From a virus: a stretch of DNA of 36,714 nt. Position 1 is the stretch's first letter, and every line of letters begins with the position of its first letter. Made by a program: the position numbers and the translations under genes. A model generated the notes under the pieces. The model worked only from the letters and a program-made list of their open reading frames with translations. It was not told the origin of the DNA and ran no database searches. Below, one piece after another: positions 1 through 36,714 of this stretch. Where the stretch lies: IMG/VR virus record IMGVR_UViG_3300045999_001064, positions 1 to 36,714 of that record. One strand, written 5' to 3'.

Positions 1-45
1 GGCCCTTCCCTTCTGACCCACCCCCTAAACAACCGGAGGCACAAC

Positions 46-123
46 ATGGATGATGAAACTTTATATGGTTGGTTTGCTCTTCTCTTTGCTGTAGCATTTG
101 TAATTTTAATGCTATGGAACTGA
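46..123 (+). CDS. 25-residue membrane peptide
   Basis: A 25-codon frame starts at ATG 46 behind a strong CGGAGG ribosome site at 34-39. The product begins MDDETLYGW and continues as one hydrophobic stretch (FALLFAVAFVILMLW), so it would be a single-span membrane peptide with an acidic outer end. Its last 10 nt overlap the next gene. I do not recognise the family. The strong ribosome site and the coupling to the next frame are the reasons for calling it a gene. Its function is unknown. Confidence 0.6.
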   Translation: MDDETLYGWFALLFAVAFVILMLWN

Positions 124-281
124 GCTACAACTTAGGCTTTGTTCATGGTCTGCGTAGTCTGCCCCTGTCTAAGGAGTGGGTGGATGCTATGTATGTCTTA
201 GGCTATGCCGAAGGACAGAAAACAAAACGATTATTCATTGAACAAGAATATGAAAGGTTCCCAAATGCTAAGCGAGATTGA
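114..281 (+). CDS. Small hypothetical phage protein (55 aa)
   Basis: The reading frame is open from further upstream, but ATG 114 is chosen because it overlaps the end of the preceding small gene by 10 nt. The product (MELSYNLGFVHGL...) has no membrane segment and no known motif. Two short G-rich helices (YNLGFVHGL and YVLGYAEGQ) look like a degenerate repeat of the kind seen in small phage proteins. It overlaps the next gene by 17 nt. Function is unknown. Confidence 0.6.
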   Translation: MELSYNLGFVHGLRSLPLSKEWVDAMYVLGYAEGQKTKRLFIEQEYERFPNAKRD

Positions 282-483
282 CATCAGGGACTTCGACAAG
301 CAGCCTGTGACACCCCTGTACTCAGTGAAACCTAAGACCTATGTGCAATGCCCTCGCACTAAGGCTGTCTATTACTTCGATCATATCGATGGCATGTATA
401 GCTACTGCCTAGATATGTTTGGAGATGTTGTCCATCTAGTAGCATGGATGGACGTAACACCGTTGGTTAAAAAGACCGACTAA
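265..483 (+). CDS. Conserved small phage protein (72 aa)
   Basis: The start at ATG 265 is preceded by AAAGG at about 252-256; an alternative ATG at 250 is possible. The product carries a block with IDIRDF near its start, a TPLYSV segment, and FDHIDGMYSYC in the second half. As I recall, this pattern recurs in small early proteins of T7-like phages, but no function is known to me. No membrane segment or catalytic motif is visible. It is the last gene before the strong promoter at 509-536. Confidence 0.7.
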   Translation: MLSEIDIRDFDKQPVTPLYSVKPKTYVQCPRTKAVYYFDHIDGMYSYCLDMFGDVVHLVAWMDVTPLVKKTD

Positions 484-487
484 TCTA

Positions 488-523
488 TAGGGGTATTTGT
501 TAGCACTGTTGACACTACCCCTA
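488..523. promoter_or_regulatory. Inverted repeat overlapping promoter (candidate operator)
   Basis: TAGGGGTA (488-495) and TACCCCTA (516-523) form a perfect 8-bp inverted repeat separated by 20 bp. The right arm falls in the spacer between the -35 and -10 boxes of the promoter at 509-536, where a bound protein would block RNA polymerase. It could instead be a weak terminator for the upstream genes, but no clean U-run follows. The operator role is an inference. Confidence 0.4.
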
Positions 524-536
524 ATTTGTTTATAAT
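509..536 (+). promoter_or_regulatory. Consensus sigma70 promoter
   Basis: TTGACA at 509-514 and TATAAT at 531-536 are exact matches to the -35 and -10 consensus, with a 16-bp spacer. Transcription should begin near 543, about 40 nt before the DUF932 start codon. This would give strong early transcription by the host polymerase without any phage factor. Confidence 0.85.
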
Positions 537-543
537 TTAAAGC

Positions 544-556
544 GTCAGTTGCTGAC
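544..556 (+). promoter_or_regulatory. 5'-end hairpin of the early transcript
   Basis: GTCAG-TTG-CTGAC is a perfect 5-bp stem with a 3-nt loop, placed almost exactly at the predicted transcription start. A hairpin at the extreme 5' end is known to protect some bacterial mRNAs from decay. That role here is inferred from position only. Confidence 0.4.
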
Positions 557-583
557 ACTCACTCACTTTTCTTAAGGAAACAT

Positions 584-1426
584 ATGTCCAAGCATGTAAT
601 ATTTAGTCGCAATGTTAACAATTCTGCTCTCTCGACAGAGCGTATCCAACAACTTGCCCCTGCTGCTTTCAGCACAACCAAGGCTGACCGCCTTACAGAT
701 CGTTATGTGTCGTTGAACACAAGCGACATCATCACAGTGATGCAAGACTATGGATATGCACCAGTGCAAGCAGCACAAAAGCGTAGCCGTAAGAACAACC
801 CTGCCCACTCAGGTCACATGGTAGCCTTCGCTAAGACATGGGACATTGACTTCGGCACTGCTGACATTCGTCCTGAGATCATCTTGTACAACTCTCACGA
901 TGGTACTGGCTCAGTGAGACTGTATGCAGGTTGCTTCCGTTTCATCTGTGACAATGGCCTCATTGCAGGTGATGGTTTCCAGTCTCGCATCTACCACAGC
1001 AAGGCACTGAGTGGCTTTGAAGAGATGCTTAAGAACACTGTGGCTACATTGCCCACCATGATGGAGCGTCTTGAGAGACTGCGTGGTGTGACACTTGACC
1101 CACATCGGTCTATATTGATGGCTAAGCGTGGTGTTGAGACACGATGGGACATGCTTGAACAGCAGACCAATGGTGTGTATGCTACCTTTCAGACTGTTGC
1201 TGATGTGTTGAAATTCCACCGCCATCAAGACAACTACATGGATGCATTCACTGTGTTCAACCGCATTCAGGAAGGTGTTATCCGTGGTAATGCATTCGTT
1301 AAGAGCCTGTCTGACAAGCACCCCAACGGTGTGATCCGTAAGGCTCGGCCTGTTAGCAGTGTGAAAGAAAACATCCGCATCAACTCAGAGTTGTGGAACA
1401 TTGCCGAAGACATTGCCTTCGCTTAA
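584..1426 (+). CDS. DUF932 family phage/plasmid protein (280 aa)
   Basis: The start ATG 584 has a good ribosome site (AAGGAA, 574-579) and follows the consensus promoter, so this is probably the first strongly expressed early protein. The central part has the family hallmarks: PEIILYNSHDG at about residues 86-96, then a RLYAGCFRFICDNGL block. The family is widespread in phages and plasmids and its biochemical role is not established. There is no membrane segment or signal peptide. The C-terminal half is helical and charged. Early position and copy on mobile elements would fit host takeover or counter-defence, but that is a guess. Confidence 0.8.
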   Translation: MSKHVIFSRNVNNSALSTERIQQLAPAAFSTTKADRLTDRYVSLNTSDIITVMQDYGYAPVQAAQKRSRKNNPAHSGHMVAFAKTWDIDFGTADIRPEIILYNSHDGTGSVRLYAGCFRFICDNGLIAGDGFQSRIYHSKALSGFEEMLKNTVATLPTMMERLERLRGVTLDPHRSILMAKRGVETRWDMLEQQTNGVYATFQTVADVLKFHRHQDNYMDAFTVFNRIQEGVIRGNAFVKSLSDKHPNGVIRKARPVSSVKENIRINSELWNIAEDIAFA

Positions 1427-1430
1427 GAGA

Positions 1431-1473
1431 TAACGGGGGAACAGGGTGATAGTCTGGATCACTTGAGCCGTTA
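1431..1473 (+). promoter_or_regulatory. Structured intergenic RNA element
   Basis: The 74-nt gap after the DUF932 gene can fold into a nested structure. The outer stem is TAACGG (1431-1436) with CCGTTA (1468-1473). The inner stem is GTGAT (1446-1450) with ATCAC (1458-1462) and a 7-nt loop. No U-run follows, so it is not a typical terminator. It may be a processing or stability element, or a protein-binding site, ahead of the ribosome site at 1489-1494. Confidence 0.35.
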
Positions 1474-1500
1474 GTACCCCACCTATACAAAGGAACATAT

Positions 1501-1683
1501 ATGTTAGTTGACTCAGTAAAGATAATAGGCACGATGGATGGAGATGAAGCGGTTGTTATTAACATGACCTGCTTATGCCCCTTAGAAACCATTGAAAAGA
1601 TTTGCTCCACTATTCGTGGGGATCTAAATGATATGGGTAGTAGTATTGATTTTAAAATCTCTTTTAAAGATATGGATATTTAA
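1501..1683 (+). CDS. Hypothetical protein (60 aa)
   Basis: ATG 1501 is preceded by AAAGGA at 1489-1494, a well-spaced ribosome site. The product is small, acidic and cysteine-containing (NMTCLCPLE) and ends KISFKDMDI. I recognise no family, membrane segment or motif. The stop overlaps the ADP-ribosylglycohydrolase start by 1 nt (TAATG), so the two are probably translationally coupled. Confidence 0.65.
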   Translation: MLVDSVKIIGTMDGDEAVVINMTCLCPLETIEKICSTIRGDLNDMGSSIDFKISFKDMDI

Positions 1684-2519
1684 TGCATCAAGACAAAGCA
1701 ATTGGTATGTTCATGGGTCTGTTCATTGGAGATGCACTGGGTGCTCCGTTGGAATTCATGAGGCCACATGAGATGACACACACACTGACAGAGATGGAAG
1801 GTGGTGGTATGCACAACACTGCCGAAGGTGAATGGACAGACGATGGTGCTATGGCTGTGGCTATTGCTGATGCATACATAGGCAGCAAACGCTTTGATCC
1901 TGAGGCCATCGCCATGAACTTCAAGATGTGGAAGAAGACAGGTCACTTTGGTACTAGAGATTATGTCTTTGACATTGGTAGGACATGCAGTGAAGCCATC
2001 CACAGGATGGATGTTACAAACCCCTATGCAGGTAGCAGTAGCTACAATGCCAGTGGTAATGGCTCCATCATGAGGCTTGCTCCCATTGTGCTTGCCAATC
2101 ACAACAACATGCCTAATGCTGTGGCGCAGAGCATTGCTGTGTCATTGATGACACATGGCAATGCAGACACTGTGCATTACATTGCAGGGTTTGTGGCTGA
2201 GCTTATGTCAGGCAAGGCAGAAGACAGCTTCGACTATCTCAAGCACTATCGTGATCCGTATGCTACAGGAACCATCATGTATACATACAACATGGCATGG
2301 GAATGTGTGAGAGAAACTTCTACCTTCGAGAAAGCCTTGGTGAAGGCAGTGAACATGGGCTTTGACGCTGACACTTTAGGTGCTGTCACTGGTATGTTAG
2401 CAGGGCGTAAGTATGGCTTAAAAGGTATACCAAATAGATGGCTAGAGAAGCTAGTGAAGAAGGATGAGTTGATTGACATGGCTGAGAAACTATATGCACT
2501 GGGAGGTGATGATGAATGA
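1683..2519 (+). CDS. ADP-ribosylglycohydrolase (DraG/ARH-like)
   Basis: This family removes ADP-ribose from modified proteins or hydrolyses related ADP-ribose compounds using two metal ions. The product has all the family signatures in order: GDALGAPLE (16-24), the metal-binding WTDDGAM with T52, D53 and D54, NGSIMR (126-131), and the second metal site FDADTLGAVTG with D228, D230 and T231. At 278 residues it is close to the usual length, so it is probably active. It starts 1 nt inside the previous gene and shares its end with the next. Its place in the early operon suggests action on host or virion-delivered ADP-ribosylation. The substrate cannot be told from sequence. Confidence 0.9.
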   Translation: MHQDKAIGMFMGLFIGDALGAPLEFMRPHEMTHTLTEMEGGGMHNTAEGEWTDDGAMAVAIADAYIGSKRFDPEAIAMNFKMWKKTGHFGTRDYVFDIGRTCSEAIHRMDVTNPYAGSSSYNASGNGSIMRLAPIVLANHNNMPNAVAQSIAVSLMTHGNADTVHYIAGFVAELMSGKAEDSFDYLKHYRDPYATGTIMYTYNMAWECVRETSTFEKALVKAVNMGFDADTLGAVTGMLAGRKYGLKGIPNRWLEKLVKKDELIDMAEKLYALGGDDE

Positions 2520-2736
2520 TTTAAAATTTACAACAGCAGAGACTTACATGAGTGGTAACAATATGCAATCAGCTTTCCCTGATCAATTTAAAGATGGCAT
2601 GACCTTGCGTGACTACTTTGCAGCTAAGGCTATGGCTGTGCTGATGACCAGTGCGTGGAGCATTCCACATGCTGAAGTGGCAAACAAAGCTTATTGGTTT
2701 GCTGAACAGATGATGAAGGCAAGGGAACAAGAATGA
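2512..2736 (+). CDS. Conserved small phage protein (74 aa)
   Basis: ATG 2512 is chosen because GGAGG at 2502-2506 is correctly spaced; the frame is open further upstream, but those starts lack a ribosome site. The central motif TLRDYFAAKAM is typical of a small protein family found in many tailed phages, whose role is unknown to me. The product is helical with an acidic C-terminus and has no membrane segment. It overlaps the hydrolase end by 8 nt and the integrase start by 4 nt. Confidence 0.7.
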   Translation: MNDLKFTTAETYMSGNNMQSAFPDQFKDGMTLRDYFAAKAMAVLMTSAWSIPHAEVANKAYWFAEQMMKAREQE

Positions 2737-3833
2737 ACCTGCCTCGCTATGTAACATTGGCACAAGCTGCCGAAGGCATAACCAAGTATCGCTACAACCC
2801 ACCACAGGATGCAGTGGATGCAGGGGTGGTGGCTAGGCGTGTGCTTGGCACTGACAAACACAAAGTGTTTGCCTTAGCTGAAGAACTAAATGCCATGCTA
2901 GACAACTGGCGTAAGGAGCTTAGATATCTTAAAGATATCTCTGAGAAGACCAAGGTGGCTGACTTAGTCAAGGCATACAGGAACAACATCACTTACACAA
3001 AGCTCAGTGTTAAGGCACAGCGTGACTACATCTACTACCTACAGGGATGGCAGGATAGCAGAGCCAATGGAGTGACACTGTATCAATGCAAGCTAGGTGA
3101 CTTAGTCACACCGCATTGTCAGAAGATATATGAACAGCATGCTGAGCACAGTGTTAGCTTAGCTAACCACACCTTAGCAGTGTACCGATTGCTATTCAAC
3201 TTCGCTATCCGTCATGGCTACATCAAGCACAACCCATTCAGCAAGGTGCTACGAAGGGCAGACAAGCCTCGCAGAACTGTATGGAGTAGGGAAGATGTCA
3301 GAGCATTCATGAACACTGCCTACTCCACATTCAAGTGGCGTAATGTAGGACTCATAGTGCAGATGGGTTATGAATATGGACAGCGTATGGGGGATATGCG
3401 TAAGCTGACATGGCAGCAGGTTGACCTAGAGAAGGGTGTGTTGCACTTGGAACAAAGCAAGCGTAGGTCTAGGGTGACCATTCCCACAAGCACTGGGCTA
3501 CTAACTATGCTGAGACAACAGCATGCTGAGTTTGGTTGGCAGCAATACATTGCTCCATCTAATGTGCCTGATAGGAAGGGTGGGCTGGTTCCTTACAGTC
3601 TGTTTAACTTGTCTAGAGTGGCTAAGCAAATCTTAGCTGATGCAAATCTGCCTAGTGATCTTGTGTTACAAGACTTAAGACGAACAGCGATAACAGAAAT
3701 GGTAGAGGTTGGTGTCCCTATCAGTAACATCATGGCAGTGTCAGGGCATGCTACCCCGCAGAGCCTAACACCATACATCAAGAACACATTGCGTAGTGCA
3801 ACAGTGACACAGGAAATGCGAGGACTAACATGA
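2733..3833 (+). CDS. int: Tyrosine recombinase (phage integrase)
   Basis: The protein would catalyse site-specific integration or excision. The C-terminal catalytic domain shows box I Arg218 (GQRMGDMRKLTW), the likely lysine K243 (SKRRSR), box II QDLRR with Arg316, the SGH motif with His339, and the nucleophile Tyr348 (LTPYIKN). The first histidine of the usual HxxR is glutamine (Q313). The N-terminal half looks like a SAM-like core-binding domain. At 366 residues it is full length. It overlaps neighbours by 4 nt on both sides, so no attachment site lies next to it. Its presence suggests a temperate or integration-capable phage. Confidence 0.9.
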   Translation: MNLPRYVTLAQAAEGITKYRYNPPQDAVDAGVVARRVLGTDKHKVFALAEELNAMLDNWRKELRYLKDISEKTKVADLVKAYRNNITYTKLSVKAQRDYIYYLQGWQDSRANGVTLYQCKLGDLVTPHCQKIYEQHAEHSVSLANHTLAVYRLLFNFAIRHGYIKHNPFSKVLRRADKPRRTVWSREDVRAFMNTAYSTFKWRNVGLIVQMGYEYGQRMGDMRKLTWQQVDLEKGVLHLEQSKRRSRVTIPTSTGLLTMLRQQHAEFGWQQYIAPSNVPDRKGGLVPYSLFNLSRVAKQILADANLPSDLVLQDLRRTAITEMVEVGVPISNIMAVSGHATPQSLTPYIKNTLRSATVTQEMRGLT

Positions 3834-4426
3834 AGGTGTACATAGGGAGCTACTCCAATTGGCTTGGACCATATCAGCTTGCTGAACTAACAAGAAAGCT
3901 AGGGGTTAGCGAAGAGAGAGCATACAAGTGGGGGGAGTGGCTCAGTGAAACATGGGTGGGCGATGTGCTGCAATGGATGCATACGAAGAAGAAGCGCACT
4001 GTCATTGTGAAGCTTGATAGGTATGATACATGGGCTATGGATCACACGCTATCGCTCATCATCTTGCCAATGCTCAAGCAGCTTAAGGCAACACAGCATG
4101 GTAGTCCTAGTGTGGATGATAAAGATGTTCCTAAAGCTTTACAAAGCAGGTCATGCCTACCCAAGGAAAGCAGTTGGGACATTGATGACAACCACTTCAA
4201 GCGGTGGGACTGGGTGCTAGATGAAATGATATGGGCATTCGGTGAAATGGTGGATGAAAATTCAACTGATAAATTTTATGATCATTCTGCTGTGGACAAG
4301 AAGGCAGGACTGGAAGAGCAGATAGGTAAGATTAAAGTTGACTATGCGGGTCTAGAGGTGCATGAAGCTAGGATGAAGAAAGCTTTCATGTTGTTTGGTA
4401 AATATTACAGAGGACTATGGGACTAA
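3830..4426 (+). CDS. Widespread uncharacterised phage protein (198 aa)
   Basis: The product has a distinctive conserved core: WLSETWVGD, then KLDRYDTWAMDHTLSLIILP at about 61-80, KATQHGSPSVDDKDVP at about 86-101, and DDNHFKRWDWVLDEMIWAF near 139-157. I recall this arrangement in many environmental phage genomes, with no known function. It has no transmembrane segment. The conserved D, H and W residues would suit a structural or nucleic-acid role, but no catalytic motif is recognisable. It starts by a 4-nt overlap with the integrase gene. Confidence 0.75.
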   Translation: MKVYIGSYSNWLGPYQLAELTRKLGVSEERAYKWGEWLSETWVGDVLQWMHTKKKRTVIVKLDRYDTWAMDHTLSLIILPMLKQLKATQHGSPSVDDKDVPKALQSRSCLPKESSWDIDDNHFKRWDWVLDEMIWAFGEMVDENSTDKFYDHSAVDKKAGLEEQIGKIKVDYAGLEVHEARMKKAFMLFGKYYRGLWD

Positions 4427-4427
4427 T

Positions 4428-4595
4428 ATGACTGAATTAAACAGAGAACAAATTGAAGCTATGGTTGCAGAAGAACTAGAGTTTTTACTGCGGTGGGAAA
4501 GTAGTTTGCCTGAACCAACTCAAGACACTGAACTTATTAAAGCAGCTATGAGAGTGCTTAAAGAGTTTAAAGTATTAAAGAAGGATGACAAATGA
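4428..4595 (+). CDS. Hypothetical acidic small protein (55 aa)
   Basis: ATG 4428 lies 1 nt after the previous stop. An upstream in-frame start would overlap the previous gene by 32 nt and is less likely. The product (MTELNREQIEAM...) is a short, acidic, helical protein with a lysine-rich tail. No family is recognised. It overlaps the next start by 4 nt (ATGA). Confidence 0.6.
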   Translation: MTELNREQIEAMVAEELEFLLRWESSLPEPTQDTELIKAAMRVLKEFKVLKKDDK

Positions 4596-4738
4596 GTGCA
4601 TGGCTTATCGCAGTTGTTGGTGTAGTTTATACAGTGGTGGCAGTGGATCTGCTACTCAAGGGAAGCACTGGGTTGGGCATAGCCTTTGTTGGTTATGCAC
4701 TAGGTAACGTGGGTCTGTATATGGAGGCAGCTAAATGA
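4592..4738 (+). CDS. Two-span small membrane protein (48 aa)
   Basis: A 48-codon frame begins at ATG 4592 and joins both neighbours by ATGA overlaps. The product has two hydrophobic segments: WLIAVVGVVYTVVAVDLLL at about residues 4-22, and a second from GLGIAFVGYALGNVGLYM at about 27-44. They are separated by a KGST turn. I recall similar two-span proteins in other T7-like phages, but no role is known. It is in the early arm, so a membrane or superinfection role is more likely than lysis. That is inference. Confidence 0.7.
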   Translation: MSAWLIAVVGVVYTVVAVDLLLKGSTGLGIAFVGYALGNVGLYMEAAK

Positions 4739-4941
4739 TACATACGGATGAAGACGATGAGTTTGCTCGCATTGAACGTGAAAACGCTATGAAGGGACAG
4801 CCCTACAACTGGGAAGCTAACGCTATAAAATCTGCTATCAATTTAGAGCGTAAAGCCTGTGCTGATATTGCTGAGTGGTGCATACAAAACCATCTTGAAC
4901 ACCACATACCTGAACGCATTAGAGCAAGGGGACAAGCATGA
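4735..4941 (+). CDS. Hypothetical protein (68 aa)
   Basis: The start overlaps the preceding stop (ATGA), and the end overlaps the next start in the same way. The product is charged and helical, with an acidic N-terminus (MIHTDEDDEFARIE) and a segment LERKACADIAEWC typical of small phage helical proteins. I recognise no catalytic motif and cannot assign a function. Confidence 0.65.
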   Translation: MIHTDEDDEFARIERENAMKGQPYNWEANAIKSAINLERKACADIAEWCIQNHLEHHIPERIRARGQA

Positions 4942-5375
4942 CACAAGATGAAGTTGTTGATATGAAAGACTTCAATGAATGGTGGGATAGTGACATCATT
5001 CGTAGTAGTCCCTTTAGAAGAGGTAGTCCTAAATACTGGGCATGGGCTGCATGGCAAGCTGCCTTGCGTGAACATGCTATGTCTGAAGTGCAGAGGTTGG
5101 GGCAAGAGATGGAAGCGACACAGCCTGTGGCGTGGATCAGCACCACAGAACTGCTAGTAATGCGTGGTAATGCGTATGCAGGTGCTAAAGATTGGCGTGT
5201 AAATCTTGGTCTTGAACCAGAAGAAGGTGATGTTGGTTTGTACACATCCCCACCACAGCGCACATGGGTAGGGCTAGATGATGAAGATTACATAAAGGCT
5301 TATGAGTTGTGTGACTTTGACAAGGATCTGGCTTTTGAATTCTTTGAAGACAAATTAAAGGGAAAGAACAAATGA
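4938..5375 (+). CDS. Hypothetical phage protein with LYTSPPQRTWVGL motif (145 aa)
   Basis: The N-terminal part is a helical, tryptophan-rich region (FNEWWDSD and WAWAAWQAAL). The middle has the PVAWIS...LYTSPPQRTWVGL pattern, which recurs in many small phage and prophage proteins of unknown role. The C-terminus is acidic then basic. No membrane segment or catalytic motif is seen. The ATGA overlaps on both sides keep it in the coupled run of early genes. Confidence 0.65.
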   Translation: MTQDEVVDMKDFNEWWDSDIIRSSPFRRGSPKYWAWAAWQAALREHAMSEVQRLGQEMEATQPVAWISTTELLVMRGNAYAGAKDWRVNLGLEPEEGDVGLYTSPPQRTWVGLDDEDYIKAYELCDFDKDLAFEFFEDKLKGKNK

Positions 5376-5626
5376 AACTACACGAACTAGAAGACCTCAT
5401 CATGGCAGCATGGATAACTAAGGAGGACATTGATTCCATCCTATGGGTGTTAATGGACAGAGAGAAACAAGCAACAGAAGATGAGCTTGCCAATTTATTA
5501 ATTGGATTGCACAGCTTACACGATGCTAGAATGACTAAGCTATTTAGTGGATACGAACAAGTATTAAAGACCAACAAAGTAACTTACAAGGGCTATGACA
5601 TTCTTAAAAACCCATCTACCTTGTGA
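5372..5626 (+). CDS. Hypothetical acidic helical protein (84 aa)
   Basis: The product (MKLHELEDLIMAAW...) is predicted to be helical and contains a leucine-rich acidic stretch (DELANLLIGLHSLH). No family is recognised. It starts by a 4-nt overlap and runs 32 nt into the primase-helicase gene in another frame, an unusually long overlap for this arm. The last 10 residues may therefore be a later extension. Confidence 0.6.
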   Translation: MKLHELEDLIMAAWITKEDIDSILWVLMDREKQATEDELANLLIGLHSLHDARMTKLFSGYEQVLKTNKVTYKGYDILKNPSTL

Positions 5627-7208
5627 GACATGTGGCAGTAGTGATGGCTTGTCCATCAACGATGACATGTCCACCAAATGTTTTGTATGTAACACATACA
5701 TTCCCTCAATGAACAAAGAAAGACTTGAAGTGATTGATGTTGATACAGAAACGAAAGACACAAGCTCTTTTGTTAAAGACTACAACGAAGGTGTTAGTGT
5801 GTCTGTTTCAGACAGACGCATCAACAAAGCCACAATGGAACGCTATGGTGTTGTTCGCAGTGGTGGCTATTACTACTTCCCTTATTACGATAGCAACACC
5901 CAACTGGTGGCAGCTAAGCGTAGAGAGGTGAAGGATAAGAAGTTTACGACAGTGGGTGGGTGGAGCAAGGGTACTCTGTTTGGACAGAACCTGTACCCAT
6001 CCAATGGCAAGTATCTCACCATCACTGAGGGTGAGTTTGATGCACTGGCTGCATACCAATTGACAGGCAGTAAATATCCTGTGGTGTCTATACGCACAGG
6101 TGCAGGTAGTGCATTGAAGGATGCCAAGGCCAACTACGAATACATCAACAGCTTTGAAACTGTAGTGCTATGCTTTGATGGTGATGAGGCAGGGCAGAAG
6201 GCAGCAAAGGAAGTTGCTGAATTGTTTGGCAGTAAGTGCAAGATATTTAAACCTGATCCCTCATACAAGGATGCATGTGAGTGGCTTGCTGAAAGCAAAG
6301 AAGCGGCATTCGTAGCCCGTTGGTGGGCAGCAGAGCCATTCATACCTGATGGCATTGTCAGTGGCACTGGGTTGTGGGAGCTAGTGTCTAAACCAATGGA
6401 AGCAGCAGATTGTTTCTACCCTTGGAAGGGACTCAACGATATCACCTATGGTATCAGAGCAGGTGAGCTAGTCACATTCACAGCAGGTAGTGGACTAGGT
6501 AAGAGTCAAACCCTAAGGGAAATTGTTTGGCATCTGCTGCAGAACAGTAGTGACAACATTGGCTTGATGTTTCTTGAAGAGAGCGTGAGAAAGACTAGCC
6601 TATCCATGATGAGCCTTGCTGCTGATTTACCTATGCATTTACCAACCACTATGGTATCTGATGCCCTACGCAAGGACGCATTTGAAAAGACACTAGGCAC
6701 TGGACGCTTGTACTTCTTTGATCACTTTGGTAGCACAGCCATTGAGAACATCATCAATCGTGTGAAGTATATGGCTAAGGGACTTGGCTGTAAGTATGTC
6801 TTCTTAGATCACCTAAGCATCATCGTATCTAGTCAGGACAATGGTGATGAACGTAAAGCCATTGATGAAATCATGACCAAGCTTCGCATGCTTGTACAGG
6901 AAACTAACATTGCTCTCATCATTGTTAGCCACCTCAAGCGTCCATCAGACAAGGGACATGAGGAAGGTGCAGCCACTAGCTTAGCTCAGCTAAGGGGTAG
7001 TGCAGCCATTGCACAGCTTAGTGACATGGTGGTATCGCTTGAGAGGAATGGTCAAGCTGATGATCCCATTGAACGTAACACCACCAAGGTGAGGGTCTTG
7101 AAGAACAGATACAGTGGACAAACTGGTCCTGCTTGCAGCTTGCTTTATAACAAAGACACTGGCAGAATGTTTGAGATTGATGATGCTATGGAAGGGATGA
7201 TGCTATGA
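5595..7208 (+). CDS. T7 gp4-like primase-helicase (537 aa)
   Basis: This is the replisome helicase and primer-synthesis protein. The N-terminal zinc finger has Cys10, Cys13, Cys29 and Cys32. The TOPRIM primase domain shows ITEGEFDAL with Glu145, and CFDGDEAG with Asp195 and Asp197. The hexameric helicase domain has Walker A GSGLGKS (298-304), a likely Walker B (VFLDHLSII) and an RGSAAIAQLSD motif near the C-terminus. The length is close to that of T7 gp4 (566 aa). The start lies inside the previous gene without a strong ribosome site, so translation may depend on coupling. It sits just upstream of the polymerase gene, as expected. Confidence 0.95.
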   Translation: MTFLKTHLPCETCGSSDGLSINDDMSTKCFVCNTYIPSMNKERLEVIDVDTETKDTSSFVKDYNEGVSVSVSDRRINKATMERYGVVRSGGYYYFPYYDSNTQLVAAKRREVKDKKFTTVGGWSKGTLFGQNLYPSNGKYLTITEGEFDALAAYQLTGSKYPVVSIRTGAGSALKDAKANYEYINSFETVVLCFDGDEAGQKAAKEVAELFGSKCKIFKPDPSYKDACEWLAESKEAAFVARWWAAEPFIPDGIVSGTGLWELVSKPMEAADCFYPWKGLNDITYGIRAGELVTFTAGSGLGKSQTLREIVWHLLQNSSDNIGLMFLEESVRKTSLSMMSLAADLPMHLPTTMVSDALRKDAFEKTLGTGRLYFFDHFGSTAIENIINRVKYMAKGLGCKYVFLDHLSIIVSSQDNGDERKAIDEIMTKLRMLVQETNIALIIVSHLKRPSDKGHEEGAATSLAQLRGSAAIAQLSDMVVSLERNGQADDPIERNTTKVRVLKNRYSGQTGPACSLLYNKDTGRMFEIDDAMEGMML

Positions 7209-7435
7209 AACAGTGGGATGATCTTGATGATTCCATCATTGGACAAGCTTCCATATGGAATGGTAATAAGAGAGTGGAAGTGTTAGTCTATGATTCTGAT
7301 AAGATGATTAAAGTATTTAAGGACAGAGATGGTATGACTGAGGACGAAGCTCATGAATATATTCTTTTTAACATTGAGAATTCATACATAGGAGAGGACA
7401 CGCCTGTACTGGTGTGGCAGAGATATGACGAGTGA
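7205..7435 (+). CDS. Conserved small protein of the replication block (76 aa)
   Basis: The start is a 4-nt overlap with the primase-helicase stop. The product has a VEVLVYDSDKMI stretch, then HEYILFNIENSYIGEDTPVLVW. As I recall, small proteins with this pattern sit near replication genes in other phages, without a known function. The sequence looks like a small alpha-beta fold. It overlaps the next gene by 11 nt. Confidence 0.65.
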   Translation: MKQWDDLDDSIIGQASIWNGNKRVEVLVYDSDKMIKVFKDRDGMTEDEAHEYILFNIENSYIGEDTPVLVWQRYDE

Positions 7436-7625
7436 TGGTGGAAAGGGACACACTCAGCGTCCCAAATCAATAGCTGATGAGGAGTGGGCATCAAGATGGA
7501 ATGCCATCTTTGGTAAAGATTCATTAGAAGATTACAAACAGTCGGTAGATGTTAACAATCTCCGACAAAATGATAAGGACAAGGACGATGATCTTCTTAG
7601 ACATAGAGACAAACCTAAAACATGA
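7425..7625 (+). CDS. Hydrophilic small protein overlapping the polymerase start (66 aa)
   Basis: ATG 7425 begins a very hydrophilic protein (SDGGKGHTQRPKS..., RWNAIFGKD). Small T7-like phage proteins with a GGKG...RP...IFGK pattern are familiar to me, but their role is unknown. The last 38 nt overlap the DNA polymerase gene in another frame. The C-terminal DKDKDD-rich tail comes from that overlap, so the ancestral protein may have been shorter. Confidence 0.6.
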   Translation: MTSDGGKGHTQRPKSIADEEWASRWNAIFGKDSLEDYKQSVDVNNLRQNDKDKDDDLLRHRDKPKT

Positions 7626-9303
7626 CACCATATGGTTGTGTGTTACTAAGCACAGCACCACTGGTGAGATAAGACACTGGCGGGAAGCCGACAGCTTGCA
7701 GCAATACTTAGAGGGTGAGCAAGTGGTGGGCCACAACATCATTGGCTTTGATGCACCCATACTAAATAAGGTATGGGGTGTTGGCATTCCTGACAACACT
7801 CTGATGGATACACTGGTGATGTCACGCCTGTACAAGCCTGACATTGAGGTAGTGCTCCCTAAGGAAGGCAAAGCTCCCACTCCCCACAGCTTAGAGGCAT
7901 GGGGCTACCGCTTAGGCAGTCACAAGATTGGCTTCACTGACTTTGATGGCGGGTGGACACAAGAGATGGCTACTTATTGTGAGCAGGATGTGTTACTGCT
8001 TGAGAAACTGTATAGCCACCTATCAACAGTGTTGATTAAGGAAGAGTTTTCTTTACAGAGCATTAAGCTTGAGCATGCGGTGGCACTGATTTGCCGTGGC
8101 ATGGAAGACAATGGCTTCATGCTTGATATGCCTAAGGCTATGGCATTACATGCAACCCTTAGTGGGCGTATGTCCGACATTGAAGAGAGCATGCAGCAGG
8201 TGTTCCCTCCCATCGTAGAGCAACGAGTCTCTGAGAAGACAGGTAAGCAGCTTAAGGATAAGATTACCATCTTTAATTCAGGTAGTAGGCAACAGATTGC
8301 TGAGCGATTGGCAGGGCTTGGTGTTGTCTTCACAAAGAAGACAGACAAAGGCAATGTCATTGTTGACGAAGCTGTGCTTGAAAAGATTGACTTACCAGAA
8401 GCTAAGCTTGTAGCTGAATACTTAATGATTCAAAAGCGTGTAGCTCAGATAAGTAGTTGGTTAGAACTGGTGGGTGATGATGGTAGGGTGCATGGTAGAG
8501 TGACAACTAATGGCGCAGTTACAGGAAGGGCGACACACAGCAGTCCTAATATGGCGCAGATCCCTGCTGTTGGTAATCCCTATGGAGCAGAATGCCGAGA
8601 GGTATGGACAGTGCCTAAGGGGTACAAGCAGGTAGGTGTTGACCTGTCAGGCATTGAGCTTCGTTGCTTGGGTCACTACTTAAATGACAAAGAATGGATG
8701 GATGAGTTGCTTAAAGGAGACATCCACTGGTTCAATGCACAGAGTTTTGGCTTAGTTGACAAAGGCACTGTGAAGGATGATAACAACCCTGAGCATAAGA
8801 AGGCTAGAAATGTTACCAAGACCCTGACATATGGTGTGTTATATGGAGCAGGGGCAGCTAAAGCTGGAAGCATTGTTGGGGGTAACAGCAGTAGAGGCAA
8901 GAAACTTATTGATAGTTTTATCAATAACACACCCGGCCTTTCTGCCTTGAAGAAGAAGATATCTAGGCTGATGGCTAAGGGTCACTTACCTGCCTTAGAT
9001 GGTAGGCGAGTGTGGGTTAGATCAGAGCATGCTGCTTTGAACACTTTGTTGCAAAGTGCAGGTGCTATCATAGCTAAGCAATGGCTTATTGAAGCAACAA
9101 AGCTGTTGCAAGAGAAGGGAATAGATGCTAAACTATTAGCGTTTGTTCATGACGAAACACAATGGGAAGTGCGAGAAGATCAGGCAGAGGAAGCAGCTAG
9201 GCTCATAGAGCAAGCAGCAACCAAGGCAGGAGAAGCTCTAGGTTTCCGTTGCCCAGTGGATGCCGAAGGAAAGATTGGCAACAACTGGCGTGAGTGCCAC
9301 TGA
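7588..9303 (+). CDS. Family A DNA polymerase (T7 gp5-like, 571 aa)
   Basis: The start at ATG 7588 is preceded by AAGGA at 7575-7579 and begins directly with the exonuclease I motif FLDIET (Asp5, Glu7). An ATG at 7570 has no ribosome site. Exo II (GHNIIGFDAP) and Exo III (TYCEQD) follow, so proofreading should be intact. Polymerase motif A is VDLSGIELR (Asp352), motif B contains K411 and Y415 (TKTLTYGVLYG), and motif C is HDE (521-523). It is shorter than T7 gp5 (704 aa). The polymerase follows primase-helicase and precedes SSB, the usual T7-like order. Confidence 0.95.
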   Translation: MIFLDIETNLKHDTIWLCVTKHSTTGEIRHWREADSLQQYLEGEQVVGHNIIGFDAPILNKVWGVGIPDNTLMDTLVMSRLYKPDIEVVLPKEGKAPTPHSLEAWGYRLGSHKIGFTDFDGGWTQEMATYCEQDVLLLEKLYSHLSTVLIKEEFSLQSIKLEHAVALICRGMEDNGFMLDMPKAMALHATLSGRMSDIEESMQQVFPPIVEQRVSEKTGKQLKDKITIFNSGSRQQIAERLAGLGVVFTKKTDKGNVIVDEAVLEKIDLPEAKLVAEYLMIQKRVAQISSWLELVGDDGRVHGRVTTNGAVTGRATHSSPNMAQIPAVGNPYGAECREVWTVPKGYKQVGVDLSGIELRCLGHYLNDKEWMDELLKGDIHWFNAQSFGLVDKGTVKDDNNPEHKKARNVTKTLTYGVLYGAGAAKAGSIVGGNSSRGKKLIDSFINNTPGLSALKKKISRLMAKGHLPALDGRRVWVRSEHAALNTLLQSAGAIIAKQWLIEATKLLQEKGIDAKLLAFVHDETQWEVREDQAEEAARLIEQAATKAGEALGFRCPVDAEGKIGNNWRECH

Positions 9304-9336
9304 CGTTACTAGTGGGTTTTCATATTGGAGAATATT

Positions 9337-9756
9337 ATGACTGAAGAAAAGAAAGCGATTAAGCTTAAGGCTGATGTGTACTGGTGTCAACACAACAAAG
9401 TGAATGACATGTCTGGTAAGTTCCAGTTGAACTTGTGTAACCTGTCTGATGCTGCTGTTGAAGCACTGGAAGATATGGGTATCAGTGTTCAAACTGGTGA
9501 AGATAAGAAGGCTGACATGGGCAAGTACATCACTTGCAAATCAGAGAAGCCTATCCGTGTCTTTGATACAGACAATGATGAAATTACTGAAGCCATTGGC
9601 AACGGTAGTAAGGGTAAGGCATTAGTGTCTAGTTATTCTTGGACATACAAGAACAAGAAAGGTGTTAGCCCTTCATTGAAGAAGCTAGTCATCACTGACT
9701 TGGTAGAGTATGCTTCAGCAACTGGTATTGATGCAGATGATGAGGACGTATTATGA
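9337..9756 (+). CDS. Single-stranded DNA-binding protein (gp2.5-like, 139 aa)
   Basis: ATG 9337 has GGAG at 9327-9330 with a 6-nt spacer; a TTG at 9325 is rejected. The product has the KLKADVYWCQHNKVNDMSGK and LCNLSDAAVEALEDMGISV blocks seen in T7-like phage SSBs. Its acidic C-terminal tail (DADDEDVL) is the usual contact for polymerase and helicase. It would coat single-stranded DNA at the fork. Its place directly after the polymerase gene supports this. Confidence 0.85.
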   Translation: MTEEKKAIKLKADVYWCQHNKVNDMSGKFQLNLCNLSDAAVEALEDMGISVQTGEDKKADMGKYITCKSEKPIRVFDTDNDEITEAIGNGSKGKALVSSYSWTYKNKKGVSPSLKKLVITDLVEYASATGIDADDEDVL

Positions 9757-9935
9757 ACATCACTATTACATTAACATTAGACCAATTGAATTTAGTATTG
9801 GCAGCACTTGCTAAGCTTCCCTTTGAAGCTGTTACAGACACCATTGGTGTTATTCGACAGCAAGGACAGGAGCAACTTCAAGCGGCTGAGGCAGCTAAGA
9901 CAGCTTCAGTTGAAGAAGTTAAAGAAGCTGAGTAA
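9753..9935 (+). CDS. Small coiled protein between SSB and exonuclease (60 aa)
   Basis: The gene is joined to SSB by a 4-nt ATGA overlap and to the exonuclease by TAATG. The product begins with a leucine-rich helix (LTLDQLNLVLAALAKLPF) and ends in an alanine and glutamate-rich coil. I recall similar short proteins in phage replication regions, with unknown function. Confidence 0.65.
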   Translation: MNITITLTLDQLNLVLAALAKLPFEAVTDTIGVIRQQGQEQLQAAEAAKTASVEEVKEAE

Positions 9936-10636
9936 TGAAAGCACTATTCGATAGTGATATATTCGCTTATCGGGCAGCATCCGCATGTGAGGACGAAGAC
10001 GAAGCAACGGCACAGCGAACACTGGATCGTTTAATTGTTGATGTCCTCATGTGAGAGGTTGATAACATATATCCTGATTGCTTCGTGGATAGTTGGAGCA
10101 TGCACCTAACAGGGAAGAACAACTTCCGATATGAGATAGCTACCACGGTTCCCTATAAAGGTAACAGGGTAGATAAGCCTAAGCCAAAGCATCTAGCTTT
10201 CCTTAGAAGCTATCTTGTTAAGGAGTGGGGAGCAACTATCTCTGAGGGTGAAGAAGCTGATGACACCATTGCCATTGAAGCTACAAAGCTTGGTGACAAT
10301 TGTGTCATTGTGTCTTTAGACAAAGACTTAGATCAGATATGCGGATGGCATTACAACTTTGTTAAACATCTAGGCTACTACATCACACCAGAAGAAGGTG
10401 TGGTTAAGCTGTATACACAGATGCTGACAGGTGATGCCGCTGATAACATCAAAGGATTGTTCCGTGTTGGTCCAGTGAAAGCAGCCAAGATAATTGGGGA
10501 CACAACAGATGAACTAGAGCTATACAACAAAGTGTTGGAAGCTTACGAGGGTGATGCTGAGCGTGTGTTAGAGAATGCTCAGCTTCTTTTTCTACGAAGA
10601 TATGAAGGACAAACATGGACTCCTCCACAAGCTTAA
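9935..10636 (+). CDS. 5'-3' exonuclease (FEN/PIN-like) interrupted by in-frame TGA
   Basis: Metal-binding motifs run along one frame: LFDSDIFAYR at the N-terminus, EGEEADDTIA, VIVSLDKDLDQI, and GDAADNIKGLFRVGP followed by KAAKII. This is the FEN fold used to degrade DNA or remove primers, often found in this place in T7-like genomes. A TGA at 10052-10054, codon 40, interrupts the frame. The two parts are in the same frame, so a single base change (for example TGG to TGA) or a sequencing error would explain it. TGA ends many other genes here, so the code is not altered. The remaining piece could start at GTG 10085 or ATG 10100, but would lack the first metal-binding aspartate. Confidence 0.75.
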
Positions 10637-10953
10637 AGCCAAATGACATTGCACTAATCCTGCGTCCTACCATTGTAGATGGTAAATATCAAAACAACTT
10701 TCAGGTGTTAGTCAGTGGCTTTGGACCACTCACTATCAGTGAAGATGATATTAATAACTTGATTGGTATGGCTACGATATTGGCAGCAACTATTCAACAC
10801 ATGGAAGAAGATGAAGAGCTTGCTAACAAGCTTGTTGAGTATTGCGGTAAGATGTTTGGTGATATTGGTGACATTTCATACAACGCAAATCATGATAGCT
10901 TTGGTGATGGTAGCTTCACCATTAACACCAAGACAGTTGGAGGTGTTCAATGA
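10615..10953 (+). CDS. Conserved hypothetical phage protein (112 aa)
   Basis: ATG 10615 has AAGGA just upstream and overlaps the exonuclease end by 22 nt. The product has an LKPNDIALILRP segment, then QVLVSGFGPLTIS, a central helix with IGMATILAATIQHMEED, and a C-terminal VEYCGKMFGD. I recall this pattern in several phages with no known role. The central hydrophobic helix is too short and polar to be called a membrane span with confidence. Confidence 0.65.
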   Translation: MDSSTSLKPNDIALILRPTIVDGKYQNNFQVLVSGFGPLTISEDDINNLIGMATILAATIQHMEEDEELANKLVEYCGKMFGDIGDISYNANHDSFGDGSFTINTKTVGGVQ

Positions 10954-11213
10954 ACATAGATGACACACTAATACAACGAGGTGTTAGGTATGGCAACTAC
11001 AAAGAAGATGTTTCTAGAGTTTCTCAAGCTTTAAAAGAATCTGTTAGGTCAGGTGCTGAATGGAAAGAGATGGATGATGATATGAAGGAAAGCCTTGATC
11101 TCATCTGTAACAAAATCTCTCGCATTGTTAATGGTGATCCTTGGTATCATGACTCATGGCATGACATCATTGGCTATGCTAGGTTGGTAGAAGAACGATT
11201 GGAACAATTATGA
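10950..11213 (+). CDS. DUF6378-like small phage protein (87 aa)
   Basis: The product begins LIQRGVRYGNYKEDVSRVSQ and continues with LDLICNKISRIVNGDPWYHD and a WHDIIGYARLVEE segment. This is the pattern of a small helical family (DUF6378 as I recall) that is common in phages and has no assigned role. Related folds include nucleotide pyrophosphohydrolases, but the metal-binding acids are not clear here. It is joined to both neighbours by ATGA overlaps. Confidence 0.7.
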   Translation: MNIDDTLIQRGVRYGNYKEDVSRVSQALKESVRSGAEWKEMDDDMKESLDLICNKISRIVNGDPWYHDSWHDIIGYARLVEERLEQL

Positions 11214-11386
11214 TTGCTGTTGACATCCACTTAAAGGTTTTCTTTAAGCCTAAAGACCTACCCAATGTCTACCTAAATGAAGAAGTGCTGAGTGAAGCCA
11301 TCACTGAAAACTTAACTGCTTCGTTGGAACGAATGGATGCACAGGAAGTGCTCTTTTCTTTCATAGATATTGAAGGACTAGAATGA
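11210..11386 (+). CDS. Hypothetical acidic protein (58 aa)
   Basis: This short frame fills the only gap between its neighbours. It begins at ATG 11210 and ends at TGA 11384-11386, with a 4-nt ATGA overlap at each end. The product (MIAVDIHLKVFFKPKDLPN...) has a beta-strand-like start and an acidic C-terminal end. No family is recognised. The two overlaps, not homology, are the evidence for a gene. Confidence 0.6.
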   Translation: MIAVDIHLKVFFKPKDLPNVYLNEEVLSEAITENLTASLERMDAQEVLFSFIDIEGLE

Positions 11387-11583
11387 AAGTTAATTCTGTA
11401 ACCATTAGAGAAGCAAGCAATGGCTTTGTTGTTGAGCATATAGCTGAATCTGAGTACGACAAGTTCCTCTCTGAGTTTGTTGCTCTAGACATTGACGAAG
11501 CACTGGCTATAGCTAGGGATTTATTTGTGCATTACGATGCTGCTGACATGTCGCATCTAGTAGATACACCAATTGGTAGATAA
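11383..11583 (+). CDS. Hypothetical protein (66 aa)
   Basis: The ATGA overlap with the previous gene fixes the start. The product begins MKVNSVTIREASNGFVVEHI and continues with a helix containing DEALAIARDLFVHY. This is like small phage proteins that carry one strand pair and one helix. I know no function for it. It overlaps the HNH gene by 11 nt. Confidence 0.6.
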   Translation: MKVNSVTIREASNGFVVEHIAESEYDKFLSEFVALDIDEALAIARDLFVHYDAADMSHLVDTPIGR

Positions 11584-11956
11584 TAAAAAAAGGAATGGTG
11601 GTGAATGGACTGACGCTAGATTCAGGAGCTTCGTCACCTCAGCACTAAGGGCTGCGTCTAGGCGTTGGCCTCCTAAATATAAAGCACTCAAAGAAGCTTT
11701 TGTAGGTAGGAAAGAAAATAAGAAGACTGGTAAGTTGGCAATGCATTACAAATGTGCCAAGTGTAAGAAGCACTTTGTTGCAGCAGATGTGCAGGTAGAT
11801 CATGTATTACCAGTGGTAGATCCTAAGGTGGGGTTTGTTAGTTGGGATGATTTTATTAACCGCATCTTCTGTGAGATAGAGAACTTGCAGGTGATGTGTA
11901 AGCCCTGTCATAAAGTAAAGACAGAACTAGAGAAGGCAGAAAGGAAAAAGAAATGA
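11573..11956 (+). CDS. HNH endonuclease with TTG start (127 aa)
   Basis: The frame is closed by a TAG at 11561-11563, and the first possible start is TTG 11573; no in-frame ATG lies before the zinc finger. Translation probably depends on coupling to the previous gene. The product has a basic N-terminus (EWTDARFRSF), a zinc-binding CAKC pair, the HNH core VQVDHVLPVVDP, a DDFINRIF helix and ENLQVMCKPCH with the second cysteine pair and the final histidine. All metal-binding residues look intact. It could be a homing nuclease or have a role in recombination or packaging. Its place among early genes favours the first two. Confidence 0.85.
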   Translation: MVDNKKRNGGEWTDARFRSFVTSALRAASRRWPPKYKALKEAFVGRKENKKTGKLAMHYKCAKCKKHFVAADVQVDHVLPVVDPKVGFVSWDDFINRIFCEIENLQVMCKPCHKVKTELEKAERKKK

Positions 11957-12186
11957 ATGTAATAATGTTAGAAGAACATGAAGATGGTAGTGCCACTTAT
12001 ACATTTGATTTAACAAATGAAGAACGAGACATACTACTTAGCTTAGGTATAATGACAGCCATCAAGAATGGCATTCAAGAAGGGAAGAAATATGTCGGTA
12101 ACACTGATCTGGGCTACACCAAATGCGGAACATCTGATAGCGTACATGGCGAGGGTGAGCAACCCAGAGAATCAGGACAACCCTGA
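11953..12186 (+). CDS. Small protein running into thyX (77 aa)
   Basis: The gene starts by an ATGA overlap with the HNH gene. The first 45 residues have a compact acidic block (EEHEDGSATYTFDLTNEE) followed by a helix with TAIKNGIQEG, a pattern I recall from other small phage proteins. The remaining residues are low in structure and are encoded by 95 nt that also encode the start of thyX in another frame. The gene probably lost its original stop and read on. Confidence 0.55.
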   Translation: MNVIMLEEHEDGSATYTFDLTNEERDILLSLGIMTAIKNGIQEGKKYVGNTDLGYTKCGTSDSVHGEGEQPRESGQP

Positions 12187-12715
12187 CACAGCTCCTAAGC
12201 TGCTGAAGTATTTGATGGACAACAAACACTGGAGTCCATTTGAGATGGTGAATGTGTGCATGGAAATTACGACAACCCGTGACATTGCACGACAGATATT
12301 GCGACATCGTAGCTTTAGCTTCCAAGAATTCTCACAACGCTATGCCATTTCCTCACGCTATGAAACCAGTGAGGTGAGGCTACAGGATAACAAGAACAGA
12401 CAGAACTCTATAGCCGTTCAGGACCGTGAATTGATGGCGGTGTGGGATGAGCTACAGACAGATGTTTTGGTGGCTGCAAAGCGGTCCTATGAGGCTGCAT
12501 TGGGCATGGGCATAGCCAAGGAGGTGGCACGAAAGGTGTTGCCTGAAGGACTAACCACCAGTAGGATGTACATGAATGGTACATTGCGTAGCTGGATGCA
12601 CTATGTTGATATCCGTTGCGACAAAGCAACACAGAAAGAACATCGTGATGTAGCAGACCAATGTAAGGTAGTGCTAACAAACTTGTTTCCATCTCTATTT
12701 GCACCTAGCAAGTAG
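12092..12715 (+). CDS. thyX: Flavin-dependent thymidylate synthase ThyX (207 aa)
   Basis: ThyX makes dTMP from dUMP with FAD and methylenetetrahydrofolate, supplying thymidine for phage DNA. The signature RHRxxSxxxxSxRY is present at residues 71-84 (RHRSFSFQEFSQRY). A PEGLTTSRMYMNGTLRSWMH block near the C-terminus matches the dUMP and flavin-binding region. The start at ATG 12092 follows a GAAGGG ribosome site; upstream starts are less likely. At 207 residues it is near the usual length. It lies just before the terminator at 12748 and the ribonucleotide reductase genes, so nucleotide supply is grouped here. Confidence 0.93.
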   Translation: MSVTLIWATPNAEHLIAYMARVSNPENQDNPDTAPKLLKYLMDNKHWSPFEMVNVCMEITTTRDIARQILRHRSFSFQEFSQRYAISSRYETSEVRLQDNKNRQNSIAVQDRELMAVWDELQTDVLVAAKRSYEAALGMGIAKEVARKVLPEGLTTSRMYMNGTLRSWMHYVDIRCDKATQKEHRDVADQCKVVLTNLFPSLFAPSK

Positions 12716-12747
12716 AAGTCAACTGAGGTATAACTACCTTTCCTTTC

Positions 12748-12772
12748 GGGAGCTTTTGCTCCCATTTTTTTT
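12748..12772 (+). terminator. Intrinsic terminator after thyX
   Basis: A perfect 6-bp GC-rich stem (GGGAGC with GCTCCC), a TTTT loop, one A and then eight T form a textbook intrinsic terminator on the + strand. It lies between thyX and nrdA with no clear promoter after it, so the reductase genes must rely on read-through or an unseen promoter. Confidence 0.85.
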
Positions 12773-12794
12773 CACCACAACAAAGGTATTTTAT

Positions 12795-14576
12795 ATGACA
12801 AAGTTTAAGGTCAACATTGACCTGTCTCGGGACAGCTTGTTCGATGAACTAGGCATCCAGAGATTGAGAGAGAGTTACATGAAGGATGAAGAGGCTAGTC
12901 CTCAAGAAAGATTTGCTTATGTTTCGGAATCGTTTGCGTCAAGTCAAGAGCATGCTCAGCGATTGTATGACTACAGTAGTAAGCATTGGCTTAGCTACTC
13001 TACGCCTATCCTATCTTTTGGTCGCTCTAAGCGTGGTTTCCCTATTAGCTGCTTCCTTAACTATATGGATGATAGTGCAGAAGGCTTGGTCGATAACCTA
13101 TCAGAAACTAACTGGCTATCCATGTATGGTGGTGGTGTCGGGGTTCATGTTGGTATCCGCAATGGTGATGATAAGTCTACTGGTGTTATGCCCCATCTCA
13201 AAATCTACGATGCCAGTTCCTTGGCCTACCGCCAAGGCCGTACAAGAAGGGGTAGCTATGCTGCCTACCTAGACATCCATCACCCTGACATCATCCAGTT
13301 CTTGGAGATGCGTAAGCCTACAGGTGACCAGAATGTACGCACACTAAACCTACATCACGGCATCAACATCACTGATGAATTCATGACCATCATTGAGAAG
13401 GCCATGAAAGACCCTGACTTTGATGACAGCTTTCAGCTAAAGAATCCTTCTAATGGTGAGGTGGTAGAGACAGTGTCTGCTAAATATCTGTGGCAGAAAA
13501 TACTGGACCTGCGTATGCAGACAGGTGAGCCATACCTAGTGTTCATTGACACAGCTAACAAGGCTATGCCTAAGTGGTTGAGCGAGAAGGGCTTGAAGAT
13601 TAATGGCAGCAATCTGTGTACAGAAATCTTCTTACCAACTAACGAGAAACGAACAGCAGTGTGCTGCTTGTCTTCTCTCAACTTGGAATACTACGATGAC
13701 TGGAAAGATGATAAGCAATTCATCTTGGATGTTATGGAAATGCTAGACAATGTCTTGCAATACTTCATCGACAAAGCACCATCAACAATTGCTAGGGCTA
13801 AGTACAGTGCAATGATGGAGCGTAGCATTGGTGTTGGTACTCTAGGCTTCCATGCATTCTTACAAAAGAAAGGTGTAGCCATCGATGGTGTGATGGCTAA
13901 GAGCTATAACAATGAAATCTTTAAACACATTCATGCTTCGTGTTTACTTGCTGACTCTGTCTTGGAGCAGCAGCGTGGTAGTTGTATCGATGCTGGTCAC
14001 GGTAATATTCATAGAAGGTTTAGTCATCATACTGCTATTGCCCCTAACGCTAGTAGCAGCCTTATCATGGGTAATACTAGCCCTTCAGTCGAGCCGTACA
14101 GAGCGAATGTATTTAGACAAGACACACTTAGTGGATCATTCGTCTATAAGAATAGGTTCTTAAAAGCACAACTTGCTGCACTGGGTATGGACGATGACGA
14201 TGTGTGGGCATCCATCATCAGCAATGAAGGATCTGTACAGCACCTAGACATCTCTGATCAATTGAAGGAAGTGTTTAAGACTGCTATGGAGATTGATCAG
14301 CGTTGGTTGGTTGAGCTTGCATCAGACAGACAGAAATACATTGACCAAGGACAGAGCATTAACCTGTTCTTCCCTGCCAATGTATCCATTAAATATCTAC
14401 ATGCCATTCACTTCCTTGCTTGGAAGAGTGGGCTTAAGAGCCTATACTATCTTCGTTCAGAGAAGGTGCGTAAGGCAGATAAAGTAGGTGCTCAGATCAA
14501 GCGTCAGCGTATTGAAGACGATATTGATTTGAAGCAGGTGGCAGAAGGTGAAACTTGTTTAGCATGTGAAGGATGA
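12795..14576 (+). CDS. nrdA: Class I ribonucleotide reductase large subunit
   Basis: The enzyme reduces ribonucleotides to deoxyribonucleotides. ATG 12795 (after AAAGG) is used; the frame is open through the terminator upstream, which cannot be coding. The product of 593 residues has the catalytic set: Cys86 (FPISCFL) and Cys290 as the active-site redox pair, the NxCxE motif with N273, C275 and E277, and Tyr551-Tyr552 for radical transfer. The C-terminal Cys588 and Cys591 are the thioredoxin or glutaredoxin exchange pair. The N-terminal ATP cone of longer bacterial enzymes is absent, so dATP feedback is probably lost. The nrdB gene follows by 1 nt. Confidence 0.95.
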   Translation: MTKFKVNIDLSRDSLFDELGIQRLRESYMKDEEASPQERFAYVSESFASSQEHAQRLYDYSSKHWLSYSTPILSFGRSKRGFPISCFLNYMDDSAEGLVDNLSETNWLSMYGGGVGVHVGIRNGDDKSTGVMPHLKIYDASSLAYRQGRTRRGSYAAYLDIHHPDIIQFLEMRKPTGDQNVRTLNLHHGINITDEFMTIIEKAMKDPDFDDSFQLKNPSNGEVVETVSAKYLWQKILDLRMQTGEPYLVFIDTANKAMPKWLSEKGLKINGSNLCTEIFLPTNEKRTAVCCLSSLNLEYYDDWKDDKQFILDVMEMLDNVLQYFIDKAPSTIARAKYSAMMERSIGVGTLGFHAFLQKKGVAIDGVMAKSYNNEIFKHIHASCLLADSVLEQQRGSCIDAGHGNIHRRFSHHTAIAPNASSSLIMGNTSPSVEPYRANVFRQDTLSGSFVYKNRFLKAQLAALGMDDDDVWASIISNEGSVQHLDISDQLKEVFKTAMEIDQRWLVELASDRQKYIDQGQSINLFFPANVSIKYLHAIHFLAWKSGLKSLYYLRSEKVRKADKVGAQIKRQRIEDDIDLKQVAEGETCLACEG

Positions 14577-14577
14577 T

Positions 14578-15537
14578 ATGGTAAAAACTAAATTAGATAT
14601 TACGCAAGAGCGCACAACATTCAAACCCTTTAAATATCCTTGGGCTTATGATGCTTGGCTGCAGCATGAGCAGAGTCATTGGCTTCATACAGAAGTACCA
14701 ATGTCTGAGGATGTTAAAGACTACAAGAAGCTAAGCAAACATGAGCAAGAGTTTCTAACAAAGATCTTACGCTTCTTTGTACAAGGTGACTTAGACATTG
14801 GCAGTGGTTACCATGACCACTACATCCCCGTGTTCAAGCAACCTGAAGTGCGAATGATGATGAGTGGCTTTGCAGGTAGGGAAGCCCTGCATGTAGCAGC
14901 CTATGCTCACCTCATTGAAACCTTAGGCTTACCTGAGTCTACATACAATGAGTTTCTCCAGTATAAAGAGATGGTGGAGAAGCATGACTACATTAACAAT
15001 CTTAGTGCAGCACCAATGGCTGAGAAGATTGCTGCCATCTCTGCATTCGGTGAGGGCATGCAGCTATTCTCTAGCTTTGTAATGTTGCTAAACTTTGCAA
15101 GGAATGGTAAGCTTAAAGGGTTGGGCCAAATCATTGCTTGGTCTATTGTGGACGAAACTCAGCATGCTGAAGGCATGATTAAGGTGTATCGTGAATATGT
15201 TAAGCACAACAAAGATGAGAGCACTTCGGATCGCATCAAGGAAATTGCAGATCAAATGGTGGGTCTGGAGGATCAGTTTGTGGATCTGGCTTTTTCAATG
15301 GTCGAGGTTGAGAAGCTTACGAAAGAAGAAGTGAAGCAATACATTCGCTACATTGCAGATCGTAGACTCATCTCTATGGGGATGAAGGGCATCTACAAGA
15401 TCAAGAAGAACCCCCTGCCTTGGGTGGATGGTATGCTTGGTGTTAGCCATACAAACTTCTTTGAGCAGCGTGTAACAGACTACAGCAAGGGTGCTACCAC
15501 TGGTACTTGGGATGATGTATGGGGTAAGGCAGCATGA
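14578..15537 (+). CDS. nrdB: Class I ribonucleotide reductase small subunit
   Basis: This subunit holds the diiron centre and the tyrosyl radical that drives the large subunit. The metal ligands fall at the expected spacing: Asp71, Glu102 and His105, Glu159, and Glu193 and His196 (DETQHAEGM). Tyr109 is placed for the stable radical, so this is a Tyr-type enzyme needing oxygen. ATG 14578 is preferred over GTG 14566, with AAGGA at 14569-14573. The gene begins 1 nt after nrdA and ends with an ATGA overlap. At 319 residues it is a little shorter than the E. coli protein. Confidence 0.95.
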   Translation: MVKTKLDITQERTTFKPFKYPWAYDAWLQHEQSHWLHTEVPMSEDVKDYKKLSKHEQEFLTKILRFFVQGDLDIGSGYHDHYIPVFKQPEVRMMMSGFAGREALHVAAYAHLIETLGLPESTYNEFLQYKEMVEKHDYINNLSAAPMAEKIAAISAFGEGMQLFSSFVMLLNFARNGKLKGLGQIIAWSIVDETQHAEGMIKVYREYVKHNKDESTSDRIKEIADQMVGLEDQFVDLAFSMVEVEKLTKEEVKQYIRYIADRRLISMGMKGIYKIKKNPLPWVDGMLGVSHTNFFEQRVTDYSKGATTGTWDDVWGKAA

Positions 15538-15740
15538 TTGTTGTAGAACTAAGACAGGGCATTGGACTTGATATTGAATTCAATGACACCATCTGCCACA
15601 TCATTGATGATGGTGGACCACAGGATAAATTGTTTTCTTATAGTGGTATACTAATCAAGTTGCCGTTTCTTAGTATCTATATTGGTGAGTTTGAAGAGAT
15701 TGGTGAACTCATTAAAGGCGATAAACCTACAGGGGAATAA
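15534..15740 (+). CDS. Hypothetical protein (68 aa)
   Basis: The gene starts by an ATGA overlap with nrdB. The product (MIVVELRQGIGLDIEFND...) is rich in beta-strand residues and acids and has no membrane segment. I recognise no family. Being coupled to nrdB, it could belong to nucleotide metabolism, but it has no cysteine pair of a glutaredoxin or thioredoxin. Confidence 0.6.
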   Translation: MIVVELRQGIGLDIEFNDTICHIIDDGGPQDKLFSYSGILIKLPFLSIYIGEFEEIGELIKGDKPTGE

Positions 15741-15741
15741 C

Positions 15742-15933
15742 ATGCAAATCAAGTCTGAACGATCTGCACCATTGCGTATTCAATTTGAACAAGGCTATAA
15801 AGCTTTCAGACATGGGTGGTTGGTCAATCAATATGAACCATCATCTGTGGCAGGTAAAGAGTGGCAACGAGGATTTGATCGTGGCTACTTTGATAACATT
15901 GAAAGACTCAATGGCTACCAAGCGGTTCGATAA
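15742..15933 (+). CDS. Rmf/CrpP-like small protein (63 aa)
   Basis: ATG 15742 follows AGGGGAA 1 nt after the previous stop; upstream in-frame starts lie inside that gene. The product has FEQGYKAFRHGW, then a GKEWQRGFDRGYFDN segment. This is the G...A..G...W..GF..G pattern of small ribosome modulation factor or CrpP-like proteins, which phages and plasmids often carry. It is a resemblance by eye, so ribosome binding is unproved. It overlaps the next gene by 23 nt. Confidence 0.55.
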   Translation: MQIKSERSAPLRIQFEQGYKAFRHGWLVNQYEPSSVAGKEWQRGFDRGYFDNIERLNGYQAVR

Positions 15934-16369
15934 AGAACTTCACGACACCTACGACAAGTTTGGAAGAGATGTAGTTAAAGACTATGTCTCTTCTTTTTGG
16001 GGTATGGAAGCTAGAGATAATCCCGATAGGTATGGGATTGATTTGCATCTGTATAAAGATGACTTGTTGGTGGGATATGCTGAGGTAGAAGTCAGACTGT
16101 CATGGAAAACTGTAGAGTTTCCCTATGAAGATTTGAATGTACCTAACAGGAAAAAGAAGCTTCTAACACAGGACATGTTAACATACTTCTTTTCTGTTAA
16201 TAAGGATGGAACAGCCTTGTTTCATTGTGAAGCTGCCACTGTGTTAGCTTCAGAAGTTAAAGAGTCTAGAAATAAATATGTCTACCAAGGTGAACTCTTT
16301 TACAAGGTTCCTCTTGATAGACTATCTTATGTTGTATTACCTACGACTAGCGAGGCCGCCCCTAGCTAA
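15911..16369 (+). CDS. Possible PD-(D/E)XK-like phage protein (152 aa)
   Basis: ATG 15911 is chosen: the frame is open from 15785, but the upstream part is a shadow of the previous gene. The product has GIDLHLYKDD, then YAEVEVRLSW, FPYEDLNVPNRKKKLL and a C-terminal ELFYKVPLDRL. The spacing of Asp, Glu and a basic stretch could be a restriction-endonuclease-like core, but I cannot confirm the catalytic lysine. Similar sequences occur in other phages without known role. It is the last gene of the + arm, and its last 33 nt overlap the 3' end of the giant virion gene on the other strand. Confidence 0.65.
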   Translation: MATKRFDKELHDTYDKFGRDVVKDYVSSFWGMEARDNPDRYGIDLHLYKDDLLVGYAEVEVRLSWKTVEFPYEDLNVPNRKKKLLTQDMLTYFFSVNKDGTALFHCEAATVLASEVKESRNKYVYQGELFYKVPLDRLSYVVLPTTSEAAPS

Positions 16370-19300
16370 TCCAATTCTTTTCTTAGTTTCTTTATCTCTG
16401 TAGGTTCCACCTACTAAGTCCCTAATATTATTTACTGCTTTAGTTTGTTCACCAGTGATACGGGTAATTTCTTCATTGCCTCCACCACCAACTTGGTATT
16501 TACGCAGTTGATTAAATTGATTTTCTAATATCTTTAAAGCTTCTGCCTTATCTTTACTACCCACTCTTTCTAAAGAAGTGATAACCTCAGGTATAAAGTT
16601 AGCTATGTCTGGATTTATTTCTGTATCTTTTAAAAAAGCTCTGTCTGTAGCTATCTTACGAAGTCTTCCGAAGGTTGTTTGAGATGTCTTTACCAACCCT
16701 TTAGTTTCTGTAAACTCATTCCTAACAAGATCTCTAATAATTCTATAAGCAGTGCTTGCTTGAACTTCTTCACTCCCCATTCCACCTTCTTTAATTGGCT
16801 TTAAAGAATCTGGAGTTAAGAAATTATCTCTAATGATAGTTAATCTTTTAAATCCTTGCCTAGCTTTTGTATCTTGTTCTCTAACAAGTGGAAGCTTCTT
16901 AGAAACTTCTTCAGTATTTCTTCCTATAACTAACTTCTCACTCTCTACAAAAGCATCTTCAGTTTCTCTTAAGCCAATAGATTGAGGTATACCAAGGGGT
17001 CTAGCCACAGTAGGAGAGCCTGTAATAGATCTAGCAATAGTATCCATATCACCAAAGCCTTCGCTCTTCTGGTATTTACTCATAGGCATATTGATACGCC
17101 TGAATTCATAATCAGCATAAGGTATTTTAGTTTCCAAAATACTAGAAGGATCTTTGCCTCCCTTAGATCCAGCAAAGTTATATCTAATATCTTTAGTAAA
17201 CGATGTGGCTCCCACCTCTAACTCTGAATGGCCTATATCTTCTAAGGTTGTGGGGTCTGTAAATCCTTTAGCCAAGATGTCATCAGCATTGGTAGCTGTT
17301 CCATGATAGAGAGTTACTGGTGGTTTATCTTTGTACTTGACACGAAGATCATTCAGTTTCTTCTGTAAAGGCAAAGAGAAATTAATGAAATCATTAATAG
17401 CTTCTGGATTATTAACATCTAACTCTTTACCTTTAGCTGCCCTATATTCACCTTGAGCTACAGCTATAACATCATCTTCAATCTTTGATGTTACATTAGG
17501 CATATCAACTAGCTTATCAAAAGTATTTGTTCTAATATCTTTTAATACTCCTAGTGTTTTCTGTCTTGCTTCAAAGTCAAAACCAAACTGTGGCTTATTA
17601 AGATTGGGACTTTCTATTAGTGCTTTCCTATAAGGAGACATTGGAGTTTCTACAGGAAGCTCTGTCTTAATCTCCGGCAACACTTCTGCTTCCACCTTAG
17701 GTGGTGGAGTAAAAGAAGCTTCAGCTTCTGATACCAGCTTCTCCATCTCAGCATCCACTGGCTTAGGCTCAGACACAGCAGGGCTAGGTGTGCTCTTAGC
17801 TTTAGCAACAGGCTTAGTAGGAAGTGCTTTAGTTGTTAAGTCCGTCTTACTTAAAGTGTTTTCTACAATATTATTAATTTCATTGGCAACAAGAGCTTCA
17901 GGATTCTTAACCTTTCTAATAAGCTCAAGCATCCCCTCAGTACCTGTAGCAGCAGCCTTAGCCCCTGCTTTAAAAAGTTTACCAGCAACTATGCCACCAG
18001 TAGCAAACTTAAGATCTTTAAGCCTAGTCTTATACTCAGGTACTTTCATATAGTCATTAGCTTCTTCTAATGTCTTACCATTATTTTCAGCAGCATACCT
18101 GTTGTTAATAATCTTACGAGTATCTGCAGGAAGTTTATTAAACTCCATCTTATATATACGATTTAAGTCTTTCTGCATAAACTTAGCTTCTGTAAGTGGT
18201 CTGGCTGTTTTCAGAAGAGCTTCACTAACTGCATCCTCAATGGATTTTTTCTGTTCAATTTCTGGCTTAGATTGATAGCGTTGGTCCATCATTACTCTTT
18301 GCATAGTAGAAATGATTACTGGATTAGCTGCTTCTACAAAAGCTCTGTCATATTCTTTATCGCCTGATGATTGACCAAACAGTTTATATGGGTCAATACC
18401 AAGGTAGACCAGTTCAATTTCTTCTGGTGTTTTCTCAGGTGTAATACGAACACCAACTAAGTTGTTAAAGAATTCACCTTCTTTATATATTGGTCCTTGT
18501 TTAACACGGGGAATAGCTTCAGGTAGGTCTTCCTTCAACACAGGAATCTTAGACTTAAGCCTATTACCCATTGCCTCTAACATTTTATCTGCTGGCTTAT
18601 CTGATGTAATTACATTAGGATCTCTAGCAATAGCACCACCTTCACGAATAGCATCAACAAAGTTAAAGATGTCTTTAACAATAAAAGGAGTTGTAAATCT
18701 ACCAATAAAATCCCCAGTAACTCTACCGATCGCCACGCTTAGTTTATCTGTATCTCTTTCTGAATCAACAGCAGAGATGATCTGATCTACAAGATATGTT
18801 TGAGTACCTGCTGGGAGCTTCATTCCAATTAATGCTTCTAAAGCACCACCAACTTTTATGGAAAGACCTCTTTGTTGTTTAACAATTAAATCAGCAGCCG
18901 CTAGTGTCACACCACCTAATGGAAACAAACCTCTTAAATCTGTTGTTGTATTATCATCATTCTTCTTTTCAAACCACTCAACATCTTGGTGGTTGGCTCT
19001 GTAATCAATAGCAGCAATCAAAGCTGATGTACCCACTATGCCTTTAGCAATGTTCTCTTGTCCTTTTCTAACAAGAGAAGCACCACCCTCATCCCCATTA
19101 GCCATCATCTTAGAACCTCTGATAACAGACTCAGCCCCAGCAATACCACCAAAGGGACTGTATCTATATTGAAAGGCTATAGCATTAGCCATGAAGCGAG
19201 GGAAGGGAACAACTAAACTAGTGAAGGGTGTATCTTCAATAGCCTTAACAATGTAGTTACCAACTTGTTCAGATTTAGCTTCTAAAGTATTAATACCTTT

Positions 19301-21367
19301 CTTAGGTACTTTAGGCATATATGAGAAGGTAGCTTTCAGAGTGTCATCCGCAGCTTCTTTAAGAACATCTGAAGGAATAACTTTTCCTTGTGCCAAAAGT
19401 TCATACATATCTAAACCAACATCTTTTAGTTTAGTTTCAACAGAGTGAGCAAAGATTGCTTTTCTAAATATTGCATCTTGTGCAACATTAAGACTATTAA
19501 TAAAACGAGCAAACTTAGATAGGTCTGTTGAATCTTCTTGCATAGAAGATAGGATGTTGTTCCTAAGACTAGGATTGTGTTTTAGTAATTCATCTGTTAC
19601 CACTGAAGACAAGTCACCCTTAGATAGATAGTACCAAGAACCAAAAGCTTTCTCAACAGTATCAGCAATGCTAGTTTTTAATGTAGCTATCCTAGCTCCT
19701 TTGGCATCTCCTGATAAAGTCTTACCTACAGTCATCAGAGTACCTTCAATAAGAGAGGCTGCAGAATTTAAAGTTAAACCAGTACCAGTACCAATGCCGT
19801 TACGCACACTAGTACCAATTCCACTCACCATGACAGCTTTACTTTCTCTCTCAGCTCTTAAGAAGGCTCCCATCCACCAACCCATAGTAGAGGTATATTC
19901 GTCAGGAGCACCATACAAAGCATCCACTTGCTTAGCAACATCTGGATCGATTTGACGCAGACGATTAAGAGCCTTAGAAGCTGTTGAATATTGCTGCATG
20001 ATTTGAGCAGCCTGTGTCACTGTCACTCTGTTAGCTTGAGCAAACTGTTCAGGACTCAGTCCTTCTTTTCTAATGGCTTGCTCTAACAAGGTGTCATCAA
20101 TAAGACCTTGGTCCATAGCAGAGAACACCTCAGCAATGGCTGTACTAGTCTTCTGTCCTGCCTTAACCTTGTAAGTAGGATCGTTCTCAATCACATTCAT
20201 AGCCACACGAATGGCTCTCTGTGATAAGTCTCTGCGGATAGCTGGCTCTACCAGAGCAGCAGCAGGAGATATCTCATCCAATATCTTAGCACCCTCTTGC
20301 TTCATAAACTCTTCAGCAAGTAGGTCCATGTTCTCATCAACGGGTGTTAATAAAGCAGCCTCTGTTTTAGTAGGAGGTGCATTAAAATCTTTTGGTGTTT
20401 TATCTTTAGCCTTTTTAATTAAGTCTTCAAACTGTTTTGTTCCTGTTTTACCAAACTTAGCAACAGCAGCTTTAGCTTCTGCCCCACCAAATACACCATT
20501 AATAATTCCGCTAACAGCCATCTGTGTTACGCTAAGTTCTTCTACATCTTTGCCGAGACTCTCAGCTACCATCTGATCTAATTGTTGACTATATTTACTT
20601 TGTAATGCACCTGATGCTGTTTCTATACCAGCAATTCCAGCTATTGCTTTACCTTTAGTTGGTGTCACTAGTGAAGCAATTTTTCCTTTAGCAGCAGCAC
20701 CAGCAGCAAGCTGTGCCGCTTCTTGAGCAGCAGATATTTTAACAACTTGACCAGCAACCTTACCACCAGCATAACCAACATAGCTAAGAGGGTCTGTAAT
20801 AAATGCGGTAAGTGTATTCCAGTAAGGAACTAAAGCATCAGAGCTACCATACCCCTGTCCACCCGGCTGAAACACGCTTCTTGTTTGTTTATAAAGTTCT
20901 TTTCCAAAGGCCATAGCTTCGGCTTCTTTTGGATTGACACTACGCATTTTAGCTAGTGTTGGCATGAGTCCCAAGAATGTGTTGTATTCTTCAAACCTCA
21001 TTCGTGCCATAAAGTCTTTAGCAAAGTCTTCGTCTGTCTGGTCTTTTCCTTGTTCAACATTAAGGCGAACCTTCATGTAGTCTTTAACTATAGGAAATAT
21101 ATCTGGGTTTTTATATATCTCTTCAAAAGGAATTGTTTCTTTAAGTTGCTTTTCTTTAGCAGCTTCAATCTTTGCCGTGCTAGGCATGAGAGCTTTGGTG
21201 ATAATTGCAGGTTTTTCTGCAGCCTTTCGCTCAGCCTCTAACCCCTGAGCAGCTTGTCTTTCAATTTGCTGAAATGTAGGCTTTGTTGTAGCATCCGCTG
21301 TATCTAGATAGACAATGGTTGGTTTGCTTGGTGTATCAGCTTGTTCATCTAAGTATTTAATAGCCAT
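16337..21367 (-). CDS. Giant internal or ejected virion protein with ART-like segment (1676 aa)
   Basis: This is the last gene of the late arm and the largest in the window. Its size, its place after other internal proteins and its long helical regions fit a T7 gp16-like protein ejected with the DNA. A central region around GIVGTSALIAAIDYRANHQD resembles a block I recall in other marine phage internal proteins. Near the C-terminus, residues 1354-1357 (YHGT), a TSFTKDIRYNF block (1388-1398), and Glu1412 or Glu1421 resemble the H-Y-E core of an ADP-ribosyltransferase. The protein ends RGGLASRR. I cannot confirm a lytic enzyme domain. The virion role is inferred by context; the ART-like segment is a resemblance by eye. 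Confidence 0.75.
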   Translation of the reverse strand: MAIKYLDEQADTPSKPTIVYLDTADATTKPTFQQIERQAAQGLEAERKAAEKPAIITKALMPSTAKIEAAKEKQLKETIPFEEIYKNPDIFPIVKDYMKVRLNVEQGKDQTDEDFAKDFMARMRFEEYNTFLGLMPTLAKMRSVNPKEAEAMAFGKELYKQTRSVFQPGGQGYGSSDALVPYWNTLTAFITDPLSYVGYAGGKVAGQVVKISAAQEAAQLAAGAAAKGKIASLVTPTKGKAIAGIAGIETASGALQSKYSQQLDQMVAESLGKDVEELSVTQMAVSGIINGVFGGAEAKAAVAKFGKTGTKQFEDLIKKAKDKTPKDFNAPPTKTEAALLTPVDENMDLLAEEFMKQEGAKILDEISPAAALVEPAIRRDLSQRAIRVAMNVIENDPTYKVKAGQKTSTAIAEVFSAMDQGLIDDTLLEQAIRKEGLSPEQFAQANRVTVTQAAQIMQQYSTASKALNRLRQIDPDVAKQVDALYGAPDEYTSTMGWWMGAFLRAERESKAVMVSGIGTSVRNGIGTGTGLTLNSAASLIEGTLMTVGKTLSGDAKGARIATLKTSIADTVEKAFGSWYYLSKGDLSSVVTDELLKHNPSLRNNILSSMQEDSTDLSKFARFINSLNVAQDAIFRKAIFAHSVETKLKDVGLDMYELLAQGKVIPSDVLKEAADDTLKATFSYMPKVPKKGINTLEAKSEQVGNYIVKAIEDTPFTSLVVPFPRFMANAIAFQYRYSPFGGIAGAESVIRGSKMMANGDEGGASLVRKGQENIAKGIVGTSALIAAIDYRANHQDVEWFEKKNDDNTTTDLRGLFPLGGVTLAAADLIVKQQRGLSIKVGGALEALIGMKLPAGTQTYLVDQIISAVDSERDTDKLSVAIGRVTGDFIGRFTTPFIVKDIFNFVDAIREGGAIARDPNVITSDKPADKMLEAMGNRLKSKIPVLKEDLPEAIPRVKQGPIYKEGEFFNNLVGVRITPEKTPEEIELVYLGIDPYKLFGQSSGDKEYDRAFVEAANPVIISTMQRVMMDQRYQSKPEIEQKKSIEDAVSEALLKTARPLTEAKFMQKDLNRIYKMEFNKLPADTRKIINNRYAAENNGKTLEEANDYMKVPEYKTRLKDLKFATGGIVAGKLFKAGAKAAATGTEGMLELIRKVKNPEALVANEINNIVENTLSKTDLTTKALPTKPVAKAKSTPSPAVSEPKPVDAEMEKLVSEAEASFTPPPKVEAEVLPEIKTELPVETPMSPYRKALIESPNLNKPQFGFDFEARQKTLGVLKDIRTNTFDKLVDMPNVTSKIEDDVIAVAQGEYRAAKGKELDVNNPEAINDFINFSLPLQKKLNDLRVKYKDKPPVTLYHGTATNADDILAKGFTDPTTLEDIGHSELEVGATSFTKDIRYNFAGSKGGKDPSSILETKIPYADYEFRRINMPMSKYQKSEGFGDMDTIARSITGSPTVARPLGIPQSIGLRETEDAFVESEKLVIGRNTEEVSKKLPLVREQDTKARQGFKRLTIIRDNFLTPDSLKPIKEGGMGSEEVQASTAYRIIRDLVRNEFTETKGLVKTSQTTFGRLRKIATDRAFLKDTEINPDIANFIPEVITSLERVGSKDKAEALKILENQFNQLRKYQVGGGGNEEITRITGEQTKAVNNIRDLVGGTYRDKETKKRIGLARGGLASRR

Positions 21368-21369
21368 TG

Positions 21370-22785
21370 TTATTGTACCTCTGCTAGTCGCCCACCAACT
21401 TTAATCTTAGTTCCTTTAGGAAGGTTAGCTGCTGTAACCTCTGCCTCAGTCTTAAATTCTAAAACTGGTGCAGCAGGTTGTGCAGGTGCAGCAGCGGCTG
21501 GCTTAGGCTGATTAGCCATAGGCCCACCACGCACACTTCTATTTTGTGCTGGTGCTGCTGGTGCTGGTGCTGCCTCAACAGCAAATTCAACTTTAGGAGC
21601 AAATGCTTTACCATCCTTATCAAACTGTACACCAACAGAAGCCAAAGCAAGTTTATCCTCATTTGATTTTGGTTTACCATTCTGGTCTGTACCAAAAGCA
21701 ATTGCTGCTTCCATACCAGCTTTTTTACCTTTAGAATAATCAACAGATTTTACCAATTCGCTAACTTCAAGATCACCCGTTATAGGATTAGTCTTGAAAG
21801 TGCCGGGTGGTAAATAGTTTGCAACAGTAGAGTTAATAATACCTTTGTATGCAACAAGTTTATTACCAGTAGTAATCTTCTCACCCTCTGTCAGCTTCTT
21901 AAGCGAGGGGTTTGCCCATAAGTCTTGTTGTGTTCTAAGTTCTGCAGTTAGTTTAACTTTTTCTTTAGGATCAGTAGCCTTTAGAATTCTTTTTCCATAA
22001 TCAATTTCTATATCTTGTTGTGATTCTTTTGGTTTTTCTTTAAGTTCAGCCAGAAGTTCTGTTCCCTTAATAGCACCCATATTTTTAGCTGCTGCTAATA
22101 TATCTTCATCTGTTCCTTCTTGTCTTGCTCTATACATAACAACCATAGCTTTATCTTTAAGGTCTTTAAACTCTGGTGTTTTCTGAAGCTTAGCGTAGTC
22201 TACTTCTAGTGATGCTGAATACGATGGCATACTCTTAGAAGAACCATAAGCATAAAGCTCTTCAGGCTTAACACCAAGTTGTCTAGAAGCAGCGGTTATT
22301 TTCTTAAGATTGTTTCCATATATCATCTTATTTAAGAAGCCTTCTTCTTTATTAGAAGCTGCCGTTGCAAATTCTTCAGAAGTTAGTGCAGCTTTCTTAC
22401 CATAATCATTTAAGAAGTCATCAAACTTCTGTCCCTTAGGTACATTAGCTGACTTAATAAAAGATTTAGACAACCCTTCCAACCTATCAGGATTCTTTGT
22501 TAGTGTCTCTGCAATGTCTTTAGCTAGTTCTGGATTTGTAGCAAGAGCAATAAGCTGTTCATCATCCAAAGCACCATCAGAAAACTTTAAACCACGAAGA
22601 GCACCCACAGTGCCTCTTAAGCTTTCTTTCTTCTTCTCTACTTCTTTTTTATATTCTTGATAGTTGTGATACATGCTTTTAACACTGGCATTAATGCTTG
22701 TAGTGTTAAGCTTCTCCAGCTCTTCAATGGATTCACTAGCACCTTTAGCTACACCACCAACGAATGCTCCAAGTTTAAATCCCAT
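21370..22785 (-). CDS. Probable internal virion protein with Pro-Ala linker (471 aa)
   Basis: The product begins with a small glycine-rich segment (GAFVGGVAKGASES), continues as a long charged helical body, and has a Pro-Ala linker (EAAPAPAAPAQ...) near residues 405-440. The C-terminus is a small domain with LPKGTKIKVGGRLAEV. I recall this end in several phage virion proteins. Its start overlaps the previous gene by 1 nt and it ends 2 nt before the giant gene. A role in the internal core or DNA ejection is inferred from neighbours. Confidence 0.65.
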   Translation of the reverse strand: MGFKLGAFVGGVAKGASESIEELEKLNTTSINASVKSMYHNYQEYKKEVEKKKESLRGTVGALRGLKFSDGALDDEQLIALATNPELAKDIAETLTKNPDRLEGLSKSFIKSANVPKGQKFDDFLNDYGKKAALTSEEFATAASNKEEGFLNKMIYGNNLKKITAASRQLGVKPEELYAYGSSKSMPSYSASLEVDYAKLQKTPEFKDLKDKAMVVMYRARQEGTDEDILAAAKNMGAIKGTELLAELKEKPKESQQDIEIDYGKRILKATDPKEKVKLTAELRTQQDLWANPSLKKLTEGEKITTGNKLVAYKGIINSTVANYLPPGTFKTNPITGDLEVSELVKSVDYSKGKKAGMEAAIAFGTDQNGKPKSNEDKLALASVGVQFDKDGKAFAPKVEFAVEAAPAPAAPAQNRSVRGGPMANQPKPAAAAPAQPAAPVLEFKTEAEVTAANLPKGTKIKVGGRLAEVQ

Positions 22786-23258
22786 TATGCTGCTCCTTTA
22801 GCCATCAAACCCTTACGCTCTACAATAGCTTCTGGATTCTTTTCTATTTTATTTTTAGCTTCTTCAATAAGTTCTTTGATGATGGAAGGAGACACTCTAT
22901 CTTCTTTACCTACTTCTTCAGCAGTCATCTTATATGGAACATCATTAAGTTCAGCAATTGTTTTAATAATTTCTACAATGATGGGAGTAACTAAGAAGCC
23001 AGTATCAACAGTGTGATAGCCCTTCATTAGTCCCATCTTCACCATGCCATTAACAATAGACACAATAGGAATGTTTCTCTTTAACAATCCCATTAGTTCG
23101 TGAATGGCTTCAACATCATTCATCTTCTCTGAATACATCTGTGCCACCTCATCCAGTGTTACAAACTGAGGTGGTTGCTCCCAAGGATAACTACCCGGCT
23201 CAGACACTAAGGACATTCCGGGGATGGGGGCTGTTAAATATGGATTAGGATTTGCCAT
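22785..23258 (-). CDS. Conserved virion-cluster protein (157 aa)
   Basis: The N-terminus has the pattern PIPGMSLVSEPGSYPWEQPP, which I recall in marine phage proteins of both podovirus and myovirus types. The rest is helical, with a hydrophobic stretch around VTPIIVEIIKTIAEL and a lysine-rich C-terminus. Function is unknown. It lies among internal virion genes, overlapping the small gene before it by 14 nt and the next by 1 nt, so a structural or assembly role is likely. Confidence 0.65.
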   Translation of the reverse strand: MANPNPYLTAPIPGMSLVSEPGSYPWEQPPQFVTLDEVAQMYSEKMNDVEAIHELMGLLKRNIPIVSIVNGMVKMGLMKGYHTVDTGFLVTPIIVEIIKTIAELNDVPYKMTAEEVGKEDRVSPSIIKELIEEAKNKIEKNPEAIVERKGLMAKGAA

Positions 23259-23460
23259 TCATCAACTCCTCTTTTTGTTTTCTAATGGCTGCAATGTAGC
23301 TAGACACTTTAGCAAATACATCTGAGGATGTCTTATCTTCTTTGCTTGGCTTATCAAGAGCTTTTGATAACAGTCCTTTGCCTGTGTCTTTCTTGGGTGT
23401 AGACAGTTTGGCATTAGCCATACCATCAACCTTCTCATAGTATTTTTTAAAGTTCTTCAT
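23245..23460 (-). CDS. Small basic protein in virion cluster (71 aa)
   Basis: The product (MKNFKKYYEKVDGM...) is lysine-rich and hydrophilic, with a short helical C-terminus. No domain is recognised. It overlaps the 920-residue gene by 4 nt and the 157-residue gene by 14 nt, so it is probably co-translated with virion proteins. It could be a small virion or scaffolding component, but the sequence does not show which. Confidence 0.6.
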   Translation of the reverse strand: MKNFKKYYEKVDGMANAKLSTPKKDTGKGLLSKALDKPSKEDKTSSDVFAKVSSYIAAIRKQKEELMNGKS

Positions 23461-26219
23461 ATTTTAATTGTTCCACCTGTTGCAACACCAACTAATACCC
23501 TACCTACAAATGTACCCAAGGCTGTTGAGCTATCACCATCTGCTTTAATATTAGCACCAGCAATTGCAGCAGCAGCTCTTATCTCCTCACCAGCAAGTGT
23601 GGTTGCTCTATTGGCATCATTCTCAGCAGACTGCCAAGCATGTGTCACACTGTCACGATATAGCTGTATCTCATTATTATATTCTGTCATGGTCATTTGC
23701 TGTGTGAGCTGGGCATTAGCTAAGTTGGCAGCATTGGTAGCTGCTGTGTTAGCTGTAGATATTTCTCTCTGCCATTGAGCATTAGACTGATCAATAACAA
23801 GTCTCTGCTGTGCATTAAACTGTTCTCTCTGGTTCTCCACTTCAGCATTAAACTTAGACACAGAGTTGGCCTGATCAGTATTAAACTGAGTCATGGCATT
23901 ATTCTGTGCTGCATTAAACTGACTTACTTGTGAAGAGAGAGTGGCAAAGAACTGGTTGGTTTGATTAACACTGCTAGCATTAAATTGCTTAGCAGCATTT
24001 TCAGCAGCAGCATCACTTAACAAAGCTTGTGCTGTTAGCTGTGTTTTAAGAACAGTGGTTTGCTGTTCATAAGACATATTAGTTAAATCAATTTGCAAAG
24101 CAGCTTGAGCATTATTAACAGCAGCCTGTTGTCTGTTATTTAAATTGGCTGTTTCTAGTGTGGCTGTCTGTGCAAGCTCAGCCATGAAAGCAGCTTGTCT
24201 GCTGTTAAGGTTTGCTAAGTCAACAGACTGAGCAAGCCTAGCATTCTCTAAAGCCACTTGTTGCTTAGCATTAAAGTTCATGTTAGCAATGTCTGAAACT
24301 TTAGAAGCATTGATAACACGGGTTTGGAAATTCTGATCAAACTCTTGACCTAAGAATGTAGCTCTTTGTTGTGCTGTGAGTACAGCTATCTGTTGTCTGT
24401 TAGACAGGTTCTGTGTAGCCATCTGTTGAAACACAGCAGCATCAGCAGAAGCAATTGGTAAAGCTTTCTCTAAAGCAGCTTGCACCATAGCAGCACCAGC
24501 AATACTAGAAGCACCAATACCTCTAGCACCCATCTCTGCTGTAATAGCTCTTAATGCACCAGCAGCCCAAGGAGGAGGATTCTTAGCATCAAAATCTTTA
24601 GTGAGCTTAGTGAGCTGTCCCTGTACAGTCATCTCTTCAGTGACAACTCCTTCAGCAGCTTTAGCCTTAGTAAGTTCTGTCTCCACCTTAGCCATATCTA
24701 CAGCAGAGCCAGCTACTGTCTCACCTGCTTGTAGTGTTCTATCTGCAGGAGCCTGTACAGTTTGAGCTTTGTCAATTTGTGCTGCTCTATCTGCAGCATC
24801 TTTTAAAGCTGTGGCTTCAGTTTGTGCTGCTGTCACTGTAGCAGCTTCAGACAACACTCCTTCAGTAGCTTTGACATCCTTTAACATATCTGAGATGCCA
24901 GTACCAGCAGTTGATGCTGTTACCTGTTCTGCTGTTAATGTTGTAGGAGCAGTGGCTAAAGATGTTGCTACTGCTGGAGCACCTGTAATTGTTTTAGCTG
25001 CTCCTGCCCTTTCTTCTGTACCAATTTTTTGACTATCAGTAGAAGTAATTAAACTAGCTTCAACTTGAGAAGCGGCCCCGGCTTGTGGTTTTCCTGTAGC
25101 TGAATAAGTAACATCACCAGAAGTTAATATGGCTTTATCTCTAGCTGCCTTAGCTGCAGCACCATCTGCTTCAGCTTTAGTTTTAGCAGCTAATGCTGCT
25201 TGTCTTTGTGCCTCTGTCTTTGCTGCTGCTAAGTCTGCATTAGCTTTAGCTAACGCATCTGCTGCTGCTTTAGTGGCTGCGTCTGCTGCTGCTTTATCTG
25301 CTGCTACCTTTGCTGCTTTGTCTGCTACTGCTTTAGCTTCTGCTGCTGCTTTGTCTGCATCTACCTTTGGTTGCAACTCTGTCTTCAGATTTGTGGAAGC
25401 TGTTATTAAATCTTTATCAGCTACAGCATTAAACCTTTTAGTAATGTCAGCAGCAGTGGCTGCATTACCGCCAATGGCTGTAGCAAACTCTTCAGGACTA
25501 ACCTTAAACTCAACCATGTAAGCTTTAATCTGAGCGTCTGTGAGTCCCTTAGTGCCATTCTCTTTCCACCAATCAGCAATGTTTTGCGTTGTGGCTTTAT
25601 ATCCAAAATTGGAAGTAGGTGGTGTTGTTCCTCCAGCAGGTGGTGTTGTTCCTCCAGCAGGTGGTGTTGTTCCTCCAGCAGGTGGTGTTGTTCCTCCAGC
25701 AGGTGGTGTCACCACAGTTGTAGGAGGAGTAACTGGTGTAGAAGGCGTTGTTATAGTTTTTGCTCCGCTTGAAGCAGGAGGAGCTATTACATCTTCAGGT
25801 GGTGTTACAACATCAGGCGGTGTAGGTGTAGCTGGTATTGAAGGAGCCTCTTCATAGCGTTTAGCTATGTCAGCAGCAGTGGCCTCATTAGCACCAATAG
25901 CTGTAGCAAACTGGTCTGGAGATACTTTATAAGTCTCCATTGCTGTTTTAATTTCAGCATCAGACAGTTTCTGATTCTTAGGGTCAGCCCACCAAGCAGC
26001 TATCTGTTCATTTGTAACAGCACCACCAGCTTGAAACCTACGCTTCATCTTAACCAATCCACCCTTAGCCATACGCTCAGCAAACTTACCAGAGATGGCA
26101 GCATACTTAGCTTCTAAAGCAGGAGAAGAAGCAATGAACTCATCAAAGCCCTGCATAGGTCCGTCATAGCCTAGCTTTCTAGCTACAACTGCTTTTTGTT
26201 GTGATGTAAAATCTCTCAT
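23457..26219 (-). CDS. Long Ala-rich virion protein with duplicated domain (920 aa)
   Basis: The N-terminus has a 60-residue segment ending MAKGGLVKMKRRFQAGG. Two copies of an about 57-residue domain follow, at about 68-124 and 208-266, each with a WW pair, then KVSP..FATAIG and ATAADI..R. A Pro-Thr linker lies between them, with four repeats of TPPAGGT (173-200). An Ala-Lys coiled region and a Gln-Asn-rich coil with repeated QFNA and NRQQA motifs come next. The C-terminus is glycine-rich (GRVLVGVATGGTIKI) and may insert in a membrane. I recall similar Gln-Asn coils in marine phage internal proteins. A fibrous or ejection role is inferred. Confidence 0.7.
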   Translation of the reverse strand: MRDFTSQQKAVVARKLGYDGPMQGFDEFIASSPALEAKYAAISGKFAERMAKGGLVKMKRRFQAGGAVTNEQIAAWWADPKNQKLSDAEIKTAMETYKVSPDQFATAIGANEATAADIAKRYEEAPSIPATPTPPDVVTPPEDVIAPPASSGAKTITTPSTPVTPPTTVVTPPAGGTTPPAGGTTPPAGGTTPPAGGTTPPTSNFGYKATTQNIADWWKENGTKGLTDAQIKAYMVEFKVSPEEFATAIGGNAATAADITKRFNAVADKDLITASTNLKTELQPKVDADKAAAEAKAVADKAAKVAADKAAADAATKAAADALAKANADLAAAKTEAQRQAALAAKTKAEADGAAAKAARDKAILTSGDVTYSATGKPQAGAASQVEASLITSTDSQKIGTEERAGAAKTITGAPAVATSLATAPTTLTAEQVTASTAGTGISDMLKDVKATEGVLSEAATVTAAQTEATALKDAADRAAQIDKAQTVQAPADRTLQAGETVAGSAVDMAKVETELTKAKAAEGVVTEEMTVQGQLTKLTKDFDAKNPPPWAAGALRAITAEMGARGIGASSIAGAAMVQAALEKALPIASADAAVFQQMATQNLSNRQQIAVLTAQQRATFLGQEFDQNFQTRVINASKVSDIANMNFNAKQQVALENARLAQSVDLANLNSRQAAFMAELAQTATLETANLNNRQQAAVNNAQAALQIDLTNMSYEQQTTVLKTQLTAQALLSDAAAENAAKQFNASSVNQTNQFFATLSSQVSQFNAAQNNAMTQFNTDQANSVSKFNAEVENQREQFNAQQRLVIDQSNAQWQREISTANTAATNAANLANAQLTQQMTMTEYNNEIQLYRDSVTHAWQSAENDANRATTLAGEEIRAAAAIAGANIKADGDSSTALGTFVGRVLVGVATGGTIKI
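25618..25701 (-). repeat. Four exact 21-bp tandem repeats
   Basis: A 21-bp unit beginning GGTGGTGTTGTTCC on the + strand occurs four times without a mismatch, followed by a partial fifth. Each unit encodes seven residues of the Thr-Pro-Pro-Ala-Gly-Gly linker. Identity at DNA level suggests recent slippage, so copy number may vary between strains. Confidence 0.9.
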
Positions 26220-26524
26220 ATGTTTCTTGGTTTCTCTATTGCTTCAGTTAAATAGGCAAGCATGTCTCTGTTATCTCTTAAGAGTGCTAACACTCCTACA
26301 GCTAAGCAGTACACTTGTCTCTCTGACAGTTTTAATTGGAAGCAGTCGTCTATAGCGTGTATACATTCATGTAACAATGTATCTGCCTCCGCTAAGGGGT
26401 GCTGACCAGACTTAATTTTAATTGCATAATCGTCATAGCTGTACTCTCCCAGTTGTTCTGGGAATACATCTACAACTCTAATCGGCACTTCTCTGCCAAT
26501 AATACTTAGAGAAGTCGGTAACAT
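26216..26524 (-). CDS. Small zincin-like metallopeptidase homologue (102 aa)
   Basis: The product has the zinc motif HECIH (52-56) within TLLHECIHAIDDCF, as in HExxH peptidases. The segment LSERQVYCLAVGVLALL follows. Small phage proteins with this arrangement are common, and their substrates are unknown. At 102 residues it is little more than the core zincin fold. It lies between the endolysin and the 920-residue virion gene, overlapping the latter by 4 nt, so maturation of a virion protein is possible but not shown. Confidence 0.75.
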   Translation of the reverse strand: MLPTSLSIIGREVPIRVVDVFPEQLGEYSYDDYAIKIKSGQHPLAEADTLLHECIHAIDDCFQLKLSERQVYCLAVGVLALLRDNRDMLAYLTEAIEKPRNI

Positions 26525-26557
26525 TATATACCTTTATGCCTTGTCATATCACAAATT

Positions 26558-26576
26558 GGTGGTCTAGTCAACCACC
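26558..26576 (-). other. Hairpin over the endolysin stop codon
   Basis: GGTGGT and ACCACC form a perfect 6-bp stem around a 7-nt loop that includes the TGA stop of the endolysin gene. No U-run follows, so termination is unlikely. It may stabilise the message end or slow ribosomes. Confidence 0.25.
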
Positions 26577-27182
26577 TAATACATGTAAGGCATGCTCTAT
26601 ATGCTTCTTACGATCTTCTAAACCAATAGTACCACCATTGATACGCTTTGTCATAGTGAGAATGTCACCGCTATCAGCATATTGATTGAGCCTATGGGTT
26701 TGCCAGAACCAGCCAGCGGTCTGGGCAGCATACATGGGTGTACGCACCAGCTCAGGCTGCATAATGAAATCAACTCCCAAGGCTTGTCCAGCGTGGAAGA
26801 AGTTATTCATGCCAGTTAGCTGTAAAAATCCGGAGCCACGGAACCTGAACCCATCCCCACTGGCCTCATCCCTGTTACCCATACGATTGCCGTAAATCCT
26901 ATTGGCGATACGCTGTGGCTGCTTCTCATAGGCAGCAGCAGTTTCAGGGGTGAAGCCCCATACACGCTTAGGAGTTTGAGGAAACAGCTTAAGCAGGGTG
27001 GGAGCACGATAGTTCAGGTTTTCTTCCATGATGCGGAAGTTACCACACTCATGACCACATTGACCAATCCAACTAGCTTGCTGTGCAGGAGTAACAATAT
27101 TAAACCTCTCAAAGGTTTCATTGAATGCATCAGCCAAAGATGGCTCAATGTGTAGCTGTCTTAGTTGTTCACTTGTTACCAT
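26568..27182 (-). CDS. GH19 chitinase-like endolysin (204 aa)
   Basis: The enzyme should cut the glycan chains of host peptidoglycan at lysis. The GH19 pattern is clear: GHECGNF with Glu45, then ENLNYRAPTLLKLFP with Glu54 as the likely second acid, GFRFRGSGFLQLTGMNNF, and TKRINGGTIG near the C-terminus. The length is normal for a single-domain endolysin. There is no signal peptide, so it needs a holin for export. It overlaps the i-spanin gene by 14 nt, as expected in a lysis cassette. Confidence 0.92.
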   Translation of the reverse strand: MVTSEQLRQLHIEPSLADAFNETFERFNIVTPAQQASWIGQCGHECGNFRIMEENLNYRAPTLLKLFPQTPKRVWGFTPETAAAYEKQPQRIANRIYGNRMGNRDEASGDGFRFRGSGFLQLTGMNNFFHAGQALGVDFIMQPELVRTPMYAAQTAGWFWQTHRLNQYADSGDILTMTKRINGGTIGLEDRKKHIEHALHVLGG

Positions 27183-27642
27183 TGTTTACCAACTCCCTCA
27201 TTTCGTTGTAGGCTGCGACACAGGCTGTGTGCTTGACGATGGCTTTGTCTCCTTCGGCAACGATGTCGATAAGAGTTGCAATAGTCTGTCGCTCAAGTTC
27301 GCTTGCATCGGCTCCGCTATCTCCTGTGGTAGGGGCGGCACTTGTGCTGGTTTGTATACAACTGGTGGTGGGGAGGCGCAACCTGCCAGTGTTAGCAAGC
27401 TCATGCATAGCAGTTTGCTTTTTAGATATTTCATTCTTTGCCTTTCTTAATGCTGTTTCTTTATCAGCAAGCTTAATGGTCATGTTCTTCTCTAGCTCAC
27501 GGGCTTCTTCATTCTTCTTAGCTATCTCTATCTGCATCTCTTGGTCACGCTCAAGCCAGCCATAATGATGACCAGTTTGATATGTACCAAATAGTGCAAC
27601 CATTGCACCAATGATGAGCCAAGGAAGTGGTATAGGAAACAT
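27169..27642 (-). CDS. Rz: i-spanin (Rz-like, 157 aa)
   Basis: The inner-membrane spanin joins with an outer-membrane lipoprotein to disrupt the outer membrane at the end of lysis. The product has one N-terminal membrane segment (LPWLIIGAMVALFGTY), then a long charged coil rich in Lys and Glu (about 32-85), and a periplasmic tail with several cysteines. The membrane, coil and place before the endolysin fit Rz. A second frame wholly inside it encodes the matching Rz1. The start overlaps the previous stop by 1 nt (TAATG). Confidence 0.88.
   Translation of the reverse strand: MFPIPLPWLIIGAMVALFGTYQTGHHYGWLERDQEMQIEIAKKNEEARELEKNMTIKLADKETALRKAKNEISKKQTAMHELANTGRLRLPTTSCIQTSTSAAPTTGDSGADASELERQTIATLIDIVAEGDKAIVKHTACVAAYNEMRELVNNGNK
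27198..27434 (-). CDS. Rz1: o-spanin lipoprotein (Rz1-like), nested in Rz
   Basis: The frame lies wholly within Rz in a different frame. ATG 27434 has AAAGG upstream. The product has a basic start, a hydrophobic segment and a lipobox LAGC with Cys19, so the mature lipoprotein would go to the outer membrane. The mature part is proline-rich (CASPPPVVYKPAQVPPLP), as in Rz1. It should pair with the Rz protein across the periplasm. Full nesting is the arrangement known from phage lambda. Confidence 0.9.
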   Translation of the reverse strand: MKYLKSKLLCMSLLTLAGCASPPPVVYKPAQVPPLPQEIAEPMQANLSDRLLQLLSTSLPKETKPSSSTQPVSQPTTK

Positions 27643-28181
27643 TAGTCCACCTCTTTTCTAGCCTGAGCTATCTCTTCTCTGTCCTCATCCGGCTCCATGT
27701 ATTCTGGGGGTGTTGTTGGTGGAGGACCGGGAGTCCAGCTTTCATCCAGCTCTGGGTTCTTCCAGACAGGCATAGCACCGAAAGGCTGGCTAGGAAGGCC
27801 ATAGGCAGACTGTGGTGAGGCGCAGCTGCTGTTAGGCATACCGTAGCCACCACCACCACATCCCTGCATCATAGGAGGCTGTGGCTTAAAAGCATTCTGT
27901 GCTGAGTTGACAGCCCTCTTACCTACAATGCCACCAATACCACCTACAATAAGTAATACTATATCATTAAGCATCTTAGTGTATGCTTGATCAATAGGAG
28001 CCATGCTCTTAATAGGCTGTGTTACAAAAGTAACAGAATATAGTAAGGCAAACACAATGCCAAATAGGATGACTGTAATAGCCACCACTACAAATCCCCA
28101 AACTCTAACCTCAAACTCTTCAGTTGTTAGCTTTGGTTTGGGCTGGCTTGGTGTCATCATTTTTGTTAGCAGTTCTATCAA
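27642..28181 (-). CDS. Two-span membrane protein, holin candidate (179 aa)
   Basis: Two membrane segments are visible: VWGFVVVAITVILFGIVFAL at about 28-47 and DIVLLIVGGIGGIVG at about 73-87. A glycine and proline-rich tail follows (CGGGGYGMPN, PGPPPTTPPEY) with an acidic end. The TTG at 28181 has GGAG with good spacing; the ATG at 28160 lacks one but would reduce overlap with the lipoprotein gene (62 nt with TTG). Location in the lysis cassette makes it a holin candidate, along with the 75-residue protein at 29133. The soluble tail is long for a holin. Confidence 0.65.
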   Translation of the reverse strand: MIELLTKMMTPSQPKPKLTTEEFEVRVWGFVVVAITVILFGIVFALLYSVTFVTQPIKSMAPIDQAYTKMLNDIVLLIVGGIGGIVGKRAVNSAQNAFKPQPPMMQGCGGGGYGMPNSSCASPQSAYGLPSQPFGAMPVWKNPELDESWTPGPPPTTPPEYMEPDEDREEIAQARKEVD

Positions 28182-28347
28182 TTTGTTTCTCCAAGATGGG
28201 GGCTACTAAATACTCAGGGCATGTCTGTGTGAATTGACATCTAGGTTTCTGACATTGCTCAGCATGAAAGTTGTCAGGGTTTTGACAGAAGTATCTGTAC
28301 CTATCCTCACAACCAGTGAGCAGCAATAACAACAATAAATATTTCAT
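28120..28347 (-). CDS. Small lipoprotein (75 aa)
   Basis: The product starts MKYLLLLLLLTGCEDRYRYF, with a lipobox ending in Cys13 (LLTGC). The mature part is cysteine-rich and has the CQNPDNFHAEQCQKPRC segment that I recall in lysis-region lipoproteins of other phages. A C-terminal Lys-Asp tail follows. It would sit in the outer or inner membrane. Asp is not clearly at the +2 position (Glu is), so outer-membrane sorting is more likely. Its role in lysis is inferred from location. Confidence 0.75.
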   Translation of the reverse strand: MKYLLLLLLLTGCEDRYRYFCQNPDNFHAEQCQKPRCQFTQTCPEYLVAPILEKQIDRTANKNDDTKPAQTKANN

Positions 28348-28493
28348 AAGCCAACTCTTCCCAACAGCATGTTTACAATCTTGTTAGACAAATCATCAGG
28401 CAAGAATTTTAAGAAGCCAAGAAACCATAAAGCTACACACCCATAGACAAATATCTTGAGTGCTAAGTCAAAGGTCTTTTGATATTCATTCAC
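28344..28493 (-). CDS. 49-residue membrane protein with GTG start
   Basis: GTG 28493 overlaps the previous stop by 4 nt (GTGA) and the stop overlaps the lipoprotein start by 4 nt (ATGA). The product has a central hydrophobic segment, ALKIFVYGCVALWFLGFLKF, from about 11 to 30, followed by LPDDLSNK. It looks like a single-span membrane protein. No family is recognised. The two exact overlaps and the membrane pattern are the evidence; a holin or antiholin role is possible. Confidence 0.7.
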   Translation of the reverse strand: MNEYQKTFDLALKIFVYGCVALWFLGFLKFLPDDLSNKIVNMLLGRVGL

Positions 28494-28981
28494 CGCCCAC
28501 ACCTTCTTGTTGTCTCGCAGAATTCCATCAACTCATAAATACCAATTCCAACCAAGAACAAAACAAAAGCACAGCCACCAATAATGATGGCAAGCTCATT
28601 CATCTCTTGTTCTTTTTCTTTAGCCTTCTTCTCTGCTCTTTCTAAAGACCTGAGTTCTCTTGCATCATCTATGTCCATCTGGTCTTGACGGGCTTTAATC
28701 TTGTTCCAAACGTCAACCTTGCCAGTAGTCATGAAGAGCATCTTGAGTTCTTCTTCAAAAGCTCTAGCCTGTTCAAGAGCCATCTCAATCTGGAGGGCAG
28801 TTCCCATGTTAGAGCCTTTGCCCTTCTTCGCCTCAATCAATGCTTTAGTTGCAGTTGACTTGGCATCAAACATCTTGCCAATCATTGGGGCAAGAGAACC
28901 TAAATCATTGGCAACCTTGCTGGCCTTCTTGACCATGCTGATGGCACTTTGTATGCCAGCTAGTGCTAACATTGGGTCCAT
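28490..28981 (-). CDS. Helical protein with C-terminal membrane span (163 aa)
   Basis: The first 120 residues are helical and charged (ISMVKKASKVANDL, RSLERAEKKAKEKEQEM), and one membrane segment, LAIIIGGCAFVLFLVGIGIY, lies near 130-149. The cysteine-containing tail CETTRRCGR ends the protein. I recall related proteins near lysis genes of aquatic podoviruses, without known function. A tail-anchored topology with the long coil inside the cell is likely. It is part of the coupled membrane-protein run. Confidence 0.65.
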   Translation of the reverse strand: MDPMLALAGIQSAISMVKKASKVANDLGSLAPMIGKMFDAKSTATKALIEAKKGKGSNMGTALQIEMALEQARAFEEELKMLFMTTGKVDVWNKIKARQDQMDIDDARELRSLERAEKKAKEKEQEMNELAIIIGGCAFVLFLVGIGIYELMEFCETTRRCGR

Positions 28982-28983
28982 GA

Positions 28984-29133
28984 TTATTTCCGTTCAACCT
29001 TTTGCCATTCAATGCATACAACCTTTCTGTTGTACACATCTCCAGTCCAAGTCCATCGGACACACCTATACTTTTCCTCCTTAGAAGAAACAGGGAAAGA
29101 TATCAATAAAGATATCAGTAGAGCCTTAGCCAC
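28984..29133 (-). CDS. Small exported protein with GTG start (49 aa)
   Basis: GTG 29133 overlaps the previous stop (TAGTG). The product begins with a signal-like segment (AKALLISLLISFPVSS), then a short mature part with YRCVRWTWTGDVYNRKVVC. I recall this RWTWTGDVYNRKV block in small phage proteins of the same type of cluster, with unknown function. The two cysteines could pair in the periplasm. It ends 2 nt before the next start. Confidence 0.7.
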   Translation of the reverse strand: MAKALLISLLISFPVSSKEEKYRCVRWTWTGDVYNRKVVCIEWQKVERK

Positions 29134-29360
29134 TACTGATGAAGTTTGTTTTCTATAGCAAGCCAGATGGCTCCACAGAAAGCACCAATAATTAATACTG
29201 GCTTCACTGCTCTAGCCAGCCATTCAAGCACAACAAAAGCACCAGCAGCAGCATTGAATGCTGTCACCACTGCTTGTGTGTTCTTGTCTAAGTTATCAAC
29301 CTTAGCTTCAACAGCGCACAGACGCTCATATATCTGAGCATGTGTTACTTCCTCAGCCAT
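29133..29360 (-). CDS. Putative holin-like protein (75 aa)
   Basis: The N-terminal half is a charged coil (HAQIYERLCAVEAKVDNLDK), followed by a hydrophobic C-terminal half with FVVLEWLARAVKPVLIIGAF and GAIWLAIE. One or two membrane passages are possible. This coil-plus-span form is common among phage proteins annotated as holins, and it is in the lysis region. I cannot tell it apart from the other candidates by sequence alone. Confidence 0.65.
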   Translation of the reverse strand: MAEEVTHAQIYERLCAVEAKVDNLDKNTQAVVTAFNAAAGAFVVLEWLARAVKPVLIIGAFCGAIWLAIENKLHQ

Positions 29361-29365
29361 AGGTA

Positions 29366-29668
29366 TTACTCAGCCGATGACCAAGGAGTTCCTGTAGCTT
29401 TAACAGGATTCTTCTGCAAAGCAATATTAGCCGCCAGAGCCGCCTCTGTACTAGCCTTATCAACCCCATTAGCCCATACCCATCCAAGGACTGTCTCTTG
29501 TGTCAGGTCTGCATAGGGAATAGTTGGTGTGCCATCAGCCCATGAGCAAGTTGAATAGATAGAGGCTGTGTAGTCTCCATCTACTGCTGTTGCAGTCCAA
29601 TGTGCAGTTGTTACAAAGCCGTTTGAGGTTTCACGCTCAAGTGTTGAGATAGTCCAAGTAGTAGTCAT
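29366..29668 (-). CDS. DUF7936-like phage protein (100 aa)
   Basis: The product begins MTTTWTISTLERETSNGFV and has tryptophan-rich strands (HWTATAVDGDYTASIYSTCSW) and a helical end with NPVKATGTPWS. I recall this as a small, widespread phage family (DUF7936 as I remember it) often near tail-fibre genes. The family role is unknown; a small virion or fibre-associated protein is plausible. The start overlaps the 44-residue gene by 4 nt. Confidence 0.7.
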   Translation of the reverse strand: MTTTWTISTLERETSNGFVTTAHWTATAVDGDYTASIYSTCSWADGTPTIPYADLTQETVLGWVWANGVDKASTEAALAANIALQKNPVKATGTPWSSAE

Positions 29669-29799
29669 ACTGTTTCCTTATTAGATTTTCTTTTTGCAAA
29701 GTAAGCCTCAAAAGTGACTTTTAATATTGGCTTTAAAAACAATTCCCATGTTGGTCTTAGCATCCAACCAACAATAAATGCAACAATAATTTCAATCAT
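29665..29799 (-). CDS. 44-residue membrane protein
   Basis: The gene is joined on both sides by 4-nt ATGA overlaps. The product (MIEIIVAFIVGWMLRPTWEL...) has one hydrophobic segment at its N-terminus and a basic C-terminal tail (YFAKRKSNKE), so the positively charged end should be in the cytoplasm. No family is recognised. Confidence 0.7.
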   Translation of the reverse strand: MIEIIVAFIVGWMLRPTWELFLKPILKVTFEAYFAKRKSNKETV

Positions 29800-30044
29800 G
29801 GGGTTACGCTTTCTTGAGCCGCTTGATAAGCCGCAATAACCGCTTCTGTCCAGACTGTATTGCAGATTGCAACAACATTAGCGGGAACGCCTGTCAGGTC
29901 TTGTGCGGGAGTTAGGCTTGAACGATGGTAAGATTTACTTAGTTCTTTGCCATCTTCCATGATGCGAGTAGCTTCACGATACAGAATGATGCCATTCTCT
30001 GTGACTGTAATCTGGTCTACGGCTGTAGTTTTAGTAAGTGACAT
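29796..30044 (-). CDS. Tail-fibre-adjacent conserved protein (82 aa)
   Basis: The product has the block ITVTENGIILYREATRIMED followed by KELSKSYHRSSLTPAQDL and a helix with ICNTVWTEAVIAAYQ. I recall this small family directly after tail-fibre genes in many phages, and it may be a fibre chaperone or virion component. That role is not established. The start has AAGGAAATC upstream. Confidence 0.7.
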   Translation of the reverse strand: MSLTKTTAVDQITVTENGIILYREATRIMEDGKELSKSYHRSSLTPAQDLTGVPANVVAICNTVWTEAVIAAYQAAQESVTP

Positions 30045-30072
30045 TTTGATTTCCTTTTAAGTTAAGTGTCCG

Positions 30073-30092
30073 ACTTGATAATCCAATCAAGT
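30073..30092 (-). other. Hairpin between tail-fibre and 82-aa genes
   Basis: ACTTGAT and ATCAAGT form a perfect 7-bp stem with a 6-nt loop in the 52-nt gap after the tail-fibre gene. No U-run follows, so it may protect or separate the messages and not stop transcription. Confidence 0.3.
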
Positions 30093-30096
30093 TAAG

Positions 30097-31944
30097 TTAA
30101 ACCATATAAATTCCAGATAGCATTATTTGCCCAGCAGTGTCCATTGGAATAGGATTATTTGAACCCCCTCCAACTGGGACTTGTTCTAAAGAAATTGTTG
30201 ATGCGGCTGTATTGACGTGAGCTTGGAAAGTATTTAAAGCAGTTAAAGTCACTTCATTAACTCTAACAGCACAAGGAGACCAACCACTTGATGCAGAACT
30301 AAAAGGAAGTCCTGAAATATTCATGTCTCCAGTTCCTGTATGAGCAGACCAAACTAAAAATATGCGATATGCAACAGTATTTCCAACTTTTGTGTAAGAC
30401 CCAGTTTGAACGCTATAAGTTCCTGTTCCAGCGGTAGTAGAGCCAACAATTGCAACATCATTAAAAGTCCCCTCCTCATAGTCATCCAAAGTATTAGCGT
30501 TAGATGATGCTGATTGAGTTCCAGGGAATGTGATGCCTGTGCCTGAAACAGATGATGAACCTTGAAGTGCAAGTGACTTGTCTTTTTCAATAGAAAGAAG
30601 TCCAGTAAAAGTGACTGCACCTCCTGATGTGCCTGATGGTGCGCCATACCAACTATGAATACCAGATGTTTGGGAATAATAAGTGGCACTATCTGAACCA
30701 ATGTATCTATATGCACCTCCATCCCAATACGCATTGTTCATCATCTGCGAATTAAGATTTCCAGTAAATGAGCCAAAACTAGCCCACGACCCAACTTGCA
30801 ATATCTTGTGCCCAGCCCAAGCACTCGGAGTAACTCCCAAGCCTAGATTGCCTGAGGAGTCGAGGCGCATTTTTTCTGTTCCTCCGCTTGCGCCGGTCTT
30901 AAAAACAAGCGGTCGGTTTGAATACGCCGACAAATACATATTTGTATTGTCTGTAGATACATCACCCGTTTGCGCTGACCCGTCTGAGTTTATAAAAACA
31001 ACAGCGCCGTTTGCAGCGCCGCCAACAAGCATTGAGTTTGAAACAAGTGAGCTACCCACAACTTGAAGTTTTTGTGTAGGTGAAGTTGTACCAATGCCTA
31101 CATTGCCTGCGCTTGTAATGCGCATAGACTCCACACCACCTTCTGTAAAGGCAATAGTGTCAGCCGCAGGAAACCAAATACCAGTGTTAGTGTCGCCAGT
31201 TGTAGTCAATGCGGGAAGCAATGCCGTTCCAGCAGAGAATGTTGCGACACCAGTAACTCCAAGAGTTGTGGATGCTGTAACTGAAGTAAACGCACCAGTA
31301 GATGCCGTAGTAGCACCTATGGTCATTCCATTGATTGTTCCACCTGTTAGAGTAGCACCGCTAGAAGCAAGAGTGTTTAGAGTGGCTGTAGAGGATGCAC
31401 CAAGGGTTGTGAAGTTACCCGCAGCAGGGGTCACATTACCAATAATGCCTTGCAGGGATGTTGCTGTAGCTGCACCTAAAACTGGTGTCACTAGGGTAGG
31501 GCTTGTAGCCAACACATTGCTACCAGAGCCTGTATTGGTCACAGAGACTATGTTCTTACTAGCATCTAACGCCAAAGCAGTCGAGGCAGTTAGTGCAGAT
31601 AACACAGGCTGTGCAGTAAAGGTAGCCACACCAGTGACAGCTAGTGTGCCACCAACGCTAGCATTACCAGCTAAGAACAAGTCTTTAAATTTTAAAGCAC
31701 TGCTACCAATGTCTACAGTGTTTGTAGTTTTTGGAGCCAGCAAAGTTGAAGAAACAGTTACATCTTGTGTAGGACCAAGAGCATTAATTGTTGCTCCTTC
31801 TCCAGCAGTACCGTCATGCTTGTGTCCTGTAGATGCATTGAAGGCATCTTGTACACCATCAAATTCAGAATCTAAATCAGCAGCATTAATAACATTACCA
31901 TCGGCAATGTTGTTGGTAGTATCTTTACGAACATATCCCGTCAT
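30097..31944 (-). CDS. Tail fibre or receptor-binding protein (615 aa)
   Basis: The N-terminus (MTGYVRKDTTNNIADGNVIN... then a GHKHDG loop) is a virion-attachment domain I recall from many aquatic phage fibres. The middle has repeated Thr-Ala-Gly-rich strands (ASSTATLNTLASSGATLTGG, MRITSAGNVGIGTTSP), as in beta-helical fibre shafts. The C-terminal domain starts YEEGTFND and includes GSYTKVGNTVAYRI and GLPFSS; it is probably the host-binding tip. A CpG-rich segment lies near 30830-31200. No autocleavage chaperone domain is seen. Confidence 0.85.
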   Translation of the reverse strand: MTGYVRKDTTNNIADGNVINAADLDSEFDGVQDAFNASTGHKHDGTAGEGATINALGPTQDVTVSSTLLAPKTTNTVDIGSSALKFKDLFLAGNASVGGTLAVTGVATFTAQPVLSALTASTALALDASKNIVSVTNTGSGSNVLATSPTLVTPVLGAATATSLQGIIGNVTPAAGNFTTLGASSTATLNTLASSGATLTGGTINGMTIGATTASTGAFTSVTASTTLGVTGVATFSAGTALLPALTTTGDTNTGIWFPAADTIAFTEGGVESMRITSAGNVGIGTTSPTQKLQVVGSSLVSNSMLVGGAANGAVVFINSDGSAQTGDVSTDNTNMYLSAYSNRPLVFKTGASGGTEKMRLDSSGNLGLGVTPSAWAGHKILQVGSWASFGSFTGNLNSQMMNNAYWDGGAYRYIGSDSATYYSQTSGIHSWYGAPSGTSGGAVTFTGLLSIEKDKSLALQGSSSVSGTGITFPGTQSASSNANTLDDYEEGTFNDVAIVGSTTAGTGTYSVQTGSYTKVGNTVAYRIFLVWSAHTGTGDMNISGLPFSSASSGWSPCAVRVNEVTLTALNTFQAHVNTAASTISLEQVPVGGGSNNPIPMDTAGQIMLSGIYMV

Positions 31945-31953
31945 AACTATTCC

Positions 31954-33933
31954 TTATCTTCTATCATGTGTGGCATACTCTAGCGTTGCAGCGTCCAGAG
32001 AAAACGGAGGGTCTTGGCTATCTGAAATAAACTGTAAAGATACAGAGAATCCAGAGCCTACCACTTGTGTTTGAAATTGCTTCTTCAACTTATCACCATA
32101 AACAGTTGTGCCATACTTAGCAGCACTAGTGCCGTAAAAGCCAACACTACCTGCACTATTAGACAGCACAATGGTTGAGGGCTGAATAGATCCTTGATCA
32201 TCAAAATCCAGCTTTAAATTCACTGATGTTGTAACAGATCCTTGGGGATCTGTATAGAGAAAAAGCTTATAAAAAGTCTTCCTCACCCTAAAATCATTAA
32301 TTGGTACATAAGGGGTGGCAAAGGAAGCAATAATGTTTGTACCATCAAAGCTATTACCCTGCTCCATCTCATACACAAATCCATCATTATTAGCAAACAC
32401 AATGGTTTCTGTTTGGTTTTGGTAGTCTCCATCAGCTACATAGCATTTAAACCCCACCAGTTCAGCCCATGCTATATTACCAGTGGACTCACCAGTCATC
32501 TGTGTTCCTAAAATACCCTTGGCATTAGATGCTGTAATATTAGCATTATACCCAAACAATCTATATTGTGACTTCTGTTTAATAACACAACTAGCAAATG
32601 TTGAATTTGCACTAATCAAAGAAGTCATCTCAGTTTGGACAGATTTAGACACCACCCCTAAGCTGAAGTCACCAATACGATCTGTAGCTCCCAATAGTCT
32701 TAAACCCTCTGGACCTAAGAACATAACATCACCACCAACTTCTTGTATGGTGTCTGAAGCTACGCACCCAACATTCTTAGTGATGGGCTGTAGAGAGAAG
32801 TCTTGTATGGTGGTTCCAGACAATTGACTAATAGTTTTCTCTGTAAAGATTATTAGTGTTTCTCTAAATACAATGAGGCCAGTGATGATGCCACCAACAT
32901 TAATAATTCCAGAGCCAGTAGCAGCATTAAAGTCTGTGTCTGTATATGGAGCAGTGAATATAATGTTTTCATTCTTAGCAAAGAACAACTGGTTCTTATG
33001 GCTAACAACAAACTGAGCACCTAATATATCTGTTGTCTTATCTGATATGACATTAAAATTTGTACCATCATAAATGAATGGATAGTTGGTACTGTCTACA
33101 CCAACAACTTTCTCAGTGCTACTAAGTCTATACTTGCTAAGGCGTGTCTTATAGTTGCTAGAGCGATTGCAAGATAGCCAAGTGATGGCAGCATTATCAG
33201 CAGGACTAGAAGCCAGTGCTGGATTTATAGAGACAGTGGCTGCAGTGGTAGTAACTGTGGGGATAGCCAACACTGTATACACCTTCTCAACACCAGCAAT
33301 ACTGAAGGTATCGCCAACCTGAGGAGCTTTAGTTAAGCCATCAATAGCCAGAGTGCTACCTGTCTGAGCACCACCATTAACAAGCACTGTGCCGTAATAG
33401 GGCTTACTTATCTTAGTGTAGCCAGCACCAGTGGTTGTATAAACATCACTATTTCTAACAGCTACAACACTGTTGTTCCAAGCAGAGATGCCACTAATAA
33501 TGCCTGTATGAGATGTAAAAGTTACAGCAGCTTTATCTGCTGGACTAGAAGCTAAAGACGTTGTGAGCGTCACTGTAGCCACTTTAAATGTAGAACTGTA
33601 TGAAACACCAGCAGCAGCAATGGTGTATGTGCCTGTCACACCAGCAATGGTAAACTTATCTCCAGCAATCGGGGTAGTGAGGATGTTTGAGATTATTAAG
33701 GTAGTACCAGTCTGACCACTACCCTGCACTTTAGGCTCACCGTATGCAGGTACAAAAGAACTACTGTATTTATTGTAGCCTTCAATACGCATGTAGCCAC
33801 CGTCCACAGAAGGCTCAAAGTTCTTCATGAGTCTTCCACTGCCGGGTGCTTGTGTGCCGTGCTGAAGCGGTGATAGATTGGAAATCAATCCACCACGGAA
33901 TTCAAAGGGATACGTCTGCCATCCATCAGCCAT
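31954..33933 (-). CDS. Tail nozzle protein (T7 gp12-like, 659 aa)
   Basis: The protein would form the lower part of the short tail. The N-terminus FRGGLISNLSPLQHGTQAPG and GRLMKNFEPSVDGGYMRIEG is the pattern of this family as I recall it. A beta-rich body with KNQLFFAKNENIIF and LGPEGLRLLGATDRIGDFSL follows. Two about 70-residue inserts (about 33505-33725 and 33170-33385) share a QTG(T/S)TL...GD.F.IAGV...YT pattern and an ASSPAD(K/N)AA end. The protein follows the tail tube gene by a 1-nt overlap, as expected. Confidence 0.8.
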   Translation of the reverse strand: MADGWQTYPFEFRGGLISNLSPLQHGTQAPGSGRLMKNFEPSVDGGYMRIEGYNKYSSSFVPAYGEPKVQGSGQTGTTLIISNILTTPIAGDKFTIAGVTGTYTIAAAGVSYSSTFKVATVTLTTSLASSPADKAAVTFTSHTGIISGISAWNNSVVAVRNSDVYTTTGAGYTKISKPYYGTVLVNGGAQTGSTLAIDGLTKAPQVGDTFSIAGVEKVYTVLAIPTVTTTAATVSINPALASSPADNAAITWLSCNRSSNYKTRLSKYRLSSTEKVVGVDSTNYPFIYDGTNFNVISDKTTDILGAQFVVSHKNQLFFAKNENIIFTAPYTDTDFNAATGSGIINVGGIITGLIVFRETLIIFTEKTISQLSGTTIQDFSLQPITKNVGCVASDTIQEVGGDVMFLGPEGLRLLGATDRIGDFSLGVVSKSVQTEMTSLISANSTFASCVIKQKSQYRLFGYNANITASNAKGILGTQMTGESTGNIAWAELVGFKCYVADGDYQNQTETIVFANNDGFVYEMEQGNSFDGTNIIASFATPYVPINDFRVRKTFYKLFLYTDPQGSVTTSVNLKLDFDDQGSIQPSTIVLSNSAGSVGFYGTSAAKYGTTVYGDKLKKQFQTQVVGSGFSVSLQFISDSQDPPFSLDAATLEYATHDRR

Positions 33934-34658
33934 TATTTAACCCTGTCACCAAAGCCTGAAAAAGCAGTTGATTGTGTAATTGCTGTTGACTGCATATAAA
34001 CATACTTATTGATAAGAAGAATACGCATCTTCTTTATGCCTTCTTCAAACTTACCTTTAGCTATATTAGCTGCCTGTTCATTGCTTCTAAACATGTATGC
34101 GTGATACATAGCACCATCTAAAATAACTTGTTTAAATCTTTCTGGAATAGATGGAACATCTGTAGAGCTAGAAAGATCTACAGGAATTCTGTAATATTCA
34201 TAGACAATTGAATATGCTTGATTAGGAGCAGGGACAACGCCCCACTCCAAACTAGGAGCATGGAATACATAAGTAGGAACATCTTGCTTGCTTGTATCAG
34301 CAGAATATTCCTGATCTACAAACCTTTGAAGATAGTCATCATAAGTCATGACACCAAGCCTAACAGTGTCGTTAGACAAAGTAGCACTTTCTTTTACACG
34401 GAAGGTGTCAAAGTCAATAGTGCTAGCGTCAGAAGGAAAAGCATATCTTGTTCCACCAACTGTCAAAGTTTCTTCAGCAAGCACATGATTGAAAGGCCAC
34501 TCATAATGGGTGTGGTTGATATCTCTAATAGCTGAATTTACAGCATCTTTAATATGAGCGTAGAAACCAGTGGCTGTAGAGAAGTTTGAAGAAGTAAGCT
34601 CAACTTCGTTAAGCCTTCTATTAACTTCATTGGTAAGTCCAATATAGTTGTATGCCAT
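33933..34658 (-). CDS. Tail adaptor/tubular protein A (T7 gp11-like, 241 aa)
   Basis: The protein would join the portal to the tail nozzle. The N-terminus MAYNYIGLTNEVNRRLNEVEL and the helix with IKDAVNSAIRDINHTHYEWPF are typical of short-tail gatekeeper proteins. A strand region with GTRYAFPSDASTIDFDTFRV follows, and the C-terminal helix has FEEGIKKMRILLINKYVYM. The length is near that of T7 gp11 (196 aa), a little longer. Its place upstream of the nozzle gene supports the call. Confidence 0.8.
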   Translation of the reverse strand: MAYNYIGLTNEVNRRLNEVELTSSNFSTATGFYAHIKDAVNSAIRDINHTHYEWPFNHVLAEETLTVGGTRYAFPSDASTIDFDTFRVKESATLSNDTVRLGVMTYDDYLQRFVDQEYSADTSKQDVPTYVFHAPSLEWGVVPAPNQAYSIVYEYYRIPVDLSSSTDVPSIPERFKQVILDGAMYHAYMFRSNEQAANIAKGKFEEGIKKMRILLINKYVYMQSTAITQSTAFSGFGDRVK

Positions 34659-34660
34659 TC

Positions 34661-34978
34661 TTATTGTTCCTTAACACGCAAACGAGTTACTCGCTCAGCT
34701 ACATTACCACTATTGTCTGTAATTCTACAATAGAACTTGTATTCAGTATTGTTAGTGCCTAGCCCAAGATTGATGGTTGTAACACTACCAGAAATAGTCT
34801 GAGATACATTCTGAATGCCATTAACAGTGTTACCTCCTGTAATGGCTGTCTTTACACCAGAGCTATTATCAACAAACCAAGAACAGCTACTAATAGTTGC
34901 TGTGTCTAGAAACCTAGACCAGTCAACACTGTAGTCTAAGATTTCATCAGGATCTTTGTTAGGCCATCGAAAAGACAT
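34661..34978 (-). CDS. Ig-like virion or fibre-tail adaptor protein (105 aa)
   Basis: The product has WPNKDPDEILDYSVDWSRFL at the N-terminus, then a strand-rich body (TISSCSWFVDNSSG, TINLGLGTNNTEYKFYCRIT) and a basic end, RVTRLRVKEQ. The DPDE..DYSVDW start and Ig-like strands match small virion proteins I recall as phage fibre-tail adaptors. There is no signal peptide. It ends 2 nt before the tail adaptor gene. Confidence 0.7.
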   Translation of the reverse strand: MSFRWPNKDPDEILDYSVDWSRFLDTATISSCSWFVDNSSGVKTAITGGNTVNGIQNVSQTISGSVTTINLGLGTNNTEYKFYCRITDNSGNVAERVTRLRVKEQ

Positions 34979-34988
34979 TATTAAACTC

Positions 34989-35963
34989 CTACTCCACTAA
35001 AGCACTTCTATCAGCAGTAGTGGACTTTCTATCTGTATATACTTGTCTAGGCTCTGTAGCCACATAAGATGTTCTGTCATACCCTGTAGAATGTCTATCT
35101 ACATAAACTCTACGAGACTCAGCTAACACCAACATTGTTCTTTCTTTTGCTGTGCTATGTCTTTCAACATACACAGTGCGTCTTCTATCATAAAGATGTG
35201 CTACAGCAGCATAATCAAATACAGATACTGTAACAGCTACTGTACCTACATCTCCGGTAGCAGACAACCCATCAAAGGTTGGTCTAGCATTATTAGCTGC
35301 AACAACATCACCAAGACTTGTTGTAGCTTCTACACCTGTTATAGCTACTAAGGCTTTAGCCAGTACAGAGACAATCCCTAAACTAGCTACACCCTCAACA
35401 CCAACTAAACTTGTTGTGGCCTTTGCCACTATAACAACACTACCTAGTGCTGTTGTACCTACAACACCATCTACAGGAATTCTATTGATAGATCTAACAT
35501 CAACAGTGCCTATAGCTGCTGTAGCCTCTACACCAGATAGTAATGTAACTGCCTTAGCAATTACAGAAATACTACCAACACTACCAGCAGCAGATACTCC
35601 TACTGCTTCTGTTATTGCTTTAGCAACTACAGATACACTACCAACATTTCCTGTAGCAGCTAAGCCAGTAGGTGATACTGTACAACCTAAGCTAAAAGAT
35701 ACAGCATCATTAACAAAGCCAGTAGCAGATACACCAACTAAACTAGTTACTGCTACGCCTACTACACCTACATCACCAGTAGCTCCAACAGCTACTAAGC
35801 TAACAACTACATGGTTAGCATCACCGCTAATAACAACACCACTATCTGATGTTGCAACCCCTTGCACCCCATCTGGAACATATGCAACATTGCTTTTACC
35901 ATAACGGGATGTCCCGTATATACCAATGCTATATATTGCCCCCGACCGGGTTGTCGTAGCCAT
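34989..35963 (-). CDS. Repetitive virion protein with two 22-residue repeat types (324 aa)
   Basis: The N-terminus (SGAIYSIGIYGTSRYGKSNV) is a small attachment-like region. The central part has about nine copies of a 22-residue beta repeat with a G(V/L)xA(T/A)GxVG core, likely a solenoid or fibre shaft. The C-terminus has three copies of another 22-residue unit with the pattern R.VY.(D/E)R.ST...R, rich in basic and acidic residues. I recognise no named family. Its place between the head-side and tail genes suggests a virion fibre or decoration protein. Confidence 0.65.
   Translation of the reverse strand: MATTTRSGAIYSIGIYGTSRYGKSNVAYVPDGVQGVATSDSGVVISGDANHVVVSLVAVGATGDVGVVGVAVTSLVGVSATGFVNDAVSFSLGCTVSPTGLAATGNVGSVSVVAKAITEAVGVSAAGSVGSISVIAKAVTLLSGVEATAAIGTVDVRSINRIPVDGVVGTTALGSVVIVAKATTSLVGVEGVASLGIVSVLAKALVAITGVEATTSLGDVVAANNARPTFDGLSATGDVGTVAVTVSVFDYAAVAHLYDRRRTVYVERHSTAKERTMLVLAESRRVYVDRHSTGYDRTSYVATEPRQVYTDRKSTTADRSALVE
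34992..35180 (-). repeat. Three 66-bp coding repeats (C-terminal charged type)
   Basis: Three successive 22-codon units encode the VY.(D/E)R.ST...R pattern at the C-terminus of the 324-residue protein; the last is shortened to 19 residues. Copies differ at several bases, so this is an old duplication. Confidence 0.75.
35200..35830 (-). repeat. Degenerate 66-bp coding repeats (beta-solenoid type)
   Basis: About nine degenerate 22-codon units encode the GVxATGxVG core and the VVAKA-type strands in the 324-residue protein. Unit boundaries are approximate because spacing varies in the N-terminal copies. Confidence 0.65.
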
Positions 35964-35976
35964 GACCTACGACTCC

Positions 35977-36420
35977 TTATGCGATACGAACAATAGCGTT
36001 GCTTGCGTCTGCTGCTGGGAATTGAATTACAAAGTCACCATTAGTTGATGTCTTATCACCACCAAAAGAAATGACAGCTACAGCATTAGTTGTGGCTGAG
36101 CCACCATCTGTAGTGGTATTATAAATTAAAGCACCAGCAGCAGTGATGGTTGCATTAGCAAAGGTAGCATCAGCAAAGTCAATGAATGCTGTAGTACCAC
36201 TGCTAGTGGGATCAATGTTTGTTAGAGTAGCACCACCAGCAGTGTAACCAGTGCCAACAACTTCGTTAGAGGTTGTGTAATCTGTGGTTGAAGCACCAAG
36301 GTTGGCAGAAGATGTGTACAAAGCAATCTTAAATGTATGACCGCTTGTAACATTAAAGTCATGTTTACGCTCAAGCAATTCTTTTTTAAAGCTTGTGCAA
36401 AGGGCAGAAGTAATAGCCAT
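35977..36420 (-). CDS. Putative head or virion structural protein (147 aa)
   Basis: The product begins MAITSALCTSFKKELLERKH and continues as a Thr-Gly-Ala-rich beta protein (HTFKIALYTSSANLGAST and VVGTGYTAGGATLTN). The FKKELL...HDF...FKIALYTSSA pattern is one I recall in head-proximal virion proteins of many tailed phages. AGAGG lies just upstream as a ribosome site. Its exact site in the virion is unknown. Confidence 0.7.
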   Translation of the reverse strand: MAITSALCTSFKKELLERKHDFNVTSGHTFKIALYTSSANLGASTTDYTTSNEVVGTGYTAGGATLTNIDPTSSGTTAFIDFADATFANATITAAGALIYNTTTDGGSATTNAVAVISFGGDKTSTNGDFVIQFPAADASNAIVRIA

Positions 36421-36446
36421 TAGAGAATCCTCTTAGTTTTAAAAAC

Positions 36447-36461
36447 GCTCTCTAATAGAGC
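36447..36461 (-). terminator. Weak terminator-like hairpin
   Basis: Read on the - strand, GCTCT and AGAGC form a 5-bp stem with a 5-nt loop, followed by GTTTTT. It lies upstream of the 147-residue gene, just after the stronger hairpin, and could allow partial read-through. Confidence 0.45.
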
Positions 36462-36470
36462 ATACAGAAA

Positions 36471-36496
36471 TGGGAGAGGCGATGAAGCCCCTCCCA
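36471..36496 (-). terminator. Intrinsic terminator-like hairpin
   Basis: On the - strand a 10-bp stem (TGGGAGGGGC with GCCTCTCCCA, one mismatch) with a 6-nt loop is followed by TTTCT. It comes just after the stop of the gene cut by the window edge. The short U-run suggests partial termination, which would step down expression from the head genes to the tail genes. Confidence 0.6.
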
Positions 36497-36509
36497 CATC
36501 AACTAGCTA

Positions 36510-36714
36510 TTAGGCCAGTTGCTCACGGTCAACGGAAGCACGAGCTGGGCGACCATCAACATTCATCAAGACAGCCCACACACGCAACTCACCAGAGGTG
36601 GGAGCAGTAGTAGCAGCTTGGATGAGCAAGTCGATAGTGTCAGCAGTAGCAATAACGACAGGCTGGAAAGCAGCAGCGTTCTGGGCATAAGCACCAGCAG
36701 CAGCAGCATCACCA
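36510..36714 (-). CDS. Partial structural protein, probably capsid region (67 aa seen)
   Basis: The frame is open at the window edge, so only the C-terminal 67 residues are seen. They include AYAQNAAAFQPVVIATADTI, then a strand region and a DGRPARASVDREQLA end, with a TAA followed at once by TAG. Third positions are rich in C, unlike neighbours, which suits a highly expressed virion gene. I recall similar ends in proteins next to the major capsid gene, but the full length and identity are not visible. Confidence 0.6.
   Translation of the reverse strand, partial: GDAAAAGAYAQNAAAFQPVVIATADTIDLLIQAATTAPTSGELRVWAVLMNVDGRPARASVDREQLA

Follow-up and report, generated by a model that had tools for sequence, protein, structure and literature searches.

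The window analysed here is the complete IMG/VR record IMGVR_UViG_3300045999_001064 with a length of 36,714 nt. On its minus strand, a gene at positions 34992-35963 (stop codon at 34989-34991) encodes a protein of 324 aa with two different repeats. The gene order on this strand is a phrog_644-like gene of unknown function (35977-36420; assigned by PHROGs and also present in the Roseobacter phages CRP-345 and CRP-603), located upstream, the two-repeat gene, a gene for a Gp77-like fibre-tail adaptor of 105 aa (34661-34978), an SU10-type adaptor gene as the downstream neighbour of the latter (33933-34658; assigned by Pfam), the nozzle gene and a tail fibre gene. The product of the nozzle/stabilisation gene showed 57.4% identity to its counterpart in CRP-345 over the whole length and 34.9% identity to that of HMO-2011, with 62% covered. 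By these similarities the source virus is classified as an HMO-2011-type podovirus with a homologous tail module. HMO-2011-type phages are abundant in the sea.

The Gp77-like protein matched the Pfam family PF23148, which bears the name podophage GP4 fibre-tail adaptor, with an E-value of 1.7e-14. A profile built from eight relatives matched PDB chain 8jou_D, a 'virion-associated phage protein', with an E-value of 7.3e-8. A paper that cites entry 8JOU refers to it as a GP4 structure. A homologue of the adaptor for GP4-type fibre attachment is, hence, encoded in the tail module. The first-pass annotation had regarded the two-repeat protein as a virion protein, and the location of its gene in the tail module, beside the gene for a homologue of a fibre-tail adaptor of known structure, is in agreement with this.

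The two-repeat protein starts with an N-terminal cap (residues 1-32; 35868-35963, minus strand like all other parts of the gene), followed by the hydrophobic repeat of the putative solenoid (residues 33-248; 35220-35867), in which a register of 22 residues is strictly kept from about residue 99 onwards. A junction with the sequence FDYAAVAHLYDRRR (residues 249-262; 35178-35219) leads to the charged R.VY..R.ST module (residues 263-324; 34992-35177). Self-comparison at lags of 5-59 residues resulted in a peak at lag 22 for both parts. For residues 45-249 the z-score was 8.8, with 30% identity versus 12% for shuffled sequences, which corresponds to a regular repeat of about one coil as in a beta-solenoid. 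For residues 250-324 the z-score was 8.5, with 41% identity versus 8%. Neither peak was matched at any of these lags in 500 shuffles. This confirmed the earlier observation that two different 22-residue repeats are present in one protein. The anchors of the solenoid repeat are spaced by 16, 19 and 23 residues and then six times by 22 residues. On reading the sequence, the charged 22-mer turned out to be a composite of 9 and 13 residues, with anchors 13, 9, 13, 9 and 13 residues apart. Tandem Repeats Finder detected no array at the two-repeat gene, indicating that both repeats have diverged at the DNA level.

Comparison of the whole gene to six relatives gave dN/dS values of 0.27-0.45, indicating that it is under purifying selection; the values for the charged part alone (0.28-0.90) are based on few changes and were set aside. 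Mean identity within the close family was highest for the N-terminal 32 residues (82%), followed by the junction with its conserved FDYxAV motif (72%) and the solenoid (56%), and was lowest for the charged part (52%). Attachment of fibres is usually through a conserved N-terminus. A best conserved N-terminal cap would, therefore, be expected for a fibre bound to the virion by its N-terminus, with the solenoid as shaft, the charged repeats as a distal, receptor-contacting tip and no helix shared between the two repeats. The number of charged units differs between lineages, which also fits such a tip. The same conservation pattern counts against docking through the C-terminus.

Two AlphaFold2 models were calculated. 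In model 1 (22 sequences; mean pLDDT 55.7), residues 41-250 formed a beta-solenoid (block-mean pLDDT 58-78), while the charged part remained unpredicted (block-mean pLDDT 28-36). Model 2 (63 sequences; mean pLDDT 54.1, pTM 0.43) had a beta-rich body with a strand layout unlike that of model 1, and residues 261-324 reached a block-mean pLDDT of 38-47. A short helix at the FDYxAV junction (residues 251-258) was common to both models. The proposed solenoid nature of the first repeat was, thus, reproduced at low confidence. Foldseek returned no PDB match below an E-value of 0.001, and the best match among viral models was an uncharacterised phage protein of 324 aa (E 5.7e-5). The structural alignments listed for model 1 were to generic beta-helices as in tailspikes, pectate lyases and secretion domains (e.g., 2odl with Z 16.0 and an rmsd of 3.4 over 223 residues), although identity was about 10% without sequence relation and the model is of low confidence. 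GP4 chains were not among the matches listed, which excludes nothing.

The equal period of 66 bp had been taken to suggest that the coils of both repeats belong to one continuous beta-helix, with a change in surface chemistry. Lag 22 is common to both repeats in the window and in most of the close family, but the axis of the solenoid was continued into the charged part in neither of the two models, and the periods were uncoupled in relatives. The spacing of solenoid anchors was 22 residues in 385 of 520 cases in the window clade (alignment A2, 63 rows). For the marine split clade (61 proteins) it was 20 residues in 281 of 436 cases and 22 in 25, as determined with a score matrix that differed between the two clades. 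The 148 gaps between charged strand anchors in 44 separate small ORFs (mini-ORFs) were mostly of 9 (65), 13 (35) or 15 residues (22), and 4 were of 11 residues. Among 390 gaps in the fused clade, 94 were of 9 and 59 of 13 residues, and the parts of the latter, 6 and 7 residues, occurred 103 and 89 times, respectively. The lineage of L020 and L103 kept lag 22 in the solenoid but had a 72-residue tail with a peak at lag 30 and none at lag 22.

Copy number, which had been suggested for comparison, was also found to vary: whole units were gained or lost in each repeat independently. About 66 residues of the solenoid are missing in three distinct proteins (L025, L029, L101) with a tail of 76 residues, and the tail is shorter by 22 residues in L051, L052, L054 and L055, which have the full solenoid. 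We rejected the common period as a structural requirement, since the solenoid and charged spacings of relatives are uncoupled. The shared period of 66 bp is best explained as a coincidence in a single lineage, and equal repeat periods within a genome are a weak argument for a common fold.

In many relatives the charged part is largely encoded by an ORF of its own, with 36-80 residues, through a TAATG stop-start overlap; this is the state of the marine clade. For CRP-345 and its relatives, the stop of the first ORF is within the charged part (..RRRTVVLPRAA), and the remainder is encoded by a second ORF that starts at the overlapping TAATG. Upstream sequence was available for 43 distinct mini-ORFs, and each of them overlapped the stop of the preceding ORF in a TAATG or TGATG when 20 bases after to 59 bases before each start were scanned; two further ones lacked upstream sequence, and L205 has the fused form. 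A pattern search with T[AG]ATG in all loci gave 55 distinct junctions (54 TAATG, 1 TGATG). As they were picked by this pattern, the generality of the overlap cannot be read from them. A tetramer resembling a Shine-Dalgarno sequence was present at all 55, by a permissive test (any of six tetramers within 16 bases) that is no proof of reinitiation. Termination-reinitiation is the likely mechanism at the split junction. A programmed -1 frameshift fusing the split ORFs was considered and rejected, as none of the 55 junctions had a slippery heptamer of the type X XXY YYZ in its last 24 bases. On a tree of 82 Gp77 proteins (105 columns, many forks open) the split or fused state required at least three changes, e.g., one gain and two losses.

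The mini-ORFs of L113, L116, L118 and L175 carry one or two solenoid repeats directly ahead of their charged strands, so that both repeat types can be interleaved across two genes. This arrangement would also suit one continuous beta-helix. Since a separate chain has to assemble with no covalent link, the charged part is less likely to be merely the next coil turns. Considering also the uncoupled periods and the models, we regard a single helix as improbable and a common stacking of both repeats as disfavoured.

We analysed 9-12 kb around the nozzle gene in the window and in 17 of 37 phage records with a related nozzle gene. Four of these 18 tail regions (window, CRP-345, CRP-603 and CRP-207) carry both the solenoid protein and Gp77, and both are absent from the other 14; the 18 genomes are mutually related and do not represent 18 independent events. 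HTVC103P, one of the 14, showed a borderline Gp77 score (E 0.0096) inside a larger protein. A second sample was collected with Gp77 queries only, and one of its scans kept the best 80 of at least 583 Gp77-encoding stretches. Upstream sequence was available for 68 distinct Gp77 loci, and in 65 of them an ORF with a charged tail lay directly upstream of Gp77. As a control, at least three R.h.h motifs (R-x-hydrophobic-x-hydrophobic) in the last 80 residues were found in 6 of 382 other ORFs of the same loci (stop-to-stop, at least 100 aa). The charged tail of L274 and L299 was seen with longer upstream sequence. The solenoid profile was matched by 51 of the 52 complete upstream ORFs of more than 100 aa (range 167-947 aa), and four further upstream ORFs were mini-ORFs. 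The Gp77-anchored sample alone, thus, fails to single out the charged module. This linkage also bears on the view that the protein is a decoration fibre of the head or of capsid vertices and not a tail appendage. The gene has head genes on one side and tail genes on the other, and the adjoining phrog_644 has no known function, but the linkage is to Gp77, which is named as a fibre-tail adaptor, and a head location appears quite improbable.

The three exceptions among the 68 loci (L221, L222, L223) are distant relatives found with the query from Microcystis phage Mae-JY22 (L219). L223 has Gp77, and a charged tail was not clear. In L221, L222 and Mae-JY22, strands of the type R.L.V..E.R with a spacing of 8-9 residues are present at the end of a protein encoded farther upstream of Gp77. 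The bodies of these proteins had their best repeat lag at 22 (L219 and L221) or 20 (L222), and a search with the solenoid profile gave no match to them. Their N-terminal parts matched the lectin-like family Laminin_G_3 above the cut-off in L222 (E 1e-10) and L221 (E 5e-7), and below it in L219 (E 0.0014). The strands share the pattern of the charged strands in the window and may or may not be homologous to them. Conversely, the solenoid proteins of DSL-LC04 and ct7L0027, which matched the solenoid profile of the window clade with E-values of 1.8e-35 and 5.9e-23, lack the charged tail and end in other repeats, of the DDSQ..TW and WNGSAWV type; no Gp77 match was obtained in the 7.2 and 5.5 kb read from them. 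Three observations, namely other bodies, other solenoid ends and the state as a gene of its own, single out the charged module.

These observations also bear on the charged repeats as a distal tip. The charged module stays beside Gp77 while the N-termini differ (CRP-603, CRP-207 and L205), the N-termini are lectin-like in L221 and L222, and it would be odd for a tip to be produced as a chain of its own. We consider attachment by the N-terminal cap with a charged tip rather unlikely; conservation within the close family favours the tip and linkage to the adaptor gene opposes it.

We put the probability at about 0.5 that the two-repeat protein forms the stalk of a tail appendage that is optional, with the charged module acting together with Gp77 as the docking end. 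The 22-residue repeats would form a beta-solenoid stalk. The C-terminal charged segment, with strands 9 and 11-15 residues apart, would be a different, separable module that works with the adjacent Gp77 adaptor, and most likely serves for assembly or docking, fixing the stalk to the collar of the tail. Translation in some members of the family would stop inside the charged module and restart on the overlapping ATG, yielding the stalk and the remainder as two chains. The protein should accordingly be part of the virion, contact Gp77, point with its C-terminus towards the virion and may have a role in host adsorption; adjacency of the genes does not amount to contact.

It is possible, and we propose it tentatively, that the charged module is a general phage 'beta-strand clip', in which a small separable group of R-x-V-x-V strands pairs with or docks on the Ig-like collar protein Gp77. 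If this is true, stalks and heads could be exchanged with the tail untouched, and an unnamed attachment standard would be in use across very different aquatic phages, with the module fused to different stalks or mostly made as its own chain of 36-80 residues by stop-start coupling. The protein would be an appendage protein linked to Gp77, with a separable charged module that has no name so far. Many aquatic phage proteins that lack annotation are thereby tied to an adaptor of known structure, so that their role becomes testable, and the split gene shows which part can be a separate chain.

The arrangement was compared to known systems. As in GP4 (gp77; PF23148, 8JOU), the genome is that of a podovirus, and the downstream gene encodes a detectable homologue of the adaptor. 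The two-repeat protein itself, by sequence search, matched no PDB chain, those of GP4 included, and no GP4 chain in the PDB was matched by the profile of the family or by that of the mini-ORFs. For the Alishewanella phage LSH1, a report (PMC13243795) describes three genes, gp34-gp35-gp36, that always occur together among LSH1-related genomes and include an Ig-fold protein and a fibril matching the GP4 chain 8JOU_g. In the working model of its authors the order is Ig protein, fibril and payload, and for the payload gp34 AlphaFold gave a doubtful beta-helix with a disordered end (PMC13243795). An optional cassette of genes that always stay together, an Ig-fold protein and a doubtful beta-helix prediction, as given in that report (PMC13243795), resemble the situation described here. 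LSH1 is, however, a siphovirus, and the likeness is one of description. In the Roseobacter phages CRP-345, CRP-603 and CRP-207 the solenoid protein and Gp77 occupy the same slot as in the window. Most of the charged module is a separate 37-aa ORF (gp54) in CRP-345, and the tails of CRP-603 and CRP-207 are of the same kind but shorter.

Searches with the window protein gave no match in PHROGs (E ≤0.01), Pfam (E ≤0.1) or PDB sequences (E ≤10). Marine relatives matched neither Pfam nor PHROGs; a lone PHROGs match was obtained for ct7L0027 (E 0.038). In tblastn against 50,697 phage records the window protein was without match at E 1e-3, with two weak matches at E ≤10, and the charged tail alone as the query gave none. 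PDB searches with the phrog_644-like protein and its Mae-JY22 counterpart yielded no convincing match. Among the papers listed by a literature search, with subscription papers outside its reach, there was none on the two-repeat protein and none on how HMO-2011-type phages hold their fibres. Relatives were plentiful in IMG/VR, with 31 loci in one search and 80 kept of 99 in another.

Some further observations were made in the course of the analysis. In Mae-JY22 the reading frame is open from position 3 (L219:3-1418, 472 codons) and the annotated protein XAI95683.1 starts at 744; together with the weak lectin-like match this suggests that XAI95683.1 may be annotated too short. The W-rich WNGSAWV repeat of ct7L0027 (L038, residues 174-212) is also present in 23 records of Rhodobacter phages, in most cases at about 13.0-13.6 kb, and is perhaps another exchangeable tail type. 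Residues 190-244 of the nozzle protein of the window (31954-33933, minus strand) matched the B domain of the pb9 distal tail protein at the cut-off (27 bits). This protein is labelled 'amidase' by the best PHROG and in one HMO-2011 record, which is perhaps a mislabel. The ORF at 1683-2519 (plus strand), recognised by eye, presumably resembles an ADP-ribosylglycohydrolase. A perfect 21-bp repeat with 4.4 copies is present at 25617-25709 within the ORF 23457-26219 (minus strand), where it encodes a linker of the PPAGGTT type in a protein of 920 aa.
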